Shown here: piece by piece, positions 1-64,000 of the stretch
How the letters are laid out: each line of letters opens with the position of its first letter
How positions within the stretch are numbered: position 1 is the first letter of the stretch
DNA from: Bacteroidota bacterium
GTDB lineage: Bacteria > Bacteroidota > Bacteroidia > Flavobacteriales_D > Sanyastnellaceae
NCBI GenBank assembly: GCA_027619225.1
Contig: JAQCFW010000001.1
Location: 62,001-126,000, forward strand
Reading direction: 5' to 3'
Length of the DNA: 64,000 bases
Translations under genes and position numbers: made by a program
The notes under the pieces: generated by a model
The model's database searches: none
Told to the model about the DNA's origin: nothing
The model's input: only the letters and a program-made list of their open reading frames with translations

Positions 1-1
1 A

Positions 2-478
2 GGGACAGATAGAGTTGCAAATGCCTTTGCGATACAAGATGGTGTAATTGAAGAGGCTCTTACATGTAATGCTTGGCTAATTGTCGATGTTGGGACATGT
101 GTTACGTTTGATTTAGTCGTAGATGGAACTCACTTAGGAGGAGCTATATCTCCAGGTATTTCTTTGAGGCTTGATTCTATGAGAATCGGAACTGCAGCCT
201 TGAAGGAGGTGAAGAAGGATGTCTGGAATAAAAAGGCACCTTTTAAAGGTGAAACCACTGGATTATCATCGGAAGAAGCTCAAATTAAAGGTGCTGCAGA
301 CGGAATTAGCGCAGAAATAATAGGAAGATGGCAGTTGTTAAGAGAGCAGTATAGCGGGATTGGGGTTATTTTAACAGGAGGTGATAGTTCATTTTTGGAA
401 CTCGGCCGAGTAGAGCCGAAATTCGCAGATTCAAATTTGACCCTCAAAGGGTATTATGCATTATTTCCACATATTTAA
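2..478 (+). CDS. coaX: Type III pantothenate kinase, C-terminal part (cut by window edge)
   Basis: Phosphorylates pantothenate with ATP, the first step of coenzyme A synthesis in the cytoplasm. The reading frame is open from base 2, so the N-terminus lies outside the window; 158 residues remain. Visible family marks are GTDR at the very start, the actin-fold phosphate-binding stretch DVGTCVTFD near residue 30, the GGAISPG loop near residue 47 and the late LTGGDSS motif. These fit the CoaX (type III) family and not CoaA or CoaW. It ends 8 bp before the next gene and is probably co-transcribed with the envelope genes that follow. Confidence 0.93.
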   Translation, partial: GTDRVANAFAIQDGVIEEALTCNAWLIVDVGTCVTFDLVVDGTHLGGAISPGISLRLDSMRIGTAALKEVKKDVWNKKAPFKGETTGLSSEEAQIKGAADGISAEIIGRWQLLREQYSGIGVILTGGDSSFLELGRVEPKFADSNLTLKGYYALFPHI

Positions 479-486
479 GAGTCAAA

Positions 487-1917
487 ATGATTAACGTAAA
501 CAAATGCATTGTTGCGATGGCTCTTTTGTGTGCTTTTGCATTCGGAGATGTTGCAGCTCAAGAAACTGAGCCATCACCATGGTCTAGGTTTGGAATGGGG
601 CTTACAATTCCGACTTTATCATCTCCCCAACTCATGATGGGAGGAGTAAGTTCACCCATTATTGACGGATATGTAATTAACCCTGACCAACCAGCTTCGG
701 CGGCCAGCTGTGTGTCCACAATGTTCCAGTCTTCAATTCACCTAAATCGCTCTAACATGTCAGAAGGTGACTCTACTGAATCTGTTAATTACGGATCACC
801 TGGTGGCATAAATCTCGTTGTGAAGAAACCGGGAGGTTCTTCAGCTATAATGATGGGAGTGATTCCTTATTCATCTAAAGGATATAGTGTTTCAAGAACA
901 GTTGAAACTGACACGCTTATGGGAAATTACAGCGAAAGCTACACAGGATCTGGTGGCACGGCAAAAAGCTATTTAGGTTATGCTCGCTCTTTTAAGGGTA
1001 AAAAATGGCTTCCAGCTGGGAATTCTGACAGTGTACTTGTCGGAAATCGAGCTGTTTCTTTAGGTGCTCAGGTTAGTCTTCTATTTGGGGAAGTCATCTC
1101 AACAAGTCGATTGAATATTGAAGATGTGACTTACCTCGACAATCGTACAAGATCATCTATGAAACATCGATCCCTTGGTGGATTGTTAGGAATTCAGGCT
1201 TTCCAACTCTTGTGGGCTAACTATGATAGCGAAAGGAATTTTAAAGGAAGTGCAAGTCTATATTTAGGTGCTACTTACGCTCCGGGAGTAAACCTTTTTA
1301 CTGACTATGAAAAAACCGTTGAAACAGTTCAGTTTTTAAATAATGTTGAAACTGTCATTGACACAGCTTCTTACACAAGTCTACTTGATGCTAAAGGACG
1401 GATGCCGTCTAAATATTCGATAGGTGGAGCTATCGTTTTTGAAAATTCAAATGGCCGAAGAGTCTTACTCGCAGCTGATTTCATGGAAGAAGATTGGACT
1501 GTAGTCTCTGATTCTTTTAATGAAATTGACATCCTAGAGGGGGACGCAACATGGGCCGTAGCGTCTCGTTCGTCTATAGGGTTCACGGTAAAGCCCAGAA
1601 CAGATAGAAGCAACAATAATATTTTATCTCGTTCTACTTTTAAAGCTGGGTATGCATTGGATCTATATCCTATTTCTTTTAAAGGAAACCAACTACGAGG
1701 TTGGAGAGCCTCTGCGGGAGCAACTATACCGTTAGAAGGAAGCAGGTCTACTAGCAAAGTCCACTTTGGGGTTGAAATGGGACATCGTGGAGTCGGGATT
1801 GATGATGGCACAGTTTTCGATGAGTCTCTTCAAGAATCACTATTTAGCATGCAGTTGGGAGTAACATTAGCTCCATTTTTTAAAAATCTTTGGCTTACGC
1901 CTAAACTTTACGATTGA
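487..1917 (+). CDS. Outer-membrane beta-barrel protein of the coaX-lptC locus, function unknown
   Basis: 476 residues with an N-terminal signal peptide: a hydrophobic run around residues 8-24 ending in VAAQ. The rest alternates polar and hydrophobic residues, is rich in Gly/Ser/Tyr and has repeated GxxL/SxG strands typical of a beta barrel; there is no soluble catalytic motif. Proteins of this kind follow coaX in many Bacteroidota, but I know of no assigned function. It sits between coaX and a TPR protein followed by LptC, which suggests a role in outer-membrane structure or biogenesis (inference). The start ATG at 487 follows the coaX stop by 8 bp. Confidence 0.75.
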   Translation: MINVNKCIVAMALLCAFAFGDVAAQETEPSPWSRFGMGLTIPTLSSPQLMMGGVSSPIIDGYVINPDQPASAASCVSTMFQSSIHLNRSNMSEGDSTESVNYGSPGGINLVVKKPGGSSAIMMGVIPYSSKGYSVSRTVETDTLMGNYSESYTGSGGTAKSYLGYARSFKGKKWLPAGNSDSVLVGNRAVSLGAQVSLLFGEVISTSRLNIEDVTYLDNRTRSSMKHRSLGGLLGIQAFQLLWANYDSERNFKGSASLYLGATYAPGVNLFTDYEKTVETVQFLNNVETVIDTASYTSLLDAKGRMPSKYSIGGAIVFENSNGRRVLLAADFMEEDWTVVSDSFNEIDILEGDATWAVASRSSIGFTVKPRTDRSNNNILSRSTFKAGYALDLYPISFKGNQLRGWRASAGATIPLEGSRSTSKVHFGVEMGHRGVGIDDGTVFDESLQESLFSMQLGVTLAPFFKNLWLTPKLYD

Positions 1918-1925
1918 TTAACCTC

Positions 1926-3326
1926 ATGAATACAATTAAAAATATTTTTATTATCCTTGTTGTGGCTTTACCCACAAGCTTTTTAGCACAGAATGGCAAC
2001 AAATACGGAGAAACTGAGAATGAGCAGATTCTGTGTAAAGAGGCGCTAAGTGTTTACAAGAGTTATAACAAGCAAAAGAATTATTCAGAAGCTTATCAGC
2101 AATGGGAGAAGGCTTGTGATTTATGCCCAGATAGTGTTCAGGAATCTCTATACTCGCATGGTGCTCTATTCTTAAAGAACGAAATCAAGGATGCTGACAA
2201 GGTTGGTGATGAAACACGTAAGGCTGTCCTAATAGATAGTTTAATGTGGGTTTATGATATGCGAATGGAACTTTTCCCTTCTACAACTAAAAATCCCAAG
2301 AACAGATGTCATGTTTTAGGGCGGGCTGCATCAGACTTCTACAAATTTAACAAGGATTCTGCTGAGGTTGCTTTTGAGATGTTTAAAGAAAGCATTGAGT
2401 GCCTTGAAGCTAAGAGTTCTCCATCCGTATTAAGTGGCTATTATGTAACTTCTTTCTATACAATGAAAGCCATTAATAAGGTTGATAAAGTGGCTGGATT
2501 AGCCAGGAAAGCTGGAATGCTAACTGACTATCTTATGTTAATGGAGTACTGTAATACAGCAATTGCAGTTGAAGAGGAAGCTGGAAAAGAAGAGGACCTA
2601 CAAGGGTACGCTATGGCCAAAGCCAATATTGAAAAAACATTCATTGCCATTGCTCAATGTGATGATATGGTTCCTGTGTTACAGGCAAGTGTTGAATCTG
2701 ACCCTGACAACTTCGAATTAAAGAAAAAAGTTCTCAGCCTACTCACAAACAGAGAATGTACTGAAAACGAACTGTTTCTACCTGTCGCTACTGCCATTTA
2801 CGATCAAGAACCTAGCGCCAAAGCTGCTTATGCAATCGGAATGAGCTACGCAAAGCTATCTAAGTTAATTGAGAGTTTCGATTACATGGAGGAGGCTGTA
2901 TCTCGTTGTGACAGCTGTCCCGAACAGGCTACTTACTTACTTAAAACAGGCCAAATCGCAAGCGCACTAAACAAATCAAATACAGCCCGTCGCTATGCGA
3001 ATCAACTTCTTGCACTTGAGCCTGACAACGCTGATGCAATTATGCTTATCGGCGATGCTATTGCAAGTGCATCGAACTCTTGTAATGACGGAGCTCTTGG
3101 AAAACGGTCAGTGTATTGGGTTGCGCATGATTACTATAGCCGTGCAAAGAAAATGAACCCTGAACTTGCTGAAAAAGCAGACAAAAGGATGGGTAAAGTA
3201 TCTAAACAATATCCAACAATAGACGAAGTCTTTTCATTAGGTCTTCAAGCAGGCGGAATGTTTACTGTGAAAGATGTTGCAGGTTGTCCATGCTCAGGAG
3301 AGAGTACGATAATTAGAGTACGTTAA
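1926..3326 (+). CDS. Secreted tetratricopeptide-repeat protein
   Basis: 466 residues from the ATG at 1926. An in-frame TTG lies four codons upstream but would overlap the previous gene. The N-terminus is a signal peptide (MNTIKN, then a hydrophobic stretch ending in FLAQ). The body is alpha-helical with TPR-like units, for example EAYQQWEKACDLCPD near residue 55 and DNFELKKKVLSLL in the middle, and ends with LEPDNADAIMLIGDAI-type repeats. Several Cys residues occur in the repeats. No enzymatic motif is seen; a periplasmic scaffold is likely. Its stop overlaps the lptC start by one base (TAATG), so translation is probably coupled. It is conserved in position next to lptC in related genomes as far as I know. 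Confidence 0.8.
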   Translation: MNTIKNIFIILVVALPTSFLAQNGNKYGETENEQILCKEALSVYKSYNKQKNYSEAYQQWEKACDLCPDSVQESLYSHGALFLKNEIKDADKVGDETRKAVLIDSLMWVYDMRMELFPSTTKNPKNRCHVLGRAASDFYKFNKDSAEVAFEMFKESIECLEAKSSPSVLSGYYVTSFYTMKAINKVDKVAGLARKAGMLTDYLMLMEYCNTAIAVEEEAGKEEDLQGYAMAKANIEKTFIAIAQCDDMVPVLQASVESDPDNFELKKKVLSLLTNRECTENELFLPVATAIYDQEPSAKAAYAIGMSYAKLSKLIESFDYMEEAVSRCDSCPEQATYLLKTGQIASALNKSNTARRYANQLLALEPDNADAIMLIGDAIASASNSCNDGALGKRSVYWVAHDYYSRAKKMNPELAEKADKRMGKVSKQYPTIDEVFSLGLQAGGMFTVKDVAGCPCSGESTIIRVR

Positions 3327-3907
3327 TGGCTTGCACTCCCCGTTTTAAAATTTTTCTACTTTGCTGTGTTTTCATGGTAGAAATAGGATGCGATATGCAG
3401 GATAATAGCAATGATGTGGGTGATCAACAAGCTGAGAACACAGAAGTTAACACAGGTGACGAGTTAGATGAATCACTTTCAATTCAAGTAATTATTGATG
3501 GTTCGTTTCAATATTCTGAAAAAGGTGAAGTTCGGAATATATTAGAAGCTGGGAAATTGGAACGGTTTGAAAACAATGACATCTGGCAGGTTGACGATGG
3601 GTTTACACTATATATAGAAGGAGATGAAAGTACAAATCGAGCACAATTAAGTGGCGGGCGAGGGACGTATGATTCTAAGACAGGGCATCTAATTGCGCGT
3701 GACGGGGTATTACTCGTCAACAGCGAAGGAGACAAGCTTAAGACTGAATATCTAGTTTGGTCTCACGACTCAGACAAAGTTCACACGAATAGATCAGTGA
3801 GCGTGGAGACGGCAACTGGTGTGCTTTTCGGAAAGGGATTAGAAGCGGATGGCAGTTTTGAGAATTATAAAATACTCGAGCCAACAGGTTCTTTCGACTT
3901 ACCTTAA
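3326..3907 (+). CDS. lptC: LPS export ABC transporter periplasmic protein LptC
   Basis: LptC anchors the periplasmic LptA bridge to the LptB2FG transporter and passes lipopolysaccharide from the inner membrane. The 193-residue protein has a hydrophobic N-terminus ending at a Cys near residue 22. This could be a lipoprotein site, although the lipobox is poor because Glu is at -3. The C-terminal part carries marks seen in Bacteroidota LptC: GGRGTYD followed by TEYLVWSHDSDKVHT near residues 140-152, then GVLFGKGLEADGSFENYKI. It overlaps the TPR gene by one base and is followed 14 bp later by a small membrane protein. The cognate ATPase LptB is also in this window at 34.8 kb. Confidence 0.85.
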   Translation: MACTPRFKIFLLCCVFMVEIGCDMQDNSNDVGDQQAENTEVNTGDELDESLSIQVIIDGSFQYSEKGEVRNILEAGKLERFENNDIWQVDDGFTLYIEGDESTNRAQLSGGRGTYDSKTGHLIARDGVLLVNSEGDKLKTEYLVWSHDSDKVHTNRSVSVETATGVLFGKGLEADGSFENYKILEPTGSFDLP

Positions 3908-3921
3908 CTATCTTTAAAAGA

Positions 3922-4155
3922 ATGGAGCCTAAAAAAGTTTTATCAGTTACACGTGCCGCAGAAAAATTTTGGCTGTTTGCTGCAATTTCAGCGATACTTG
4001 TAACATGTTATTTTATGTATTCTGAAGGTTGGGAAAAGAATAAATTTATGCCTTTAATCCCTGCGCTTACAGTTTTATGGTATTTTATTAGACGTACATT
4101 TAGAAAAAGATTGGAGCTCGATTTAGATGAATCCAGCAAACAAAACAACCAATAA
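3922..4155 (+). CDS. Small membrane protein with two transmembrane segments
   Basis: 77 residues: a short basic N-terminus (MEPKKVLSVTRAAEKF), two hydrophobic segments around residues 16-33 and 42-58, then the basic run RRTFRKR and an acidic tail. No catalytic residues are recognisable. A small protein of this size and topology lies between lptC and the CorC/HlyC-type gene in many Flavobacteriia, so I consider it a real conserved gene of unknown function. Spacing to both neighbours is short (14 and 5 bp), which places it in the same transcript. A helper role for LptC or the CNNM-type protein is only inference. Confidence 0.75.
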   Translation: MEPKKVLSVTRAAEKFWLFAAISAILVTCYFMYSEGWEKNKFMPLIPALTVLWYFIRRTFRKRLELDLDESSKQNNQ

Positions 4156-4160
4156 CAACA

Positions 4161-5438
4161 ATGGACCCTGACCCCTCCAGTTCGATATTAATAATACTTA
4201 TTTCGCTTGCCGCTTCCGCATTTTTTTCCGGAATGGAAATGGCGTTTGTTTCTGCCAATCGCCTACAAGTTGAGCTTGACGCCGATCAAGGTTGGCGCGG
4301 CAAACTTGTGTCAAACTTTGTCAAAAGGCCTCAACTCTTTATTTCAGTTATGTTGGTGGGAAACAACATTGCACTTGTTGTTTGTGGTATGTGGTCTGGA
4401 GCTTTAATCAGTGGGCTTTTATTCAATACAAACGATTGGCTAGAAGCATCTTCTCCTATTTTGGCTCTTTCAGTCCAAACTATTTTAACAACCATTATTG
4501 TAATTGTAACTGCCGAATTTATTCCCAAATCATTTTTCCACAGAGACCCAACTCTTTGGTTAAATCGATTCAGCCTCCCGCTTTCAATTGTTATTTTAAT
4601 ATTGGCCTTGCCAGCGCTTGCAGTTATGGGACTCAGCCTCATTTTCTTATTCCCCTTTGTGACCAATAGGATTGAAGCTAATAACAGGGGGTTTGGCTCT
4701 ACAGATTTAGATCATTTCCTTGAATCCGCCAGTGACAAGATGATTCCTGAACAAGAGCTTGAGCACGAACTTGAAATTTTAAAGAATGCGATACGATTGA
4801 GCTCTGTTCAAGCTCGAGATTGCCTAGTACCTCGAAATGAGGTTGTCGCAGTTTCTAAAGACACTTCAATAGATGAAATACGAGATCTTTTTACATCAAC
4901 TGGACTCTCTAAAATCGTAATCTACGAAGGGGATATTGACAACATTATAGGATATTGTCATGTAAAAGATTTATTCAGCCTACCTGAGTCAATTGAAAAA
5001 GTTGTGCTTCCTACATTCTACATCCCAGAGCCAATGGCCGGTGATGTGTTGTTGAAACAGTTTATGCTTCGCCGGAGATATTTAGCTGTTGTACTTGATG
5101 AATTTGGTGGTACTGCTGGCATCTTAACAATGGAAGATATTATAGAGGAATTACTTGGTGAAATCGAAGACGAACACGATGTAGATATCTTAACTGAGGA
5201 AGAAATTGGAAACAATACGTGGCTATTGTCAGCTCGACATGAGGTAGAACATCTGAACGAAAAATTTAATTTAAACCTGCCACTTGATGAAGCCTACGAA
5301 ACCCTAGGAGGCCTTATTTTACATATGATTGCAACGCTCCCAGAAGAAGGTGTTGTCATCAATATTAGCGATTGTAAAATCACTGTTAAAAAGGTCGAGG
5401 CAACAAGAATAAACGTAGTTGAGTTACAATTACTTTGA
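4161..5438 (+). CDS. Hemolysin/CorC family membrane protein (CNNM domain, CBS pair, CorC-HlyC domain)
   Basis: 425 residues in the order CNNM/DUF21 transmembrane domain (about 1-180, starting with FFSGMEMAFVSANRLQVE), two CBS domains (about 205-330, with ARDCLVPRNEV and DEFGGTAGILTMEDIIEELLG) and a C-terminal CorC_HlyC domain (about 350-425, with EAYETLGGLIL). Family members are linked to magnesium or other divalent cation transport; the old hemolysin name is mostly historical. It closes the lptC cluster and is followed after 50 bp by the foldase gene, which has its own promoter-like box. Confidence 0.9.
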   Translation: MDPDPSSSILIILISLAASAFFSGMEMAFVSANRLQVELDADQGWRGKLVSNFVKRPQLFISVMLVGNNIALVVCGMWSGALISGLLFNTNDWLEASSPILALSVQTILTTIIVIVTAEFIPKSFFHRDPTLWLNRFSLPLSIVILILALPALAVMGLSLIFLFPFVTNRIEANNRGFGSTDLDHFLESASDKMIPEQELEHELEILKNAIRLSSVQARDCLVPRNEVVAVSKDTSIDEIRDLFTSTGLSKIVIYEGDIDNIIGYCHVKDLFSLPESIEKVVLPTFYIPEPMAGDVLLKQFMLRRRYLAVVLDEFGGTAGILTMEDIIEELLGEIEDEHDVDILTEEEIGNNTWLLSARHEVEHLNEKFNLNLPLDEAYETLGGLILHMIATLPEEGVVINISDCKITVKKVEATRINVVELQLL

Positions 5439-5461
5439 GTGGCTCTAATTTGTTATCTTCG
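5434..5461 (+). promoter_or_regulatory. Bacteroidota-type promoter of the PpiD/SurA-like gene
   Basis: TTTG at 5434-5437 (-33-like) and TATCTTCG at 5454-5461 (-7 box, one mismatch to TAnnTTTG), 16 bp apart. The ATG follows 27 bp later. The first element overlaps the end of the upstream gene. Confidence 0.4.
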
Positions 5462-5488
5462 CGCACCTGATATAAAAATGTCTTTACT

Positions 5489-7540
5489 ATGGCTATGATT
5501 GAAAATATTCGCAACCGTCAAGGGTTGCTAATGGTGTTCTTAGGAATTGGTATGCTTGGATTCTTAGTGCCGTTTGATGCGGTTCTCGCTTTAATGGGGC
5601 AAGGAGCTGCTACTGAAGTCGGGTCCGTTGACGGGGCGAGTATTACAGGTCAAGAATATCAAATTGCAGTTCAGCAGCGCAGAAGTTTAGGTTTCTCTGG
5701 TGATCAACTACAAGACGAGGTTTGGCAAGACATTACATCTGCGATGTATATGGATGATGTGTTTTCTGAAATTGGCATGACTGTTTCTGACAAAGAATAT
5801 CAGGAACTGCTATTTGGAGATATCGCCTCTCCTTATATGTCTCGTGCTTTTTACAGCAACGGAGATAACAAAAGAACTTGGGTTCAGAATTTTCAGAATA
5901 TGCTTACCTCACCTCAGGGTAAAGCTAATTTTATGAATTACAAGCGTGTTATTATTTCTAAGCGTAAAAAAGAAAAATTCGAATCTCTTGTTCAAGCTGG
6001 AGCGTATACTTCAGAACTTGAAGGTAAATTTGATTACATCCACACAGAGCGCACTGCCAAGTTTAAATATGTTGTTAAACTCTTTAACACTATTGCTGAC
6101 AGCGCTGTAGAGGTAAGTAAGCGAGACATTCAAGCATTCTATGCTTCTCACAAAGATGAGAAGAAATACAATCAAACAGAAGGTAGAGATATTACAATTG
6201 TTAAGATTCCAGTTGGAGCATCTGAAGGAGATGTTGCGTCTATTAATACAGAACTAAATATTTTAGCAAGTGGTTGGACGTCTGCTGAAGACGCAGCTGC
6301 GTTTGCCAAAGAAAACGGAGCTAACAATCCAATTCGTACTATTAGATTTGCTGATGTCGAGACGGACATTACAGAATCAACTTTCTTTGATGTCAATGTT
6401 GGAACAGTTGTAGGGCCATACCAAAAAGGTGAGTCTGTTATTCTTGCAAACGTCCTAAGCCGAACAATGGTTCCAGACACTGCCGCGAAGGTTAGACACA
6501 TTCTTCTCCAAGCTAAAGACGTTAAGGATGCAAGTGAAATGGCTGTTCTAAATTCTAAGGGTGACAGCTTGGTAAGACTGTTAAAAAATGGTGCTGACTT
6601 TACAGATTTAGCTTCGCGCTTTTCTGATGATCCTGGTTCTAAGACAAACGGAGGAGTATATGACTTTTTTCCAAAAGGAAGAATGGTGAAGGAGTTTAAT
6701 GATTTCAGCTTTAACAAACGTATAGGTACAATTGGCTCAGTTGAAACAAACTACGGAATACACGTTATCGAAGTGTTAGATCGTCGTAAACAAGTAGAAG
6801 AAGTTGAAGTTGCGATGATTGTTCGCTCATTGGACGCATCCGATAAGACAAAGCGTGATGCTTATGCCGACGCGAATGAATTTGCAATTGAGTCAACTGA
6901 CCAAGAATCTCTTATTGCCTCAGCTAAAGATGCTGGTTACACGTCAAGTGATATTAAAAACGTAATTCGCAAAGCAACGTCTCTTGCTGGATTACTTGAC
7001 GCAACTGAACTTGTGAATTGGTCATACGGTGCAGAGATAGGTGATATAAGTCAACCGATTCTAATTGACGACAATTACGTTGTTGCAATTCTTACTCTTT
7101 CAAAAGAAGAAGGTGTCCCAGCGTTTGAAGATGTGGAAGACAAGATGATATCAGGAGCTACTCAATTGGCAAAAGGCAAATACTACGCATCCTTAATGGA
7201 TGGAGATAACCTTGATGAGGTTGCAAGTGCTGTTAATGCCATTGTGAAAACTGCTCAAAATGTGAGCCTAAATAAGGCGACGATAGCTGGTAGTGGGGCT
7301 TCAGCAGAACATGAGGTTGCTGGGTTCGCCTTTTCTATTCCTGTGGGAGAGATGTCAAATGCGATTATAGGAAATCATGGGGTTTGGGTTATCGCTCCTG
7401 AGAGCATAACTGAACCTGAAGAGAAAACTAATTTCCTGACTGAGCAAAGTGCATTAGCAACTAAAGCACGTTCGGGATTATCTCTTGCGATTACTAATTC
7501 TATCCGTGACGAGTCAAACGTTACTGATAACCGCAACTAA
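5489..7540 (+). CDS. Membrane-anchored peptidyl-prolyl isomerase/foldase (PpiD/SurA-like)
   Basis: 683 residues. A single N-terminal membrane anchor lies around residues 12-36 after a short cytoplasmic MAMIENIRNRQG; this layout is typical of PpiD. Next comes a SurA_N-like region (VDGASITGQEYQIAVQQRR), then a parvulin PPIase domain at about 335-440 with VRHILLQAKD, ADFTDLASRFSDDPGSK and NYGIHVIEVLDRR. A second, degenerate parvulin-like segment follows. It probably helps fold secreted and outer-membrane proteins at the periplasmic face of the inner membrane. It lies directly after the LptC/CorC cluster, which suits an envelope role. Confidence 0.88.
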   Translation: MAMIENIRNRQGLLMVFLGIGMLGFLVPFDAVLALMGQGAATEVGSVDGASITGQEYQIAVQQRRSLGFSGDQLQDEVWQDITSAMYMDDVFSEIGMTVSDKEYQELLFGDIASPYMSRAFYSNGDNKRTWVQNFQNMLTSPQGKANFMNYKRVIISKRKKEKFESLVQAGAYTSELEGKFDYIHTERTAKFKYVVKLFNTIADSAVEVSKRDIQAFYASHKDEKKYNQTEGRDITIVKIPVGASEGDVASINTELNILASGWTSAEDAAAFAKENGANNPIRTIRFADVETDITESTFFDVNVGTVVGPYQKGESVILANVLSRTMVPDTAAKVRHILLQAKDVKDASEMAVLNSKGDSLVRLLKNGADFTDLASRFSDDPGSKTNGGVYDFFPKGRMVKEFNDFSFNKRIGTIGSVETNYGIHVIEVLDRRKQVEEVEVAMIVRSLDASDKTKRDAYADANEFAIESTDQESLIASAKDAGYTSSDIKNVIRKATSLAGLLDATELVNWSYGAEIGDISQPILIDDNYVVAILTLSKEEGVPAFEDVEDKMISGATQLAKGKYYASLMDGDNLDEVASAVNAIVKTAQNVSLNKATIAGSGASAEHEVAGFAFSIPVGEMSNAIIGNHGVWVIAPESITEPEEKTNFLTEQSALATKARSGLSLAITNSIRDESNVTDNRN

Positions 7541-7691
7541 AAAACAAGGTTCTTCATTTAACTCAAAAAGCCACCTACTCCACAACATAAGTGACGGTAG
7601 TCTTGAGGTAAAGTTTTTTTGTCAAAGATTATGTATTCAAACTGCATTGATTGCACCTCACAAAGGAATCGCGTCTTATCTTGACGCCGCA

Positions 7692-8636
7692 ATGGAAAAA
7701 CATTTAGTTATTGGAGCTTCAGGCCAACTCGGAATTGAGCTAATTACAGGTATGCAAGCCAGGTATGGTGTTAATGCAGTGGTCGCTTGTGACATTATGA
7801 AATCAAATGACAAAGGTGTAAATAAGAGTAAATTTATTTCACTCGACGCAACTGATATCAATTCTGTGAGAAAAACCCTTAAGACAGGCGAGTTTACTCA
7901 TGTATATCATTTGGTCGCGATGCTCTCGGCAAAGGGGGAGAAAAACCCTATTGCCGGTTGGGATTTAAATATGAAATCGCTTTTAAACGTATTGGAATGT
8001 GCTAAAGAAGGATTGGTGAAAAAGGTTTTTTGGCCAAGTTCAATAGCTGTTTTTGGACCAACTGCCCCTAAGATAAAAACGTCCCAAAATACTTTTTGCG
8101 ACCCCACAACTGTTTATGGCGTTTCTAAAGTTGCCGGAGAATTGTGGGCTAAATACTATTTTGAGCACTACGGAGTTGACGTAAGAAGTGTCAGGTATCC
8201 TGGACTTATCGGTCACCGGTCTCAACCTGGAGGTGGCACAACGGACTATGCTGTTGAGGCTTTTTATTGTGCATTAGAGCGTAAACCCTTTGTTTGCTAT
8301 TTAGACAAAAATGAAGTTCTTCCAATGATGCATATGGATGATGCTGTGAGGGCAACACTTGATCTTATGGAAGCTCCTTTAGAAAATATCAAAACGCGTA
8401 CTTCTTACAATCTTTCTGGCTGTTCATTCTCACCTTCTGAATTAAATCACGAACTTTCTAAGTTTGTGAGTGATTTTAACACCGAATACAATCCGGATTA
8501 CAGACAAAAAATAGCGGCCTCTTGGCCAGACAGTATTGACGATTCTGAGGCGAGAAAAGATTGGGGATGGGAACCTGAATTCAGCACTTCTAAGCTTGTG
8601 AAGCAAATGCTAGATGGGTTAAAATCTATCGTTTAG
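7692..8636 (+). CDS. L-threonine 3-dehydrogenase, short-chain (UDP-galactose epimerase-like) type
   Basis: Oxidises L-threonine to 2-amino-3-oxobutyrate with NAD+. The ATG at 7692 (MEKHLVIGASGQLG) starts exactly at the Rossmann glycine motif GASGQLG. Longer versions of the frame run back into the end of the previous gene without any coding sense. The 314 residues include the active-site Ser region WPSSIAVFGP and catalytic YGVSK (Tyr/Lys near 140-145). PGGGTTDYAVEAFYCAL and LPMMHMDDAVRATLDLM match the epimerase-like threonine dehydrogenases described from Flavobacterium frigidimaris. A sugar epimerase is the alternative, but those two motifs favour the threonine enzyme. A weak TATCTTGA box lies at 7677-7684, with TTG 23 bp upstream. 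Confidence 0.85.
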   Translation: MEKHLVIGASGQLGIELITGMQARYGVNAVVACDIMKSNDKGVNKSKFISLDATDINSVRKTLKTGEFTHVYHLVAMLSAKGEKNPIAGWDLNMKSLLNVLECAKEGLVKKVFWPSSIAVFGPTAPKIKTSQNTFCDPTTVYGVSKVAGELWAKYYFEHYGVDVRSVRYPGLIGHRSQPGGGTTDYAVEAFYCALERKPFVCYLDKNEVLPMMHMDDAVRATLDLMEAPLENIKTRTSYNLSGCSFSPSELNHELSKFVSDFNTEYNPDYRQKIAASWPDSIDDSEARKDWGWEPEFSTSKLVKQMLDGLKSIV

Positions 8637-8641
8637 TTTTG
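8634..8641 (+). promoter_or_regulatory. -7 promoter box upstream of cysS
   Basis: TAGTTTTG fits TAnnTTTG exactly and overlaps the stop codon of the threonine dehydrogenase gene. The cysS ATG is 29 bp downstream. I see no good -33 TTG at normal spacing, so this is tentative. Confidence 0.35.
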
Positions 8642-8670
8642 TAAAGTTACAAGGATTAAAGAGACAACAA

Positions 8671-10164
8671 ATGCAACCACTGCAAATTCAAAATAGCCTA
8701 ACACGTAAGAAAGAGGTTTTTAAGGCTCTTAATTCTCCTCATGTAGGGATGTATGTTTGCGGGCCAACTGTTTACAGCAATGTTCATTTAGGAAATGTTA
8801 GGACATTCCTTTCATTCGATATTATTTATCGCTACCTCAAGTTTATTGGATATAAAGTTCGATATGTACGGAACATTACGGATGTAGGCCACCTTGTGGG
8901 TGATACAGACGAGGGTGAGGATAAAATTGGCAAGATGGCGCGACTTCAGAAACTCGAACCGATGGAAATCGTGCAGAAGTACACAAACGACTTCCATGAT
9001 GTAATGCGAATTTTTAACATTCTTACGCCTTCTATCGAACCGACTGCAACTGGTCACATTATCGAGCAGATTGAAGCTATTGAGAAGATTATCGACAACG
9101 GATATGGGTATGAGGTAAATGGAAACGTATACTTCAGCGTAAGAACCTTCAGTGAAGATTACTCTTACGGAGAGCTTTCAGGAAGGAAAATAGATGAACT
9201 GATCAGTAACTCGCGCGCACTTGACGGGCAGAGTGAGAAGAGAGATCCTATCGATTTTGCCCTTTGGAAGAAAGCTGATGAGACGCATCTTATGAGGTGG
9301 CCTTCGCCTTGGGGAATAGGGTTTCCAGGCTGGCATTTAGAATGCAGCGTTATGAGCACGAAGTATCTCGGAGACAGGTTCGATATTCACGGAGGAGGAA
9401 TGGATCTTAAGTTCCCCCACCATGAGTGTGAAATAGCCCAAAACGTAGCAGCTAGTAAAATCGAGAGTCCTGTAGGTTACTGGATTCATGGGAACATGCT
9501 TACTGTAAATGGCCGTAAAATGGCTAAATCTGAGGGCAATGGTTTTACGCCCGAAGAATTAATTACTGGAAATCACCAGCTGCTAGAAAGAGGATACTCA
9601 CCCATGACGGTTAGGTTCTTTATGATGATGGGCCACTATGCTTCGACTTTAGACTTCTCTAATGACGCATTAATTGCTGCTGAAAAAGGTCTGTCAAAAC
9701 TTACAAATGCAATTGAAGGATTAGAGAAACTCGAAGGAGCGAGTGAGTTAAATATGGATGTTGACGTGGCGGAATTGTCACAGAAATGTTATGACGCTAT
9801 GAACGACGACTTCAACACACCCATGCTGATTGCAACATTATTCGAAGGCGTGAAATGGATAAACTCTGCTACTGACGGAAGGATTTCTCTTAGCAAAGAC
9901 CAAATATCAGCCCTTAAATCTCTCTACTCAGACTTTGTGAATGACGTACTTGGGCTTTCGAGTGAAGCAACAGAAAATTCTCGGTCTGGGGCTATGGGGG
10001 GTGAAGATATCTCAACTAACTTGTTAGACCTGCTTGTAGAATTAAGGTCTGATGCTAAGGAAAACAAAGATTACGCCGGAGCAGACAGGATTAGAAATAC
10101 GCTAAGTAAGTTGGGTATTTCGATTAAAGACGGAAAAGACGGAAGCAGCTGGAGTCATGAATAG
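8671..10164 (+). CDS. cysS: Cysteinyl-tRNA synthetase
   Basis: Charges tRNA-Cys with cysteine. 497 residues, normal for the class Ia enzyme. Zinc ligand Cys30 sits in [15 protein letters not shown], which also holds the HIGH-like motif. The second zinc region [10 protein letters not shown] is near residue 224 and the HHECE stretch near 252. The class I signature KMAKS, close to residue 284, takes the place of KMSKS. The C-terminal DALR-like helical region ends with [14 protein letters not shown]. The gene overlaps the start of the glutaminyl cyclase gene by 8 bp, suggesting a shared transcript. Confidence 0.97.
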
Positions 10165-11161
10165 ATTAAAAAACTTGGTAGTCGGAGTTTTATTTGTCGG
10201 TGGAGTCAGCAGTGGATGCGGAAGTGATGATGGTGGAGAGGGACGAACTGTGGGAGTGAGCGCGTCAAGAGATAGCGTGGAAGTGCCTGAATTTTCTGGT
10301 GACTCAGCGTACATCTACGTGGAGCGCCAGGTCGCCTTTGGGCCGAGGGTGCCAAATTCTGTAGAGCACAATAATTGTGGTGAATGGTTGGCCGATGAGC
10401 TAAGGAGACATGGGGCGGACGTTATCGTACAGAAAGGAAAGGCGAAAGCTTTTGACGGAAAAATTCTCGAGCTATCAAATATAGTCGGGCAGTATAATAT
10501 AGATTCTAAAAATCGTATTATGCTATATGCGCACTGGGATACGAGGCCATTTGCTGACAAAGATATCATCAGAATAAATGAGCCAATTGACGGAGCCAAC
10601 GATGGAGGATCGGGCGTAGGGGTTTTGCTTGAGATTGCGAGACAATTGGGCGAAAAAGCTCCAAACGTAGGTGTCGATATTGTCTTTTTTGATGGTGAGG
10701 ATTACGGAGCTCCAGAAGGTACTCCTGCTACGAACTCGAGTTATTTGAATTGGTGTTTAGGGAGTCAATTTTGGGCTAAGCAGCCACATCGGCATGGGTA
10801 TAGGGCGAGGTTTGGCATTCTATTAGATATGGTGGGTGCGAAAGACGCCGTTTTTAATCGAGAAGGAACCTCGATGAGGTATGCGCCAAGTGTCGTGAGA
10901 AAGGTTTGGTCTAGAGCTGAAAAATTAGGGTACGGAAACTTGTTTCAAAATAGAGAAACGCCAGCTACGGTAGACGATAACCTCTTCGTAAGCGAACTGG
11001 GCGGCGTACCGAGCGTAAACATCGTAGACTACAGGATGAACGTGATACCCATGGGCTATGGGCCATTCCACCATACTCATGCCGACAATATGGACGTGAT
11101 TGACCAATCTACGCTCGAAGCTGTAGGAAAGACCGTTCTTTCTATTGTTTACAGCGAGTAA
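10157..11161 (+). CDS. Glutaminyl-peptide cyclotransferase (M28 family), lipoprotein
   Basis: Converts N-terminal Gln of secreted proteins to pyroglutamate. 334 residues with a lipoprotein signal (hydrophobic run then VSSGC, lipidated Cys near 21). The zinc-peptidase-like fold shows YAHWDTRPFAD, the metal-binding GANDGGSGVGVLLE, FFDGEDYG and the late HTHADNMDVID. The insert WCLGSQFWAK and the LDMVGAKDA stretch fit Bacteroidota glutaminyl cyclases better than M28 aminopeptidases. It starts inside the end of cysS (8 bp overlap) and is convergent with pheS, whose stop is 12 bp away. Confidence 0.87.
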   Translation: MNRLKNLVVGVLFVGGVSSGCGSDDGGEGRTVGVSASRDSVEVPEFSGDSAYIYVERQVAFGPRVPNSVEHNNCGEWLADELRRHGADVIVQKGKAKAFDGKILELSNIVGQYNIDSKNRIMLYAHWDTRPFADKDIIRINEPIDGANDGGSGVGVLLEIARQLGEKAPNVGVDIVFFDGEDYGAPEGTPATNSSYLNWCLGSQFWAKQPHRHGYRARFGILLDMVGAKDAVFNREGTSMRYAPSVVRKVWSRAEKLGYGNLFQNRETPATVDDNLFVSELGGVPSVNIVDYRMNVIPMGYGPFHHTHADNMDVIDQSTLEAVGKTVLSIVYSE

Positions 11162-11173
11162 AAGCCAGTATAA

Positions 11174-12196
11174 TTAACGCTCGCCTTTGAACTGATCTAG
11201 GAAACGCTTGTCATTTTCGAAGAATAGACGAAGATCACCTATTTGGTATTTAAGCATCGCAATTCGCTCTATTCCCATACCAAAAGCAAAGCCACTGTAC
11301 TTTTTAGAGTCGATTCCGTTTACTTCAAGTACATTGGGATCCACCATACCGCATCCCAGAATCTCTAGCCACCCTGTTCCCTTTGTAATTTTCTTATCGA
11401 CCTCTGTCTCAAGACCCCAATAAACATCAACCTCTGCGCTAGGCTCTGTGAATGGGAAGTAAGAGGGTCTAAGTCTGATCTTCGTATCAGGGCCAAAAAA
11501 CTTTTGTGCAAAGTGAAGTAGGTTCTGTTTTAAGTCCGCAAATGACACCCCTTTGTCAATGTATAGTCCTTCGATTTGATGAAACATACAATGAGCTCTA
11601 GCTGAGACCGCCTCGTTCCTGAACACACGGCCAGGCATAATAATGCGCATGGGTGGCTTGCGTTTCTCCATCTCCCTAACCTGTACTGAACTTGTATGCG
11701 TTCTTAGAAGCAAGTCAGGGTTTCTTTCAACAAAGAACGTGTCTTGCATATCACGAGCTGGATGCTCTGGGGGAAAGTTGAGTCCACTAAATACATGCCA
11801 ATCATCCTCTATCTCAGGGCCTTCTACAACTCCAAATCCCATATTTTTAAAGATCCCCACAATCTCACGTCTCACCACTTGAAGAGGATGGTGAGTTCCT
11901 TGTGGCACCCCTCCAGCTGGGCGTGAGGGGTCAACTCCACTGGCCTTTGTCTCTACCTTGCGATTGAAAGCAGCTTGCTCTAACGCAACTCTTTCTTCCA
12001 CGGCACCCTTGACTTTATTAATCAGAGGGCCGAGCTCACGCTTGTCCTCAGGTGCAACATCTCGAAACTGAGACATCAGATCCTTCATCTTCCCTTTTCT
12101 ACCTAAAAACTCAACTCGAAAAGCCTCTACCTCTTCAGCAGATTTGAAAACTCTTCCAGCTATATCATTAAGTAATTCATCTAATTCCTCCCTCAT
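11174..12196 (-). CDS. pheS: Phenylalanyl-tRNA synthetase alpha subunit
   Basis: Catalytic subunit of the (alpha-beta)2 class II synthetase. 340 residues: an N-terminal coiled-coil region (about 1-90, with EFLGRKGKMKDLM) that binds tRNA, motif 2 in GRVFRNEAVSARAHCMFHQ near residue 190, and motif 3 in FAFGMGIERIAMLKY near 305. Its ATG overlaps the stop of the upstream cyclophilin gene by one base (TAATG). pheT is not adjacent; it lies 1.7 kb away on the other strand. Confidence 0.97.
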   Translation of the reverse strand: MREELDELLNDIAGRVFKSAEEVEAFRVEFLGRKGKMKDLMSQFRDVAPEDKRELGPLINKVKGAVEERVALEQAAFNRKVETKASGVDPSRPAGGVPQGTHHPLQVVRREIVGIFKNMGFGVVEGPEIEDDWHVFSGLNFPPEHPARDMQDTFFVERNPDLLLRTHTSSVQVREMEKRKPPMRIIMPGRVFRNEAVSARAHCMFHQIEGLYIDKGVSFADLKQNLLHFAQKFFGPDTKIRLRPSYFPFTEPSAEVDVYWGLETEVDKKITKGTGWLEILGCGMVDPNVLEVNGIDSKKYSGFAFGMGIERIAMLKYQIGDLRLFFENDKRFLDQFKGER

Positions 12197-12906
12197 TATT
12201 TCAGTACTTCAACACTAAATTTAATATCCGCTAATGGCCTGTTTCCTCTAGCTACTTTCCTTGCTGCAATAGAATCGATGATGTCTATTCCTTCTATTAC
12301 TAATCCAAAAACCGTATAATTCATATCAAGAAATGGAGTGCCTCCAAGTTCTGCATATTGGTTTATATGATCATCGGAATAAGAAAATTCAGGATGATCG
12401 GCCCTCAGTTTATTCTCAAATGACTTCAACTCTCCTGGTTTGTATGTTTTTCCATCAACTATATAGAATTGACTGCCTGAGGAACGGAAATCAGGATTCA
12501 CGTTATCAGGCTGTCTAGCAGCGGATAAAGCACCCTTAATATGGATGTGATCTGCTCTGATTTCATTCTCAACAGTGTAACCCGGTCCACCACTTCCAAG
12601 TCTAGCCCCTTGTTGAGCATCGCGGCTATTGGGGTCTCCACCTTGAACCATAAAGCCTTTCATGACTCTGTGAAAGAGTAAATTTTCGTAAAAACCTTCT
12701 TCAGTAAGCTTGAGGAAGTTATCTCTGTGTAAAGGGGTTGAGTCAGAAAGAAGAACAATCATATCACCGAATTCTGTGTGAATAATGGCTTTTCGATTGG
12801 TATTCGTAGACTCTTGTTTATCACATCCTGATACAGACATCATAAAAATCGCACCAAATAATAAAGCGAATGTTCCTAAAAATGTGTTAGTATGAGATTT
12901 TTTCAT
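12196..12906 (-). CDS. Cyclophilin-type peptidyl-prolyl isomerase, lipoprotein
   Basis: 236 residues. The signal sequence ends in the lipobox VSGC (Cys near 28), so it should be anchored in the periplasm. The cyclophilin core follows: IIHTEFGDMIVLL, FHRVMKGFMVQGGDP (catalytic Arg region) and SSGSQFYIV. Relative to small bacterial cyclophilins it has an insert of about 35 residues after QFYIVDGK (LKSFENKLRADHPE...), which occurs in Bacteroidota members, before TVFGLVIEGIDIID. It is probably translated together with pheS through the TAATG overlap, although the functions are unrelated. Confidence 0.9.
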   Translation of the reverse strand: MKKSHTNTFLGTFALLFGAIFMMSVSGCDKQESTNTNRKAIIHTEFGDMIVLLSDSTPLHRDNFLKLTEEGFYENLLFHRVMKGFMVQGGDPNSRDAQQGARLGSGGPGYTVENEIRADHIHIKGALSAARQPDNVNPDFRSSGSQFYIVDGKTYKPGELKSFENKLRADHPEFSYSDDHINQYAELGGTPFLDMNYTVFGLVIEGIDIIDSIAARKVARGNRPLADIKFSVEVLK

Positions 12907-12957
12907 GATATTTGTATCCTTCGGAATTGAACACGCTAAGTTATAACCCCTACTGCT

Positions 12958-13341
12958 ATGAATCGCCTATTTCCAACACTCACTCTCGCTGCAATCGTAA
13001 TTTTTGCTTCTAGTTGTTATAAAATTGAAGATACAGTCGCAAATATTCAGGTTTATAGAATTGACGCTGTGGGTGAGAAAATTCCTGTTGCTGGCTGTGA
13101 TGTCCGCCTCTTTGCTCTCGGATCTTTAGATGAGGATTTTGTAGGTGAACCGAGGTTTGACACTACCCGAACAACTTCTGAAGAAGGGTTTGTTTCTTTC
13201 GATTTTTCTAATTTCTACGTTGGAGGTCAAGCGGGATTTGCCGTTCTAGATATCGAAGCTAGTAAAGGATCTCTATACGGTTCTGGCCTCATAAAAATTG
13301 AGGAGATGGAGACCAACAACGAAGAGGTTATAGTAGAGTAG
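12958..13341 (+). CDS. Predicted lipoprotein of unknown function
   Basis: 127 residues. An N-terminal signal with lipobox FASSC puts the lipidated Cys near residue 20. The remainder looks like a small beta-sandwich: IQVYRIDAVGEKIPVAGCDVRLFAL, then a FDTTRTTSEEGFVSFDFSNF segment. This resembles a carboxypeptidase-regulatory or Ig-like carrier domain in which a T/S-rich loop is followed by G-x-V-x-F. No catalytic residues are seen. It is divergent from the cyclophilin gene (51 bp apart) and convergent with the next gene (8 bp between stops). Confidence 0.7.
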   Translation: MNRLFPTLTLAAIVIFASSCYKIEDTVANIQVYRIDAVGEKIPVAGCDVRLFALGSLDEDFVGEPRFDTTRTTSEEGFVSFDFSNFYVGGQAGFAVLDIEASKGSLYGSGLIKIEEMETNNEEVIVE

Positions 13342-13349
13342 TAGAAAAT

Positions 13350-13691
13350 CTATTCTGCGATCCAAGCTGCAAAGTAGTCCACCAGTTGACGCTTTAACAA
13401 TAATTCTTGTTCATCTGAGTCGAGTTCTGGCAACTCCCCCACTCTTTCAAAATGTGGCCAATCGTCATTATCTAAACCGAGGGTTTTATAATAGCCGAGT
13501 GGTTCTAATAAAGTGCAAATACCTACATGTATTAAGTTAACCTTATCATCCTTCTTGTATTCGCTAGGACCTTGGGATACTTCTTGCAGCCCTACCGCAA
13601 AAACCATTGAAGTCACATCGGGCTGCTCGCCAAACCTATCCATCATCAACTTTACGAGTTTATTCCACTCCCTTTCGAATTCAAAATCCAT
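13350..13691 (-). CDS. Conserved protein of unknown function
   Basis: 113 residues, acidic, without signal peptide or membrane segment, so probably cytoplasmic. Sequence marks are FEREWNKLVKLMMDRFG, MVFAVGLQEVSQG and IHVGICTLLEPLGYY, then a Leu/Glu-rich C-terminus. I have seen this type in Flavobacteriia only as a hypothetical protein and cannot assign a role. It lies 78 bp downstream of tRNA-Pro on the same strand with no obvious terminator between, so it may be read through from the tRNA promoter. Confidence 0.7.
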   Translation of the reverse strand: MDFEFEREWNKLVKLMMDRFGEQPDVTSMVFAVGLQEVSQGPSEYKKDDKVNLIHVGICTLLEPLGYYKTLGLDNDDWPHFERVGELPELDSDEQELLLKRQLVDYFAAWIAE

Positions 13692-13769
13692 TTTTTACTT
13701 TTTAAGTCCGCACATTCACGATGCAAAAGAGATCGCACTTTTCGTGTTTAAGCCCTTTCGAATTTGTTG

Positions 13770-13842
13770 TCGGGATGACAGGACTTGAACCTGCGACTTC
13801 ACGTCCCCCAGACGCGTACTCTACCAACTGAGCTACATCCCG
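13770..13842 (-). tRNA. tRNA-Pro (anticodon GGG)
   Basis: Read on the minus strand, a cloverleaf can be drawn. Acceptor CGGGATG pairs with CATCCCG, the D arm is GCTC-AGTTGGTA-GAGT, anticodon stem CGCGT/ACGTG encloses the loop CTGGGGG with GGG at positions 34-36, and the T arm holds TTCAAGT. The C1-G72 pair and A73 are typical of bacterial tRNA-Pro. CCA is not encoded. The 5' end is only 11 bp from a minus-strand -7 box. Confidence 0.95.
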
Positions 13843-13853
13843 ATTTGGAGACT

Positions 13854-13870
13854 CAAAGTTAGTAACTTTG
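13854..13870. promoter_or_regulatory. Symmetric bidirectional promoter core for tRNA-Pro and pheT
   Basis: The 17-bp palindrome CAAAGTTA-G-TAACTTTG carries a perfect TAnnTTTG box (TAACTTTG) on each strand: 13863-13870 on plus, facing pheT (ATG 19 bp further), and 13861-13854 on minus, facing tRNA-Pro (5' end 11 bp further). The boxes are back to back with one base between. That they are used is inferred from consensus and spacing. Confidence 0.6.
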
Positions 13871-13889
13871 CATCACTTTAAAACCAATT

Positions 13890-16361
13890 ATGAAGGTATC
13901 ATATAGAAAGATTAAGGAGTTCCTAAGTATTGCACTATCAGCTGATGATGCTGCTGTTGTTTTAACAGCTACAGGACTTGAAATAGAAGCAGTAGAGACC
14001 GTTGATGATGTACCGGGAGGCTTGCGCGGGCTCGTAGTAGGACATATTACAGAATGCCACCAGCACCCAAATGCAGATAGACTTCGCTGTTGCAAAGTTG
14101 ATGTAGGCTCAGGAGAAGCGCTTGATATTGTTTGTGGCGCACCTAATGCTGCTAAAGGTTTAAAAGTGGTTGTAGCTACTGTGGGATCTGAACTTTTCCC
14201 TACGGAAGGCGAACCATTTAAGATTAAGAAAGGTAAGATTCGTGGGGAGGCAAGCCTCGGAATGCTTTGTGGAGCTGAGGAAGTGGGGGTTGGAACACCT
14301 AACGGTGGGATCATACAGCTAGATCAAAAGTGGAGTCCAGGCACACTTGTAAGCGAAGTTTTCAAGGTGGGATCAGATGAAGTTCTCGAAATCGGACTCA
14401 CGCCTAACAGAAATGATGCGATGGGGCACTTCGGTGTAGCTCGAGATCTGAGGGCTGGGCTTATTCACGGAACTGTTAGCGAGTTTACCCAAACAGGACT
14501 TGATAAAGTAAGGACACCAGGAAGAACTAACATTGACTTCTCAACAGGGCTCACAGGAGGTTTTAAAGCATCTGTAGAGGTAAGTGATTTAGCACCCCGC
14601 TATACTTTAGTGGAGCTAGAGGGTGTGACGATTGCTCCTTCGCCAGAACATGCTCAGAGGTTCCTTCGTGGGATTGGATGCGCTCCAATTAACAATGTAG
14701 TGGATGCTACTAACTATGTTCTTCACGAGTTAGGCCAACCACTCCATGCCTTCGATACCGAAACTATCCAGGGAGAACTTAAAGTGAGACTGGCCATGAG
14801 TGGTGAGAAAATAACGACCCTCGATTCTAAAGAACGAAAGTTAAACTCATCTGACCTCGTTATTGCAGACGCGAACGAGGCGATGTGCATCGCGGGAGTC
14901 TTTGGTAGCTCTAAGCACGGAATAAGCGATAGCACCACCCGCATTTTATTAGAATCGGCATTCTTCAATCCAGTCTCCGTGAGAAAATCCGCCAAGAGAC
15001 ATGGACTGTCTACCGACGCTTCTTTTAGGTTCGAAAGACAAGTGGACCCGAATATGGTGAAGGCGTCAGTGGAAAGAGCGGCCGAACTGATTTGTGAGTG
15101 GAGCGGAGCTAAAATAGTTGGAGCTGTAGAACTTGGGGAAACGGACTCTGCACCTGGATACGAGGTTGACTTCGAATGGGACATTCTCGATAAGATGATA
15201 GGATCTAAGCTGGATAGAACTCACGTGAAGTCAATCTTAGAATCGCTTGATATTGAGGTACGCTCAGAAGATAAGGCAGGAATGAACTTGATGGTTTCTG
15301 CTTACCGCAGCGATGTTACAAGGCCAGCAGACGTTGTGGAGGAAATCCTTAGAATTCATGGATTTGACCAAATAGAGATCCCCTCTCGAATTTCTTCAAC
15401 TCTTGAAGTGTCATCGGAGCCCGATAAAGAAGACATACTGTTTGGCCTCGCATCAACGCTTGTAGCGAGAGGGTATAATGAAATTATGTCGAACTCACTA
15501 ACAAAAGCTTCGTATTCAGAGCAATGCTGGAAAGACTCCGATCTAAATCCCAAGACTACTGTTGAAATTCTCAATCCGCTGAGTGGAGATTTAGGCGTGA
15601 TGAGGCAAAGTCTCGTCTTTCAAGGGTTAGAGGCAATCGAGAGAAATACAAATCACAGATCTCCGGATTTAAAACTCTTTGAATTTGGGAGGACTTACCA
15701 AGTGAACGATAAGGGTGAGACGTCGGGATATAAGGAAACCGAGCATTTGAGCTTGTGGATTACTGGGAGGAAGATGCCTGCAAACTGGAACGAACAAGAG
15801 GACAATGTAGATATGTTTACTCTGAAGGAAGCAGTAAGAGCATTGCTTGATCAAGTCGGTTTGAGTTCTAAAGTGAGCGAAATGGTTGATGAAGGAGGAT
15901 TACTGCTAGAGGGGAATGTGATTAACGTTGGGAACAATGTCATCGGTAGATTTGGGCAGGTACACCCAGATGTTACAAAAATGTGCAAAGTTGACGAGCC
16001 TGTTTTTTGGGCAGATTTACTCGTTAAGCCACTTCTTAAGGCGAGGAAGAAACGTAAAATTATTGCAAGGGAGCTTCCAAAGTTCCCTTCTGTAAAAAGA
16101 GACCTATCATTAATTCTTGATCGTGGTATCAGTTTCGAATCTATTAAAGAATGTGCTTTTAAAGCCGAAAATAAAATCCTAAAAAAGATGTCATTGTTTG
16201 ACGTTTATGAAGGAGATAAACTTGAGAAGGGTAAGGTAAGTTATGCTGTAGGACTTGTCTTACAAGATGAAAGTAAAACGCTTACTGACAAACAGATCGA
16301 TAAGAGCGTAGCAAGGATTCTAGATGGAATTACAAAGGCAACGGGTGCAACACTCCGTTAG
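13890..16361 (+). CDS. pheT: Phenylalanyl-tRNA synthetase beta subunit
   Basis: 823 residues, normal size. In order: the short N-terminal KVSYRKIKEFLSI, an EMAP/OB-fold tRNA-binding domain (about 40-150, with LVVGHITECHQHPNADRLRCCKVDVG), the B3/B4 editing domain (about 210-400, with GCAPINNVVDATNYVLHE and HAFD), the B5 domain (about 410-480), the catalytic-like core, and the FDX-ACB anticodon-binding domain at the C-terminus (about 730-823, with FPSVKRDLSLILDRG). The ATG at 13890 is preceded by an exact TAACTTTG box. The acyltransferase gene follows after 3 bp. Confidence 0.97.
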   Translation: MKVSYRKIKEFLSIALSADDAAVVLTATGLEIEAVETVDDVPGGLRGLVVGHITECHQHPNADRLRCCKVDVGSGEALDIVCGAPNAAKGLKVVVATVGSELFPTEGEPFKIKKGKIRGEASLGMLCGAEEVGVGTPNGGIIQLDQKWSPGTLVSEVFKVGSDEVLEIGLTPNRNDAMGHFGVARDLRAGLIHGTVSEFTQTGLDKVRTPGRTNIDFSTGLTGGFKASVEVSDLAPRYTLVELEGVTIAPSPEHAQRFLRGIGCAPINNVVDATNYVLHELGQPLHAFDTETIQGELKVRLAMSGEKITTLDSKERKLNSSDLVIADANEAMCIAGVFGSSKHGISDSTTRILLESAFFNPVSVRKSAKRHGLSTDASFRFERQVDPNMVKASVERAAELICEWSGAKIVGAVELGETDSAPGYEVDFEWDILDKMIGSKLDRTHVKSILESLDIEVRSEDKAGMNLMVSAYRSDVTRPADVVEEILRIHGFDQIEIPSRISSTLEVSSEPDKEDILFGLASTLVARGYNEIMSNSLTKASYSEQCWKDSDLNPKTTVEILNPLSGDLGVMRQSLVFQGLEAIERNTNHRSPDLKLFEFGRTYQVNDKGETSGYKETEHLSLWITGRKMPANWNEQEDNVDMFTLKEAVRALLDQVGLSSKVSEMVDEGGLLLEGNVINVGNNVIGRFGQVHPDVTKMCKVDEPVFWADLLVKPLLKARKKRKIIARELPKFPSVKRDLSLILDRGISFESIKECAFKAENKILKKMSLFDVYEGDKLEKGKVSYAVGLVLQDESKTLTDKQIDKSVARILDGITKATGATLR

Positions 16362-16364
16362 GGT

Positions 16365-17717
16365 ATGAGTAACGATAAGACACCCATTATAAGACCGCCT
16401 ATTCAACGCGTTACACTGCTATATTTCTTGACAAGAGAATTGGTAAAGCAGGGCATTAAGAGATTTCATAGAATTACTACTTATGGAGGTCAAGACCATC
16501 TACCTGAAGGGGAAGGTCCTGTTATTTTCGTATCTAATCATCAGAATGGACTGATGGACCCCATGATGGTTTCAGGATTATTAAAGCAACAACTTCATTG
16601 GTTCACAAGATCCGATGTTTTTCGGAATCCCTTTGTACGAAAGTTTCTTATTAAATGCCACGGTATTCCAATTTACCGACAAAGAGACCGGTTAAAAGAT
16701 CTGAGAGAAAGGAATGATGTGATATGGGATTGCTGCATTGAGAGATTAGATATTGGAGCTATTCTTTCTATTTTTCCCGAGGGCAATCACAATCCACAAA
16801 AAACGATTCGGGGAATTAAAAATGGGGTGGGAGATTTGATGGGTCGTGCTGTAAGTAAATACGAAAGTCTGAAGAGCATCAAAATTATTCCTTTAGGTCT
16901 TGACTACGAGGATTACCCTGACTACAGAAGACGTTTTTGTCTCAGAATGGGTAAACCTGTTGAATGGGTGGATTTATACGATAAGAAAACTGGCAAAATG
17001 CAATTGCAGAAACTTGCTGAAAGGATTCAAACAGCAATGAGAAATATCGCTGTAGACATTAGACCTTACGAGAAGTATGATGATATTATCCCCTACGTAA
17101 ATGCATTAAGGACGACAGAAGCTTCTGCTGAAGATTGGATTAAAATCACTTGTGACTTAGATAAAATATCTCAGTTGGGAAATGTAATGGATATAGCAGA
17201 TGCGGCTGAGAATTTAAGGCGAGAGGGGTTTGACTCAGGGAAAATGAGAGTCGAAGCCTGGGGATTAAGCAACGGAGATGTGAGAAAGAAAAAGTGGTGG
17301 GCGGTAGCTCTCAAGCCACTGAGTTGGATCGCAAATGCACCAACTTTTCTACAGCAACTTATCTTAAACTTCAAAGGAGACAACGTGAAGGCGATAGCGT
17401 TTAGAAGCACTACGAAAATCTGTGCGGGGATGATTGTATATCCACTTACTTGGACCATTTTGGCTGCGTTTCTTGGGCTCATTGCATCTGATAGAGGATT
17501 CAGCTTTTTCGGGTGGAGTCCTTTCTTCGAAGTCTTCTTCACTTTCTGGTCTTTTGCTACTTTCGGAAATCGATTTTATGGCTGGTTAAAAGGTCATTTA
17601 CATGATCACAACGACGCTGTAGAAGGGGCACGTTTTTGGAATGATGACAAATCAACCGCACTTAGGAAAGCATGGGTGAACTACATTGCGGTAGTGAAGA
17701 AAACACTTCTAGAATGA
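16365..17717 (+). CDS. PlsC-type acyltransferase with C-terminal membrane region
   Basis: 450 residues. An N-terminal acyltransferase domain of the 1-acyl-glycerol-3-phosphate type shows the catalytic HX4D in VSNHQNGLMDP near residue 58, followed by FPEGNH (substrate-binding FPEG) near 145 and an RGIKNGVG stretch. The C-terminal third has hydrophobic segments around residues 350-400. It probably acylates a lysophospholipid or related glycerol-phosphate lipid at the inner membrane; the exact acceptor cannot be read. It overlaps the following VOC gene by 4 bp (ATGA). Confidence 0.85.
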   Translation: MSNDKTPIIRPPIQRVTLLYFLTRELVKQGIKRFHRITTYGGQDHLPEGEGPVIFVSNHQNGLMDPMMVSGLLKQQLHWFTRSDVFRNPFVRKFLIKCHGIPIYRQRDRLKDLRERNDVIWDCCIERLDIGAILSIFPEGNHNPQKTIRGIKNGVGDLMGRAVSKYESLKSIKIIPLGLDYEDYPDYRRRFCLRMGKPVEWVDLYDKKTGKMQLQKLAERIQTAMRNIAVDIRPYEKYDDIIPYVNALRTTEASAEDWIKITCDLDKISQLGNVMDIADAAENLRREGFDSGKMRVEAWGLSNGDVRKKKWWAVALKPLSWIANAPTFLQQLILNFKGDNVKAIAFRSTTKICAGMIVYPLTWTILAAFLGLIASDRGFSFFGWSPFFEVFFTFWSFATFGNRFYGWLKGHLHDHNDAVEGARFWNDDKSTALRKAWVNYIAVVKKTLLE

Positions 17718-18778
17718 GTTACGTTATTCAAGGCATACAGCACATAGGTATTGCCGCGTCAGACATGGATGCCAGTCTTAAGCTCTACAGAAAGCTATTC
17801 GGATTAGATATACCATTTTTTGACGCTGTTGCTGCTTCTCCGCTTATGGATTCTCACTGCAATGGAGAAACGATTGTAAAGAGAGCCAGCATGGTTTTGA
17901 ATCACCAAGGAGGTGCAGCCGTTGAGGTCATTTCCCCGACTTCATTTAAGCCTCGAGGGCCTATTTTCGAATTAAAGCAAGGAGATCTAGGAATCGGATC
18001 TACGATGGTGAAGACTCCCGACATCAGGAAGATGCATGAACACGTACTCAGCTTGATACCAAATACTTGCGACAAAGAAATGGTGATAGACCCCCTCGGA
18101 AGGCTTACGTTTTTCTTGAGAGATCTCGATGGAAATTTATTCCAAATCTTAGAATCAGACAATTGGTTCACGAGTAACGGCCACCCCAGCGGAGGAATAT
18201 TAGGAGGAACTATCGGAGTTAGTGATATGGAGAACGCTTTAAAACTTTACAGAAACAAACTTGGGTACGATAAAGTACTTTACGATAAAAAGGGTGTGTT
18301 TGAAGATTGGGCTCATTTGCCTGGTGGTGAGCAGAGTTACCACAGGGTTTTGCTAACTCAATCTAATCGTGGAACTGGAGGATTCTCTCAATTGGTGGGT
18401 AGAACATACATAGAGTTAGTTGTCGCACTAGATAGAAAGGGTAGATTTATATTTGAAGACCGAATTTGGGCTGATCAGGGAATCGTTCACCTTGGTTTCG
18501 ATGTGAGGGGAATGAAGGAGCTTGGAAAGGAGTTGCAAAAAGAAGGGTTCGGGTTTCGATGTGATACGGAAAATGCTTTAAATATGGGAGATCATACATC
18601 TGTTCACTGCACATATATAGATGACCCAGACGAATGCTGGATAGAATTTATCGAAGTTCATAAAATACCTATCTTAGAAAAATTTGGTGTTTTTATAAAT
18701 GTGCAAAAAAGAGCTCCATCTAAACCTTTCCCTAAATGGATGCTATTGGCACTGAAATTTAACAGAATTAAAGACTAA
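17714..18778 (+). CDS. Two-domain VOC (glyoxalase-fold) protein
   Basis: 354 residues from the ATG at 17714, which overlaps the previous stop as ATGA. Two vicinal-oxygen-chelate modules are visible. The first (about 6-155) runs from GIQHIGIAASDMDASLKLYRK to FFLRDLDGNLFQILE. The second (about 160-300) runs from GGTIGVSDMENALKLYRNKLGYD to CTYIDDPDECWIEFIE. Such proteins bind a metal and act on small molecules as lyases, dioxygenases or isomerases; the substrate cannot be told. The next gene, a response regulator, starts 1 bp after its stop. Confidence 0.85.
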   Translation: MSYVIQGIQHIGIAASDMDASLKLYRKLFGLDIPFFDAVAASPLMDSHCNGETIVKRASMVLNHQGGAAVEVISPTSFKPRGPIFELKQGDLGIGSTMVKTPDIRKMHEHVLSLIPNTCDKEMVIDPLGRLTFFLRDLDGNLFQILESDNWFTSNGHPSGGILGGTIGVSDMENALKLYRNKLGYDKVLYDKKGVFEDWAHLPGGEQSYHRVLLTQSNRGTGGFSQLVGRTYIELVVALDRKGRFIFEDRIWADQGIVHLGFDVRGMKELGKELQKEGFGFRCDTENALNMGDHTSVHCTYIDDPDECWIEFIEVHKIPILEKFGVFINVQKRAPSKPFPKWMLLALKFNRIKD

Positions 18779-18779
18779 A

Positions 18780-19463
18780 GTGGAAGATGTAAAGAAAATA
18801 CTTTTGGTAGATGATGAAAGAGACATCCTAGATTTCCTGTCCTACAACCTAGAGAACGCAGGGTACGAAGTTCGAGTAGCACAAAATGGTCTAGAGGGAG
18901 TGAAGGTCGCTCAGGAATTTCTTCCCGATTTAATACTTTTAGACATGATGATGCCCGAAATGGATGGGGTACAAACGTGTGAAGAAATACGAAACTTAGA
19001 TACAAAAAAAGAAATAGTGGTCGCATTTCTCACAGCAAGGGGCGAAGACTACAGCCAAATAGCAGGCTTCGATGCCGGAGCTGACGACTACATTCTTAAG
19101 CCTATAAAGCCTAAGGTCCTTATGAGCAGGATTAAAGCTTTGTTAAAGCGAGCCGTAAAAACAGAAGAGACAGAAGAAGGGATTATAAAAGCTGGACCTC
19201 TAAAAATAGACTTAAAAAAGCACATCATCTTTTTCGGGGATCTAGAAGTTAATCTTCCGAAGAAAGAATTTAAACTCTTGACGTTGCTTTGTAAAAACAC
19301 GGGTGAAGTACAGACTCGAGAAGAGATCATGGATCAGGTTTGGGGTACAGAAGTTGTGGTAGGAGATCGAACGATAGACGTCCACATCCGCAAGTTGAGA
19401 GAGAAATTAGGCGAAGAGCTTATCACCACCATCAAGGGCGTTGGTTATAAATTTAACGGGTAA
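18780..19463 (+). CDS. OmpR/PhoB-family response regulator
   Basis: 227 residues starting with GTG at 18780. Receiver domain: acidic pair DD near residues 11-12, phospho-acceptor Asp55 in LILLDMMMPEMDG, the Thr of FLTARGEDYSQ near 85 and conserved Lys107 in YILKPIKPK. The C-terminal winged helix (about 140-227) shows LPKKEFKLLTLL, VVGDRTIDVHIRKLREKLG and IKGVGYKF. It closely resembles the PhoB-like regulator paired with a PhoR-like kinase in Flavobacteriia. The kinase gene follows after 2 bp. It likely binds DNA when phosphorylated; target genes are not visible here. Confidence 0.92.
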   Translation: MEDVKKILLVDDERDILDFLSYNLENAGYEVRVAQNGLEGVKVAQEFLPDLILLDMMMPEMDGVQTCEEIRNLDTKKEIVVAFLTARGEDYSQIAGFDAGADDYILKPIKPKVLMSRIKALLKRAVKTEETEEGIIKAGPLKIDLKKHIIFFGDLEVNLPKKEFKLLTLLCKNTGEVQTREEIMDQVWGTEVVVGDRTIDVHIRKLREKLGEELITTIKGVGYKFNG

Positions 19464-19465
19464 TT

Positions 19466-20521
19466 TTGAGTCAAGTAGAGCGCACCCCAAAAGATGTAGC
19501 GAGGCAATCATCTATTTTTATTGGCGTTATGGGCGCTTTGGCTACGGTTGCTGTATTGTGGCTCACTGAAGCATTCGAGCTGTGGGCAGTAGCGATTGTA
19601 GTGGGGGTTATTCTTGAGGAAATTAGCTATTTCGTGATTTACAGTGCCGTTGAAAAATTTATCGACCACAGGATTAAAGTTCTTTACAAGACCATTAGTA
19701 AAATCAAGGGTGGTGATGAGCAGTCAATAAATATGGATGAAGACGTCGTAGAAACTGCAAATCAAGATGTGATGGAGTGGGCTGAAGACCAAATTAAAGA
19801 AATAACTCTCCTACGTGAAACCGACTCCTTCAGAAAAGACTTCATCGGAAACTTAGCGCACGAGCTCAAAACTCCTTTATTTAACATTCAGGGATTTATC
19901 CTAACCCTGCTCGAGGTCGGCTTAGATGATCCTGAATTAAATCGTAAATTTTTATCCAAAGCAGAGAAGAATATCGATAGGATGACGGGGCTACTAGAAG
20001 ACTTAGATAGTATTTCTAAAATCGAATCTGGGGTGATGACCATCGATCCAGAGCCCGTAAATATCGTGGAGTTAAGCAACGACATCGTAGATAACCTCGA
20101 ACGCAAAGCAAAGGACGCTAACGTTAATTTAAAAGTTAGATATACCGAGGATTTTATTGTCCTATGTGATCATCTGAAAATACAGCAGGTTCTCTCTAAC
20201 CTTCTTGTTAACTCCATCAATTATGGGAAGAAGGGAGGGAAGACGATGGTGAGGTTTTACGATATGGGAGAGAATATTCTAATCGAAGTGGCAGACGACG
20301 GCATAGGAATCAAAGAAGAAGACCTACTCCGAATATACGAGAGGTTCTACCGAGTCGATAAAAGTCGCTCCCGTCACGCAGGTGGTTCCGGTCTCGGACT
20401 GGCGATCGTAAAGCACATCGTAGAAGCCCACGGAGGAAATCTTCACGTAAGATCTACATTCGGGGAAGGCACGACGTTCAGTTTTACGCTAAAGAAAGGT
20501 TTAAGTAGTTTAAAAACTTAA
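19466..20521 (+). CDS. Membrane sensor histidine kinase (PhoR-like)
   Basis: 351 residues from a TTG start at 19466, 2 bp after the regulator's stop; no closer ATG retains the first membrane helix. Two N-terminal transmembrane segments lie at about 15-33 and 38-62 with almost no periplasmic loop. A cytoplasmic linker follows, then HisKA with the phospho-acceptor His near residue 132 in GNLAHELKTPL. The HATPase domain shows the N box (VLSNLLVNSINYGK), G1 (VADDGIGI), F box (ERFYRVDKSRSR) and G2 (GGSGLGLAIVKHIVEAHGG). Lack of a sensor loop suggests it senses the membrane or a partner protein, such as a nearby transporter (inference). Confidence 0.92.
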   Translation: MSQVERTPKDVARQSSIFIGVMGALATVAVLWLTEAFELWAVAIVVGVILEEISYFVIYSAVEKFIDHRIKVLYKTISKIKGGDEQSINMDEDVVETANQDVMEWAEDQIKEITLLRETDSFRKDFIGNLAHELKTPLFNIQGFILTLLEVGLDDPELNRKFLSKAEKNIDRMTGLLEDLDSISKIESGVMTIDPEPVNIVELSNDIVDNLERKAKDANVNLKVRYTEDFIVLCDHLKIQQVLSNLLVNSINYGKKGGKTMVRFYDMGENILIEVADDGIGIKEEDLLRIYERFYRVDKSRSRHAGGSGLGLAIVKHIVEAHGGNLHVRSTFGEGTTFSFTLKKGLSSLKT

Positions 20522-20607
20522 CATTACGTTAACCTTGGAATTGGTTTAGCACAAGTAATCTTAACGGAACTTGCGCTGAAATTAACAGTTCATATAAAAG
20601 GTAAGAC

Positions 20608-21696
20608 ATGGTAGCTTTATTTACAACCATCGGTTTCATCCTCGCAGGATACTCAGTGATCGCTAACGACAGTGTTCAAACTTTAGGGACTTGGATCGCC
20701 TCAAATAGAGAACGGTTTAAATGGTGGCAGCTTTGGATTGCAGCTTCTAGCGTGCTTATTGTTACGTTAGTTTACGGATGGTACACCGGAGATGGGGACA
20801 TTTCTTTTGGTCGACTCACAAAAATTCCATACATAGAACCACAATGGTACCACGCCATGGCACCTCTCGCTTTGGTAGTCCTCACGCGGAAAGGAATCCC
20901 TGTTTCTACATCATTCCTTGTTCTCTCAGCATTCGCATCCACTTTCGTTCTCGAAAAAATGCTCATTAAAAGCATGCTGGGCTATGGACTGGCTGCAATC
21001 GTTGCGTATGTCCTGTGGCTTGTTGTGGCGCGTTTGATCGATGAGAAAGAAGACATCAGTGAAAAATACAAACCTTTCTGGAGAACATTCCAGTGGTTCA
21101 GTACAGGTTTCCTATGGTACACATGGCTGTCGCATGATGTAGCCAACATTGCCGTATTCCTCCCCCGCCAAATAGAGGGATGGCAACTCGTACTCATTCT
21201 TGTCTTTTTCGTCGCTGGTTTGGCAAATATTTTCTATAGTAGAGGAGGTAAAATTCAGCAAATCGTTCTCGATAAACAGAGTACAAAATACGTGAGATCT
21301 GCAACGTTAATTGACCTTGCATATGCTTTCCTTTTGCTTTATTTCAAACAAATGAACCAAATCCCTATGTCTACAACATGGGTGTTTGTGGGTCTTCTTT
21401 GTGGTCGTGAGCTTGCGCTTAATACGGGACTCACAAAAAAGGGCAACATTAAAATGATTTTCCCTATTGTGGCCAAGGATTTCCTCAAGCTCATGGTGGG
21501 ACTGATAGTGAGTGTGACAATCGTACTCTTGATCCACTACGGAACAGACCAAAAAGAATTAAATCAAGCGGCTGCTGATCAATTAGAATTAACCAAATCT
21601 AATGAAAGCGAAATGCTTGACAATGAATCAGAAGTGGCGACTCAAGATTCAGTGAAATATAATCCTGTAGAAACACCCGATACTATACAAGAATAA
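20608..21696 (+). CDS. Divergent PiT-like (inorganic phosphate transporter type) membrane protein
   Basis: 362 residues, mostly hydrophobic, with about ten membrane segments in two halves. Each half carries a degraded form of the two PiT signatures. The first half has YSVIANDSVQTLGTW near residue 18 (compare the GxNDxxNxxGT motif) and KGIPVSTSF near 97. The second half has WLSHDVANIAVFL near 175 and NQIPMSTTWVFVGLLCG near 248. A Ser/Asp/Glu-rich tail of about 45 residues ends the protein. I infer a PiT-fold permease; the substrate may be phosphate or a related oxyanion. Upstream is the PhoB/PhoR-like pair and immediately downstream an arsenite exporter. The 86-bp gap before the ATG holds no recognisable Pho box. 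Confidence 0.6.
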   Translation: MVALFTTIGFILAGYSVIANDSVQTLGTWIASNRERFKWWQLWIAASSVLIVTLVYGWYTGDGDISFGRLTKIPYIEPQWYHAMAPLALVVLTRKGIPVSTSFLVLSAFASTFVLEKMLIKSMLGYGLAAIVAYVLWLVVARLIDEKEDISEKYKPFWRTFQWFSTGFLWYTWLSHDVANIAVFLPRQIEGWQLVLILVFFVAGLANIFYSRGGKIQQIVLDKQSTKYVRSATLIDLAYAFLLLYFKQMNQIPMSTTWVFVGLLCGRELALNTGLTKKGNIKMIFPIVAKDFLKLMVGLIVSVTIVLLIHYGTDQKELNQAAADQLELTKSNESEMLDNESEVATQDSVKYNPVETPDTIQE

Positions 21697-21697
21697 A

Positions 21698-22711
21698 TTG
21701 AAGAGACTCGGATTTCTAGATAGATATCTTACTCTTTGGATATTCCTTGCCATGGCGGTGGGAATAGTACTTGGCGCGTTTCTTCCAGGCGTCTCTGAAA
21801 CGATAGAGAGCATTCAGTTTAAGGGCGTCAACATCCCTATCGCAATAGGCCTAATCGTGATGATGTACCCGCCACTTGCGAAGGTGGATTACCGAACCCT
21901 GCCGGAAGTCCTAAAGGATAAAAAGCTTCTCTCACTTTCCCTCATTCTCAACTGGGTTGTAGGCCCACTTTTCATGTTCTTCCTCGCGGCCTTTTTCTTA
22001 GGCGACAGACCAGAACTCATGACTGGAGTGGTGCTTATCGGGCTGGCGAGATGCATCGCAATGGTGCTTGTTTGGAATGACCTGGCTGACGGAGACAGCA
22101 CCTATGGGGCAGCATTGGTAGCACTTAACTCTCTTTTCCAAGTCTTCACATTCAGTTTTTATGCGTGGTTCTTTTTGACCATTTTACCAACTTGGATAGG
22201 CTTGGGAAGTATTCTTGTTGACGTCCCATTCACGATGGTCGCAACGAACGTGGGCATCTATTTAGGCATTCCCTTTGTCCTTGGGATTGGAGGCCGAGTG
22301 GTTCTTATACGTTTAAAAGGATTGTCATGGTATACTGACACGTACCTCCCACGTATCGGACCGCTCACTTTAGTTTCACTACTGTTCACAATCGTTTTGA
22401 TGTTCAGTCTTCAGGGCGCTCGGATTTTAGACCAAACCTCTGATGTACTTCTCGTCTCAATTCCCCTCCTCCTCTACTTCTTCGGAATGTGGATCTTAAG
22501 CTATTTCACAGGCGTCAAGCTCGGGGTTGACAAGCCTCGAAATCGCGCTGTAGCTTTTACTGCAGCAGGGAACAACTTCGAACTTGCCATCGCGGTAGCA
22601 ATTGGAGTCTTCGGGCTTCACTCCTCAGAAGCTTTCGTGGGGGTTATAGGACCTCTCATCGAAGTCCCTGCCCTTCTACTTCTCGTCCAACTTTCACGTC
22701 GCCTAACATAA
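21698..22711 (+). CDS. ACR3-family arsenite efflux permease
   Basis: 337 residues from a TTG at 21698, 1 bp after the preceding stop; MKRLGFLDRYLTLWIFLAM matches the usual ACR3 beginning. About ten transmembrane helices. The family signature GLARCIAMVLVWNDLADGD near residues 108-126 contains the essential Cys of helix 4. A second conserved stretch, TAAGNNFELAIAVAIGVFG, is near 285. ACR3 exports arsenite or antimonite driven by the proton gradient. No arsR repressor or arsC reductase is adjacent; instead it sits behind the PiT-like gene and the two-component system. It is convergent with the MBL hydrolase gene. Confidence 0.9.
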   Translation: MKRLGFLDRYLTLWIFLAMAVGIVLGAFLPGVSETIESIQFKGVNIPIAIGLIVMMYPPLAKVDYRTLPEVLKDKKLLSLSLILNWVVGPLFMFFLAAFFLGDRPELMTGVVLIGLARCIAMVLVWNDLADGDSTYGAALVALNSLFQVFTFSFYAWFFLTILPTWIGLGSILVDVPFTMVATNVGIYLGIPFVLGIGGRVVLIRLKGLSWYTDTYLPRIGPLTLVSLLFTIVLMFSLQGARILDQTSDVLLVSIPLLLYFFGMWILSYFTGVKLGVDKPRNRAVAFTAAGNNFELAIAVAIGVFGLHSSEAFVGVIGPLIEVPALLLLVQLSRRLT

Positions 22712-22719
22712 TCGCGCTT

Positions 22720-23388
22720 TTAGCGCTGAAGCATTCCCGTGCCTGCACCATTGACAAATGGGTTAGTACTCTTTTCCTTTCCTATAGTAGTCGACCCTCC
22801 ATGACCTGGGTGAATCGTATAATCATCACTTAGAGAATACAACTGCTCCTCTATGTTCTTTGCAAGTATATCGGGATCTCCGCCTGGCAAGTCCGTCCTT
22901 CCAATACTACCAGAGAATAGCACGTCTCCCCCCACCACGAACTTCGATTTGTGACACACAAACACGACGTGACCAATGCTATGGCCAGGCGCACATCTAA
23001 TTTCGAGTTCGATGCTCCCACATTCTATCGTAGATCCGTGCTCGCCTAAATCCTCCCCTCTCTCCGGAAGTGTATCTAAAGAAATTCCATATAGTTGTGC
23101 TGAAAGAGGAGCCTGCACCCATGTCTGCTCGTCCGTGGGATGCAACCTGGGCCCACAACCATATTTCTGTTTAATCCAACTTGTTCCCATCACGTGATCT
23201 AAATGCGCGTGGGTAAGAAGGCACTGAACCACAACGACTCCCAGCCTTTCACAAGTCCTCTCAAACGATTCTCTCTCCTGAGTCGAGTTCATTCCTGGGT
23301 CGAATACCGTCGCCTCACCATTTCCGTGATCGAGTAAATATGTTTGTTCTGAAAAAGCATTGAAAGCAAAAGAGTGAAGTCTATTCAT
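22720..23388 (-). CDS. Metallo-beta-lactamase-fold hydrolase (glyoxalase II-like)
   Basis: 222 residues from the ATG at 23388 (MNRLHSFAFNAFSEQTYLL). A longer frame would reach into the start region of the divergent gene. Metal-binding THAHLDHV near residue 55, CAPGHSIGHVVFVC with a further His, GGDVLFSGSIGRTDLPGG and the final IHPGHGGSTTIG are all typical of MBL hydrolases of the hydroxyacylglutathione-hydrolase type. Substrate is uncertain: many Bacteroidota lack glutathione, so another thioester is likely. The start is 35 bp from the divergent large gene. Confidence 0.88.
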   Translation of the reverse strand: MNRLHSFAFNAFSEQTYLLDHGNGEATVFDPGMNSTQERESFERTCERLGVVVVQCLLTHAHLDHVMGTSWIKQKYGCGPRLHPTDEQTWVQAPLSAQLYGISLDTLPERGEDLGEHGSTIECGSIELEIRCAPGHSIGHVVFVCHKSKFVVGGDVLFSGSIGRTDLPGGDPDILAKNIEEQLYSLSDDYTIHPGHGGSTTIGKEKSTNPFVNGAGTGMLQR

Positions 23389-23423
23389 GCGGTAAAAATA
23401 CTTTAGCGTAGATTCGTAAGAGA

Positions 23424-26400
23424 ATGCGCCACAGAGAAATATTATATTCAATATCGCTGCTCTTAACTGGGATGTTTTTATGCGGAAATAGTGTAAATGC
23501 GCAGTTTTACGACGGACTTCAAGTAGAGTTCGGAAAGAACAGGGTTCAGTATCGGGATTTTGTTTGGCAATATCACACTGAAGGGAACTTTGAAATTTAC
23601 TATTATCAAGGAGGTAAAGAACTTGTAGGGGTTATTGCGGGAATAGTAAATTCTTCTGCGCAAGATTTAAAGCCGTATTTCGGCAGCCCATTAGAAGGCC
23701 CGATTCAAATTCTTGTCTATAACAATATTGCCGAATTTAGACAAAGCAACATGGGTGTGTTTAATGGTGATTCCGAGAATGACAATATTGGGGGAACTGC
23801 AAAAATTATAGGGAATAAACTGTTTATTTATGGTACTGGAGATCGCAGGCGATTGGAGCAAGATTTAAAAGAAGGATTGGCAAGAATTGCTTTACACCAA
23901 ACCTTATATCGTGGAGATTGGCAGGACGCACTAAGAAATTCGAGTATGCTTCAAATTCCGGATTGGTTTGAGGAAGGGCTGGTGAATTACATTTCGACAA
24001 ATAAAACCGCGGAAGCCAAGGTGCACATATTCGACTCAGCGAGATCTAGGGCTCTCGCTACAATAGACAGAAGCGAAGGAACTGAAGCGGGGGAGCTTGG
24101 AGGGGCAGTTTGGGATTATGTAGCTGATGTTTATGGCATCCCGGCCATTGCAAATGTGATCTACATGGTTAGGGTAAGTCGAAGTGTCGAAGGCGGATTT
24201 AGATTTGCGACTGGCCTTGGGCTAAAGGACTTATTGTCTGAAGTGATTAATTATCACTTAACGGGAACACCTAAACTTTACGGTGAATTACTACCATCTA
24301 ATACTGGAAGAAAAAATCACAAAATAGCGTTAAAAAATGGAGGTAATCTCGGTTTTACTTTGAGGAAACGTTATGACTACTTGTGCTTTAGCCACTCTCC
24401 AGATGGAGAGACCATTGCGTTTATTACTGATGAGAGAGGACAGTGGAGGGTTTGGACATACAACATAAACGATGATAAAATTGAGCGACGGGCACAACAT
24501 GGGCATAAATTAGATTTAATTAAAAGTAGCTTAACGCCCACAATAGCGTGGCACCCAAACGGGGAACAGTTCACGTACGCCATTGTAAAAAAAGGCCAAC
24601 CCGTGCTAGTCACAGTGAGGTTAGGTGAGAAACCCGTAGAAAAAGAACTTTTTAAAATAGATGAGGTTTTGTCCATGGATTACTCACCCGATGGGAGGAG
24701 CATCGTATTCTCTGGCATGTCTAATGGAAGGTCAGACCTTTACATCTACAGAGTGATTGGTAATTTACAGGAGCCTTTGTGGAGAGATCGGTTTGATGAT
24801 TTACACCCCAGGTACACGAAAGATGGTAGGTCGATTATTTTTTCATCAAACAGGCCGGATTCCAAGCTTCGGGAGGACAGAGAGAACATTCCGTTTAATT
24901 CGAATTTAGACTTGTTTATCTACCACATCGATGAAGAAATGATGCCTATTGAGCAATTGGTAAACACACCGCTAATTGATGAGAGATACCCTGTGCCACT
25001 TCGAGGACAGGAATTTGTTTATTTATCCGAGTTTGAAGATGGCAGCCAAGAAATGAACTGGGGTTGGGCTGACAGCACAATTCTCAGCATAGACACGATA
25101 ATTAGGTACAGAACATTCTTTGACACTCGTGTGATCTCAAAATTAGATATTCCCGTTTTAAATTTTAGCTGTGACACCGCAAGTGGGTTTTGCTACGGAA
25201 ACACTTATACAATGCGTCATTTATTTCGAGCTGATCTGGGCAGGGTTCCAGAAACTAAGCAAAGAACTTCTAATCAATTTGAATTGACAGAGGGTGGTTT
25301 TGACGCGAATCATGGCGGGGGATTTATTGCCCCCAATTGGTCTATTTTATATTCTAAAACGGAAGTGGATATTAGAAATTACAGATTTAAATTTGAAGAA
25401 CAAGAGAAAGAAAAGTCTGATGGAAAGCTGCCTGAAATAGATAAAGCGCCTCAAGTTATTGAAAGATCTGTCAAGATTACACCTAGCAACTATAGACTCA
25501 ATTTTTCTCTCCAAAAATTACAGAGTCAAGTGAGTAACGCCTTTGGATCTCAATTTTACAGAGCCTATGACGGAACAACATCATTCCAACCTGGTTTAGG
25601 TAATGCTACTGAGATTCGAATTAGCGATCTTTTCGACGACAAGCACATTGTCGCAGGATTTAACATCCCCGCAAACTTGAATAACAGTCTTATAGGGATT
25701 TCTTATTTCGACCTATCCCAAAAGATTGACCGAATGTTTTCCTTCCAGAGACAGGGCACTACAAGTTTCGATCCTCTCAGTTATACATTGGTTGAATCAC
25801 AATCACATTTCGCGCGCTACAAACTCACTTATCCCATCGATGAGGTGAATAGCATAAGGGCTGGAGCGGGGATACGCTTAGATAGGGCTGTAATTCAAGG
25901 TACTGAAATGTTCAGTTTAACTGCTCCGAATAGATGGACAGACCAAATTGGCTTTAACATTTCCTTCGTGCATGATGACACTCGCAATCCCGCATTGAAT
26001 ATTAGAGAAGGATTGAGAGCTAAGGTTTGGGCTGAATACTACTTAGACGGATTTAATGCCAGTTTCGGCACAATAGGATTCGACATCCGGAAATACTTTA
26101 AAATTTACGCCAATTCAATCTTTGCGTTTAGGGCGGCAGGAGACTGGTCAATAGGCGAATTGAAATTATTACATTTACTTGGAGGAATGGACAATAGCCT
26201 TTCGTTTTCGAACAATTACGGCACCCCTGTCGACCAATCTCAATCATATGCCTACCAAGCGAGTATCACTCCTATGCGAGGCTTTGCAAACAACGCAAGG
26301 AATGGCTCAAACGCAGCGGTTTTTAATGCTGAATTAAGAGTCCCTGTTTGGAGTACCCTTTTTGCAGAACCCGCAAAAACAGATTTTATTAGAAACTTTC

Positions 26401-26666
26401 AACTCATAGGTTTTGCAGATATCGGATCTGCTTGGACAGGCATACATCCATATTCAGAAGAAAATACCTTTAACTCGACAACCATAGAGAACAATCCCAT
26501 CACAGTCATCATTGAGAACAACAGAGATCCTATTATTTATGACTTCGGATATGGAATACGCTCTCGTGTTATGGGGTATTGGGTTGCTGCTGATTGGGGT
26601 TGGGGAATTGATGACGGGAGAGTTTTACCCAGAAAATTCACTTTGAGTTTAAATTTCGATTTCTAA
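23424..26666 (+). CDS. Large TolB-like/BamA-like outer-membrane protein with degenerate peptidase-MA-like domain
   Basis: 1080 residues with a signal peptide (about 1-27, ending VNAQ). Three parts follow. First, residues 30-270 resemble the peptidase MA-like region that precedes a propeller in this family; PDWFEEGLVNYIS is kept but the expected HExxH is not seen (EGLARIALHQ occupies that place). Second, a TolB-type propeller at about 300-560 has repeats such as SHSPDGETIAFI, DYSPDGRSIVFSG and YTKDGRSIIFSS. Third, a C-terminal barrel at about 740-1080 resembles the bacterial surface antigen domain and ends in Phe (SLNFDF). It is probably an outer-membrane protein with a periplasmic propeller. 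Its partner or cargo is unknown. Confidence 0.8.
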   Translation: MRHREILYSISLLLTGMFLCGNSVNAQFYDGLQVEFGKNRVQYRDFVWQYHTEGNFEIYYYQGGKELVGVIAGIVNSSAQDLKPYFGSPLEGPIQILVYNNIAEFRQSNMGVFNGDSENDNIGGTAKIIGNKLFIYGTGDRRRLEQDLKEGLARIALHQTLYRGDWQDALRNSSMLQIPDWFEEGLVNYISTNKTAEAKVHIFDSARSRALATIDRSEGTEAGELGGAVWDYVADVYGIPAIANVIYMVRVSRSVEGGFRFATGLGLKDLLSEVINYHLTGTPKLYGELLPSNTGRKNHKIALKNGGNLGFTLRKRYDYLCFSHSPDGETIAFITDERGQWRVWTYNINDDKIERRAQHGHKLDLIKSSLTPTIAWHPNGEQFTYAIVKKGQPVLVTVRLGEKPVEKELFKIDEVLSMDYSPDGRSIVFSGMSNGRSDLYIYRVIGNLQEPLWRDRFDDLHPRYTKDGRSIIFSSNRPDSKLREDRENIPFNSNLDLFIYHIDEEMMPIEQLVNTPLIDERYPVPLRGQEFVYLSEFEDGSQEMNWGWADSTILSIDTIIRYRTFFDTRVISKLDIPVLNFSCDTASGFCYGNTYTMRHLFRADLGRVPETKQRTSNQFELTEGGFDANHGGGFIAPNWSILYSKTEVDIRNYRFKFEEQEKEKSDGKLPEIDKAPQVIERSVKITPSNYRLNFSLQKLQSQVSNAFGSQFYRAYDGTTSFQPGLGNATEIRISDLFDDKHIVAGFNIPANLNNSLIGISYFDLSQKIDRMFSFQRQGTTSFDPLSYTLVESQSHFARYKLTYPIDEVNSIRAGAGIRLDRAVIQGTEMFSLTAPNRWTDQIGFNISFVHDDTRNPALNIREGLRAKVWAEYYLDGFNASFGTIGFDIRKYFKIYANSIFAFRAAGDWSIGELKLLHLLGGMDNSLSFSNNYGTPVDQSQSYAYQASITPMRGFANNARNGSNAAVFNAELRVPVWSTLFAEPAKTDFIRNFQLIGFADIGSAWTGIHPYSEENTFNSTTIENNPITVIIENNRDPIIYDFGYGIRSRVMGYWVAADWGWGIDDGRVLPRKFTLSLNFDF

Positions 26667-26678
26667 AATTCATTGTTA

Positions 26679-26686
26679 TAACTTTT
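26679..26686 (+). promoter_or_regulatory. -7-like box very close to the TauE start
   Basis: TAACTTTT (one mismatch to TAnnTTTG), followed by five bases and the ATG at 26692. If used, transcription would start at or next to the start codon. Confidence 0.3.
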
Positions 26687-26691
26687 CCGAC

Positions 26692-27102
26692 ATGGAAATA
26701 TCTACTATATTCATTCTTCTTGCCATAGGTATTTTTGCTGGAATCGCAAGTGGATTTGTTGGAATTGGTGGAGGATTAATCATTGTGCCCGCATTAATAT
26801 ATTTTCTCGATTTGGACCAACATACAGCCCAAGGAACTTCACTTGCGTTAATGCTACCACCCATAGGAATACTCGCAGCCATGAACTATCACAGCGAGCA
26901 GTCAATAGAGTGGTGGTATTCCGGAGTAATTGCCATCACATTTATTGTCGGAGCATGGCTCGGAAGTAAATGGGCCTTGCGAATTTCTCCTACTATAGTT
27001 CGTCTGATATTTTCTACTTTACTTTTTTACGCTGCTATTTCATTAGCTTGGAAATCTCTGCGTGAGCTTTTTCCTGAATTTTTCTCAAACAATGGAACCT
27101 GA
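26692..27102 (+). CDS. Half-size TauE/SafE-family membrane protein
   Basis: 136 residues with four hydrophobic segments. The family motif FAGIASGFVGIGGGLIIVPALIYFL lies at about residues 14-38, followed by AQGTSLALMLPPIGILAAMNY. Full TauE/SafE permeases have two such repeats and about 250 residues; this protein has one. Single-repeat versions are common in Flavobacteriia and would have to form dimers to make a complete transporter (inference). Family substrates are organosulfonates, sulfite or related anions; the substrate here is not known. The M20 gene starts inside its last codons (11-bp overlap). Confidence 0.85.
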   Translation: MEISTIFILLAIGIFAGIASGFVGIGGGLIIVPALIYFLDLDQHTAQGTSLALMLPPIGILAAMNYHSEQSIEWWYSGVIAITFIVGAWLGSKWALRISPTIVRLIFSTLLFYAAISLAWKSLRELFPEFFSNNGT

Positions 27103-28291
27103 ACTTAACAACTTAGCTGAGTTATTTGCAGAAGTTGCAAAAGAAATATCTCCACAACTGTCGAGTTGGAGAAGACATCTTCACGCCCACCCTGAATTGT
27201 CGTATAAAGAGTTTAAGACCATGGAGTTTGTTTGTTCTGAGTTAGAAAAAATGGAGATACCCTATAAATCTGGTGTATCAGGAACTGGGATCGTTGCAAC
27301 CATAAAAGGGCGAAACCCCACTTCTAAACTCATTGCTCTGAGAGCCGATTTAGATGCACTGCCCATCACCGAGCTCAATAAAGTTGACTATGTTTCATGT
27401 AATCCAGGAATAATGCATGCCTGTGGTCACGATGTGCATACTACATCATTGTTAGGCGCCGCTTTAATACTTTCAAGAAATTGTGAAAAGTGGGATGGCA
27501 CGATTCGGCTAATATTCCAACCCGGGGAAGAGTGTTTACCTGGAGGGGCTTCGTTAATGGTCGGTGAGGGAGTATTAAAAAACCCTATTCCTCAACATAT
27601 TTTAGGCCAACACGTTTTTCCCGATCTCCCAGCAGGACATGTTGGGATGAGGTCAGGAACATATATGGCTTCAGCTGACGAGTTGCATATTGTTGTCAAA
27701 GGGAAAGGAGGACATGCCGCACTGCCTGAAAACCAGGTCAATCCACTTCTTGTCGCCTCTGAAATTCTTTTAGCTTTAGAGAGGTTTATAAAGGAAAGAG
27801 CTGATCCCGAAATTAAAACAGTTCTTGGGTTTGGATTTATTGAAGGAAAGGGAGCGACAAATGTTATACCTAACGAAGTGAGGTTAAAGGGAACATTTAG
27901 GTCTTTAAATGAAGAATGGAGATTCTATGCACATTCAAAAATGCGTGAGATTGTAGACGCCATTTGTCATCAACGAGGTGCAACTGTAGAGTTTCACATT
28001 CCTGTTGGCTACCCCAGTGTGTACAACAATCCCGAGTTGACCAAGAGGATGAGAGTCATCGCCGAAGACTACCTTGGAGTGGAGTACGTTCACGACTTGC
28101 CCGAAAGGATGACTGCCGAAGACTTTAGTTTTTTTGCAAATGAAATCCCCGGTTGTTTTTACCGTTTAGGGTCCTCAAGCCCCAATTCTGATTTAGGTCA
28201 CAGCGGGCTTCATACACCTACATTCGATATTGACGAAAGTGCATTAGAAATTGGAGCTGGACTTATGGCCTACGCTGCGGTAATGAGTTAG
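27092..28291 (+). CDS. M20-family amidohydrolase/metallopeptidase
   Basis: 399 residues from the ATG at 27092, 11 bp inside the TauE gene. Metal ligands are visible in the order HACGHDVHT (about 108-116), GEECLPGGA (about 144) and the late His in LGHSGLHTPTFDID. The lid domain contains the conserved GKGGHAALPENQVNP. The sequence fits the N-acyl-L-amino-acid amidohydrolase/IAA-amino-acid hydrolase subgroup, which cleaves amide bonds of N-acylated amino acids or peptides in the cytoplasm. It is convergent with recQ, sharing a 4-bp stop overlap. Confidence 0.92.
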   Translation: MEPELNNLAELFAEVAKEISPQLSSWRRHLHAHPELSYKEFKTMEFVCSELEKMEIPYKSGVSGTGIVATIKGRNPTSKLIALRADLDALPITELNKVDYVSCNPGIMHACGHDVHTTSLLGAALILSRNCEKWDGTIRLIFQPGEECLPGGASLMVGEGVLKNPIPQHILGQHVFPDLPAGHVGMRSGTYMASADELHIVVKGKGGHAALPENQVNPLLVASEILLALERFIKERADPEIKTVLGFGFIEGKGATNVIPNEVRLKGTFRSLNEEWRFYAHSKMREIVDAICHQRGATVEFHIPVGYPSVYNNPELTKRMRVIAEDYLGVEYVHDLPERMTAEDFSFFANEIPGCFYRLGSSSPNSDLGHSGLHTPTFDIDESALEIGAGLMAYAAVMS

Positions 28292-30486
28292 TTGGCAATA
28301 TCGCTGATGAATTTAATCCTCATGAGTCGAAGCTCATCTTCAGAGTATGTGTCTTCAAATTCAATAAGAGCTGATTCTATACCTTCCACCTCCGATTCAC
28401 TGAAGAATGCGAATAGCTCTTCTACACAATCCTCATCCATAGACTCTTCTATCAGGTGAGTGATATTAAGCTTCGTTCCACCTGCTACTATTTGTTCAAT
28501 CTCGCACAGGACAGCCTCCCGATTTAAACTTGTACGAGCAGCAATATCATCGAGGTTCATCTTCCGGTCGATTTGCTGGATAATAGAAACCTTATCTGAC
28601 GATTTTTTAGAACTCGTCCTGACTAACAAATCATCTGCGCGTTCTATGTTATTTTCATCAACATACTTCGCAATGAGTGATAAAAAAGTAGCACCAAATT
28701 TCTTTGCCTTCCCAGACCCTACACCAGAAATCCTCAACAACTCATCTTCTTTAATAGGGTAGTGAATCGCCATCTCATCTAATGAGATATCTTGAAAAAT
28801 AACATAGGGTGGCAAACTCTTCTGATCAGCAATTTCTTTGCGAAGAGTTACAAGCATTTTACGAAGAGTCTCATCGGCCACACCTCCTTGTCCACGACGG
28901 GTTTGTACCATATTATCTGCTGTATCAACATCTCGATAATCTCTTTCCTCAGCCAACATTACAGAAACCGGATTCTCTAAAAATGTCTTTCCCTTTTCTG
29001 TAATCGTCAGAACCCCATATTTTTCAATTTCCTTCTTAAGATATCCTAAAACCAAAGCCTGGCGTATCACCCCATTCCAATATCTATCTGGCTTGCCCTC
29101 TCCCTTCTTCCAAAAAGAACTGTTCTGACCATTATAGTCATCTACCTCTCTGTTGCTTTCACCTATTAAAACTGCAGAAATAAACTGCATTTTATGATCC
29201 TCCTTATGCTCTTTAACAGCGCCTAAAACCATTAGGATTTCACCCTTACCTTCATATTGAGGCTTGGGATATCTGGTATTGTCACAGTTCTTAGCTCCTG
29301 GACCATTTATCTCATCGAATTCTTCACCGAAATAATGAAGAAGGAACTTTCTCCTTGATATTGAAGTCTCCGCGTATGACATTACCTCCTGTAAAAGCTG
29401 CGACCCTATTTCTTGTTCAGCAAGAGGTTTTCCCTGAAGAAATTTTTCGAGTTTCTCTATGTCTTTGTGACTATAAAAGGCGATGCAATGCCCATCACCT
29501 CCATCCCTTCCTGCACGTCCTGTTTCTTGATAATAACTCTCTAAACTTTTAGGGATATCATAATGTATTACATACCTCACATCTGGCTTATCAATCCCCA
29601 TCCCAAATGCAATTGTAGCAACGATTACATCTACATCTTGCATTAAGAATTCATCTTGGATTCTGCTTCGTGTCTTCGTGTCTTTTCCAGCGTGATAAGG
29701 CAACACTTTAACACCGTTTACAGATAATGTTTCAGCAATTTGATCAACTTTCTTTCTACTTAAACAGTAAATTATTCCACTCCTCCCCTTGTTACTTATA
29801 CAATGCTGAACAATCTGCTTTAGAGCATCTTTTTTAGGTTTTACTTCATAGTAAAGGTTATCTCTATTGAAAGATGACTTGATTAGAGTCGCATTCACCA
29901 TCTGAAGATTTTTCTGAATATCTTGCTGAACTTTAGGAGTCGCTGTTGCCGTCAAAGCGATAATAGGGACATCCGCTATTTGCTTAATAATGGGACGTAT
30001 TCTTCTGTACTCTGGACGGAAATCATGACCCCACTCAGAAATACAATGCGCTTCATCTACTGCAACAAAACTGATTTTAACTGATTTTAGAAATTCAATA
30101 TTTGTCTCTTTCATAAGCGTTTCAGGAGCTACATATAAGATTTTCGTCTTGCCTGAGGAAACGTCTAACTTAACATTTTCAGCTTCTGCTTTGTTTAAAG
30201 AAGAATTTAGATAGTGCGTTATTGAAGGATCTTCGTGATTTCCCCTTAATGCATCAACCTGATTTTTCATTAATGCAATGAGGGGTGAAACTACAAGAGC
30301 CACACCATCTAACATTAAGGCAGGAAGCTGATAGCACATAGACTTACCACCGCCTGTAGGCATGATCACGAAAGTGTCCTTACCTTCAAGAACACTTTGG
30401 ATAGCTATCTCTTGTTCTCCTTTGAATTCTTTAAATCCAAAATATTTTTGTAACGCCTCTTTCGGCGAATCATCAATTAGGCTCAT
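28288..30486 (-). CDS. recQ: ATP-dependent DNA helicase RecQ
   Basis: 3'-5' DNA helicase for recombination repair. 732 residues from the ATG at 30486; an in-frame TTG lies one codon upstream. Helicase core: Walker A MPTGGGKSMCYQ near residue 43, DEAH box VDEAHCISEWGHDFRPEY near 137, and motif VI QETGRAGRDG near 318. The RQC region follows (SRRKFLLHYFGEEFDE), then a winged helix, an HRDC domain (about 530-610, PPYVIFQDISLDEMA) and a C-terminal helix-turn-helix-like extension. Three of the four zinc-binding Cys known from E. coli RecQ are replaced: Ser in SRRK, and only one Cys left in AKNCDNT. Confidence 0.95.
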   Translation of the reverse strand: MSLIDDSPKEALQKYFGFKEFKGEQEIAIQSVLEGKDTFVIMPTGGGKSMCYQLPALMLDGVALVVSPLIALMKNQVDALRGNHEDPSITHYLNSSLNKAEAENVKLDVSSGKTKILYVAPETLMKETNIEFLKSVKISFVAVDEAHCISEWGHDFRPEYRRIRPIIKQIADVPIIALTATATPKVQQDIQKNLQMVNATLIKSSFNRDNLYYEVKPKKDALKQIVQHCISNKGRSGIIYCLSRKKVDQIAETLSVNGVKVLPYHAGKDTKTRSRIQDEFLMQDVDVIVATIAFGMGIDKPDVRYVIHYDIPKSLESYYQETGRAGRDGGDGHCIAFYSHKDIEKLEKFLQGKPLAEQEIGSQLLQEVMSYAETSISRRKFLLHYFGEEFDEINGPGAKNCDNTRYPKPQYEGKGEILMVLGAVKEHKEDHKMQFISAVLIGESNREVDDYNGQNSSFWKKGEGKPDRYWNGVIRQALVLGYLKKEIEKYGVLTITEKGKTFLENPVSVMLAEERDYRDVDTADNMVQTRRGQGGVADETLRKMLVTLRKEIADQKSLPPYVIFQDISLDEMAIHYPIKEDELLRISGVGSGKAKKFGATFLSLIAKYVDENNIERADDLLVRTSSKKSSDKVSIIQQIDRKMNLDDIAARTSLNREAVLCEIEQIVAGGTKLNITHLIEESMDEDCVEELFAFFSESEVEGIESALIEFEDTYSEDELRLMRIKFISDIAN

Positions 30487-30506
30487 CAATGTCTAAATTT
30501 GCTCAA

Positions 30507-30535
30507 TAAAGGTAAGCCGTTTATTTAAAAACCAA
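30507..30535 (-). promoter_or_regulatory. Candidate recQ promoter
   Basis: On the minus strand, TTG at 30535-30533 is followed 18 bp later by TACCTTTA at 30514-30507 (one mismatch to TAnnTTTG). The recQ ATG is 20 bp downstream. Confidence 0.4.
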
Positions 30536-30566
30536 TTTTTTTTTCAAGGCTTAATAACATTTATTT

Positions 30567-31538
30567 ATGTCCAGTTCTGAAGACACTATTTTAAACAGAG
30601 CGCTTAAGACGCTTCGTATGGAAGGAGATGCTATACATCGACTTGCTACATTATTAGATGAGCGCTTTGTAGATGTTATCAATTTGATTATCAGTACTCA
30701 AGGGCGCGTTGTTTTAACGGGAGTAGGTAAAAGTGCGGATGTTGGGAGGAAGATAGTAGCCACACTAAACTCTACAGGATCTCCTGCTTTGTTCGTTCAT
30801 GCAGGTGATGCCGTTCACGGAGATTTAGGAGTAATTCAATTGGGTGACGTCGTTTTATGCCTGTCTAAGAGTGGGAGAACTCCTGAAGTAATGGCTCTTG
30901 TGCCTCTATTGAAAAAGCACGGACACCCAATTATTGGAGTTACTGGAGCTTCTGACTCACCACTTGCGAAACAATCTGACCACGTTCTAATTGCTGGAAT
31001 AGACGCAGAGGCTTGCCCATATGACTTAGCTCCTACAACAAGTACCGCGGTCCAAATGGCACTTGGTGATGCTATCGCAATGTGTCTTATGGAAATTCGT
31101 GGATTCAAAGCTGAAGATTTCGCTAAATTTCACCCTGGAGGTACTTTGGGAAAGAAACTTACCATCACATTGGATAATCTCATTGACAAAGATCGAACTC
31201 CTCAGGTAAATCTTGAATCATCACTTCAGGAAGTGCTTATGACCATGACTGAAGGACGATATGGTGCAACTGTTGTTATTCAAAATGAAAAAATAGCAGG
31301 AATAATCACAGACGGAGACTTAAGGCGTGCATTAGAAAAAGGAAGCACCATGAAAGCGTCTGAGATGATGAGTACGAATCCACTTGTTAAATCTCACAAA
31401 GAGCTTGCAGCCAATGCTGCTACAGCGATGCAAAACTTAGGGGTTTCACAAGTAATTGTAACATCTGAAGACAAGGAGTATCTCGGGTTAGTACATTTGC
31501 ACGACCTCGTTAAAGAAGGTGTTACAAGCAATAAATAA
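30567..31538 (+). CDS. kdsD: D-arabinose-5-phosphate isomerase (KpsF/GutQ family)
   Basis: Interconverts ribulose-5-phosphate and arabinose-5-phosphate, the first step to Kdo for lipopolysaccharide. 323 residues. The N-terminal SIS domain (about 35-180) shows GVGKSADVGRKIVATLNSTGSPALF, SKSGRTPEV and a conserved CPYDLAPTTSTAVQMALGDA. Two C-terminal CBS domains follow (about 210-320), including GIITDGDLRRALEKG. The size and SIS-CBS-CBS layout are those of KdsD/KpsF. tatC, DUF5686 and lptB follow on the same strand, giving an envelope-centred operon. Confidence 0.92.
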   Translation: MSSSEDTILNRALKTLRMEGDAIHRLATLLDERFVDVINLIISTQGRVVLTGVGKSADVGRKIVATLNSTGSPALFVHAGDAVHGDLGVIQLGDVVLCLSKSGRTPEVMALVPLLKKHGHPIIGVTGASDSPLAKQSDHVLIAGIDAEACPYDLAPTTSTAVQMALGDAIAMCLMEIRGFKAEDFAKFHPGGTLGKKLTITLDNLIDKDRTPQVNLESSLQEVLMTMTEGRYGATVVIQNEKIAGIITDGDLRRALEKGSTMKASEMMSTNPLVKSHKELAANAATAMQNLGVSQVIVTSEDKEYLGLVHLHDLVKEGVTSNK

Positions 31539-31547
31539 GGTCCAACA

Positions 31548-32378
31548 ATGAGTCCATTAGATCAGGAGATGCCGGACGAGAAAGAAATGAGTTTTTTTGA
31601 CCACCTCGAGGAAATTAGAAAGAGGCTGTTTTATTCTGGCATTTCTATTTTTGCAGCCGCTACCATTTTATTTATTCAAAAGGATTGGTTATTTAATACT
31701 GTTTTATTCGGGCCGAGAAATGAGGACTTTATAAGCTTTCGGGTTTGGTGTAAAATCTCAGAATTAATCGGTGTGGGAGATAAGTTATGTGTGAAAGAAA
31801 TCACGTATGAACTGATTAACACTTCCATGACGGGGAACTTCTCCGCCCACATAGTCGTCTCGCTGGTGGGAGGAATCATTGTCGCATTCCCTATTATAAC
31901 AATGCAGTTGTGGGCGTTTATTAAACCTGCCTTGAAGAATACCGAGAAGAAGGCCGCTCAAGGTGCTGGGGCAGCTTCATCTACTTTGTTTTTCTTAGGG
32001 GTGGCTTTCGGATATTGGGGCATCGTCCCCCTTTCACTTCAATTCCTGGGTCACTATGAACTTGGTGATGTTGCTGCGAGAATTGGGGTGATGTCTTATG
32101 TGAAAACAGTATCTACCATTTCGTTTTCTGCAGGACTCATTTTTCAACTTCCAGTACTGATTTTCTTCTTAGCCAGGGCAGGCGTAGTTACCCCTAAGGG
32201 GCTTAAGAAATACAGGAAGCATGCACTTGTAGGAATTCTTGTTTTGTCAGCGATCATAACTCCTCCAGACATTACAAGTCAGATTATGGTTTCATTACCT
32301 GTACTCGCCTTGTACGAGTTAGGCATTGTAATTGCCCGAAGGGAGGAAAAGCGTCGAGAGAAAAAAATGAGCTCTTAG
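31548..32378 (+). CDS. tatC: Sec-independent protein translocase TatC
   Basis: Core receptor of the twin-arginine pathway, which exports folded proteins. 276 residues with six membrane segments. The conserved N-terminal signature SFFDHLEEIRKRLFYS is at about residues 15-30. The extended first periplasmic loop contains NEDFISFRVWCKISE, as in Bacteroidota TatC, and PALKNTEKKAA lies near residue 128. The basic tail ends RREEKRREKKMSS. TatA/TatE is not in this window. Spacing is 9 bp on both sides, so it is co-transcribed with kdsD and the DUF5686 gene. Confidence 0.95.
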   Translation: MSPLDQEMPDEKEMSFFDHLEEIRKRLFYSGISIFAAATILFIQKDWLFNTVLFGPRNEDFISFRVWCKISELIGVGDKLCVKEITYELINTSMTGNFSAHIVVSLVGGIIVAFPIITMQLWAFIKPALKNTEKKAAQGAGAASSTLFFLGVAFGYWGIVPLSLQFLGHYELGDVAARIGVMSYVKTVSTISFSAGLIFQLPVLIFFLARAGVVTPKGLKKYRKHALVGILVLSAIITPPDITSQIMVSLPVLALYELGIVIARREEKRREKKMSS

Positions 32379-32387
32379 CCACAATAG

Positions 32388-34835
32388 ATGAATCTGAAAA
32401 ACGCTTTACTACTGATAGCATTGTTTTTGTTAAGCTTAGTCTTGACAGCCCAAACAACCATCGTTTCAGGCAGGGTGTTCAATGGCGAAACTGGGAAAGC
32501 ACTGCCGTATGTCAATGTGAGTTTCTCTGGGACTTCAATTGGTACTATGACGAACGTCTTAGGTGAATATGAACTCACAAGTGAACGTAAAGTATCCAGG
32601 ATTTTTATCTCATTTATAGGGTACTCCTCACAAAGTATTCCAATACAAAAACAAGTCCGTCAGAAATTAGATATTGCTCTAGAAGAAAAGCGCATAGAAT
32701 TAGCCACTGCTGAAGTCAGACCAGACAAGGAACAGAAAAATCCTGCCAAACCTCTAATGCAACGAGTGGCAGAGGCCAAAGCCATTAATGACCCAGCAAG
32801 ATTACCTGGTGTTAGTTATAATTATCATGAAAGACTACAGATTGACTTTAATGACATCCCTGAGAAGTTGCCAAGTAGAAAATATTGGGGAGCGTTTGGA
32901 TGGGTCTGGGATGGGCTAGACTCGTCAGATGCGAGAGTTGCACTGCCAACTTTCTTTTCAGAATCTATCGGAACTAAGCGGACACAAAAAAAACCAAAAA
33001 GGAAAGAACAAAGGGTTGAAGCTGCACGTGCTACTTGGTTGTCAGATGGCGAAAACTCATCAAGTATAACTGCTGAATTCCTTGATATTAATCTGTACGA
33101 GAATCAACTTCTTTTAGTTGACAAGGCATTTACCAGTCCTTTGCACGATAGAGGAAACCTTCATTACCGATACTATATTTTAGACACATTAAAGATCTCT
33201 GGACGCCCTGCCTTCCACCTAGCATTTGTTCCGAGAAGAAGAGGTGAACTTACTTTTGAAGGGGAACTATGGATAGATACGTTAACTCTAGCGCTAAGCA
33301 AGGTAGAGGCAAAAATTAGCGAAGGAGCCAATTTAAACATGATCCGAGCTTTAAGATGGAAGCAGGAATATGCCCAAATCGAAGGCAATTGGGTTCTTAT
33401 AAAACGAGAGGAGGTCATGGATGTCTCTCTCTCTCGGTCCACTATGGGGTTATATGGTAGAAGTACAGTTATAAATACCGATTTTGAATTTGCACAGGAG
33501 TGGCCAGATTCAGTTTGGACTTCAAGAAGAGACTTGTCGTTTGCAAAGGGAAGCAATGTAGTTCTTGAACAAGCATGGGCGTCGAAGCGACCGGTGCCCT
33601 TATTATTGAAGGAGTCTAACATTTACTTAATGGCTGACAGTGTTCAGTCCATGAGGCAATATAAATTCCTAAAGGGCTTTTTGTTTGGACTCGGAAGTGG
33701 GAATTTAGCGGTCGGAAATATTGAATTGGGCCCATGGTACTATACCTATTCAAAGAATTTAGTTGAAGGGCATCGAATTCGGTTGGGGGCTTCAACTTCA
33801 AATAAATTTAGCAGAACTTTTATGCCCAAGGCATATATCGCTTACGGCACTGATGATAAGAAGTTTAAGTATAAAGCTCTAGTCATCTGGATACAACGCA
33901 AAATCCCCCGTATTAAATGGTTTGCTTCGTATTCTAAAGATCTTGAGCAGTTCGGGATGTTGGGGTATTTTAATCAAGGAAATATCTTTAATTCAGCTTT
34001 GTCCCTTGAAGGGGGGCAGAACAATCTCACTGAGGTCATTAAATCTGAGGCAAGCCATTTGGCCGAATTCGGCTCAGGTTGGTCAACATTCATAGAGCTA
34101 AGGCACAGAAAAGTTCAAGCCGTCGGTGAGCTTGAGTTTCTCCCCGTTGACGTAACCGGGAACTCGACTTTAATTACAGCTGAAAGCACTTTGCAAGTGA
34201 AATATGCGTACGGAGAGAAATTTGTGTCTGGGGCGTTTGACAGAGTTTCTCTCGGCTCAAAATTCCCTATTGTAACTGCTACAACTACTCAGGCTTGGAA
34301 AAATATAGCGGGGAGTCAGTACAGGTACGGGAGGTATACTTTAGAGCTGGAAGGACAACTAAGGTTTGGACCGTTTGGTAGAATTAGATGGAATACAAAT
34401 GCTGGAATGTATTCTGGAACAGCTCCCTTTGCTTTAATGGAGCTACAACCCGCAAATGAAACGCTTTTATCTATCCAGCCTTCATTTAATTTATTGAGCT
34501 ATTTTGAATTCGTCACAGACAAGTGGGCTCGAGTAAGTGTGGAGTGGCATGGCGAAGGTGCTGTTTTAAATCACATCCCTCTAATTAAAAGGGCTGGTCT
34601 GCGTGAAGTTATCGGGGTAAAAGGTGTGATTGGATCTTGGGATCCACGACACGAAACAATAATAGCATTGCCAGAAAACACCACTGGATTGAATGGGGGG
34701 TATGCTGAAGCATCGGTCGGAATTGAAAACATCTTTCAATTTCTTCGAATCGATTATCACTTTAGATTAACTGAGTCCGCAGAAGGAATGAGACAGAACT
34801 ATGGCTTTCGTTTTGGTGTAACCGTTGAACTTTAA
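32388..34835 (+). CDS. DUF5686 outer-membrane protein with carboxypeptidase-regulatory-like domain
   Basis: 815 residues. A signal peptide (about 1-22, ending LTAQ) is followed by a carboxypeptidase D-regulatory-like domain (about 23-100: VSGRVFNGETGKALPYVNVSF, GTSIGTMTNVLGEYEL, FISFIGYSSQ). The DUF5686 region comes next, with WLSDGENSSSITAEF and GRPAFHLAFVPRRRGELTFEGELWIDT, then a C-terminal barrel of aromatic-ended strands to the last residue. It resembles TonB-receptor-like proteins without a plug. Members are widespread in Bacteroidota but not functionally defined. It lies between tatC and lptB, consistent with an envelope role. Confidence 0.85.
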   Translation: MNLKNALLLIALFLLSLVLTAQTTIVSGRVFNGETGKALPYVNVSFSGTSIGTMTNVLGEYELTSERKVSRIFISFIGYSSQSIPIQKQVRQKLDIALEEKRIELATAEVRPDKEQKNPAKPLMQRVAEAKAINDPARLPGVSYNYHERLQIDFNDIPEKLPSRKYWGAFGWVWDGLDSSDARVALPTFFSESIGTKRTQKKPKRKEQRVEAARATWLSDGENSSSITAEFLDINLYENQLLLVDKAFTSPLHDRGNLHYRYYILDTLKISGRPAFHLAFVPRRRGELTFEGELWIDTLTLALSKVEAKISEGANLNMIRALRWKQEYAQIEGNWVLIKREEVMDVSLSRSTMGLYGRSTVINTDFEFAQEWPDSVWTSRRDLSFAKGSNVVLEQAWASKRPVPLLLKESNIYLMADSVQSMRQYKFLKGFLFGLGSGNLAVGNIELGPWYYTYSKNLVEGHRIRLGASTSNKFSRTFMPKAYIAYGTDDKKFKYKALVIWIQRKIPRIKWFASYSKDLEQFGMLGYFNQGNIFNSALSLEGGQNNLTEVIKSEASHLAEFGSGWSTFIELRHRKVQAVGELEFLPVDVTGNSTLITAESTLQVKYAYGEKFVSGAFDRVSLGSKFPIVTATTTQAWKNIAGSQYRYGRYTLELEGQLRFGPFGRIRWNTNAGMYSGTAPFALMELQPANETLLSIQPSFNLLSYFEFVTDKWARVSVEWHGEGAVLNHIPLIKRAGLREVIGVKGVIGSWDPRHETIIALPENTTGLNGGYAEASVGIENIFQFLRIDYHFRLTESAEGMRQNYGFRFGVTVEL

Positions 34836-34847
34836 TACTTTTATAAA

Positions 34848-35585
34848 ATGGAAAATGTCCTACGTGCGGAAGGCCTTGAGAAAAGTTATGGTGGTAGAAA
34901 GGTTGTCGACGATGTAAGCTTCTTTGTTGAGCCAGGAGAAGTTGTGGGTATTTTAGGGCCAAACGGCGCCGGCAAGACCACAAGTTTCTACGCAGTAGTT
35001 GGTCTAGTCAAGCCGGACAATGGAAAGGTGTTTCTTGGGTCTGAGGAGATTACGAATCGAGCTATGCACGAAAGAGCAAAGAAGGGAATTGGATATTTAC
35101 CACAAGAAGCTTCTGTGTTTAGGGATCTTTCTGTCGAAGATAATATTGCAGCTATCTTGGAGTTACAACCTCTAAGCAAGGCTGAGCAATCTATTAGGCT
35201 TGAGGAGTTAATTGAAGAGTTTGGGCTAGAAAAGGTAAGAAAAAGCATGGGGAAGGTGCTTTCTGGAGGTGAAAGGCGTAGAACTGAAATTGCAAGAGCC
35301 CTGGCCTGTAACCCGACTTTTATTCTCCTTGATGAACCTTTTGCTGGAGTTGACCCTATCGCAGTTGAGGATATACAACGAATCGTTCAACAACTTCGAG
35401 AGAAGCAAATCGGGATACTTATTACTGACCACAATGTTCAAGAAACGCTACACATTACGGATAGAGCCTACCTGCTATTTGAAGGGAAAATATTGAAGGA
35501 AGGATCGGCTAAATCTTTAGCTGAAGACGAGCAAGTACGAAGAGTATACTTAGGTAAAAACTTTAAATTACGGAGCCGTAACTAA
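34848..35585 (+). CDS. lptB: LPS export ABC transporter ATP-binding protein LptB
   Basis: ATPase that powers LPS extraction with LptF/LptG. 245 residues: Walker [18 protein letters not shown] near residue 36, Q-loop [17 protein letters not shown] near 83, signature [15 protein letters not shown] near 140, Walker [16 protein letters not shown] near 160 and switch His in LITDHNV. The Tyr/Phe-rich [12 protein letters not shown] stretch is LptB-specific compared with LivF/LivG. Its stop overlaps the convergent ribE stop by 4 bp. LptC is encoded 31 kb away in the same window. Confidence 0.95.
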
Positions 35586-36181
35586 TGTTTACCAGCCATC
35601 ATTTTCGAGATATACTTGCCGAAAATATCAAACTCTAAATTTACCTGATCCCCCTCTGTTAACAGATGCATATTGGTTTCTGACCAAGTATAGGGAATCA
35701 GCGCCACTGAAAACGAACCTGCCGCGCTATCCACCACAGTGAGAGAAATTCCATTGATGGTAATCGACCCCTTAGAAATTGTAATCCATTGCGGATTGTC
35801 CTCTGAATAAGGATGTTCGAATTTTAATACATAAGACCCATCATGTGACTCGCTACTCACAAGCGTTCCTGTTGTATCCACATGCCCTTGTACCATGTGG
35901 CCATCTAATCTATCTCCCAGGCGCAAACATCTCTCTAGGTTTACTTTCTTCCCTACAGCCCAAACCCCAAGGCTCGACCTCTCTAAAGTCTCCTGTATTG
36001 CAGTTACAGTGTAGGATGATGAATCGCACTTCACGACTGTAAGACAGACACCATCATGAGCTAAGCTTTGGTCTATTTTAAGCTCATTCGCAAAAGGACA
36101 TTGCAACGTGAAATGGAGATTGTTGCCTTCACTTTCAATCTTTGTAATCTCCCCTAAACTTTCTACTATACCTGTAAACAT
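35582..36181 (-). CDS. ribE: Riboflavin synthase alpha chain
   Basis: Dismutates two molecules of 6,7-dimethyl-8-ribityllumazine to riboflavin. 199 residues with the diagnostic start [12 protein letters not shown] and two lumazine-binding beta barrels: the first at about 1-85 with [12 protein letters not shown], the second at about 95-190 with [12 protein letters not shown] and [15 protein letters not shown]. Size is normal. It starts 12 bp after the T9SS-type gene on the same strand. No FMN riboswitch is seen upstream. Confidence 0.96.
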
Positions 36182-36193
36182 AGGATTTAATTT

Positions 36194-38875
36194 TTATTCA
36201 ACTAAAATTTTGTGACCGCCAAATAAATGCACATTACCTGAAAATTTCTCTGGCACAATGCCGCTTAATCTTCGGGTATAAGCCACCACGGTATAGTAGT
36301 AGACACCATCAGGCACAAACTCTGCCGATTGATTGTGAGTACCGTCCCAATTTACGTTCACATCCTTCGTGTGGAAAACTGCCTCACCCCATCTATTGTG
36401 GATCACCACATCGACGCTATCAATGAATTTCCAATCAAAAGGCTTAAATAAATCATTCACACCATCTTGATTCGGGGAGAATACATTTGGAAGGAAATAG
36501 AAAGGACAATTATCTACACATATAATATTGGACAATGCACTTTCATTTCGAGAATAATCTTCATTGGGTCTAAGATTAAGACTATCTAAAGCTGTTACAG
36601 CAAAACATCCAGCTATACTTCCCTCTTGATCAAATTCATTAAATATGTAGCTTGTATCTGAGTCGAAATAGGCGTATGGAAGTAACGAATCACCTTCAAA
36701 CATTGCCCAATACAACATATACCCCATAACATCATCTGCACAATCTGTAGCTCCCCACCAATACATTTCATCGATTTCATCGGGGCAATTCGGGAGAACT
36801 TCAAGAATTGGTGGACAAGGAGGAGTGAAGTCATACGGAGTTGCACAAGCATTCTGAGCCCAGTTAAACAAAGGGCTTTCAATTCCTAGCGCGTCATAAC
36901 TCCCCTCACATTTAACTCTATAGCAATATTCAACCCCATTTACCAACTCCATATCAGAGTATATAACTTCGCTGATAATAGGCTTTGAATCACTTAGCTC
37001 AACTGTATCTAATGGTGAGAAGTCAGGTTGATTAAATGACTTCCTTTCAATATAAAACTTTGCGTTATACCAAGGAACCATGACATCTAAAACAAGGTCT
37101 ATGCTGTTGTCATACCCTACTAAAGTGATGAATGGAGTACTGGCAGGTACGCTACTACCCACTATAAAATCACCTTCTGAAGTGGTGGACCACGCTTCCA
37201 CCTTATAGAAATGTTGAACAGACGTTGTGTTTAAGCCTGTGTCGATATAATTCGTGTCTGTGATCTCTATGATTTGGCTGTTGTTTCTGAAAACTTTGTA
37301 ATAATACGGGGGAGGGAAAACCAGAGTATCCATTTCTGTAGGAGGAGACCAACCCACATTTACCTCACCTATAACTTCATCAGTAACCATTACATCCGCA
37401 TGAGTCATCACAGGAACATCCTTGATTATTGAGGCACAGAACTCATTGCTAGCAAGAGATTCCGAGCCATCGTCAAATCTCATTACTATTCGATAGCAAT
37501 AGGTAGCGCCAAAACTTAGAAAGCCCTGATCGACATAGCCTGTTTCGCTTAAGTCGGGTAAACTTGCAATCAGCTCATAACCCTCATCATCTGAAATACC
37601 TGTCTCACAAACTGTGGGCTCCCAATCTGAGGAGTCAACCCTCCTGTACACATCATGAATCCCCGCTTCCCTTCTCCAGCTTGGCAATTCTTCAGAACAA
37701 GTCCCTCCACTCCAACCTAACAATATTGAATTTCCTATAGCTTCTGCAGAGGTGTCCTCAACTGGAGGAGCCACGACTCTTAAATAAGCCGTTGAGATGT
37801 CTGTTAAAGGAATTGCTTGGCCTTGATCAGTTGCTTTAAAAATGATTTGGTAGGGAGCAAGGCGAACCTCCTCACAAGTGGGAGCCCAAGCAAATTCACC
37901 GATTCCCGCCCCTAAATTTGTAAACACAGCCTGGTTTGTGACTTCACTAATAGGTCCACCCAATGCGTTTAATGTAATGTTGTCCCCGTCCGGATCAGTA
38001 GCATTGACATACCAAGTCAAGAATGAACCTGCCACAATACAAGTGTCTATTTGTTCAGAGACAATTGGCGGTTCATTGTTACAAACCTGCACATCAATTT
38101 GCATGTCCCTTACAACCTCACCCACCTTTCTTAGCTGACCAGAAACCTCGCGCCACTCTTCTATCCTAATTGCAATATTATACTCTCCGACAATCTGTGG
38201 GCTATTCCATGTTACATCTCCAGTATATTGATGTATCTCAAATACATCATCTGCAGGACTGACTTGCTCAGGGTATATATACGTCGGTATAGGATCACCA
38301 TTAAATCCTCTACACGGAACCAAACTAAAAGTGAGCAAGTCTCCGTCTTCATCGAAAGCTGCTGGATTATGTACCCAGTCACGATTTAAACAAGCATTTT
38401 CAGTTGCCGGGTTTAACAACTGCACGCTGTTATTGTGTCCTGCCTCAGGATCAATCATTAGCAATGACCTAATGGCAAACGGTGTGTCCACAGACCCCAC
38501 CATATTCAACACCCCTTCATTCCTGTTGGGATCCTCCACCTTAAGCTCAAATGACCCAGGGCCCCCATAAGTGTGAGTACCTCTATAGGTGTTCACTTTT
38601 ATGTCACCAATTAAAATATTTATAGATTCTCTACTTAACGAATCTACATCATCACCATTTTCATCCCCCCATCTTAAATATAGGAGTGGTCTATCTGCAA
38701 GTGCTGATGATTTTGTATAAGTTGTAATAAGCACTTCATAGGTTAAACCTTCTACGTGTTTATACGTAATCTCACCCGCCCGATTGTGGGTGGCAAATGC
38801 TTTTACATTCAAGAAAGCAATGCTGATAACAATGAACAGTATTTTAAAAATGAGTATATGCGGGCGATTAAACAT
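36194..38875 (-). CDS. Large secreted protein with gliding-motility-associated C-terminal domain (type IX secretion cargo)
   Basis: 893 residues from the ATG at 38875; a GTG six codons upstream lies before the presumed promoter box and is rejected. A signal peptide covers about 1-30 (LIFKILFIVISIAFLNVKAFA), directly followed by THNRAGEITYKHVEG, a beginning shared by many gliding-motility-associated surface proteins. The middle is a chain of Ig/fibronectin-III-like domains, for example YCYRIVMRFDDGSES and GVEYCYRVKCEG. The last 90 residues are the CHU/gliding motility domain: PNVFSPNQDGVNDLF, VVIHNRWGEAVF, FVPDGVYYYTV and KFSGNVHLF. It is presumably exported by type IX secretion and displayed on the surface. 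Adhesion is a plausible role but not shown. Confidence 0.9.
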   Translation of the reverse strand: MFNRPHILIFKILFIVISIAFLNVKAFATHNRAGEITYKHVEGLTYEVLITTYTKSSALADRPLLYLRWGDENGDDVDSLSRESINILIGDIKVNTYRGTHTYGGPGSFELKVEDPNRNEGVLNMVGSVDTPFAIRSLLMIDPEAGHNNSVQLLNPATENACLNRDWVHNPAAFDEDGDLLTFSLVPCRGFNGDPIPTYIYPEQVSPADDVFEIHQYTGDVTWNSPQIVGEYNIAIRIEEWREVSGQLRKVGEVVRDMQIDVQVCNNEPPIVSEQIDTCIVAGSFLTWYVNATDPDGDNITLNALGGPISEVTNQAVFTNLGAGIGEFAWAPTCEEVRLAPYQIIFKATDQGQAIPLTDISTAYLRVVAPPVEDTSAEAIGNSILLGWSGGTCSEELPSWRREAGIHDVYRRVDSSDWEPTVCETGISDDEGYELIASLPDLSETGYVDQGFLSFGATYCYRIVMRFDDGSESLASNEFCASIIKDVPVMTHADVMVTDEVIGEVNVGWSPPTEMDTLVFPPPYYYKVFRNNSQIIEITDTNYIDTGLNTTSVQHFYKVEAWSTTSEGDFIVGSSVPASTPFITLVGYDNSIDLVLDVMVPWYNAKFYIERKSFNQPDFSPLDTVELSDSKPIISEVIYSDMELVNGVEYCYRVKCEGSYDALGIESPLFNWAQNACATPYDFTPPCPPILEVLPNCPDEIDEMYWWGATDCADDVMGYMLYWAMFEGDSLLPYAYFDSDTSYIFNEFDQEGSIAGCFAVTALDSLNLRPNEDYSRNESALSNIICVDNCPFYFLPNVFSPNQDGVNDLFKPFDWKFIDSVDVVIHNRWGEAVFHTKDVNVNWDGTHNQSAEFVPDGVYYYTVVAYTRRLSGIVPEKFSGNVHLFGGHKILVE

Positions 38876-38880
38876 CGACA

Positions 38881-38888
38881 CGAAGTTA
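38881..38888 (-). promoter_or_regulatory. -7 box directly before the T9SS-type gene
   Basis: On the minus strand TAACTTCG (one mismatch to TAnnTTTG) is followed by five bases and the ATG at 38875. This supports that start and suggests a leaderless or nearly leaderless mRNA. Confidence 0.4.
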
Positions 38889-38913
38889 CACACGAACGCG
38901 GACTTTAGAGTGC

Positions 38914-38921
38914 TACCTTTA
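38914..38921 (+). promoter_or_regulatory. -7-like box upstream of pdxA
   Basis: TACCTTTA (one mismatch to TAnnTTTG), 15 bp before the pdxA ATG. It is divergent to the box of the T9SS-type gene 25 bp away. Confidence 0.35.
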
Positions 38922-38936
38922 CATTCTTATTAAAGC

Positions 38937-39998
38937 ATGCTCATGAGAATAGGACTTACTTCAGGCGACCCAAACGGAATAGGAATTGAAACTATTTTAC
39001 GCGTCTTTTCAGATGAAAGAATGCTAGAAGGAATTACTCCTGTTTTATACGCGACCAAAGATGTTGTGGTTCAGAATCTTGAGGTTTTAGGTTTAAAAAA
39101 CTTAAACTGGGTGGAAATTGACTCAGCAGAAGATGCTCTCCCAGAAAGACTAAATGTTGTGGGGTTAGGCATTGTGGACTTCGATATTCAACTCGGAGAA
39201 AAAACAACTGAAGCAGGTGCGTATTCATTCAAATCTTTAGAAAAATCAGTTGAAGATTTAGCTTCAACAAAAATTGATATTCTTGTAACAGCTCCAATAA
39301 ACAAAGATTCGATTCGCCAAGCTGGATTTAAATTTCCTGGACATACTGAGTACTTAGCTCATATTGCAAATGCTGACGACGTGTTAATGCTTCTTGTTGC
39401 TGACAATCTAAGAATTGGTGTAGCAACCGGACACATCGCAATTAAAGACGTAGCCCCTTCACTTACTAGCGTGTCTATTAAGAGGAAATTAGAACTTATG
39501 AGTGAATCGCTTACTGTGGACTTTGGATGCCCTAGCCCTAAGATTGCTGTATTGGGACTCAATCCTCATGCAGGGGATAATGGGCTGATGGGAGAAGAAG
39601 AGAAAACCATTATTTCACCAGCTATTCGTGATGCAAAAGCTTCTGGAGTAAACGTGTTTGGGCCATATGCAGCTGATGGCTTTTTTGGCTCAGGAGCATA
39701 TAAAGATTTTGATGGTGTCCTCGCGATGTATCACGACCAAGGTCTTGCACCATTCAAGGCGCTGAGTTTCGGTCGTGGGGTAAACTTCACTGCCGGCTTG
39801 CCGATAGTGCGCACAAGCCCAGATCACGGGACAGGCTTTGATATTGCTGGAAAAGGTATTGCTATGGCTGATTCAATGAGAGCTGCTATTTATCTCGCTC
39901 AAGATATCAGGAGAAATCGGTTAGAGCATAGAGATCTGGCATCTAACCCCCTTGAGATAACCCCAGCTAAACGTGAATACCGCGACAACCGTCGCTGA
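38937..39998 (+). CDS. pdxA: 4-hydroxythreonine-4-phosphate dehydrogenase
   Basis: NAD-dependent oxidation of 4-phosphohydroxy-L-threonine in the DXP-dependent pyridoxal phosphate pathway. 353 residues with GDPNGIGIE at the start, TAPINKDSI, metal-binding KFPGHTEYLA (His near 136), GLNPHAGDNGLMGEEE, AMYHDQGLAPFK and TSPDHGTGFDIAGKG, all family signatures with the three metal His residues present. ATG at 38937 or 38943 both fit (MLMRIGLTSGD). It heads the pdxA-DUF177-rpmF stretch, but DUF177 has its own promoter box. Confidence 0.96.
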   Translation: MLMRIGLTSGDPNGIGIETILRVFSDERMLEGITPVLYATKDVVVQNLEVLGLKNLNWVEIDSAEDALPERLNVVGLGIVDFDIQLGEKTTEAGAYSFKSLEKSVEDLASTKIDILVTAPINKDSIRQAGFKFPGHTEYLAHIANADDVLMLLVADNLRIGVATGHIAIKDVAPSLTSVSIKRKLELMSESLTVDFGCPSPKIAVLGLNPHAGDNGLMGEEEKTIISPAIRDAKASGVNVFGPYAADGFFGSGAYKDFDGVLAMYHDQGLAPFKALSFGRGVNFTAGLPIVRTSPDHGTGFDIAGKGIAMADSMRAAIYLAQDIRRNRLEHRDLASNPLEITPAKREYRDNRR

Positions 39999-40043
39999 TT
40001 CATTCACTATACGAATTGTTTTTTACTGAATTGAGTAAAATAC

Positions 40044-40074
40044 TTGGGAAGCTGTTAGGGATACACTATCTTTG
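40044..40074 (+). promoter_or_regulatory. Promoter of the DUF177-rpmF operon
   Basis: TTG at 40044-40046, 20 bp, then an exact TATCTTTG at 40067-40074, which is the full Bacteroidota arrangement. The ATG used here (40096) lies 21 bp downstream. The box includes the TTG at 40072 that a longer open frame would use as start, which argues against that longer protein. Confidence 0.65.
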
Positions 40075-40095
40075 CCGTCCCGAAATTTGGAAGGA

Positions 40096-40602
40096 ATGAA
40101 TCCCTTGGTTAATTATAAAATCCCGTTTATGGGTCTGAAGCCAGGAAATTATACGTTCCAAATGGATGTGGATCCCGAGTTCTTTGCTTGCTTCCCAGAA
40201 TCAGAAATCCAGAACGCCCAAGGCGTGATGGACGTGATACTCGAGTATTCTGAAACGACGATGACTTTACGTCTGGCACTTGATCTTACATGGAAAGTCC
40301 CATGTGGTCGTTGCCTTGAAGAACTAACCTACCCATTGCTATCCGAAGATAAAATAGTTGTCCGATTCGGTGACAATACTGAATACAGTGACTCAATTTG
40401 GATACTGAGTAAAAATGAATTTGAGCTAGATATGAGCCAAACTATTTATGAGTTAGCTCATCTCTCTCGACCACCACATCAAGTTCATGAAAATGAAAAT
40501 GATTGTGACCCTAAAATGCTTGGATACATCTCTAATGATTCTAGAGAAGAAAGTAAAAAACTTACGGACCCATGTTGGGACGCTTTGAAGAACTTGAAAT
40601 AA
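40096..40602 (+). CDS. yceD: DUF177/YceD family protein
   Basis: 168 residues from the ATG at 40096. The Cys pair [12 protein letters not shown] is near residue 75 and an acidic Glu/Asp-rich stretch follows, [20 protein letters not shown]; a further Cys pair region includes ENDCDPKM. YceD/DUF177 proteins lie directly before rpmF in most bacteria and are linked to 23S rRNA accumulation in E. coli and plants. Here too rpmF starts 7 bp after the stop. The longer TTG start at 40072 is rejected because it is part of the -7 box. Confidence 0.88.
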
Positions 40603-40609
40603 TACTGAA

Positions 40610-40798
40610 ATGGCACATCCTAAAAACCGGCAGAGTAAAACGCGTACTCGCAAACGTCGCACGCACTACACGGCAACAGCTCCTAACGTTAGCACTTGCC
40701 CTACAACTGGTCAACCACACATGTTCCACCGTGCTCACTGGCATGAGGGAAAGCTTTACTACAAGGGTAAAGTTGTAATGGAGCGCGAAGAAGCTTAA
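40610..40798 (+). CDS. rpmF: 50S ribosomal protein L32
   Basis: 62 residues. The sequence [20 protein letters not shown] is diagnostic for bacterial L32, with a basic N-terminus and [15 protein letters not shown] in the middle. Only one Cys of the possible zinc pair remains, so this is the zinc-free type. It is the last gene of the DUF177-rpmF transcript and is followed by a strong terminator. Other frames through the same bases are longer but make no sense as proteins. Confidence 0.97.
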
Positions 40799-40836
40799 TC
40801 GTTTCGACGCCAACTGTTTTATTAGAAAATACTGAA

Positions 40837-40860
40837 GGGGGCTTCCGCCCCCTTTTTTCT
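40837..40860 (+). terminator. Rho-independent terminator after rpmF
   Basis: Perfect 6-bp GC stem GGGGGC/GCCCCC (40837-40842 and 40847-40852) with TTCC loop, followed by TTTTTTCT. It is the clearest intrinsic terminator in the window and separates rpmF from fabH. Confidence 0.9.
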
Positions 40861-40915
40861 ATTCGAAAAATCTTGACTAAAGGTTTTCCACTTCGTTTAG
40901 TTAAGACTCCAGTTA

Positions 40916-40937
40916 ATTTCACATATAGATGTGAAAT
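40916..40937. promoter_or_regulatory. Perfect palindrome in the fabH promoter, candidate operator
   Basis: Arms ATTTCACAT (40916-40924) and ATGTGAAAT (40929-40937) are exact inverted repeats of 9 bp with a 4-bp spacer ATAG. The site lies just upstream of the fabH -7 box (40945-40952), covering the -33 region, where a bound dimeric regulator would block RNA polymerase. No poly-T follows, so it is not a terminator. The regulator is unknown. Confidence 0.6.
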
Positions 40938-40944
40938 AGACATA

Positions 40945-40952
40945 TAACTTTG
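40945..40952 (+). promoter_or_regulatory. -7 promoter box of fabH-accB-accC
   Basis: TAACTTTG fits TAnnTTTG exactly. It is 19 bp before the fabH ATG and 7 bp after the palindrome. A -33 TTG at normal spacing is missing, which would fit a regulated promoter. Confidence 0.5.
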
Positions 40953-40971
40953 GGGTGAAATAAGAAGAAGA

Positions 40972-41964
40972 ATGATAGCAACAATTACAAGCGTTGCCGG
41001 TTACGTGCCGGATGACCTATTAACAAATGCCGACCTTGCAAAAATGGTCGACACAAATGACGAATGGATCAAATCCCGCACAGGAATTTCCCAGCGTCAC
41101 ATTCTTAAGGACCCTACTAAAGCCACTTCTGATATGGGAGCTGAAGCTGTTAAAACTCTATGTAAAAAGAGAGGAATTGACCCTTCAGAAATAGACATCA
41201 TCATTACAGCAACAGTTACTCCTGATATGCTGTTCCCTTCAACAGCTAATCTAATTGCCCACAAAGTTGGCGCTACAAAAGCTTGGGGGTTTGATTTGAG
41301 CGCAGCTTGCTCTGGTTTTATGTTCGCGCTTACAACAGGTGCTCAATTCATTGAAAATGGCAGCTATAAAAAAGTTGTCGTCGTTGGAGCGGATAAAATG
41401 AGTTCTATTGTCGATTATACTGATAGAACAACATGCGTCTTATTCGGTGATGGTGCTGGAGCTGTTCTGCTTGAGCCATCTGAAGATGAAAATGGAATAC
41501 AAGATCACATCCATCACTGTGATGGCGCAGGTTCTGAAATGTTAAGACAAGAAGCCGGAGGTTCATTGAATCCTGCAACACACGAGACGGTAGATAAAAA
41601 AATGCACTATATTTTCCAAGATGGCAGACCCGTATTCAAAGCGGCTGTTACAAGTATGGCTGACGTAAGCTACGAGATCATGGAGCGCAACAGTCTCACG
41701 AGTGATGACGTAGCATGGTTGGTACCCCACCAAGCCAACCTAAGAATCATTGATGCCACACAAAAGCGTATGGGAATTGATCGTGAAAAAGTAATGATCA
41801 ACATTCAGAACTATGGAAACACCACCGCTGCCACAATCCCACTTTGCTTACGAGACTGGGAGTCTCAGCTGAAAAAAGGAGATAATATTATTCTTGCCGC
41901 CTTCGGTGGAGGATTCACCTGGGGGTCCATCTACATGAAGTGGTCATACGATACACAATCTTAA
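40972..41964 (+). CDS. fabH: 3-oxoacyl-[ACP] synthase III
   Basis: Condenses acetyl-CoA (or branched acyl-CoA) with malonyl-ACP to start fatty acid synthesis. 330 residues. The catalytic triad is visible: Cys near 113 in SAACSGFMFAL, His near 253 in PHQANLRI and Asn near 283 in NYGNTTAATI. The N-terminal DEWIKSRTGISQRH and C-terminal GGGFTWGSIYM are family marks. accB and accC follow, so the first committed steps of fatty acid synthesis are together. plsX, often found between rpmF and fabH, is absent here. Confidence 0.96.
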   Translation: MIATITSVAGYVPDDLLTNADLAKMVDTNDEWIKSRTGISQRHILKDPTKATSDMGAEAVKTLCKKRGIDPSEIDIIITATVTPDMLFPSTANLIAHKVGATKAWGFDLSAACSGFMFALTTGAQFIENGSYKKVVVVGADKMSSIVDYTDRTTCVLFGDGAGAVLLEPSEDENGIQDHIHHCDGAGSEMLRQEAGGSLNPATHETVDKKMHYIFQDGRPVFKAAVTSMADVSYEIMERNSLTSDDVAWLVPHQANLRIIDATQKRMGIDREKVMINIQNYGNTTAATIPLCLRDWESQLKKGDNIILAAFGGGFTWGSIYMKWSYDTQS

Positions 41965-41965
41965 C

Positions 41966-41993
41966 ATTCAGGAAGTACCTTGCGATCCTGAAT
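41966..41993. repeat. Inverted repeat between fabH and accB
   Basis: Arms ATTCAGGA (41966-41973) and TCCTGAAT (41986-41993) are exact complements with a 12-base loop. No T-run follows. Possible RNA hairpin for processing or attenuation, or a protein site; function unknown. Confidence 0.5.
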
Positions 41994-42006
41994 AAATCAT
42001 GACATC

Positions 42007-42513
42007 ATGAAAATAGCAGAAATTCAAGACTTAATAAAGTTCATCGCAAAAGCCGGTGTGACTGAAGTTGAAATAGTGCAGAAAGACTTTAAAATTACGA
42101 TTAAGTCTGAGATGCCTCAGCGCAAAAAGGGATTTGAAGAACCTCTGGTTCATCACACCCACATTGCCCCTGTTACTTCAGTTCCAATGCAAGCATCACC
42201 TCTACATCTGGAGGCTCCGGCAGAGTCCCCAGCAGAGGCTCCAGCAGCTAAATCGGCAACCGAAAACGTAAACTACATCGAAGTTAAATCTCCTATGATC
42301 GGCACATTCTACCGCCGCCCAAGTCCAGACAAAGAACCTTTAAAGGATGTAGGCGATATGATCAAAAAAGGGGATGTTGTTTGTGTGATCGAGGCTATGA
42401 AACTCTTCAATGAAATCGAATCTGAGATTAAAGGTAAGATCGTTAAATTCCTAGTTGAGGATAATACTCCTGTGGAATACGACCAACCTTTGTTCCTCGT
42501 AGATCCGTCTTAA
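42007..42513 (+). CDS. accB: Acetyl-CoA carboxylase biotin carboxyl carrier protein
   Basis: 168 residues. N-terminal KIAEIQDLIKFIAKAGVTEVEI, an Ala/Pro/Glu-rich linker (about 65-85: LEAPAESPAEAPA) and a C-terminal biotinyl domain from about residue 92. The biotin-accepting Lys is near residue 132 in VIEAMKLFNEIESE. It carries CO2 between AccC and the carboxyltransferase (AccA/AccD, not in the window). It is separated from accC by 27 bp that contain a palindrome. Confidence 0.97.
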   Translation: MKIAEIQDLIKFIAKAGVTEVEIVQKDFKITIKSEMPQRKKGFEEPLVHHTHIAPVTSVPMQASPLHLEAPAESPAEAPAAKSATENVNYIEVKSPMIGTFYRRPSPDKEPLKDVGDMIKKGDVVCVIEAMKLFNEIESEIKGKIVKFLVEDNTPVEYDQPLFLVDPS

Positions 42514-42515
42514 AC

Positions 42516-42529
42516 CTTCGTTAACGAAG
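42516..42529. repeat. 14-bp perfect palindrome between accB and accC
   Basis: CTTCGTTAACGAAG, which can also form a 5-bp stem CTTCG/CGAAG with a TTAA loop in RNA. It begins 3 bp after the accB stop. It might tune accB:accC stoichiometry or bind a regulator; no direct evidence. Confidence 0.5.
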
Positions 42530-42540
42530 CACCATAAATC

Positions 42541-43875
42541 ATGTTTAAGAAAATCCTCATCGCAAACAGAGGCGAAATCGCATTACGCGTAATACGCACT
42601 TGCAGGGAAATGGGCATAGCTACTGTAGCTGTGTACTCTACAGCAGATAAAGACAGTCTTCCAGTACGTTTTGCTGACGAAGCTGTATGCATCGGGCCGC
42701 CGCCTAGTGCAGATAGTTATCTCAACATCCCTAACATAATTGCTGCAGCCGAGATAACGAATTCTGACGCAATTCACCCGGGTTACGGTTTCCTTTCTGA
42801 AAATGCTGCTTTCTCACGTATTTGTGCAGAAAATAACATTAAATTCATCGGAGCTAGCTCTGATATGATTGACGCTATGGGAGAAAAAGCTGCGGCTAAG
42901 ATTACCATGAAAAAAGCCGGCGTACCTACCATCCCAGGTTCTGACGGAATCCTTGATACATATAAAGACGCTGAAAAATGTGCAAATGATATGGGCTACC
43001 CTATCATGATAAAAGCCACAGCTGGAGGAGGAGGAAAGGGCATGGCACTGTGCAACAACGACGAAGAACTAACTAAGGCTTGGGATCACACGCGTCGTGA
43101 AGCTGCTGCCGCTTTCGGAAACGACGCGATGTATATGGAGAAATTTATCGAAGAGCCTCGCCACATCGAAATCCAAATAGCTTCTGACTATAGAGGGAAA
43201 GCGTGCCATCTTTCTGAGCGAGACTGTTCTATTCAACGTCGCCATCAGAAACTCGTAGAAGAAACGCCATCTCCATTTATGACCGAAAAGCTTCGTAAAA
43301 AAATGGGGGATGCCGCTGTAAAAGCTGCTGAAGCTGTGAAGTACGAAGGTGTAGGTACAGTGGAATTTTTAGTAGATGCAAATCGCAACTTCTATTTTAT
43401 GGAAATGAACACTCGTATCCAAGTAGAACACACCATCACAGAGGAAGTAATCAACTACGACTTAATTAAGGAGCAGATTAAACTTGCATCTCGAGAGAAA
43501 ATAAATGGGCGCAATCACTACCCTACCATGCACGCTATTCAATGTCGAATAAACGCGGAGGATCCTGATCGAAATTTCGCTCCTTGCCCAGGAACCATTA
43601 CACATTACAACCAGCCTGGTGGTCATGGTGTGCGTGTGGACACGCACGTTTACGCAGGTTACCGCATCCCTCCTTTCTACGACAGTATGATAGCTAAGCT
43701 TATCGTTGTAGCCCAAACACGTGAGGAGGCCATCTCCAAAATGGAACGCGCCCTCGACGAATACATCATCGAAGGAGTAAAGACAACGATCCCTTTCCAT
43801 CAACGTTTGATGAAGAATGAAAAATTTCGTTCAGGTAATTTCACAACGAAGTTTCTGGAAGAAGAGGATATCTAA
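42541..43875 (+). CDS. accC: Acetyl-CoA carboxylase biotin carboxylase subunit
   Basis: ATP-dependent carboxylation of biotin on AccB. 444 residues, normal size. N-terminal [38 protein letters not shown] near 80, ATP-grasp glycine loop [13 protein letters not shown] near 160, active-site [16 protein letters not shown] near 230 and [17 protein letters not shown] near 290 are all present. It closes the fabH-accB-accC operon. The convergent heptose adenylyltransferase gene ends 22 bp away. Confidence 0.98.
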
Positions 43876-43897
43876 ATAGAAATGTTCAGCTCGGTCG

Positions 43898-44389
43898 TTA
43901 CTGATTTAAAATCTTAGTCGTGCTATGTCCTGGCAACAAGGGAACTGAATGAACTGTCCCACCGGCAGCTCTGATTTCCGTGGAGCCCACAATGTAGGTG
44001 GGGTGGTCTCGATCGATACACGAGGGGTCGTAATCGCCTCCCTTTACGAGCACATCAGGAGAGAGAGATGTTATTGTGGAGAGGGGCGTGTCTGAATCGA
44101 AAATGGTGACGGCATCGACGAATGATAAGGCAGAGAGAAGTCGGGCGCGGTTGATATCGTTGTTTATGGGACGATCTGGCGCTTTACCGAGGCGACGAAC
44201 GCTAGAGTCCGAGTTGATTCCTACAACGAGCTTAGTGCCTAAAGCGAGAGCAGACTCGAGACAGTGAAGATGCCCCACATGAAGTATGTCGAATACACCG
44301 TTCGTAAAAACGATTTTTTCTCCTTCTGATCGCCATTTAGAAGCAAGCGATAGAATATCATCTAGGTTTTGTGATACAGACGGATTCAC
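43898..44389 (-). CDS. rfaE2: D-glycero-beta-D-manno-heptose-1-phosphate adenylyltransferase
   Basis: Makes ADP-heptose for the LPS inner core. 163 residues from a GTG start at 44389, which overlaps the upstream stop as GTGA. Cytidylyltransferase-like fold with FTNGVFDILHVGHLHCLE (HxGH) near 30-48, GINSDSSVRRLGK near 78 and LVKGGDYD near 117. This is the separate C-terminal half of HldE; the kinase half is not in the window. It is translationally coupled to the upstream UPF0104 membrane protein gene. Confidence 0.92.
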   Translation of the reverse strand: MNPSVSQNLDDILSLASKWRSEGEKIVFTNGVFDILHVGHLHCLESALALGTKLVVGINSDSSVRRLGKAPDRPINNDINRARLLSALSFVDAVTIFDSDTPLSTITSLSPDVLVKGGDYDPSCIDRDHPTYIVGSTEIRAAGGTVHSVPLLPGHSTTKILNQ

Positions 44390-45345
44390 TTCGAAATCTT
44401 TTTAAGAGAGAAGCGGTAAGCTACGATGAATAAATAACCGAGGCCTCCGGTGATGATAACCATTGAGGTTTGGGTTATCCAAACAACATTAGCAACTGCA
44501 ACACCGATTAATTTTCCGTAGCCTATAGATTCAAAGCTTAGGGTTACAGCCCATTGATACGAGCCTATACCACCAGGTGTGGGGAATAACATGCCAAATC
44601 CGCCTGAGACCATAACCCATAAGGCATCTAAAATGCCAATATCGTTCACGCCTTTCATAGCCTTAAACAGAAAATACGACATGCAGAAATACATGACCCA
44701 AATGAAAAAAGTGTGAAGAATGAAGGCTGTTCTGCGCTTCATTTCTAAGACACTCTTGATGCCGTCGCCAATTCCAGAGACGAACTCTGATATTTTATTG
44801 CTCCTACGGATGATCATGAATCCGACAACAATGACACAGACTAAGACAAGAGTTATAACAAGAAGTGTGTTGCCTTGAGGGAGCTGGATTTTGTCTAATA
44901 GAGTTAAAACTGCATCTAAATTTGTCGAAAAAGCAATGACCATGAGAATGAAGAGCATTCCTAAATCAACGACGCGCTCTGTGATGACCGTGCCGATTAG
45001 CTTATTGACGGGAATATCATCCGTTGAATTAAGGGCCGCACACCGGACGAGCTCTCCAGACCGTGGTACGAATGTGTTTGATAAATACCCGAAGGCTACG
45101 GCGCAAATTGCCATGAATTTCGATGCCGTGTAACCCATAGGTTCGAGCAAGATAATCCACCTTAGACCACGACTTATTATCGCTAACAATCCCATAATGA
45201 AAGTGAGAAGGATAGCCCACCAAGGTGCGGAAGACATATAATCAAAAAGCTCAGCTTTATCCTCAACTAGATCCATAAGTTTTACGAAAAGGAGGACTCC
45301 TATTGCGAAAAAACCGATGAGCGTGAGCGTTTTTTTGATATTCAT
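44386..45345 (-). CDS. UPF0104/lysylphosphatidylglycerol synthase-type membrane protein (first of two)
   Basis: 319 residues with about eight membrane helices. Family marks are SRGLRWIILLEPMG near 60, AVAFGYLSNTFVPRSGELVRC near 85 and the late GGFGMLFPTPGGIGSYQWAV near 245-265, where PTPGGxGxxE/Q is the signature of the flippase-like domain. It has no soluble aminoacyl-transfer domain, so it is not a full MprF. The role is unknown; lipid translocation is often suggested. It is coupled to rfaE2 by the GTGA overlap. A paralogue lies at 47991-49013. Confidence 0.85.
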   Translation of the reverse strand: MNIKKTLTLIGFFAIGVLLFVKLMDLVEDKAELFDYMSSAPWWAILLTFIMGLLAIISRGLRWIILLEPMGYTASKFMAICAVAFGYLSNTFVPRSGELVRCAALNSTDDIPVNKLIGTVITERVVDLGMLFILMVIAFSTNLDAVLTLLDKIQLPQGNTLLVITLVLVCVIVVGFMIIRRSNKISEFVSGIGDGIKSVLEMKRRTAFILHTFFIWVMYFCMSYFLFKAMKGVNDIGILDALWVMVSGGFGMLFPTPGGIGSYQWAVTLSFESIGYGKLIGVAVANVVWITQTSMVIITGGLGYLFIVAYRFSLKKISK

Positions 45346-45360
45346 TTCCTACTTCGCTTT

Positions 45361-45404
45361 CTTGAACTTACTTGAACTTACTTGAGTTTATTTGAGTTTA
45401 TTTG
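45361..45404. repeat. 10-bp tandem repeat over the panD stop codon
   Basis: Four decamers and a partial unit on the plus strand: CTTGAACTTA twice, then (C/T)TTGAGTTTA twice, then TTTG. It covers the last codons and stop of panD (minus strand) and the gap before the UPF0104 gene. Slippage would change the panD C-terminus only slightly but alter spacing. Confidence 0.85.
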
Positions 45405-45738
45405 TTGCTGTATTAGGGAAAACCAATGTCGGGGTGAAAGTCTTGGCCTCCTCTAAAGATAGGATTCCGTAAGCTACGACAATAACAATGTCGCCTGGAG
45501 AACATCTGCGGGCAGCTGGCCCGTTCATGCACACTACACCAGAGCCACGTTCACCAACGATTGTGTAAGTTTCTATACGTTCTCCGTTGTTGACATTCAC
45601 TATTTGGACTTTTTCACCTTCAATAAGGCCTGCCGCATCGAGCAAATCTTCATCGATAGTAATACTTCCTACGTAATTCAAATCCGCCTGAGTAATTGTA
45701 AGACGATGCAACTTAGAGCGCATAACTGTTATTAGCAT
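45388..45738 (-). CDS. panD: Aspartate 1-decarboxylase proenzyme
   Basis: Makes beta-alanine for pantothenate; self-processes to form a pyruvoyl group. 116 residues beginning [20 protein letters not shown]. The cleavage site Gly24-Ser25 is visible in [10 protein letters not shown], followed by [19 protein letters not shown] and [12 protein letters not shown]. Its last codons lie within a 10-bp tandem repeat. Together with coaX at the window start it belongs to coenzyme A synthesis, but they are not linked in an operon. Confidence 0.96.
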
Positions 45739-45742
45739 GGTG

Positions 45743-45750
45743 CAAAAATA
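45743..45750 (-). promoter_or_regulatory. -7 box directly before panD
   Basis: On the minus strand TATTTTTG matches TAnnTTTG exactly and is followed by four bases and the panD ATG, so the mRNA is probably leaderless. Confidence 0.45.
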
Positions 45751-45777
45751 GTGATTCTTTTATTGTAACCCACTCAC

Positions 45778-47223
45778 CTAATCCACTTTCCACCTCAGCT
45801 CGACGCGACGGTTAGCGGCGTGAACCTCAGGAGGGCAAAAATCTGAACTTCCCGACGAATTATCGGGGCAAACCACCATCGGAAATCTAGCTCCCATTCC
45901 TCTCGTACTCAACCTTGATTCATCCATGCCTTTATCGAGTAGCCATTCTTTAAACCAAACAGCCCTCAGTTCACTCAGCCTATCATTAGATCCCAAAGAC
46001 CCTGTAATATCTGTATGACCTTCGATAATTAGTGGACTATCACTGCCGAAAAAAAGTGAGTTTTTGATGTCAACCCACCAACCATCAAGATCCTGCAAAG
46101 ACGTTTCAGTAGGAGATTTGGAGTCTATCTCGAAGTGGATAGAAATTAATGCCGGAGATCTTTCAGGTAGTGTGCTTAAGTCTAAAGAGGCGAGTAAATT
46201 TAAGTCGTCTACTTCGTCAAGAGGGAGGAAGTCTGCTGCAAGCAAACCGCTACGTCCCACATCGTAGGTTCGGACGATTTCACCTGCAAGATTAAGGATT
46301 CTAACTACTGAACCTGGTTTTGTGGGTGTTTCAATCGACCCTACTCTGAGGCCGAGTGTGCGAGATGAGGGCAATCCTTCTAAGGAGAGTTGGCCAGATA
46401 CATCAGTCAAACCTTCGAAGACGGGGTTCCCAGTATCTAAAGCTACCCAACTGATTTCAGCACCTGTGACGGGCAGCCCGTTACAAACTAGCTCCAGAGT
46501 GTAGCCTGAAGCGAGGTTTTCATCAACTTCGTAGCTAAGGAGATAAACATCGAAACCTCCCCCTGCCCTGTTGGAGCTAACGTACATCTCATGATCGTTT
46601 AATATTGCAATCGAAATCTCATCGGCTGATGTGTTGATGGGTGCATCAAGGGCTACTGCTTTCTGCCATTGGTGTTTTTTTGAGGCGAAATAAATGTCGT
46701 TGTTCGAAGAGTAATAAAGTCCGCTCGACGTGAATTGGGGATAGACTTCATCTCCGGCAGTGTTTAAAGAATAAAGTGGGTAGGGGCGTGAATATCCTCG
46801 TTTAGTTATCGAAGAAATAAAGAGATCGAAATCGCCAGCTCCGGGGTAAGGTTTGGCCGAAATAACCGCGAGTTGCCTATCAGCATCCACGCTTACGTGC
46901 GAGATGACGCCCAACTCAGACCAAGCCTCGTCCCTTATCGTCTGCAATGAAGTTGCTTCGAGAACACCGGGATGAGTGGCGTCGGAATTGCGAGGGGCTC
47001 TGAAATATTGAGCTCCAGATTCGGCTCCGTATTGCATCACGTAGATCCATTCAGAGTCGGCTCCAAATGGCAGATCGTCAAGTTCTGTTGAGAGTGCTGC
47101 GACGGGGGTGGCGGTGTAGTCGTGGGGAGTTTGGGCTGAAAAGCTTAAGGCAATTAGGCACACTAACACTGTGACTGCAGCGAATCCCTTTACATTCACT
47201 TGTACATTCACATTTACGCTCAC
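45778..47223 (-). CDS. OmpA-family outer-membrane protein with PD40-like repeats
   Basis: 481 residues from a GTG start at 47223, overlapping the stop of the upstream DUF3109 gene as GTGA. The first codons are a small repeat (GTGAATGTA units, giving VNVNVQVNV), then a signal peptide ending FSAQ. PD40/propeller-like segments follow, such as YPQFTSSGLYYSSNNDIYF and MYVSSNRAGGGFDVYLL, then a carboxypeptidase-regulatory-like stretch and a C-terminal OmpA domain (about 365-481) with IIEGHTDITGSLGSNDRLSELRA and RVELRWKVD. It should bind peptidoglycan and link it to the outer membrane. Related proteins occur as T9SS-associated or PorE-like factors, but I cannot assign that. Confidence 0.85.
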   Translation of the reverse strand: MSVNVNVQVNVKGFAAVTVLVCLIALSFSAQTPHDYTATPVAALSTELDDLPFGADSEWIYVMQYGAESGAQYFRAPRNSDATHPGVLEATSLQTIRDEAWSELGVISHVSVDADRQLAVISAKPYPGAGDFDLFISSITKRGYSRPYPLYSLNTAGDEVYPQFTSSGLYYSSNNDIYFASKKHQWQKAVALDAPINTSADEISIAILNDHEMYVSSNRAGGGFDVYLLSYEVDENLASGYTLELVCNGLPVTGAEISWVALDTGNPVFEGLTDVSGQLSLEGLPSSRTLGLRVGSIETPTKPGSVVRILNLAGEIVRTYDVGRSGLLAADFLPLDEVDDLNLLASLDLSTLPERSPALISIHFEIDSKSPTETSLQDLDGWWVDIKNSLFFGSDSPLIIEGHTDITGSLGSNDRLSELRAVWFKEWLLDKGMDESRLSTRGMGARFPMVVCPDNSSGSSDFCPPEVHAANRRVELRWKVD

Positions 47224-47804
47224 TTTATATTCTTTTCTTTAAGCCAAACCTGCATCGTCTCTGCCGCCTCCGAATACCATACCTCACCGTATGCGCGTAT
47301 CAGAGCTTCCTTGCAAAACTCCAAAATGGTCGTCTGGCGAGCGACACCGCAAGAGAGTGCAGAATCACAAATGCTCCATTTGTGATAGTTCAATGCTGTG
47401 AAGTCGATGAGTTCTTTAACTCTAATCGGGTAGAGATGGCATGAGAGGGGCTTCTTCCACTTCGTTTTTCCATCTCGATAGGCTTGCTCTATTCCACATT
47501 GGAGATTTCCTGCAGATGAGATGGTAGAATAAACGCAGGCTCTTCCTTCAATGAGTGGGGTTTCTAAAGTTCCATCTTGCCCCATTACGAAGAGGCCTTT
47601 GTCCTTTATCACATCGAGGCCTTCCTCGCGCAAATAGGGTTTAACATCTGTGAAGATGTCGTCTAAAACTGAACATTCCTCCTCTGTGAGAGGTGCTCCG
47701 CCTGATCCTTCTACACAACATGCACCTTGGCATGCCGAGATATCGCACGAGAATTGAACATCAAAAATATCTTCCGAAATAAGTTTATTACCTACTACTA
47801 TCAT
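47220..47804 (-). CDS. DUF3109 family protein with Cys-rich metal-binding motif
   Basis: 194 residues from the ATG at 47804 (MIVVGNKLISEDIFDVQFSC). An open frame continues 22 codons upstream but the promoter-like box sits inside that extension and family members start with M-I-x-(V/I)-G. Cys residues are arranged CDISACQGACC near 20-30, then C..C and PLSCHLYPIRV, then CDSALSCG, which suggests a zinc or iron site of the YkgJ type. The function of DUF3109 is unknown. Translationally coupled to the OmpA-family gene (GTGA). Confidence 0.85.
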   Translation of the reverse strand: MIVVGNKLISEDIFDVQFSCDISACQGACCVEGSGGAPLTEEECSVLDDIFTDVKPYLREEGLDVIKDKGLFVMGQDGTLETPLIEGRACVYSTISSAGNLQCGIEQAYRDGKTKWKKPLSCHLYPIRVKELIDFTALNYHKWSICDSALSCGVARQTTILEFCKEALIRAYGEVWYSEAAETMQVWLKEKNIK

Positions 47805-47809
47805 CAAAG

Positions 47810-47817
47810 CGAATATA
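47810..47817 (-). promoter_or_regulatory. -7 box directly before the DUF3109 gene
   Basis: Minus-strand TATATTCG (one mismatch to TAnnTTTG), five bases before the ATG at 47804. It supports the shorter start and a leaderless mRNA. Confidence 0.35.
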
Positions 47818-47915
47818 CGCTTGCAAAGAACCTCTTTTATAAAACTATCAATCAAATACTCACGGTTCAAATTCGTTTAGACTGCCGAGTAGGGATTTCA
47901 ATTGCACTTTAAACA

Positions 47916-47923
47916 TACCTTTG
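47916..47923 (+). promoter_or_regulatory. -7 box upstream of the second UPF0104 gene
   Basis: TACCTTTG is an exact TAnnTTTG, 67 bp before the presumed TTG start. The 186-bp gap (47805-47990) holds this and the divergent DUF3109 box; nothing else is recognised there. Confidence 0.4.
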
Positions 47924-47990
47924 ACTAACAAAATACATAACTTATTTTGATGTATTCCCACGAACATATCCCAGGGAACTAAAAATTATT

Positions 47991-49013
47991 TTGCAGAAAG
48001 AAATTGAAATAAAGAGGTGGAAGGCTTTTATTCCAGCAGTTATAGGGCTGGGGGTGATTTATTATTTCTACAAAGAGGACTTAAAGAGTTTGGGGGTGGG
48101 TGAAGTGGAGTTTAGCTCGAGGGCAGTGCTCGCTCTTGCTGGAGCTGTGGGGCTACTTGTGATTCGGGATCTAGCATATATGACGAGAGTGAAAATTCTG
48201 TCAATGGGAGAATTTAGTTGGAGAAGTTCTCTGAATGTAGTCTTGCTTTGGGAGTTTGCATCGGCCATTACTCCTTCTGTGATAGGTGGAAGTCCCATCG
48301 CAATTTACCTTATGAAGCGAGAAGGAATGACACTCGGTCGAAGCGTTTCAACAGTGCTCGCCACATCTTTGATGGATGAGTTTTTTTACGTTTTAGTCGT
48401 TCCTCTACTCATAATTATAATAGGAACGGATGCATTTATCCCAGGAGGGTTGAGCGCTACGGCGGAGATGGGTTTAAGGGTGATGTTTTTTACTGGGTAC
48501 GGAATACACTGTGCCATCACGATTTTAATACTGTTCGTTCTGTTTATAGCTCCTAGCGCTACAAGGAATGTGCTTCTGCAGATTTTTAGGTTGCCGGGGC
48601 TGAAAAGATGGGGCTTAAAAGTTGAAAAAGCAACCCAGGAATGGATGCTCGCTTCTGCAAGCTTTAAAGGGGCGACACGAGGAATGTGGTTAAAAACATT
48701 GGGGGTGACTTTCGTGAGTTGGACGGCGAGGTTTTTAATACTTAACGCAGTTCTATACATCTTCTTCGATTCGGTACAGAACTTCGAAGTCTTCGCTCGC
48801 CAGCTATCGCTCTGGATCGCCATGTTAGTGAGTCCTACACCTGGCGCTTCGGGCATTGCAGAATTTTCTCTGCCTGTATTTATGCAAGGAGTAGCTGTTG
48901 TGGGGGGAGCGACTGTGTTGGTTTGGCGTCTTCTAACCTATTTCATATACTTAATAATAGGATCTTTGTTACTGCCTGGATGGCTTGTGCGGACGGGTAA
49001 GAAAATTCATTAA
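47991..49013 (+). CDS. UPF0104/lysylphosphatidylglycerol synthase-type membrane protein (second of two)
   Basis: 340 residues from a TTG at 47991, the best start because RDLAYMTRVKIL is already about 65 residues in and an ATG further down would cut the first helix. About eight membrane helices. Marks: the EFASAITPSVIGGSPIAIYLMKREG segment near 88-112 (typical AxxPxxxGG) and the late MLVSPTPGASGIAEFSLPVF near 280-300. No aminoacyl-transfer domain. The role is unknown, possibly lipid transport. It precedes the cystathionine gene by 31 bp and mirrors the other UPF0104 gene across panD, ompA and DUF3109. Confidence 0.85.
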   Translation: MQKEIEIKRWKAFIPAVIGLGVIYYFYKEDLKSLGVGEVEFSSRAVLALAGAVGLLVIRDLAYMTRVKILSMGEFSWRSSLNVVLLWEFASAITPSVIGGSPIAIYLMKREGMTLGRSVSTVLATSLMDEFFYVLVVPLLIIIIGTDAFIPGGLSATAEMGLRVMFFTGYGIHCAITILILFVLFIAPSATRNVLLQIFRLPGLKRWGLKVEKATQEWMLASASFKGATRGMWLKTLGVTFVSWTARFLILNAVLYIFFDSVQNFEVFARQLSLWIAMLVSPTPGASGIAEFSLPVFMQGVAVVGGATVLVWRLLTYFIYLIIGSLLLPGWLVRTGKKIH

Positions 49014-49044
49014 CTTTACTGTCCACAAACGAAAACTTGAAAAG

Positions 49045-50208
49045 ATGTCTGACGGAATAGGAAAAGGAACGAGAGCAGTACATGCCGGGGTAAAACACGA
49101 TCCTTCTACAGGGGCGATTATGACTCCCGTTTATTTTACTTCTACTTATGCCCAAACCAAAGTAGGAGAGCACAAAGGTTACGAGTACTCTCGTACTCAA
49201 AACCCCACTCGACACGCCCTTGAAAATGCGTTTGCAGAGCTTGAAGGAGCAAATCACGGTCTGGCATTTGCTTCTGGGCTGGCTGCGATGGACAACCTTC
49301 TGAAATTACTTAAACCGGGAGACGAAGTGATCTCTACGAACGACCTTTATGGAGGGAGTTATAGATTGTTCACGACCATTTTTGCCAACTACGGGATTAA
49401 ATTTCATTTCGTAAATCTCGACAATTGTGAATCTGCATTGTCCGAAGTAGTAAATGAAAATACAAGGATGATTTGGATTGAAACGCCTACAAATCCCATG
49501 ATGCAAATCACAGATATACAAGCAGTTTCAAATGCTGTAAAGGGCAAGAATATCCTTGTGTGTGTGGACAATACGTTCGCTACTCCCATGCTTCAGCAAC
49601 CACTATATCTGGGTGCAGATGTGGTGATGCATTCGGCAACCAAATATCTGGGAGGTCATTCGGATGTCGTTATGGGTTGCCTTATGGTGAACGATGACGA
49701 GCTAAATGACAAACTGCGCACACTACAAAATTCGTGCGGTGGTGTAGCGGGACCTATGGATTGTTTCCTCGTTATGCGTGGACTTAAAACCCTACATCTT
49801 AGAATGGCTCGCCATTGCGAAAACGGCAGGGCTGTAGTAGCTTACTTAAAGACGAATGATCAAGTAGAGAAGATCTATTGGCCGGGACTGAAAAGTGATC
49901 CCGGTCACGAAATCGCCTCTCGCCAAATGTCTGATTTTGGAGGTATGGTAGCTTTTACGCTCAAAGGCGACTCTCTCGCTTCAGCAAATACATTCGTTGA
50001 ATCTACCAAGATTTTCACGTTAGCTGAATCTCTTGGAGGAGTAGAATCTTTGATAGGACACCCAGCCTCTATGACTCACGCCTCTATTCCTAAGGAAATT
50101 AGAGAAAAAGTCGGAGTAACAGATGGCCTTATACGACTCAGCATAGGCGTGGAAGATGCCGTAGATCTCATCGAAGACCTTAAATTGGCTTTCAAAGAAA
50201 TTTTATAG
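49045..50208 (+). CDS. Cystathionine gamma-synthase/gamma-lyase family PLP enzyme
   Basis: 387 residues from the ATG at 49045 (MSDGIGKGTRAVHAG). Fold-type I PLP enzyme: TSTYAQTKVGEHKGYEYSRTQNPTR near 30-55, FASGLAAMDN near 77, VDNTFATP near 175 and the PLP Lys near 198 in HSATKYLGGHSDVVMG. The C-terminal region ESLGGVESLIGHPASMTHASIP is also typical. It acts in transsulfuration between cysteine, homocysteine and methionine; synthase (metB) and lyase cannot be told apart by eye. The kynurenine monooxygenase gene begins immediately at its stop. Confidence 0.92.
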   Translation: MSDGIGKGTRAVHAGVKHDPSTGAIMTPVYFTSTYAQTKVGEHKGYEYSRTQNPTRHALENAFAELEGANHGLAFASGLAAMDNLLKLLKPGDEVISTNDLYGGSYRLFTTIFANYGIKFHFVNLDNCESALSEVVNENTRMIWIETPTNPMMQITDIQAVSNAVKGKNILVCVDNTFATPMLQQPLYLGADVVMHSATKYLGGHSDVVMGCLMVNDDELNDKLRTLQNSCGGVAGPMDCFLVMRGLKTLHLRMARHCENGRAVVAYLKTNDQVEKIYWPGLKSDPGHEIASRQMSDFGGMVAFTLKGDSLASANTFVESTKIFTLAESLGGVESLIGHPASMTHASIPKEIREKVGVTDGLIRLSIGVEDAVDLIEDLKLAFKEIL

Positions 50209-51642
50209 ATGATCACGAGTAATGAGACCCCAGAACATCACGCAATTGTAGGCGCAGGTCTAGTCGGTAGTTTACTTGGACTTATGCTCGCTCAACGTGG
50301 ATATAAAGTCACGATCTATGACCGTCGATCCGACCCCAGAAATAGCAAAGTACTTGAAGGTCGTTCTATTAACCTCGCACTTAGCGATAGAGGTTGGAAA
50401 GCCCTCGAAAAAGCTGGTGTAGCTGAGAGAGTTCGTAAAATCGCTCTCCCGATAAAAGGTCGCCGAATGCACGATCACTCGGGGAATGAAACGTTGCAAC
50501 TTTACGGAGTGGGAAATCAGTGTATATACTCTGTTTCTCGATCGGGTCTCAACCTCATCTTAGTAGAAGCCGCAGAAGAAAACTCCTCCGTCGAAGTGAA
50601 ATTCGACCATATAAGTACAGGTTACGAAATTGCCGATCAAGGCGACAAAGCAGGTGTGAATTTGTCTTTCAAAAATCGAAATGCAATTCTACACGATAGA
50701 ATTTTCGGCGCTGACGGCGCTTTCAGTGTGATACGTGAAAACATGACGCACACGAGCCGCTTTGACTACTCCCAGCAATATCTTCCCCATGGGTATAAAG
50801 AAATTCCAATGAACCCTAATGCGGATGGAGGATTTAGGATGTCGGAGGACGGGCTACATATTTGGCCTCGTGGAAAGTTCATGCTTATGGCGCTCCCCAA
50901 TCCGGGTGGAAGCTTTACTTGCACCCTTTTTGCACCCTATGAAGGAGAGGAGTCATTCGAAAATATCAAGTCTGATGATGACGTTCTTGCGTTCTTTAAT
51001 CGACATTTCCCTGACGCCATACCTCACCTCCCTAACCTTATTCAAGACTGGAATACAAACCCCGTAAGTTCCCTATGTAGTGTAAAATGTAATCCCTGGA
51101 ATATCAATTCCCGAGTGGCCATTATTGGAGATGCAGCACACGCAATCGTGCCTTTCTTCGGACAGGGGATGAACTCTGGATTTGAAGATTGTACGATTAT
51201 CAGCTCACTAATAGACGAAGCTGTTCCATCGTCAGAAGCTGACTGGAAATCACTTCTCGATGAGTATACTCGACTAAGAAAGCCTGCGGGGGACGCTATA
51301 TTAGACTTAGCGCTCCACAACTATATAGTGATGCGTGACAAAACTGCCGATCCGAAATTCCTTTTACAAAAACGTATAGAAGCCCGAATTGCATCTGCAC
51401 ACGGTGAGCGCTGGAAACCTCTTTATACATTAGTAACGTTCAGTCATATCCCATACGCAGAGGCATGGGCAAAAGGCGAAGTACAACAGGCAGTAATGAA
51501 CGAAATCATGGCTTCACCCAGCATTTCAGAAAACTGGGAAAGTGACGAAATCGTTGTGCGCGCCATCAAGCTTCTCGACGATTATGAATCTGGCATCTCC
51601 ACCATCGCTCACCCCGCCTCCTTATTAATTACTGATGCTTAA
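50209..51642 (+). CDS. kmo: Kynurenine 3-monooxygenase
   Basis: FAD- and NADPH-dependent hydroxylation of L-kynurenine, part of tryptophan breakdown or de novo NAD synthesis. 477 residues. FAD-binding GAGLVGSLLG near 15-24, substrate-region EGRSINLALSDRGWKAL near 50-65, KGRRMHDHSG near 85 and the second FAD motif IIGDAAHAIVPFFGQGMNSGFEDC near 305-328 match KMO rather than a generic hydroxylase. The ATG follows the previous stop without a gap. No kynureninase or tryptophan dioxygenase is in the window. Confidence 0.92.
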   Translation: MITSNETPEHHAIVGAGLVGSLLGLMLAQRGYKVTIYDRRSDPRNSKVLEGRSINLALSDRGWKALEKAGVAERVRKIALPIKGRRMHDHSGNETLQLYGVGNQCIYSVSRSGLNLILVEAAEENSSVEVKFDHISTGYEIADQGDKAGVNLSFKNRNAILHDRIFGADGAFSVIRENMTHTSRFDYSQQYLPHGYKEIPMNPNADGGFRMSEDGLHIWPRGKFMLMALPNPGGSFTCTLFAPYEGEESFENIKSDDDVLAFFNRHFPDAIPHLPNLIQDWNTNPVSSLCSVKCNPWNINSRVAIIGDAAHAIVPFFGQGMNSGFEDCTIISSLIDEAVPSSEADWKSLLDEYTRLRKPAGDAILDLALHNYIVMRDKTADPKFLLQKRIEARIASAHGERWKPLYTLVTFSHIPYAEAWAKGEVQQAVMNEIMASPSISENWESDEIVVRAIKLLDDYESGISTIAHPASLLITDA

Positions 51643-52516
51643 GCAGATAATTTTATTGGGAATTGGCTTCGTTTTTACGTCGCTGATTTCTAATGCTTCA
51701 GCCCAAGCCTCTTTCTTCTTTCCCACCCTCTCAGACTACCGATCATCAGGTTGGACTCTTTCTATTGGCGGTGCTGGGCTTGGCGGTTCGAATTCTCCTT
51801 TCAACGAAGATTGGCTTATCGCAAACTCGACTTCTGGGGGGATCGACACTTTGTATTCAGGGACTTGGACTCCCCAGGGCGGGTTGCATTTTGCCGGAGG
51901 GATCGGGCGGGTTTTTATTGCTGTGAATCCCATTCTTGCCGACAGGTTCTCGATAAACATCATCGGATCGAGACGTACAATAACAGAAACTTTCGAAGGA
52001 GTAATAGATGGGCAAGATAGTATTGTTGTAGGAGCAGGAAGCGCCTTGAATATTGGCGTATTCGCTGATGCTCTTAAAGCTATGACACTAACTCAGAAAG
52101 TGTTTTTAGAAGTGGGGATAGGTGGAGGGTACAGGGTTGACTTCTCTTCTGAATTTGACTTTGAAACATCCACTCCACTAGCAGTCGTTGATGGGGATAA
52201 TTCTCCTTTTTCAGGTTCCTTTGAATTTATTCTAGGAGGTGGAGTAAAGATAAAACGAGGAAAATTTATACGGGTGCAATTCGCAGCGGACATACTTCAA
52301 CTGGCTCCCATAAACGCCACCGCAAAGTTGCCTTGGAGGGTAGGTAATTATAGGCCCTATCGGGCAATGATAAGCTGGGATTTGTTTGGCTTAAAACCCA
52401 TTAAACCTGAGGGTTCTTGTGCTGCTCCAACTCATTCTGAGGAATCTAGTGAGCTCTTCGGGAAGAAAATGCGCGGGTCGGGAAGGGCAAAGAATAAAAG
52501 GAATAAGAAGGATTGA
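51635..52516 (+). CDS. Predicted outer-membrane protein of unknown function
   Basis: 293 residues; the ATG at 51635 overlaps the end of kmo by 8 bp. The signal peptide ends SNASAQ (about 1-24). The body is Gly-, Ser- and Phe-rich with alternating strands (WTLSIGGAGLGGSN, GGLHFAGGIGRVF, FEFILGGGVKIKRGKFIRVQF), fitting a small beta barrel. The last 35 residues are basic and Ser/Lys-rich and may lie outside the barrel. No recognisable family beyond outer-membrane beta-barrel. Convergent with the epimerase gene, 6 bp between stops. Confidence 0.75.
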   Translation: MLKQIILLGIGFVFTSLISNASAQASFFFPTLSDYRSSGWTLSIGGAGLGGSNSPFNEDWLIANSTSGGIDTLYSGTWTPQGGLHFAGGIGRVFIAVNPILADRFSINIIGSRRTITETFEGVIDGQDSIVVGAGSALNIGVFADALKAMTLTQKVFLEVGIGGGYRVDFSSEFDFETSTPLAVVDGDNSPFSGSFEFILGGGVKIKRGKFIRVQFAADILQLAPINATAKLPWRVGNYRPYRAMISWDLFGLKPIKPEGSCAAPTHSEESSELFGKKMRGSGRAKNKRNKKD

Positions 52517-52522
52517 TTCAAA

Positions 52523-52915
52523 CTACCCTTCACACAATTCAACCAATACTTTCGCAGTATCAGATGGGTGAAGGAAGGCAATTCGTTTTCCATCAGCACC
52601 GTCTTTGGGGCCGCTTATGCATCTGTATCCTTTAGATTCTAATTCTGATATTTCCATTTCAAGATCATCGACATGAAATGCGATGTGGTGAAGACCTTCT
52701 CCACGCTTTGAGATATGTCTAGCGATGGGGCCATCTTCAGATGTAGATTGAAGGAGCTCTATTTTAGAATCGCCTGTTTTGAAAAAAGAAGTCACGACAT
52801 CCTCAGACTCTACCTCTTCCCTTTTATACGGAGAGGTGCCAAGAACATCTGTAAAGATCTTTTCAGCTGCCTCTAAATCTGTTACTGCTATTCCAAGGTG
52901 ATCTATTTTCTTCAT
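52523..52915 (-). CDS. mce: Methylmalonyl-CoA epimerase
   Basis: Interconverts (R)- and (S)-methylmalonyl-CoA in propionate metabolism. 130 residues, single VOC module. KKIDHLGIAVTDLEAAEKIF holds the first metal His near residue 5, then KIELLQSTSEDGPIARHISKRGEGLHHIAFHVDD with the second His, and the late VLVELCEG with the Glu ligand. Length and motifs match the enzyme well. No methylmalonyl-CoA mutase is nearby. Confidence 0.93.
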   Translation of the reverse strand: MKKIDHLGIAVTDLEAAEKIFTDVLGTSPYKREEVESEDVVTSFFKTGDSKIELLQSTSEDGPIARHISKRGEGLHHIAFHVDDLEMEISELESKGYRCISGPKDGADGKRIAFLHPSDTAKVLVELCEG

Positions 52916-52937
52916 CTGAGTAATTTCTTCGTACGTG

Positions 52938-52953
52938 TAAAGTTATACCTTTG
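52938..52953. promoter_or_regulatory. Back-to-back -7 boxes for mce and the SDR gene
   Basis: Plus-strand TACCTTTG at 52946-52953 (exact) lies five bases before the SDR ATG at 52959. Directly abutting it, 52938-52945 reads TAACTTTA on the minus strand (one mismatch), 22 bp before the mce start. Same outward-facing design as at 13854-13870. Confidence 0.45.
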
Positions 52954-52958
52954 CCGCC

Positions 52959-53744
52959 ATGAATCTATCACTCAAAGGACGCCACGCATTAGTGTGTGGA
53001 GCATCACAGGGAATCGGGCTGGCGGCGGCGAGAGAATTGGCGGAGTTGGGAGCTAAAGTAACACTGATGGCACGCAACTCAGAAAAATTAAAGGAGGCCA
53101 TACAAAGTCTAGCAAAAGGTGATCATGAGGGTCACGGATATGTTGTGGCCGATTTCAGCAACCACAAAGAGGTCAGCGAGGTCGCTCTAAACTTAACTGC
53201 TGCTTCGAACATAGACATCCTAGTAAATAACACCGGGGGGCCGAAAGGGGGAGCAATCTCAGAAGCAGATATAGAGGAGTTTACCAACACATTTGAGCAG
53301 CACTTACTTTGCAATCATGTTCTTGCTCAAGCCGTACTTCCCGGGATGAGAGCGCGCGGTCATGGCAGGATTGTTAATGTAATCAGTACTTCTGTTAAAG
53401 CTCCACTTAACGGGCTTGGTGTGTCGAATACGATAAGAGGGGCGGTAGCGAATTGGTCTAAAACATTAGCCAACGAAGAGGGGAAGCACGGGATAAGGGT
53501 AAATAATGTGTTGCCCGGAGCTACGAATACCGGCAGGTTGAAAAGCATTATCGAAGCGAAGGCTTTGAAGGGTGGAACATCAACCGAGGAAATTCAGAGA
53601 AATATGGCGGGAGCTGTGCCGGCTGGAAGGTTTGGTGAGCCCCATGAAATCGGCGGTGTTATTGCTTTTTTATGCACTCCTGCAGCTGACTATATAAGTG
53701 GGATTAACGTGCCAGTTGATGGGGGGCGAACAGCATCACTATAA
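52959..53744 (+). CDS. SDR-family oxidoreductase with atypical active site
   Basis: 261 residues. The Rossmann beginning HALVCGASQGIGLAAARELAELGAKV is complete and NNTGGPKGG (the NNAG-like motif) lies near 90. The usual catalytic YxxxK is replaced: the matching place reads GVSNTIRGAVANWSKTLANE, with Ser and Arg instead of Tyr and Lys. This pattern (LSNxxR) is known in a 3-oxoacyl-ACP-reductase-like SDR subgroup whose chemistry is unclear. The C-terminus, YISGINVPVDGGR, is standard. NAD(P) binding is likely; the reaction is uncertain. Confidence 0.88.
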   Translation: MNLSLKGRHALVCGASQGIGLAAARELAELGAKVTLMARNSEKLKEAIQSLAKGDHEGHGYVVADFSNHKEVSEVALNLTAASNIDILVNNTGGPKGGAISEADIEEFTNTFEQHLLCNHVLAQAVLPGMRARGHGRIVNVISTSVKAPLNGLGVSNTIRGAVANWSKTLANEEGKHGIRVNNVLPGATNTGRLKSIIEAKALKGGTSTEEIQRNMAGAVPAGRFGEPHEIGGVIAFLCTPAADYISGINVPVDGGRTASL

Positions 53745-53757
53745 CGGAACTTTAGAT

Positions 53758-53765
53758 TATCTTTG
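53758..53765 (+). promoter_or_regulatory. -7 promoter box of the glutamate dehydrogenase gene
   Basis: Exact TATCTTTG, 38 bp before the ATG, giving a leader of roughly 30 bases that includes the 8-bp palindrome CGCTAGCG at 53770-53777. No clear -33 TTG. Confidence 0.5.
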
Positions 53766-53803
53766 CTGTCGCTAGCGTAAATAGAAACGTTAAAAATTAG
53801 ACC

Positions 53804-55147
53804 ATGCAAGAACGTATTGATGCATTTATGGCTCAGGTAGCTAAATCAAATGCAAACGAACCAGAATTTCTTCAAGCTGTCCAAGAGGTAGCTGAAACAG
53901 TCATCCCATTTATTGCAAAACATCCCAAATACTCTGACGCGAAGGTGTTAGAGCGTATGGTAGAGCCCGAGAGAACGATCATGTTCCGTGTGGCTTGGAA
54001 TGACGACAATGGTGATGTACAGGTTAATCGCGGATACCGCGTTGAATTTAACTCTGCAATTGGACCGTACAAAGGTGGGCTAAGATTTCACCCCAGTGTG
54101 AACCTTAGCATCTTGAAGTTCCTCGGATTCGAGCAAGTCTTTAAAAACTCTCTTACAACACTTCCACTTGGTGGAGGTAAAGGGGGATCTGACTTTAATC
54201 CCAAGGGCAAGTCAGACAATGAAGTGATGCGTTTTTGCCAAAGCTTTATGACTGAGCTTTCAAGACATATAGGGGCTAACACGGACGTGCCTGCTGGGGA
54301 CATCGGTGTTGGAGGACGTGAGATCGGATACCTATTCGGTCAGTACAAGCGTATTCGCAACGAATTTGTAGGAGTACTCACTGGAAAAGGAATTAACTAC
54401 GGTGGTTCACTGATCCGTCCAGAAGCGACTGGCTACGGAACTGTTTACTTTGCTCAGGAGATGCTCGCTACCCGTGGAGATAAGATGTTAAGTAAGACGG
54501 TCGTTATTTCAGGTTCTGGAAACGTCGCGCAATTTGCTGCACAGAAATGTATAGAACTGGGAGCGAAAGTGGTAACTCTTTCTGACTCGAAAGGATTCAT
54601 CCACGATCCAGAGGGGATTACTCAAGAAAAATTAGAATGGGTAATGGGGCTTAAAAACGTTCGCAGAGGACGTATCTCAGAATACGAAACTCAATTTCCT
54701 GGAAGTACTTTCCACGAAGGAGCTCGCCCTTGGAGCGTTGCTTGTGACGTGGCTCTTCCATGCGCCACTCAGAACGAGGTGAATGAGGATGAGGCAAAGG
54801 CTCTCATCTCAAACAAGTGCATTTGCGTTGCTGAGGGAGCCAATATGCCATGCAATCCTGAAGCTGTAGAAGCTCTGCAATCAGGAGGCGTATTATTCGC
54901 GCCAGGAAAAGCATCTAATGCAGGAGGAGTGGCTACTTCAGGACTTGAGATGTCTCAAAACAACATGCGTCTTTCTTGGACTGCAGAAGAAGTTGACGGA
55001 AAGCTACACCAGATCATGAAAGACATCCACTCACAATGTGTGGAGTATGGTACTGATGAGGATGGTACAGTTGACTACGTACGTGGTGCTAATATCGCAG
55101 GATTTGTAAAAGTTGCTGGCGCTATGCTAGACCAAGGAGTTGTATAA
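53804..55147 (+). CDS. gdhA: NADP-specific glutamate dehydrogenase
   Basis: Reductive amination of 2-oxoglutarate with ammonia. 447 residues, the size of hexameric bacterial enzymes. Substrate-binding [22 protein letters not shown] near 92 and catalytic [18 protein letters not shown] near 124, then the coenzyme-domain motif [13 protein letters not shown] near 230, and AEGANMPC and [21 protein letters not shown] near 345-385. The motifs fit the NADP-dependent GdhA type. It has its own promoter box and is followed by a small membrane protein 11 bp later. Confidence 0.97.
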
Positions 55148-55158
55148 ATTAAAAATAA

Positions 55159-55509
55159 ATGATCATGAAAGCGCCTTTATATAACAAATTAAATTCAATA
55201 GTTTTAATAGCTATAGGATTGTGGGGATATATCGATTTTGCCGATGTTCAGTCTCCGACTGCATTAATCCCAGTAGGATTTGGTGTAATCCTTTTTTTGT
55301 GTAACAATGGTTTAAAGAAGGAAAATAAGATCATTTCTCATATAGCCGTTCTTTTAACATTGGTGATACTGGTTGCATTGGTTGGCATGAGGTTGCCAAA
55401 AAGCCTTGATGCTGGAGGTCTTGGATTGTTTCGTGTGTTAGCTATGATTGTGACTTCTGTTTTATCAGTGGTTGCATTTATTCTCAGCTTCATTAAAGCC
55501 CGCAAATAG
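55159..55509 (+). CDS. Small four-helix membrane protein, unknown function
   Basis: 116 residues (start at 55159, or 55165 with the second Met). Four hydrophobic segments at about 10-28, 34-50, 60-77 and 90-112 with short loops; the second loop is basic (KKENK) and so is the tail (KARK). No conserved catalytic residue is visible. It is squeezed between gdhA (11 bp) and a cytochrome c gene (3 bp), so co-transcription is likely. Similar proteins are found in Flavobacteriia as hypotheticals; no function is known to me. Confidence 0.7.
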   Translation: MIMKAPLYNKLNSIVLIAIGLWGYIDFADVQSPTALIPVGFGVILFLCNNGLKKENKIISHIAVLLTLVILVALVGMRLPKSLDAGGLGLFRVLAMIVTSVLSVVAFILSFIKARK

Positions 55510-55512
55510 TTT

Positions 55513-55866
55513 ATGACAAAGGGCCTTTTTTTCACTTCAACCCTGGCTATTTTCATGATCGTGTCATGCGAGAACCCTAAAAAGCTTGATCCAGTTGAGC
55601 TAAAAGATCAATCTTCCTTGGACAAGGACGCTCAGACTAATCTTAACGACATCGAGACGATTTACAGGTATAAATGCTCGATTTGTCATGGAAAACAAGG
55701 GGTTTCAATAATTGATGGAGCACCTGATTTGGTCTCGAGTAAACTAAGTGTTGAAGAGAGAGTCGCTATAATCCTCTATGGAAGCGGAACGATGCCTCCT
55801 CAGAAAGATGTACTGGACCTGCCTACGATAAGAGGGCTTGCCGTTTTTATTGACAGCTTTGAGTAA
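55513..55866 (+). CDS. Monoheme cytochrome c lipoprotein
   Basis: 117 residues. The signal sequence ends in IVSC (lipidated Cys near 19), then a charged linker and one class I cytochrome c domain. Heme attachment CSICHG lies near residue 56 and the axial Met region YGSGTMPPQ near 95. This would be a membrane-anchored periplasmic electron carrier; redox partner unknown. hflX starts 9 bp downstream. Confidence 0.88.
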   Translation: MTKGLFFTSTLAIFMIVSCENPKKLDPVELKDQSSLDKDAQTNLNDIETIYRYKCSICHGKQGVSIIDGAPDLVSSKLSVEERVAIILYGSGTMPPQKDVLDLPTIRGLAVFIDSFE

Positions 55867-55875
55867 ATAAAAAAT

Positions 55876-57054
55876 ATGGCCAATCATAAAACTGTCAGCA
55901 CATCCACAGATAAAGAAACTTGCATACTTGTGGGGCTTGCTACTCAAACCCAAACCCGTGAGCAACTTACTGAATATTTAGAGGAGCTTGCTTTTTTAGT
56001 TCGCACTGCTGATGCTGTTACAAAAAAAACTTTTATTCAGTCACTTACAAAACCAGATGCAAAAACATTTATCGGTTCTGGCAAGCTTCAAGAAATAAAA
56101 GAATATGTCCAAGCTGAGAGGATAGACATGATCGTGTTTGATGATGAGTTAAGTGGTTCTCAACTCCGTAATATTGAGAAAGAGATTGAGAATGTGAAAA
56201 TCATAGATAGGCCTAATTTAATTCTTGATATTTTCGCTCAGAGAGCACGTACAGCTCACGCTAAAACTCAGGTAGAATTAGCCCAATATCAATACCTCCT
56301 TCCCCGACTTACAAATATGTGGACCCACCTTCAGAAACAAAAAGGTGGTATCGGTATGAAAGGTCCTGGTGAAAAGGAAATCGAGACCGATAGAAGAATA
56401 ATTCGCGATAGAATTTCGCTTCTGAAAAAGGATCTCGCCGCGATCGATAAGCAGATGGCAACCCAGAGAAGCAATCGAGGGGAGCTTATTCGAGTGGCTC
56501 TTGTGGGCTATACAAACGCAGGCAAAAGTACACTTATGACGGCTTTGTCAAAAAGCGATGTGTTTGCAGAGGATAAACTTTTTGCAACTTTAGACACAAC
56601 GGTCCGCAAGGTAGTCGTGGGGAATCTGCCGTTTTTATTGAGCGATACGGTTGGTTTCATTCGAAAGCTACCCACACAGCTGATTGAGAGTTTTAAATCA
56701 ACCCTCGATGAAACCCGTGAAAGCGACTTCCTGATTCATGTTATCGATGTAAGTCATCCTCAATTTGAAGACCAAATCGCAGTCGTTGAACACACCCTTG
56801 CGGAAATTAAAACTTCCGACAAACCTACTTTGCTGTTATTTAATAAAATAGATGCTCTTACAGATCCCGAAGGTGATAGATCTCCTGAAGAACTTGTTGA
56901 AGGGTTGAAGGAAAGGTTTGAGAAAGACGGGGAGGATGTTGTGTTTATGAGTGCCATGAGTAAGGATGATGTCACAACACTACGTGGTCTTTTATATGAG
57001 AGAGTGAAGGAACTTCATATAAAACGCTATCCCTACAATAAATTCCTATACTAA
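55876..57054 (+). CDS. hflX: GTPase HflX
   Basis: Ribosome-associated GTPase that splits stalled or hibernating ribosomes. 392 residues. N-terminal HflX domain (LEELAFLVRTADAV, GSGKLQEIKEYV and DDELSGSQLRNIE, about 25-100), then the glycine-rich linker KGGIGMKGPGEKEIETDRR near 155, and a G domain with G1 LVGYTNAGKSTLM near 211, G2/G3 ATLDTTVRK and LSDTVGFIRKLP, and G4 LFNKIDAL near 318. All are present. It is the last gene before rbfA, which has its own box. Confidence 0.96.
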   Translation: MANHKTVSTSTDKETCILVGLATQTQTREQLTEYLEELAFLVRTADAVTKKTFIQSLTKPDAKTFIGSGKLQEIKEYVQAERIDMIVFDDELSGSQLRNIEKEIENVKIIDRPNLILDIFAQRARTAHAKTQVELAQYQYLLPRLTNMWTHLQKQKGGIGMKGPGEKEIETDRRIIRDRISLLKKDLAAIDKQMATQRSNRGELIRVALVGYTNAGKSTLMTALSKSDVFAEDKLFATLDTTVRKVVVGNLPFLLSDTVGFIRKLPTQLIESFKSTLDETRESDFLIHVIDVSHPQFEDQIAVVEHTLAEIKTSDKPTLLLFNKIDALTDPEGDRSPEELVEGLKERFEKDGEDVVFMSAMSKDDVTTLRGLLYERVKELHIKRYPYNKFLY

Positions 57055-57071
57055 TATTTGCTAATCTTAGC

Positions 57072-57079
57072 TAACTTCG
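57072..57079 (+). promoter_or_regulatory. -7 box directly before rbfA
   Basis: TAACTTCG (one mismatch to TAnnTTTG), four bases before the rbfA ATG. If active, the transcript would be leaderless. Confidence 0.35.
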
Positions 57080-57083
57080 TCAC

Positions 57084-57422
57084 ATGTCAAGTATCCGTCA
57101 AGAAAAAGTGGGCTCCCTTGTAAAACAGGAACTCAGCATGATATTCCAAAGAGAAACAGCGATGCACTTTGATGGGCTTTTTATAACTGTAACACAAGTC
57201 AGAATGTCCCCAGATTTAGGTTTGGCAAAAGTATACTTAAGTTTTATGGCAGTAAAAAAGCCTGAAGCGGCTTTGACGGTGGTAAAGAAACAAGCGAATT
57301 GGACAAGACGAGCATTGGGTGGTGTTATCGGAAAACAGGTGCGAAGAATTCCGGAACTTCAATTCTATATAGACGATAGTTTAGATTACTATGAAGCAAT
57401 AGAAAAAGCATTAAAAGAGTAA
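57084..57422 (+). CDS. rbfA: 30S ribosome-binding factor A
   Basis: Assists 30S maturation and 16S rRNA processing. 112 residues with the KH-like RbfA fold: RQEKVGSLVKQELSMIF at the start, FITVTQVRMSPDLGLAKVYLSF in the middle and RRALGGVIGKQVRRIPELQFYIDDSLDYY at the end. The last stretch is the family signature. Size is normal. The downstream permease GTG lies 5 bp after the stop. Confidence 0.95.
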   Translation: MSSIRQEKVGSLVKQELSMIFQRETAMHFDGLFITVTQVRMSPDLGLAKVYLSFMAVKKPEAALTVVKKQANWTRRALGGVIGKQVRRIPELQFYIDDSLDYYEAIEKALKE

Positions 57423-57427
57423 ATGAA

Positions 57428-58642
57428 GTGAGACTGCCTTTCAGACTTGCGCGCAGATACGTTTTCCAACCACGATCACGTAAGCTAGTTCACGTTATTT
57501 CTGGCATTTCAATGTTCGTGATTGCAGCGGTGACTATGGCAATGATTGCCATTCTTTCTGCTTTTAACGGGATTGAAGATTTGGTTCAGGATCTTTTTGG
57601 CACCTTGGATGCTGACCTCGCTGCGGTGGCAATTTCAGGAGAGGTCTTGCCTAACGAACTTGGTGAAAAAATTGGGGGTCACCCAGGAGTTGCCCACTAC
57701 TCCGCTGTAATAGAAAGTGAAGCTGTGATAAGAGGAGGTGGAACAACACATATTTGTTCTGTATTGGGGGTTGATTCAAATTATGGCGAGGTGACTGGCA
57801 TAAATGGAGCAATTGTAGAAGGAGTTTGGGGGAAATCTTTTGCAAACGAAGCATGTATTTGCCTCGGCTACGGCATTAGATCTGAGATGGGGTTTAGATC
57901 TGATTCCATTGATCCTCCGCTTATGTCTCTCGGAGCTCCCATTAGAGGCAAGAAACTCCGCAGACATAAAGAGAGCGATTTCAGGACACTTCCTGCTTTA
58001 GCATGTGGTACATTTTCAATTAATGCCGATCTTGACACAAGGTATGTGCTTGCTCCCCTAGAACTTACCCGAGAACTGTTTGACAGACCGAATGAAGTTT
58101 CTAGATTTGAGATTCGCGTTGCTGAAGGGTGGAGTGCTGAGGCGTTAGCTACTGACGAAGAATTCCTCAATATCCTTGGAGACAATGTTTTCCTTCGCAC
58201 AAGAGCTGAGAAACACAAGTTTATAACCCAAACAAACCGCGCAGAAAAGTGGGCCACATTCGTGATTCTCAGTTTTATACTGATCGTAGCCGCATTTAAC
58301 ATACTGGCATCACTCACTATGCTACTCATAGACAAGAGGCAGGATCTCGAGGTCTTCAAAGCATTGGGGATGAAAAGCCGAGATCTTGAACGCACTTTCT
58401 CAATTCAAGGCCTCGCAATAAATATTCTGGGCGGTGTGTTTGGCGCCTTTCTTGGGATTGCTATCGTTTTAGGCCAAAACCAATTCGGTTGGCTTGCCCT
58501 TGAAGGTTCCGTCGTTCCCTACTATCCAGTGAGGTTGTCTGCCGTGGATATATTCGGCACACTTGCTGTTGTTGTGGGAATTGGAGGACTGGGATCTGCC
58601 GCAATGGTACGATTCCTAATTCGACGACTTACAACTCTCTAA
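57428..58642 (+). CDS. LolC/LolE-type ABC transporter permease (FtsX family)
   Basis: 404 residues from a GTG at 57428; the sequence from there, MRLPFRLARRYVFQPRSRKLVHVISGISM, matches typical Bacteroidota homologues. One N-terminal transmembrane helix (about 25-48), a large periplasmic MacB-like domain (about 50-270), then the FtsX domain with three C-terminal helices (RAEKWATFVILSFILIVAAFNI, then LIDKRQDLEVFKALGMKSRDL and a final helix). It probably releases lipoproteins from the inner membrane with an ATPase encoded elsewhere. It overlaps the convergent dus stop by 4 bp. Confidence 0.88.
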   Translation: MRLPFRLARRYVFQPRSRKLVHVISGISMFVIAAVTMAMIAILSAFNGIEDLVQDLFGTLDADLAAVAISGEVLPNELGEKIGGHPGVAHYSAVIESEAVIRGGGTTHICSVLGVDSNYGEVTGINGAIVEGVWGKSFANEACICLGYGIRSEMGFRSDSIDPPLMSLGAPIRGKKLRRHKESDFRTLPALACGTFSINADLDTRYVLAPLELTRELFDRPNEVSRFEIRVAEGWSAEALATDEEFLNILGDNVFLRTRAEKHKFITQTNRAEKWATFVILSFILIVAAFNILASLTMLLIDKRQDLEVFKALGMKSRDLERTFSIQGLAINILGGVFGAFLGIAIVLGQNQFGWLALEGSVVPYYPVRLSAVDIFGTLAVVVGIGGLGSAAMVRFLIRRLTTL

Positions 58643-59625
58643 ATCTCTGCAAGATATAGGTCTGCTATCTCTGCAAGTTTGGCACGAATTTCATCAACGG
58701 TATCTATCGTCACGAGATCCAATCTGTGTTTCTTGAAATCGGGAAGTCCTTTGAAGTAGTTCGCGTAATGACGTCGCATTTCTACGATTCCAAGCCTAAC
58801 TCCCTTCCACTGTAAAGATCCCTCGAAATGCATAGATGCAGCAGCAATGCGCTCCTCGATCGTAGGTGGGGCGAGATGTTCACCTGTCTTCATAAAATGC
58901 TTGATTTCATTGAATATCCATGGAGCGCCTATACTTGCACGGCCTATCATAATTCCATCGATCCCGAATCGATCTCGATATTCAACGGTTTTCTCTGGCG
59001 TGTCAACATCTCCATTTCCGAAAACTGGGATATGCATTCGTGGGTTATTCTTGACTTGGGCTATTAAAGACCAATCCGCATCACCTTTATACATTTGGGC
59101 TCTAGTACGCCCATGAATACTAATCGCTGCAATACCAACGTCCTGCAAGCGTTCAGCTACTTCAACAATATACTTTGAATCCTCATCCCAACCAAGGCGA
59201 GTTTTTACAGTCACAGGAAGAGTACAAGTATTAACGATCTCCTTAGTCATAGAGACCATCTTAGGGATGTTTTGCAAAATTCCAGCACCGGCACCTTTCA
59301 AGGCCACTTTTTTAACTGGACAACCGTAGTTAATATCAATAAGGTCAGGTCCAGCACGCTCTGCAATCGCTGCTGCCTCTCTCATAGGGCCTATATCTGC
59401 ACCGAAAATCTGTATCCCAACAGGGCGTTCATACTCGAAAATATCGAGCTTCATCATACTCTTTGCAGCATCTCGGATTAAACCTTCAGAACTGATAAAT
59501 TCAGTGTACATCAGGTCAGCACCATACTTTTTACATACAGCCCTAAAAGGCGGATCACTCACATCCTCCATCGGAGCGAGTAAGAGAGGAAAGTCTCCCA
59601 ATTCTATGTCTGCTATTTTAACCAA
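58639..59625 (-). CDS. dus: tRNA-dihydrouridine synthase
   Basis: Flavin enzyme reducing uridine in the tRNA D-loop. 328 residues from the TTG at 59625 (MVKIADIELGDFPLLLAPMEDVSDPPFRAVC). The longer frame starts with a TTG at 59658 that is itself part of the -7 box, so it cannot be transcribed as a start. FMN-barrel marks: LAPMEDVSDPPF, IQIFGADIGPM, IDINYGCPVKKVALKGAGAG with the catalytic Cys near 100, PVTVKTRLGWDE, SIHGRTRAQMY and GIMIGRASIGAPWIF. Which DusA/B/C type is unclear, but DusB-like features dominate. Confidence 0.93.
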   Translation of the reverse strand: MVKIADIELGDFPLLLAPMEDVSDPPFRAVCKKYGADLMYTEFISSEGLIRDAAKSMMKLDIFEYERPVGIQIFGADIGPMREAAAIAERAGPDLIDINYGCPVKKVALKGAGAGILQNIPKMVSMTKEIVNTCTLPVTVKTRLGWDEDSKYIVEVAERLQDVGIAAISIHGRTRAQMYKGDADWSLIAQVKNNPRMHIPVFGNGDVDTPEKTVEYRDRFGIDGIMIGRASIGAPWIFNEIKHFMKTGEHLAPPTIEERIAAASMHFEGSLQWKGVRLGIVEMRRHYANYFKGLPDFKKHRLDLVTIDTVDEIRAKLAEIADLYLAEI

Positions 59626-59655
59626 CTCTTTTACTAATTTTTCACGAACTTGCCG

Positions 59656-59663
59656 CAAAATTA
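59656..59663 (-). promoter_or_regulatory. -7 promoter box of the dus gene
   Basis: On the minus strand TAATTTTG is an exact TAnnTTTG. It includes the upstream in-frame TTG at 59658-59656, which shows that the start at 59625 is more likely. The divergent CPBP gene starts 11 bp away. Confidence 0.5.
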
Positions 59664-59673
59664 AGCCCTACCC

Positions 59674-60624
59674 ATGACGTTCATACAAAAGGCCTTCAGG
59701 AATCTTCACCCACTTATACAATTTGTCTTTATTATTTGTGTGTCTTTGACAGGAATGAGCCTCGCCGTTTTCTTTGGAACCTTCATCTCTGCTTGGGTTT
59801 GCGGCACAGGTGCTTCACTAACGGAGTTGATTTCTGCCATGGGAAATCTTGAAAATAAACCTGGAATTTGTGCCAATCTTATTCTAAATTCTATCAACCA
59901 AATCCTTGCTTTCGGAGCTGCCGGACTTGCGTATACACTTCTGCATGGAACAGCGCCCGGAGTAGGATTTTCGTCAATGGGTAAGAATCAACACTTAAAT
60001 AAATTCTTAATTGGGGCAGTTGTCATCACACTCGGCTTCTCTCCGTTTTTAGACCTAACCTATCGTTTAAATGAATGGCTTCTTGTAGATGGCTCTACAA
60101 TTCACACCAAGGCTGCAGCACTTGAAGCCGAAGCAATGCGCATTACAATGGCTATGCTTAAAATGGAGACCTCTAAACAATTACTTGCGACGTTATTTGC
60201 TGTAGCTGTCCTTCCAGCTGTATGTGAAGAGTGGTTATTTCGAGGTACTATCCAACCTATTTTTGCAAAGTGGAGCGGGAATATACACATCGGAATTTGG
60301 GTTAGTGCTTTTCTTTTTAGCGCGATACACTTTCAATTCTTCGGATTTCTACCACGCTTGCTGTTGGGAGCAGGATTCGGGTATATGGTTGTAGCTAGTG
60401 GCAGTTTGTGGACAGCTGTATTGGGACACTTTGTAAATAATGGAGTCGCTGTACTTGCAGCTTGGTGGTTGGGTCCTGAATGGATTCCAGAAGGAATGAA
60501 TCCCAGCGAAGGATCATTGGGACTGGCTGAAGCAATCACAAGTGCGATAGGCGCAGCTGCAATCATCGGAAGTGTGTGGTGGTTGAAGGAAAAGACTAAG
60601 TTTATAGAAGTGCACTCGCAATAA
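59674..60624 (+). CDS. CPBP-family intramembrane metalloprotease
   Basis: 316 residues with about eight membrane helices. The three Abi/CAAX motifs are visible: EEWLFRGTIQPIF (EExxxR) near 189, FLFSAIHFQFFGFLP (FxxxH) near 212 and TAVLGHFVNNGVAVLAAW (HxxxN) near 250. Bacterial members are integral membrane glutamic/metalloproteases; target proteins are unknown. A hydrophobic start suits either a signal anchor or the first helix. It overlaps the convergent ispD gene by 23 bp at the 3' end. Confidence 0.9.
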   Translation: MTFIQKAFRNLHPLIQFVFIICVSLTGMSLAVFFGTFISAWVCGTGASLTELISAMGNLENKPGICANLILNSINQILAFGAAGLAYTLLHGTAPGVGFSSMGKNQHLNKFLIGAVVITLGFSPFLDLTYRLNEWLLVDGSTIHTKAAALEAEAMRITMAMLKMETSKQLLATLFAVAVLPAVCEEWLFRGTIQPIFAKWSGNIHIGIWVSAFLFSAIHFQFFGFLPRLLLGAGFGYMVVASGSLWTAVLGHFVNNGVAVLAAWWLGPEWIPEGMNPSEGSLGLAEAITSAIGAAAIIGSVWWLKEKTKFIEVHSQ

Positions 60625-61261
60625 CGAGGTCTTCAGGGGTGGTGACCTTGATATTTACAGGACAGCCAGGGAAGTGTTGAACTCTGTGTCCTGCAGCCTC
60701 AAAAACACTGGCGTCATCTGTGAATTCCTTAGAGTAGTTGACAGAGTATGCTGGTTTTATAAGGGAGAGGTCGAAGGACTGTGGGGTTTGGACTAAAAGG
60801 TAGTCAGCACGTTTCAACGCCACTGAATTTAAACCAGAAATCTTGCGAATACTGTCCTTCAACTCAACAACCGGAATAGCTCCTCCGTGCAGGGCAGCCG
60901 TGTCGAAAGACGTCCTAATCATCTCCTTCGAAGGGAGCGGGCGAACCGCATCGTGGATTGCAACAAGACCTTCATCTGGGAGCGAAACAAGGCCATTTAA
61001 AACTGAATGAAAGCGCTCTGCGCCACCTTTAGCTACGGCAAACGCACCAGAGGGGCCGTATTTTTCCTCTAACAGGCGAAACTCATCGAATAATGAGTCA
61101 TGCAATACAAGAGTAATCGGTGCGTCTGGAGTTGCCTCTTGAAAACGACGAAGGGTCCACCACATTAGCGGTAGACCCTTAATCATTAAAAACTGTTTCG
61201 CTGTTTTCGTACGCATACGCGTACCAGTACCACCAGCTACGATTATGATGTGACGGTTCAT
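60602..61261 (-). CDS. ispD: 2-C-methyl-D-erythritol 4-phosphate cytidylyltransferase
   Basis: Third step of the non-mevalonate isoprenoid pathway. 219 residues. CTP-binding IIVAGGTGTRMRTKTAKQFLMIKGLPL at the start (Gly-rich loop, conserved Arg and Lys), VAIHDAVRPLPSKEM near 103 and LVQTPQSFDLSLI near 152, then FTDDASVFEAAGHRV and VNIKVTTPEDLVIA. All are family signatures. It lies 31 bp downstream of the SOD gene on the same strand. IspF is not in the window. Confidence 0.95.
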   Translation of the reverse strand: MNRHIIIVAGGTGTRMRTKTAKQFLMIKGLPLMWWTLRRFQEATPDAPITLVLHDSLFDEFRLLEEKYGPSGAFAVAKGGAERFHSVLNGLVSLPDEGLVAIHDAVRPLPSKEMIRTSFDTAALHGGAIPVVELKDSIRKISGLNSVALKRADYLLVQTPQSFDLSLIKPAYSVNYSKEFTDDASVFEAAGHRVQHFPGCPVNIKVTTPEDLVIASALL

Positions 61262-61292
61262 AGCGAAATTATTCCGTTAGACTTGCTTGGTT

Positions 61293-61901
61293 TTACTTAG
61301 TTGCCTCAGCAAAACGTGCGGCAATTGCGTTCCAATCTGCAACGTTAAAGAATGCAGAGATGTAGTCAGGGCGACGGTTTTGGTAGTTGAGGTAGTATGC
61401 GTGCTCCCAAACATCAATCCCCATAATAGGCGCACATCCGCAACCTATGCCAGGCATAAGTGGATTGTCTTGATTTGCAGAAGAACAAACACTTAATTTC
61501 CCTTCGTCACACACACAAAGCCATGCCCAACCAGAACCAAATCTAGTTGCAGCAGCATTAGAAAATTCTGTTACAAAAGCATCGAAAGACCCGAAAGAAG
61601 AATCGATAGCTGCAGCCAAGTCACCTGTCGGCTTCCCTCCTCCATTGGGAGACATCGAGTTCCAAAATAAAGTGTGATTGTAAAATCCACCTCCGTTATT
61701 TCTAACAGCAGCGTTATCCATATTATGTGCAAGAAGATCTTCAATGCAAGAACCCTCAAGAGCAGTTCCAGCAACAGCGGCATTCAACTTAGAGGTGTAA
61801 CCGGCGTGGTGTTTTCCGTGATGGATTTCCATAGTTCGCGCGTCAATATGAGGTTCGAGTGCGTCGTATGCGTAGGGTAGATTGGGTAATTCAAAAGCCA
61901 T
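61293..61901 (-). CDS. Superoxide dismutase, Fe/Mn family
   Basis: 202 residues with the usual beginning [17 protein letters not shown]. Metal ligands: His27 in [15 protein letters not shown], a second His in [11 protein letters not shown] near 76, then Asp and His in [22 protein letters not shown] near 163-167. Whether iron or manganese is used cannot be decided by eye. It contains three Cys in [13 protein letters not shown] and CGCAPIMG, unusual additions in the middle of the C-terminal domain. Probably cytoplasmic as no signal peptide is present. Confidence 0.95.
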
Positions 61902-61915
61902 TTTACTCGGGTTTA

Positions 61916-63574
61916 TTAAAGATTTAAAGATTGATTCGTGGAATCGTTATAAAGCAAATATACTCCTCCATCTCGCACCTTGAACCTGTCATTTTGTAAC
62001 AATTCATAAAGGGCTCTTGACGTGAACTCGTCTCCATGAATTAGAACCTGATAATATGCGTTATCTCCGTATAAATCCCTTGCTACTTGCGCATAAAATC
62101 TATTCATAATTCGCTCGATTTGCAACCTTCCTTCCTCACTCGATTTTTGTGGCCAAACAGTCCCTTGCTCTTTCGCCACACTCTTGATCGATGCCATTCC
62201 TCCCGTCTGTGAATCGAGCCAATTATCTGAAGTTATCGAAACCCTCTCTCCCCTGTGAGCATCTACCCATTTAAATGCCGCATCTCTCAAAACTCCAGTC
62301 CAAACCAGTTCTGCGAGTGCTCTATACCCGCTCGTACTGTCGAGTGGGATAAATACATCGGGGGTAATGCCACCCCCGCCAAATACTTCTCTCCCGAATA
62401 GAGTTCGATAAACAACACTGTCCGTTTTTATAATGCTGTCGTTCAGGAAAAGCTCGCCCGATTGAAGCCTGTCTTCGTAATCATGTTCATAATCAATACC
62501 CTCGCCATATGGCTTTTGAATAGCTCGACCACTTGGAGTATAGAATCTCGCTACGGTAAGCCTCAGCGCTCCTGAACCTTCGTTTGAATTGGGTACTTCG
62601 AACTCCTCCTGCACGAGTCCTTTCCCGAAAGACCGGCGCCCAACAATAAGGCCTCTATCATTGTCCTGCATCGCCCCAGCGAAAATCTCACTGGCCGAAG
62701 CCGAACTCTCATCAATCAGGACAGCAATGGGCCAGCTTCGATACTCTCCATCGTACTTCGATATGTAGTCGCGACGAGGCGAGGCCTTGCCCTCGGTGTA
62801 AACAATTCCGAGCCCCTGATCTAAAAACCTGTCGATCATATCCGTTGCCGCACTCATATATCCGCCACCGTTAGCTCTAAGATCGACAATCACAGAGTTG
62901 GCCCCTTCTTGCTCTAAGTCGTGCATTGCCTCAGCGAATTCAGAGGCCGTTGTCGCAGAGAATCTAATGACCTTGATGTACCCAACATTCTCCTCGAGAA
63001 TAAACGAGGCGACTACACTGTGAATCGGGATTCTATCTCTTACAATGACAACATCGTATTCTTCATTAGAGCCGCTGTGTAGAAGACTTAAATCAACTTT
63101 TGTTCCTCGCGCTCCCTTCAAAAGTTCCATGACCCTTTTATTCGTAAGGTTCGCCCCTGAAATCTCCTCATCCCCTACTTTTACAATTCTATCTCCCGAC
63201 CTTATTCCAGCGCTTTCAGAGGGACCCCCAGCAATCGCATTGACCACAATTAAAGTGTCATTCTGAATAATAAACTCCACCCCTATGCCTTCGAAATTCC
63301 CCTCCATAGGTGCGGCCATTTCCTCCAACTCTGCTCGAGAGAAATAATATGTATGGGGATCAAGTTCATCTACAATTGCCTCTACAGCAACATCCACAAG
63401 GGCTTCACGATTTATGGAGTCCACATAAAGAACTTCGATTTGGTCTAAAATGTGAGAAATACGAGATCCTACCCGAGAATTACTACTCAATGAGCCATCC
63501 TCACACCCTTTGCCCAACATTAAGCCAAGCGCCAGGGCAATTGCAATAACTAGAGGCTGCTTACTCTGTGACAT
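61916..63574 (-). CDS. S41-family C-terminal processing protease with PDZ domain
   Basis: 552 residues. An N-terminal hydrophobic signal/anchor (about 8-25, followed by a Cys in LGKGCED, a possible lipoprotein site) precedes a PDZ domain (about 95-180, with [18 protein letters not shown]) and the S41 catalytic domain. [21 protein letters not shown], catalytic Ser near 293 in [15 protein letters not shown] and catalytic Lys near 318 in [11 protein letters not shown] are present. [13 protein letters not shown] follows, with a C-terminal extension of about 150 residues. It is periplasmic and cleaves C-terminal ends of proteins. The 3' end of the dCMP deaminase gene overlaps its start by 14 bp. 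Confidence 0.93.
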
Positions 63575-63995
63575 TAAGGAGTTCAGTTTTTATGAATGAT
63601 TTGTCAAGAAAATCAAGTCCACTCGTGTCTTTGTAAGCTTTCTTATAAACGACTCTTGAAATGCCAGATTGTAAGATAAGTTTCGCGCAATCGCGGCAAG
63701 GAGAAAGTGTGATATATAGGGTGGCTCCTTCAGCTGAGTTGATACTTCGAGCTAATTTAGTGATGGCATTTGCCTCTGCGTGGAGTACATACCAATGGGT
63801 AACTCCTTCTGCATTCTCACATTCATTTGGGAATCCACTTGGTGAACCGTTATATCCATCAGATATAATCATCCTGTCTTTTACAATAAGCGCACCCACG
63901 TTTTTACGAGTGCAATGTGAAAGCTTAGCCCACTCCTCAGCCATTCTCATATAGGCATTGTCATAACGCCTTTGCTTTTTAATCGCTTCATTCAT
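63561..63995 (-). CDS. dCMP deaminase
   Basis: Deaminates dCMP to dUMP for dTTP synthesis. 144 residues, near the window edge but with an ATG at 63995, so it is probably complete. The zinc site shows VLHAEANAI (His and catalytic Glu near 72-74) and SPCRDCAKLI (Cys pair near 100-103). The surrounding KDRMIISDGYNGSPSGFPNECE is the family's nucleotide-binding stretch. It overlaps the S41 protease gene by 14 bp, so the two are likely co-transcribed. Confidence 0.94.
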   Translation of the reverse strand: MNEAIKKQRRYDNAYMRMAEEWAKLSHCTRKNVGALIVKDRMIISDGYNGSPSGFPNECENAEGVTHWYVLHAEANAITKLARSINSAEGATLYITLSPCRDCAKLILQSGISRVVYKKAYKDTSGLDFLDKSFIKTELLNVTE

Positions 63996-64000
63996 TAATG

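Follow-up and report, generated by a model that had tools for sequence, protein, structure and literature searches.

The tRNA-Pro(GGG)/pheT intergenic region

In the window, by which we mean the whole stretch of 64,000 nucleotides analysed, the 17-mer CAAAGTTAGTAACTTTG lies at 13854-13870, between the divergent tRNA-Pro(GGG) and pheT genes (Table 1). Each of its arms reads TAACTTTG on one of the two strands, an exact TAnnTTTG. The sequence thus confirms what the initial annotation had described, a palindrome with one exact -7 box per strand, facing tRNA-Pro on one side and pheT on the other. The spacing to both genes, which it had called suitable, is indeed so, since the boxes end 11 nt before the 5′ end of tRNA-Pro and 19 nt before the ATG of pheT. 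A genome-wide search returned a single exact copy of CAAAGTTAGTAACTTTG, and orthologues of pheT were present in 60 of 60 relatives. Start sites were placed by the rule of Flavobacterium psychrophilum, where the -7 box occupies positions -12 to -5 (PMC9723704). Transcription of pheT is then predicted to start near 13875 on the plus strand, with a 15-nt leader, and that of tRNA-Pro near 13849 on the minus strand, with a 7-nt leader, the two predicted starts being 26 bp apart.

Table 1. Coordinates of the features at the tRNA-Pro(GGG)/pheT locus (window numbering).
Feature	Position	Strand	Remarks
tRNA-Pro(GGG) gene	13769..13842	-	ARAGORN; Rfam tRNA, 63 bits
-7 box TAACTTTG facing tRNA-Pro	13854..13861	-	exact TAnnTTTG
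Central base of the palindrome, separating the boxes	13862	.	replaced by T in G008, whose arms are both unchanged
-7 box TAACTTTG facing pheT	13863..13870	+	exact TAnnTTTG
pheT, phenylalanyl-tRNA synthetase beta subunit, 823 aa	13890..16361	+	ORF; name from the initial annotation

At the composition of the window, about 1.1 perfect odd palindromes of 17 bp are expected per 64 kb and two are found, so that the symmetry is unsurprising; the palindrome as a rare feature was rejected on this ground. Two boxes standing back to back and separated by 1 bp are found once against 0.01 expected per window, and it is therefore the double box, not its symmetry, that is unusual. On its own, TANNTTTG is found 52 times in the window against 53 expected; since TAnnTTTG occurs at chance frequency, box matches alone are no proof of a promoter.

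The position of the tRNA-facing half is more informative. About a dozen other tRNAs of this genome are preceded by TAnnTTTG at 9-16 nt, and the 11 nt of tRNA-Pro(GGG) are typical of them, which gives this half independent support. Both sides show what a housekeeping (sigma-A) promoter would be expected to have, with TAnnTTTG ahead of the tRNA at the usual distance and a conserved TAnnTTTG before pheT. Neither side showed a conserved -33 element in the genus alignment: a TTTG at 13844-13847 (15-bp spacer) and a TTG at 13887-13885 of the minus strand (23-bp spacer) are not kept across the genus. The -33 motif was likewise not found in F. johnsoniae. We also observed TTAC or TAAC directly before several of the tRNA boxes (Met, Val, Pro, Glu, Gln and Lys; L047-L075), which is perhaps an extended -7 element.

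Conservation of the palindrome within the genus

The comparison covered 14 genomes of the genus and one genus-type contig from a genome binned to another genus. The tRNA stands beside pheT in 12 of the 14 genomes (the G001 contig ends within the tRNA), and all 12 share the tRNA-facing half of the window. Seven of them also match it in the pheT-facing half, which reads TAACTTAG, one step off the -7 box consensus, in the other five (G001, G002, G007, G011 and G013), whose PheT proteins are equally distant from that of the window (78-79%) and which probably form one clade. The same TAACTTAG variant precedes pheT in G095. In all 14 genomes, the pheT side carries TAnnTTTG with at most one mismatch.

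An alignment of 13 sequences shows 15 of the 17 palindrome columns to be invariant, compared with 6 of 30 in the flanking intergenic sequence (Fisher p 8e-6, a value that ignores shared ancestry). The tRNA-facing box is invariant in eight of its eight columns and the pheT-facing box in seven of eight, the free nn positions of both boxes included, although two plain boxes would not require this. Judging from these alignments, the 17-mer forms a conserved core within an intergenic gap that otherwise changes fast across the genus. An alignment of this gap in related genomes had been proposed as a check of the initial annotation, and it upheld the palindrome wherever the gene pair is kept, with the pheT box one base off in the five genomes above. 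A genome binned to g3 has a second pheT with a g1-type tRNA gap and the palindrome (L130, G113:C169), probably on a misbinned contig.

Loss of the tRNA and independent change of the two halves

The relatives provide a natural experiment, in which one gene of the pair was lost and only its half of the core decayed. In G004 the tRNA has decayed (84% over 68 nt, with none called by ARAGORN), and in G005 tRNA-Pro(GGG) has no match in a genome that is 95% complete. The tRNA-facing half reads TAAAATTT in G004 and TTTAGTTA in G005, in place of CAAAGTTA, and the pheT-facing half after the loss reads TAACTTTG in G004 (8/8) and TAACTTCG in G005 (7/8). The sequence just before pheT is common to both genomes; as they look like sisters, the loss of the tRNA may have been one event. 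Where the tRNA was lost in G005 (L013), a terminator-like hairpin, CCCCGAC...GTCGGGG-TTTTTT, lies directly before the pheT box.

Each half has gone the way of the gene it faces, a pattern that favours two promoters over a two-armed operator. Lying between divergent genes, the perfect inverted repeat does sit where an operator is usually found, and the conserved nn positions would also fit binding by a dimer that regulates the tRNA or pheT. However, such a site should have co-conserved half-sites and several copies in the genome. Here there is one exact copy, each half changes independently, with no compensating change in the other, the loss of the tRNA alone is accompanied by decay of the tRNA half, and both halves match the promoter box of the phylum, so that we regard an operator as very unlikely. 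The same independence, seen in the tRNA-loss genomes and in the clade where only the pheT half is altered, gives no support to the view of the symmetry as a design that the initial annotation had put forward.

A second alternative is that a single half works as a promoter, while the other matches by chance or acts as its upstream element. It draws on the chance frequency of the box matches, on the TTAC or TAAC ahead of several tRNA boxes, as at tRNA-Pro(GGG), and on an AACTTT stretch beside the tRNA box in genus g5, though a separate pheT box lies farther along in that genus. The pheT half nevertheless outlives the loss of the tRNA in G004 and G005, no other TAnnTTTG is present between the tRNA and pheT, and in the five genomes with an altered pheT half the tRNA half is unchanged, all of which makes a single promoter unlikely. 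Finally, a 7-bp stem could fold in a transcript of the palindrome, as a weak RNA hairpin or terminator would need, but the fold is barely better than that of shuffled sequences (z -1.2) and lacks a T run, the Rfam scan gave no element besides the tRNA, and the decay pattern follows the promoter halves; we consider this explanation extremely improbable.

The 17-mer is, in our reading of the sequence, very probably the fused core of two divergent sigma-A promoters, each half of which is kept for its own gene. A polymerase on the minus-strand TAACTTTG at 13861-13854 would start tRNA-Pro near 13849, and one on the plus-strand TAACTTTG at 13863-13870 would start pheT near 13875. Because the boxes are 1 bp apart with no common base, each would cover the region just upstream of the other, so that the two should exclude each other and only one polymerase could be seated at the double box at a time. 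Selection would act on each half through the gene it serves, and the perfect symmetry would have come about as a by-product when two similar boxes met. Competition between tRNA-Pro and pheT for the promoter, as put forward in the initial annotation, is possible under this arrangement.

Probable origin from separate boxes

The same divergent pair is found in the sister genera g3, g5, g10, g14 and g20, with gaps of 82-157 bp, and where the boxes are readable each gene has its own separate box, tens of bp apart. In most g5 genomes the pheT box is TAACTTTG, standing alone at 19-20 nt from the ATG, a distance like that in the present genus. As the pair has separate boxes in the sister genera, the packing in this genus is probably derived; on the simplest reading of the comparison, the gap would have been shortened in the ancestor of the genus, thereby bringing the boxes together. 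That the AACTTT-like stretches beside both g5 boxes mediated the deletion is speculation.

Comparison with known promoters

The initial annotation held that the arrangement is not listed among the usual promoter types, but bidirectional promoters have already been described in E. coli and Salmonella. Their divergent starts are 7-25 bp apart, most often 18, and they share a near-symmetrical -10 element at which opposed polymerases exclude each other (PMC12825309, PMC10268837). In E. coli, five such promoters were too weakly active at the basal level to compete, and competition emerged only after activation of one direction (PMC12825309). The tRNA-Pro/pheT site resembles them in its short pseudo-symmetrical core, divergent transcripts and expected polymerase exclusion, and in that both often lie between divergent genes, and it would work in the same way if both boxes are used. 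It differs in having two whole asymmetric boxes. The predicted 26 bp fall just outside the 7-25 bp of PMC10268837, and the -10 positions shared there have no counterpart, as 13854-13861 and 13863-13870 have no base in common. The site is therefore a variant of the bidirectional promoters and not a member of the group.

With regard to Bacteroidota sigma-A promoters (PMC7366714, PMC9723704), both boxes fit the TAnnTTTG consensus and the usual distances; those studies, however, treat such promoters as directional, unlike the double box. Ordinary separate divergent promoters are like those of the sister-genus pair, with boxes tens of bp apart, compared with 1 bp here. Our literature search returned no paper joining bidirectional promoters, Bacteroidetes and transcription start sites. 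The site would extend bidirectional promoters to a phylum with an asymmetrical -7 box; since this box is not symmetrical, two boxes are juxtaposed rather than one being shared.

Recurrence of back-to-back boxes

Across the genus, the strict pattern CAAAGNTA-N0-20-TANCTTTG occurs 63 times, mainly between divergent genes, and the reversed control pattern 2 times. An excess of this kind is missing from most other genera in the family, but g4 (G016, G035 and G072-G076) has 33 matches against 5, often with wider gaps. When gaps of up to 30 were allowed, the 70 genus matches fell into 20 clusters, 15 of them with gaps of 0-10 bp (p 0.0004 versus an even spread). The shared-TA form CAAANNTANNTTTG showed no enrichment across the genus (61 matches, 92 in the control), and an E. 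coli-like shared element was rejected on this basis. A fixed spacing as the design was rejected as well, as the gaps range from 0 to 26.

In the window's genome, a looser pattern showed no enrichment genome-wide (17 matches, 17 in the control). Among the 15 examined from each set, however, 12 of the matches and 0 of the controls fall at divergent gene starts (Fisher p 1e-5); nine of those 12 are long-ORF pairs by a script rule and three were assigned by hand, two with a tRNA on one side and one with a 94-aa ORF. As far as sequence patterns can tell, members of the genus habitually pack divergent promoters closely, at no fixed spacing, and the perfectly symmetrical case with 1 bp is one instance within that range. 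About 20 site clusters in one genus offer a test bed for whether the packing of promoters in compact genomes leads to interference.

Many back-to-back sites have a start codon 4-5 nt past the end of a box, around positions 1501-1530 of the loci (L002, L082, L084, L085, L086, L087, L089 and L091). The predicted transcription start then lies at or next to the start codon, so that leaderless mRNAs are likely, sometimes in both directions. In F. psychrophilum, leaderless mRNAs make up only about 5.5% (PMC9723704). Back-to-back sigma-A boxes with gaps of 0-10 bp may, tentatively and with somewhat less than even confidence, form a recurrent bidirectional class in this genus, with no common element, which would physically couple adjacent genes through mutual exclusion and often start leaderless mRNAs.

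The window itself contains a second near back-to-back pair at 52938-52953, TAAAGTTA|TACCTTTG. Its halves adjoin with no gap, and the left one deviates at a single base. The pair lies between two ORFs named by eye, a VOC-type one on the minus strand (52523-52915) and an SDR-type one on the plus strand, the latter starting at 52959, 5 nt past the box.
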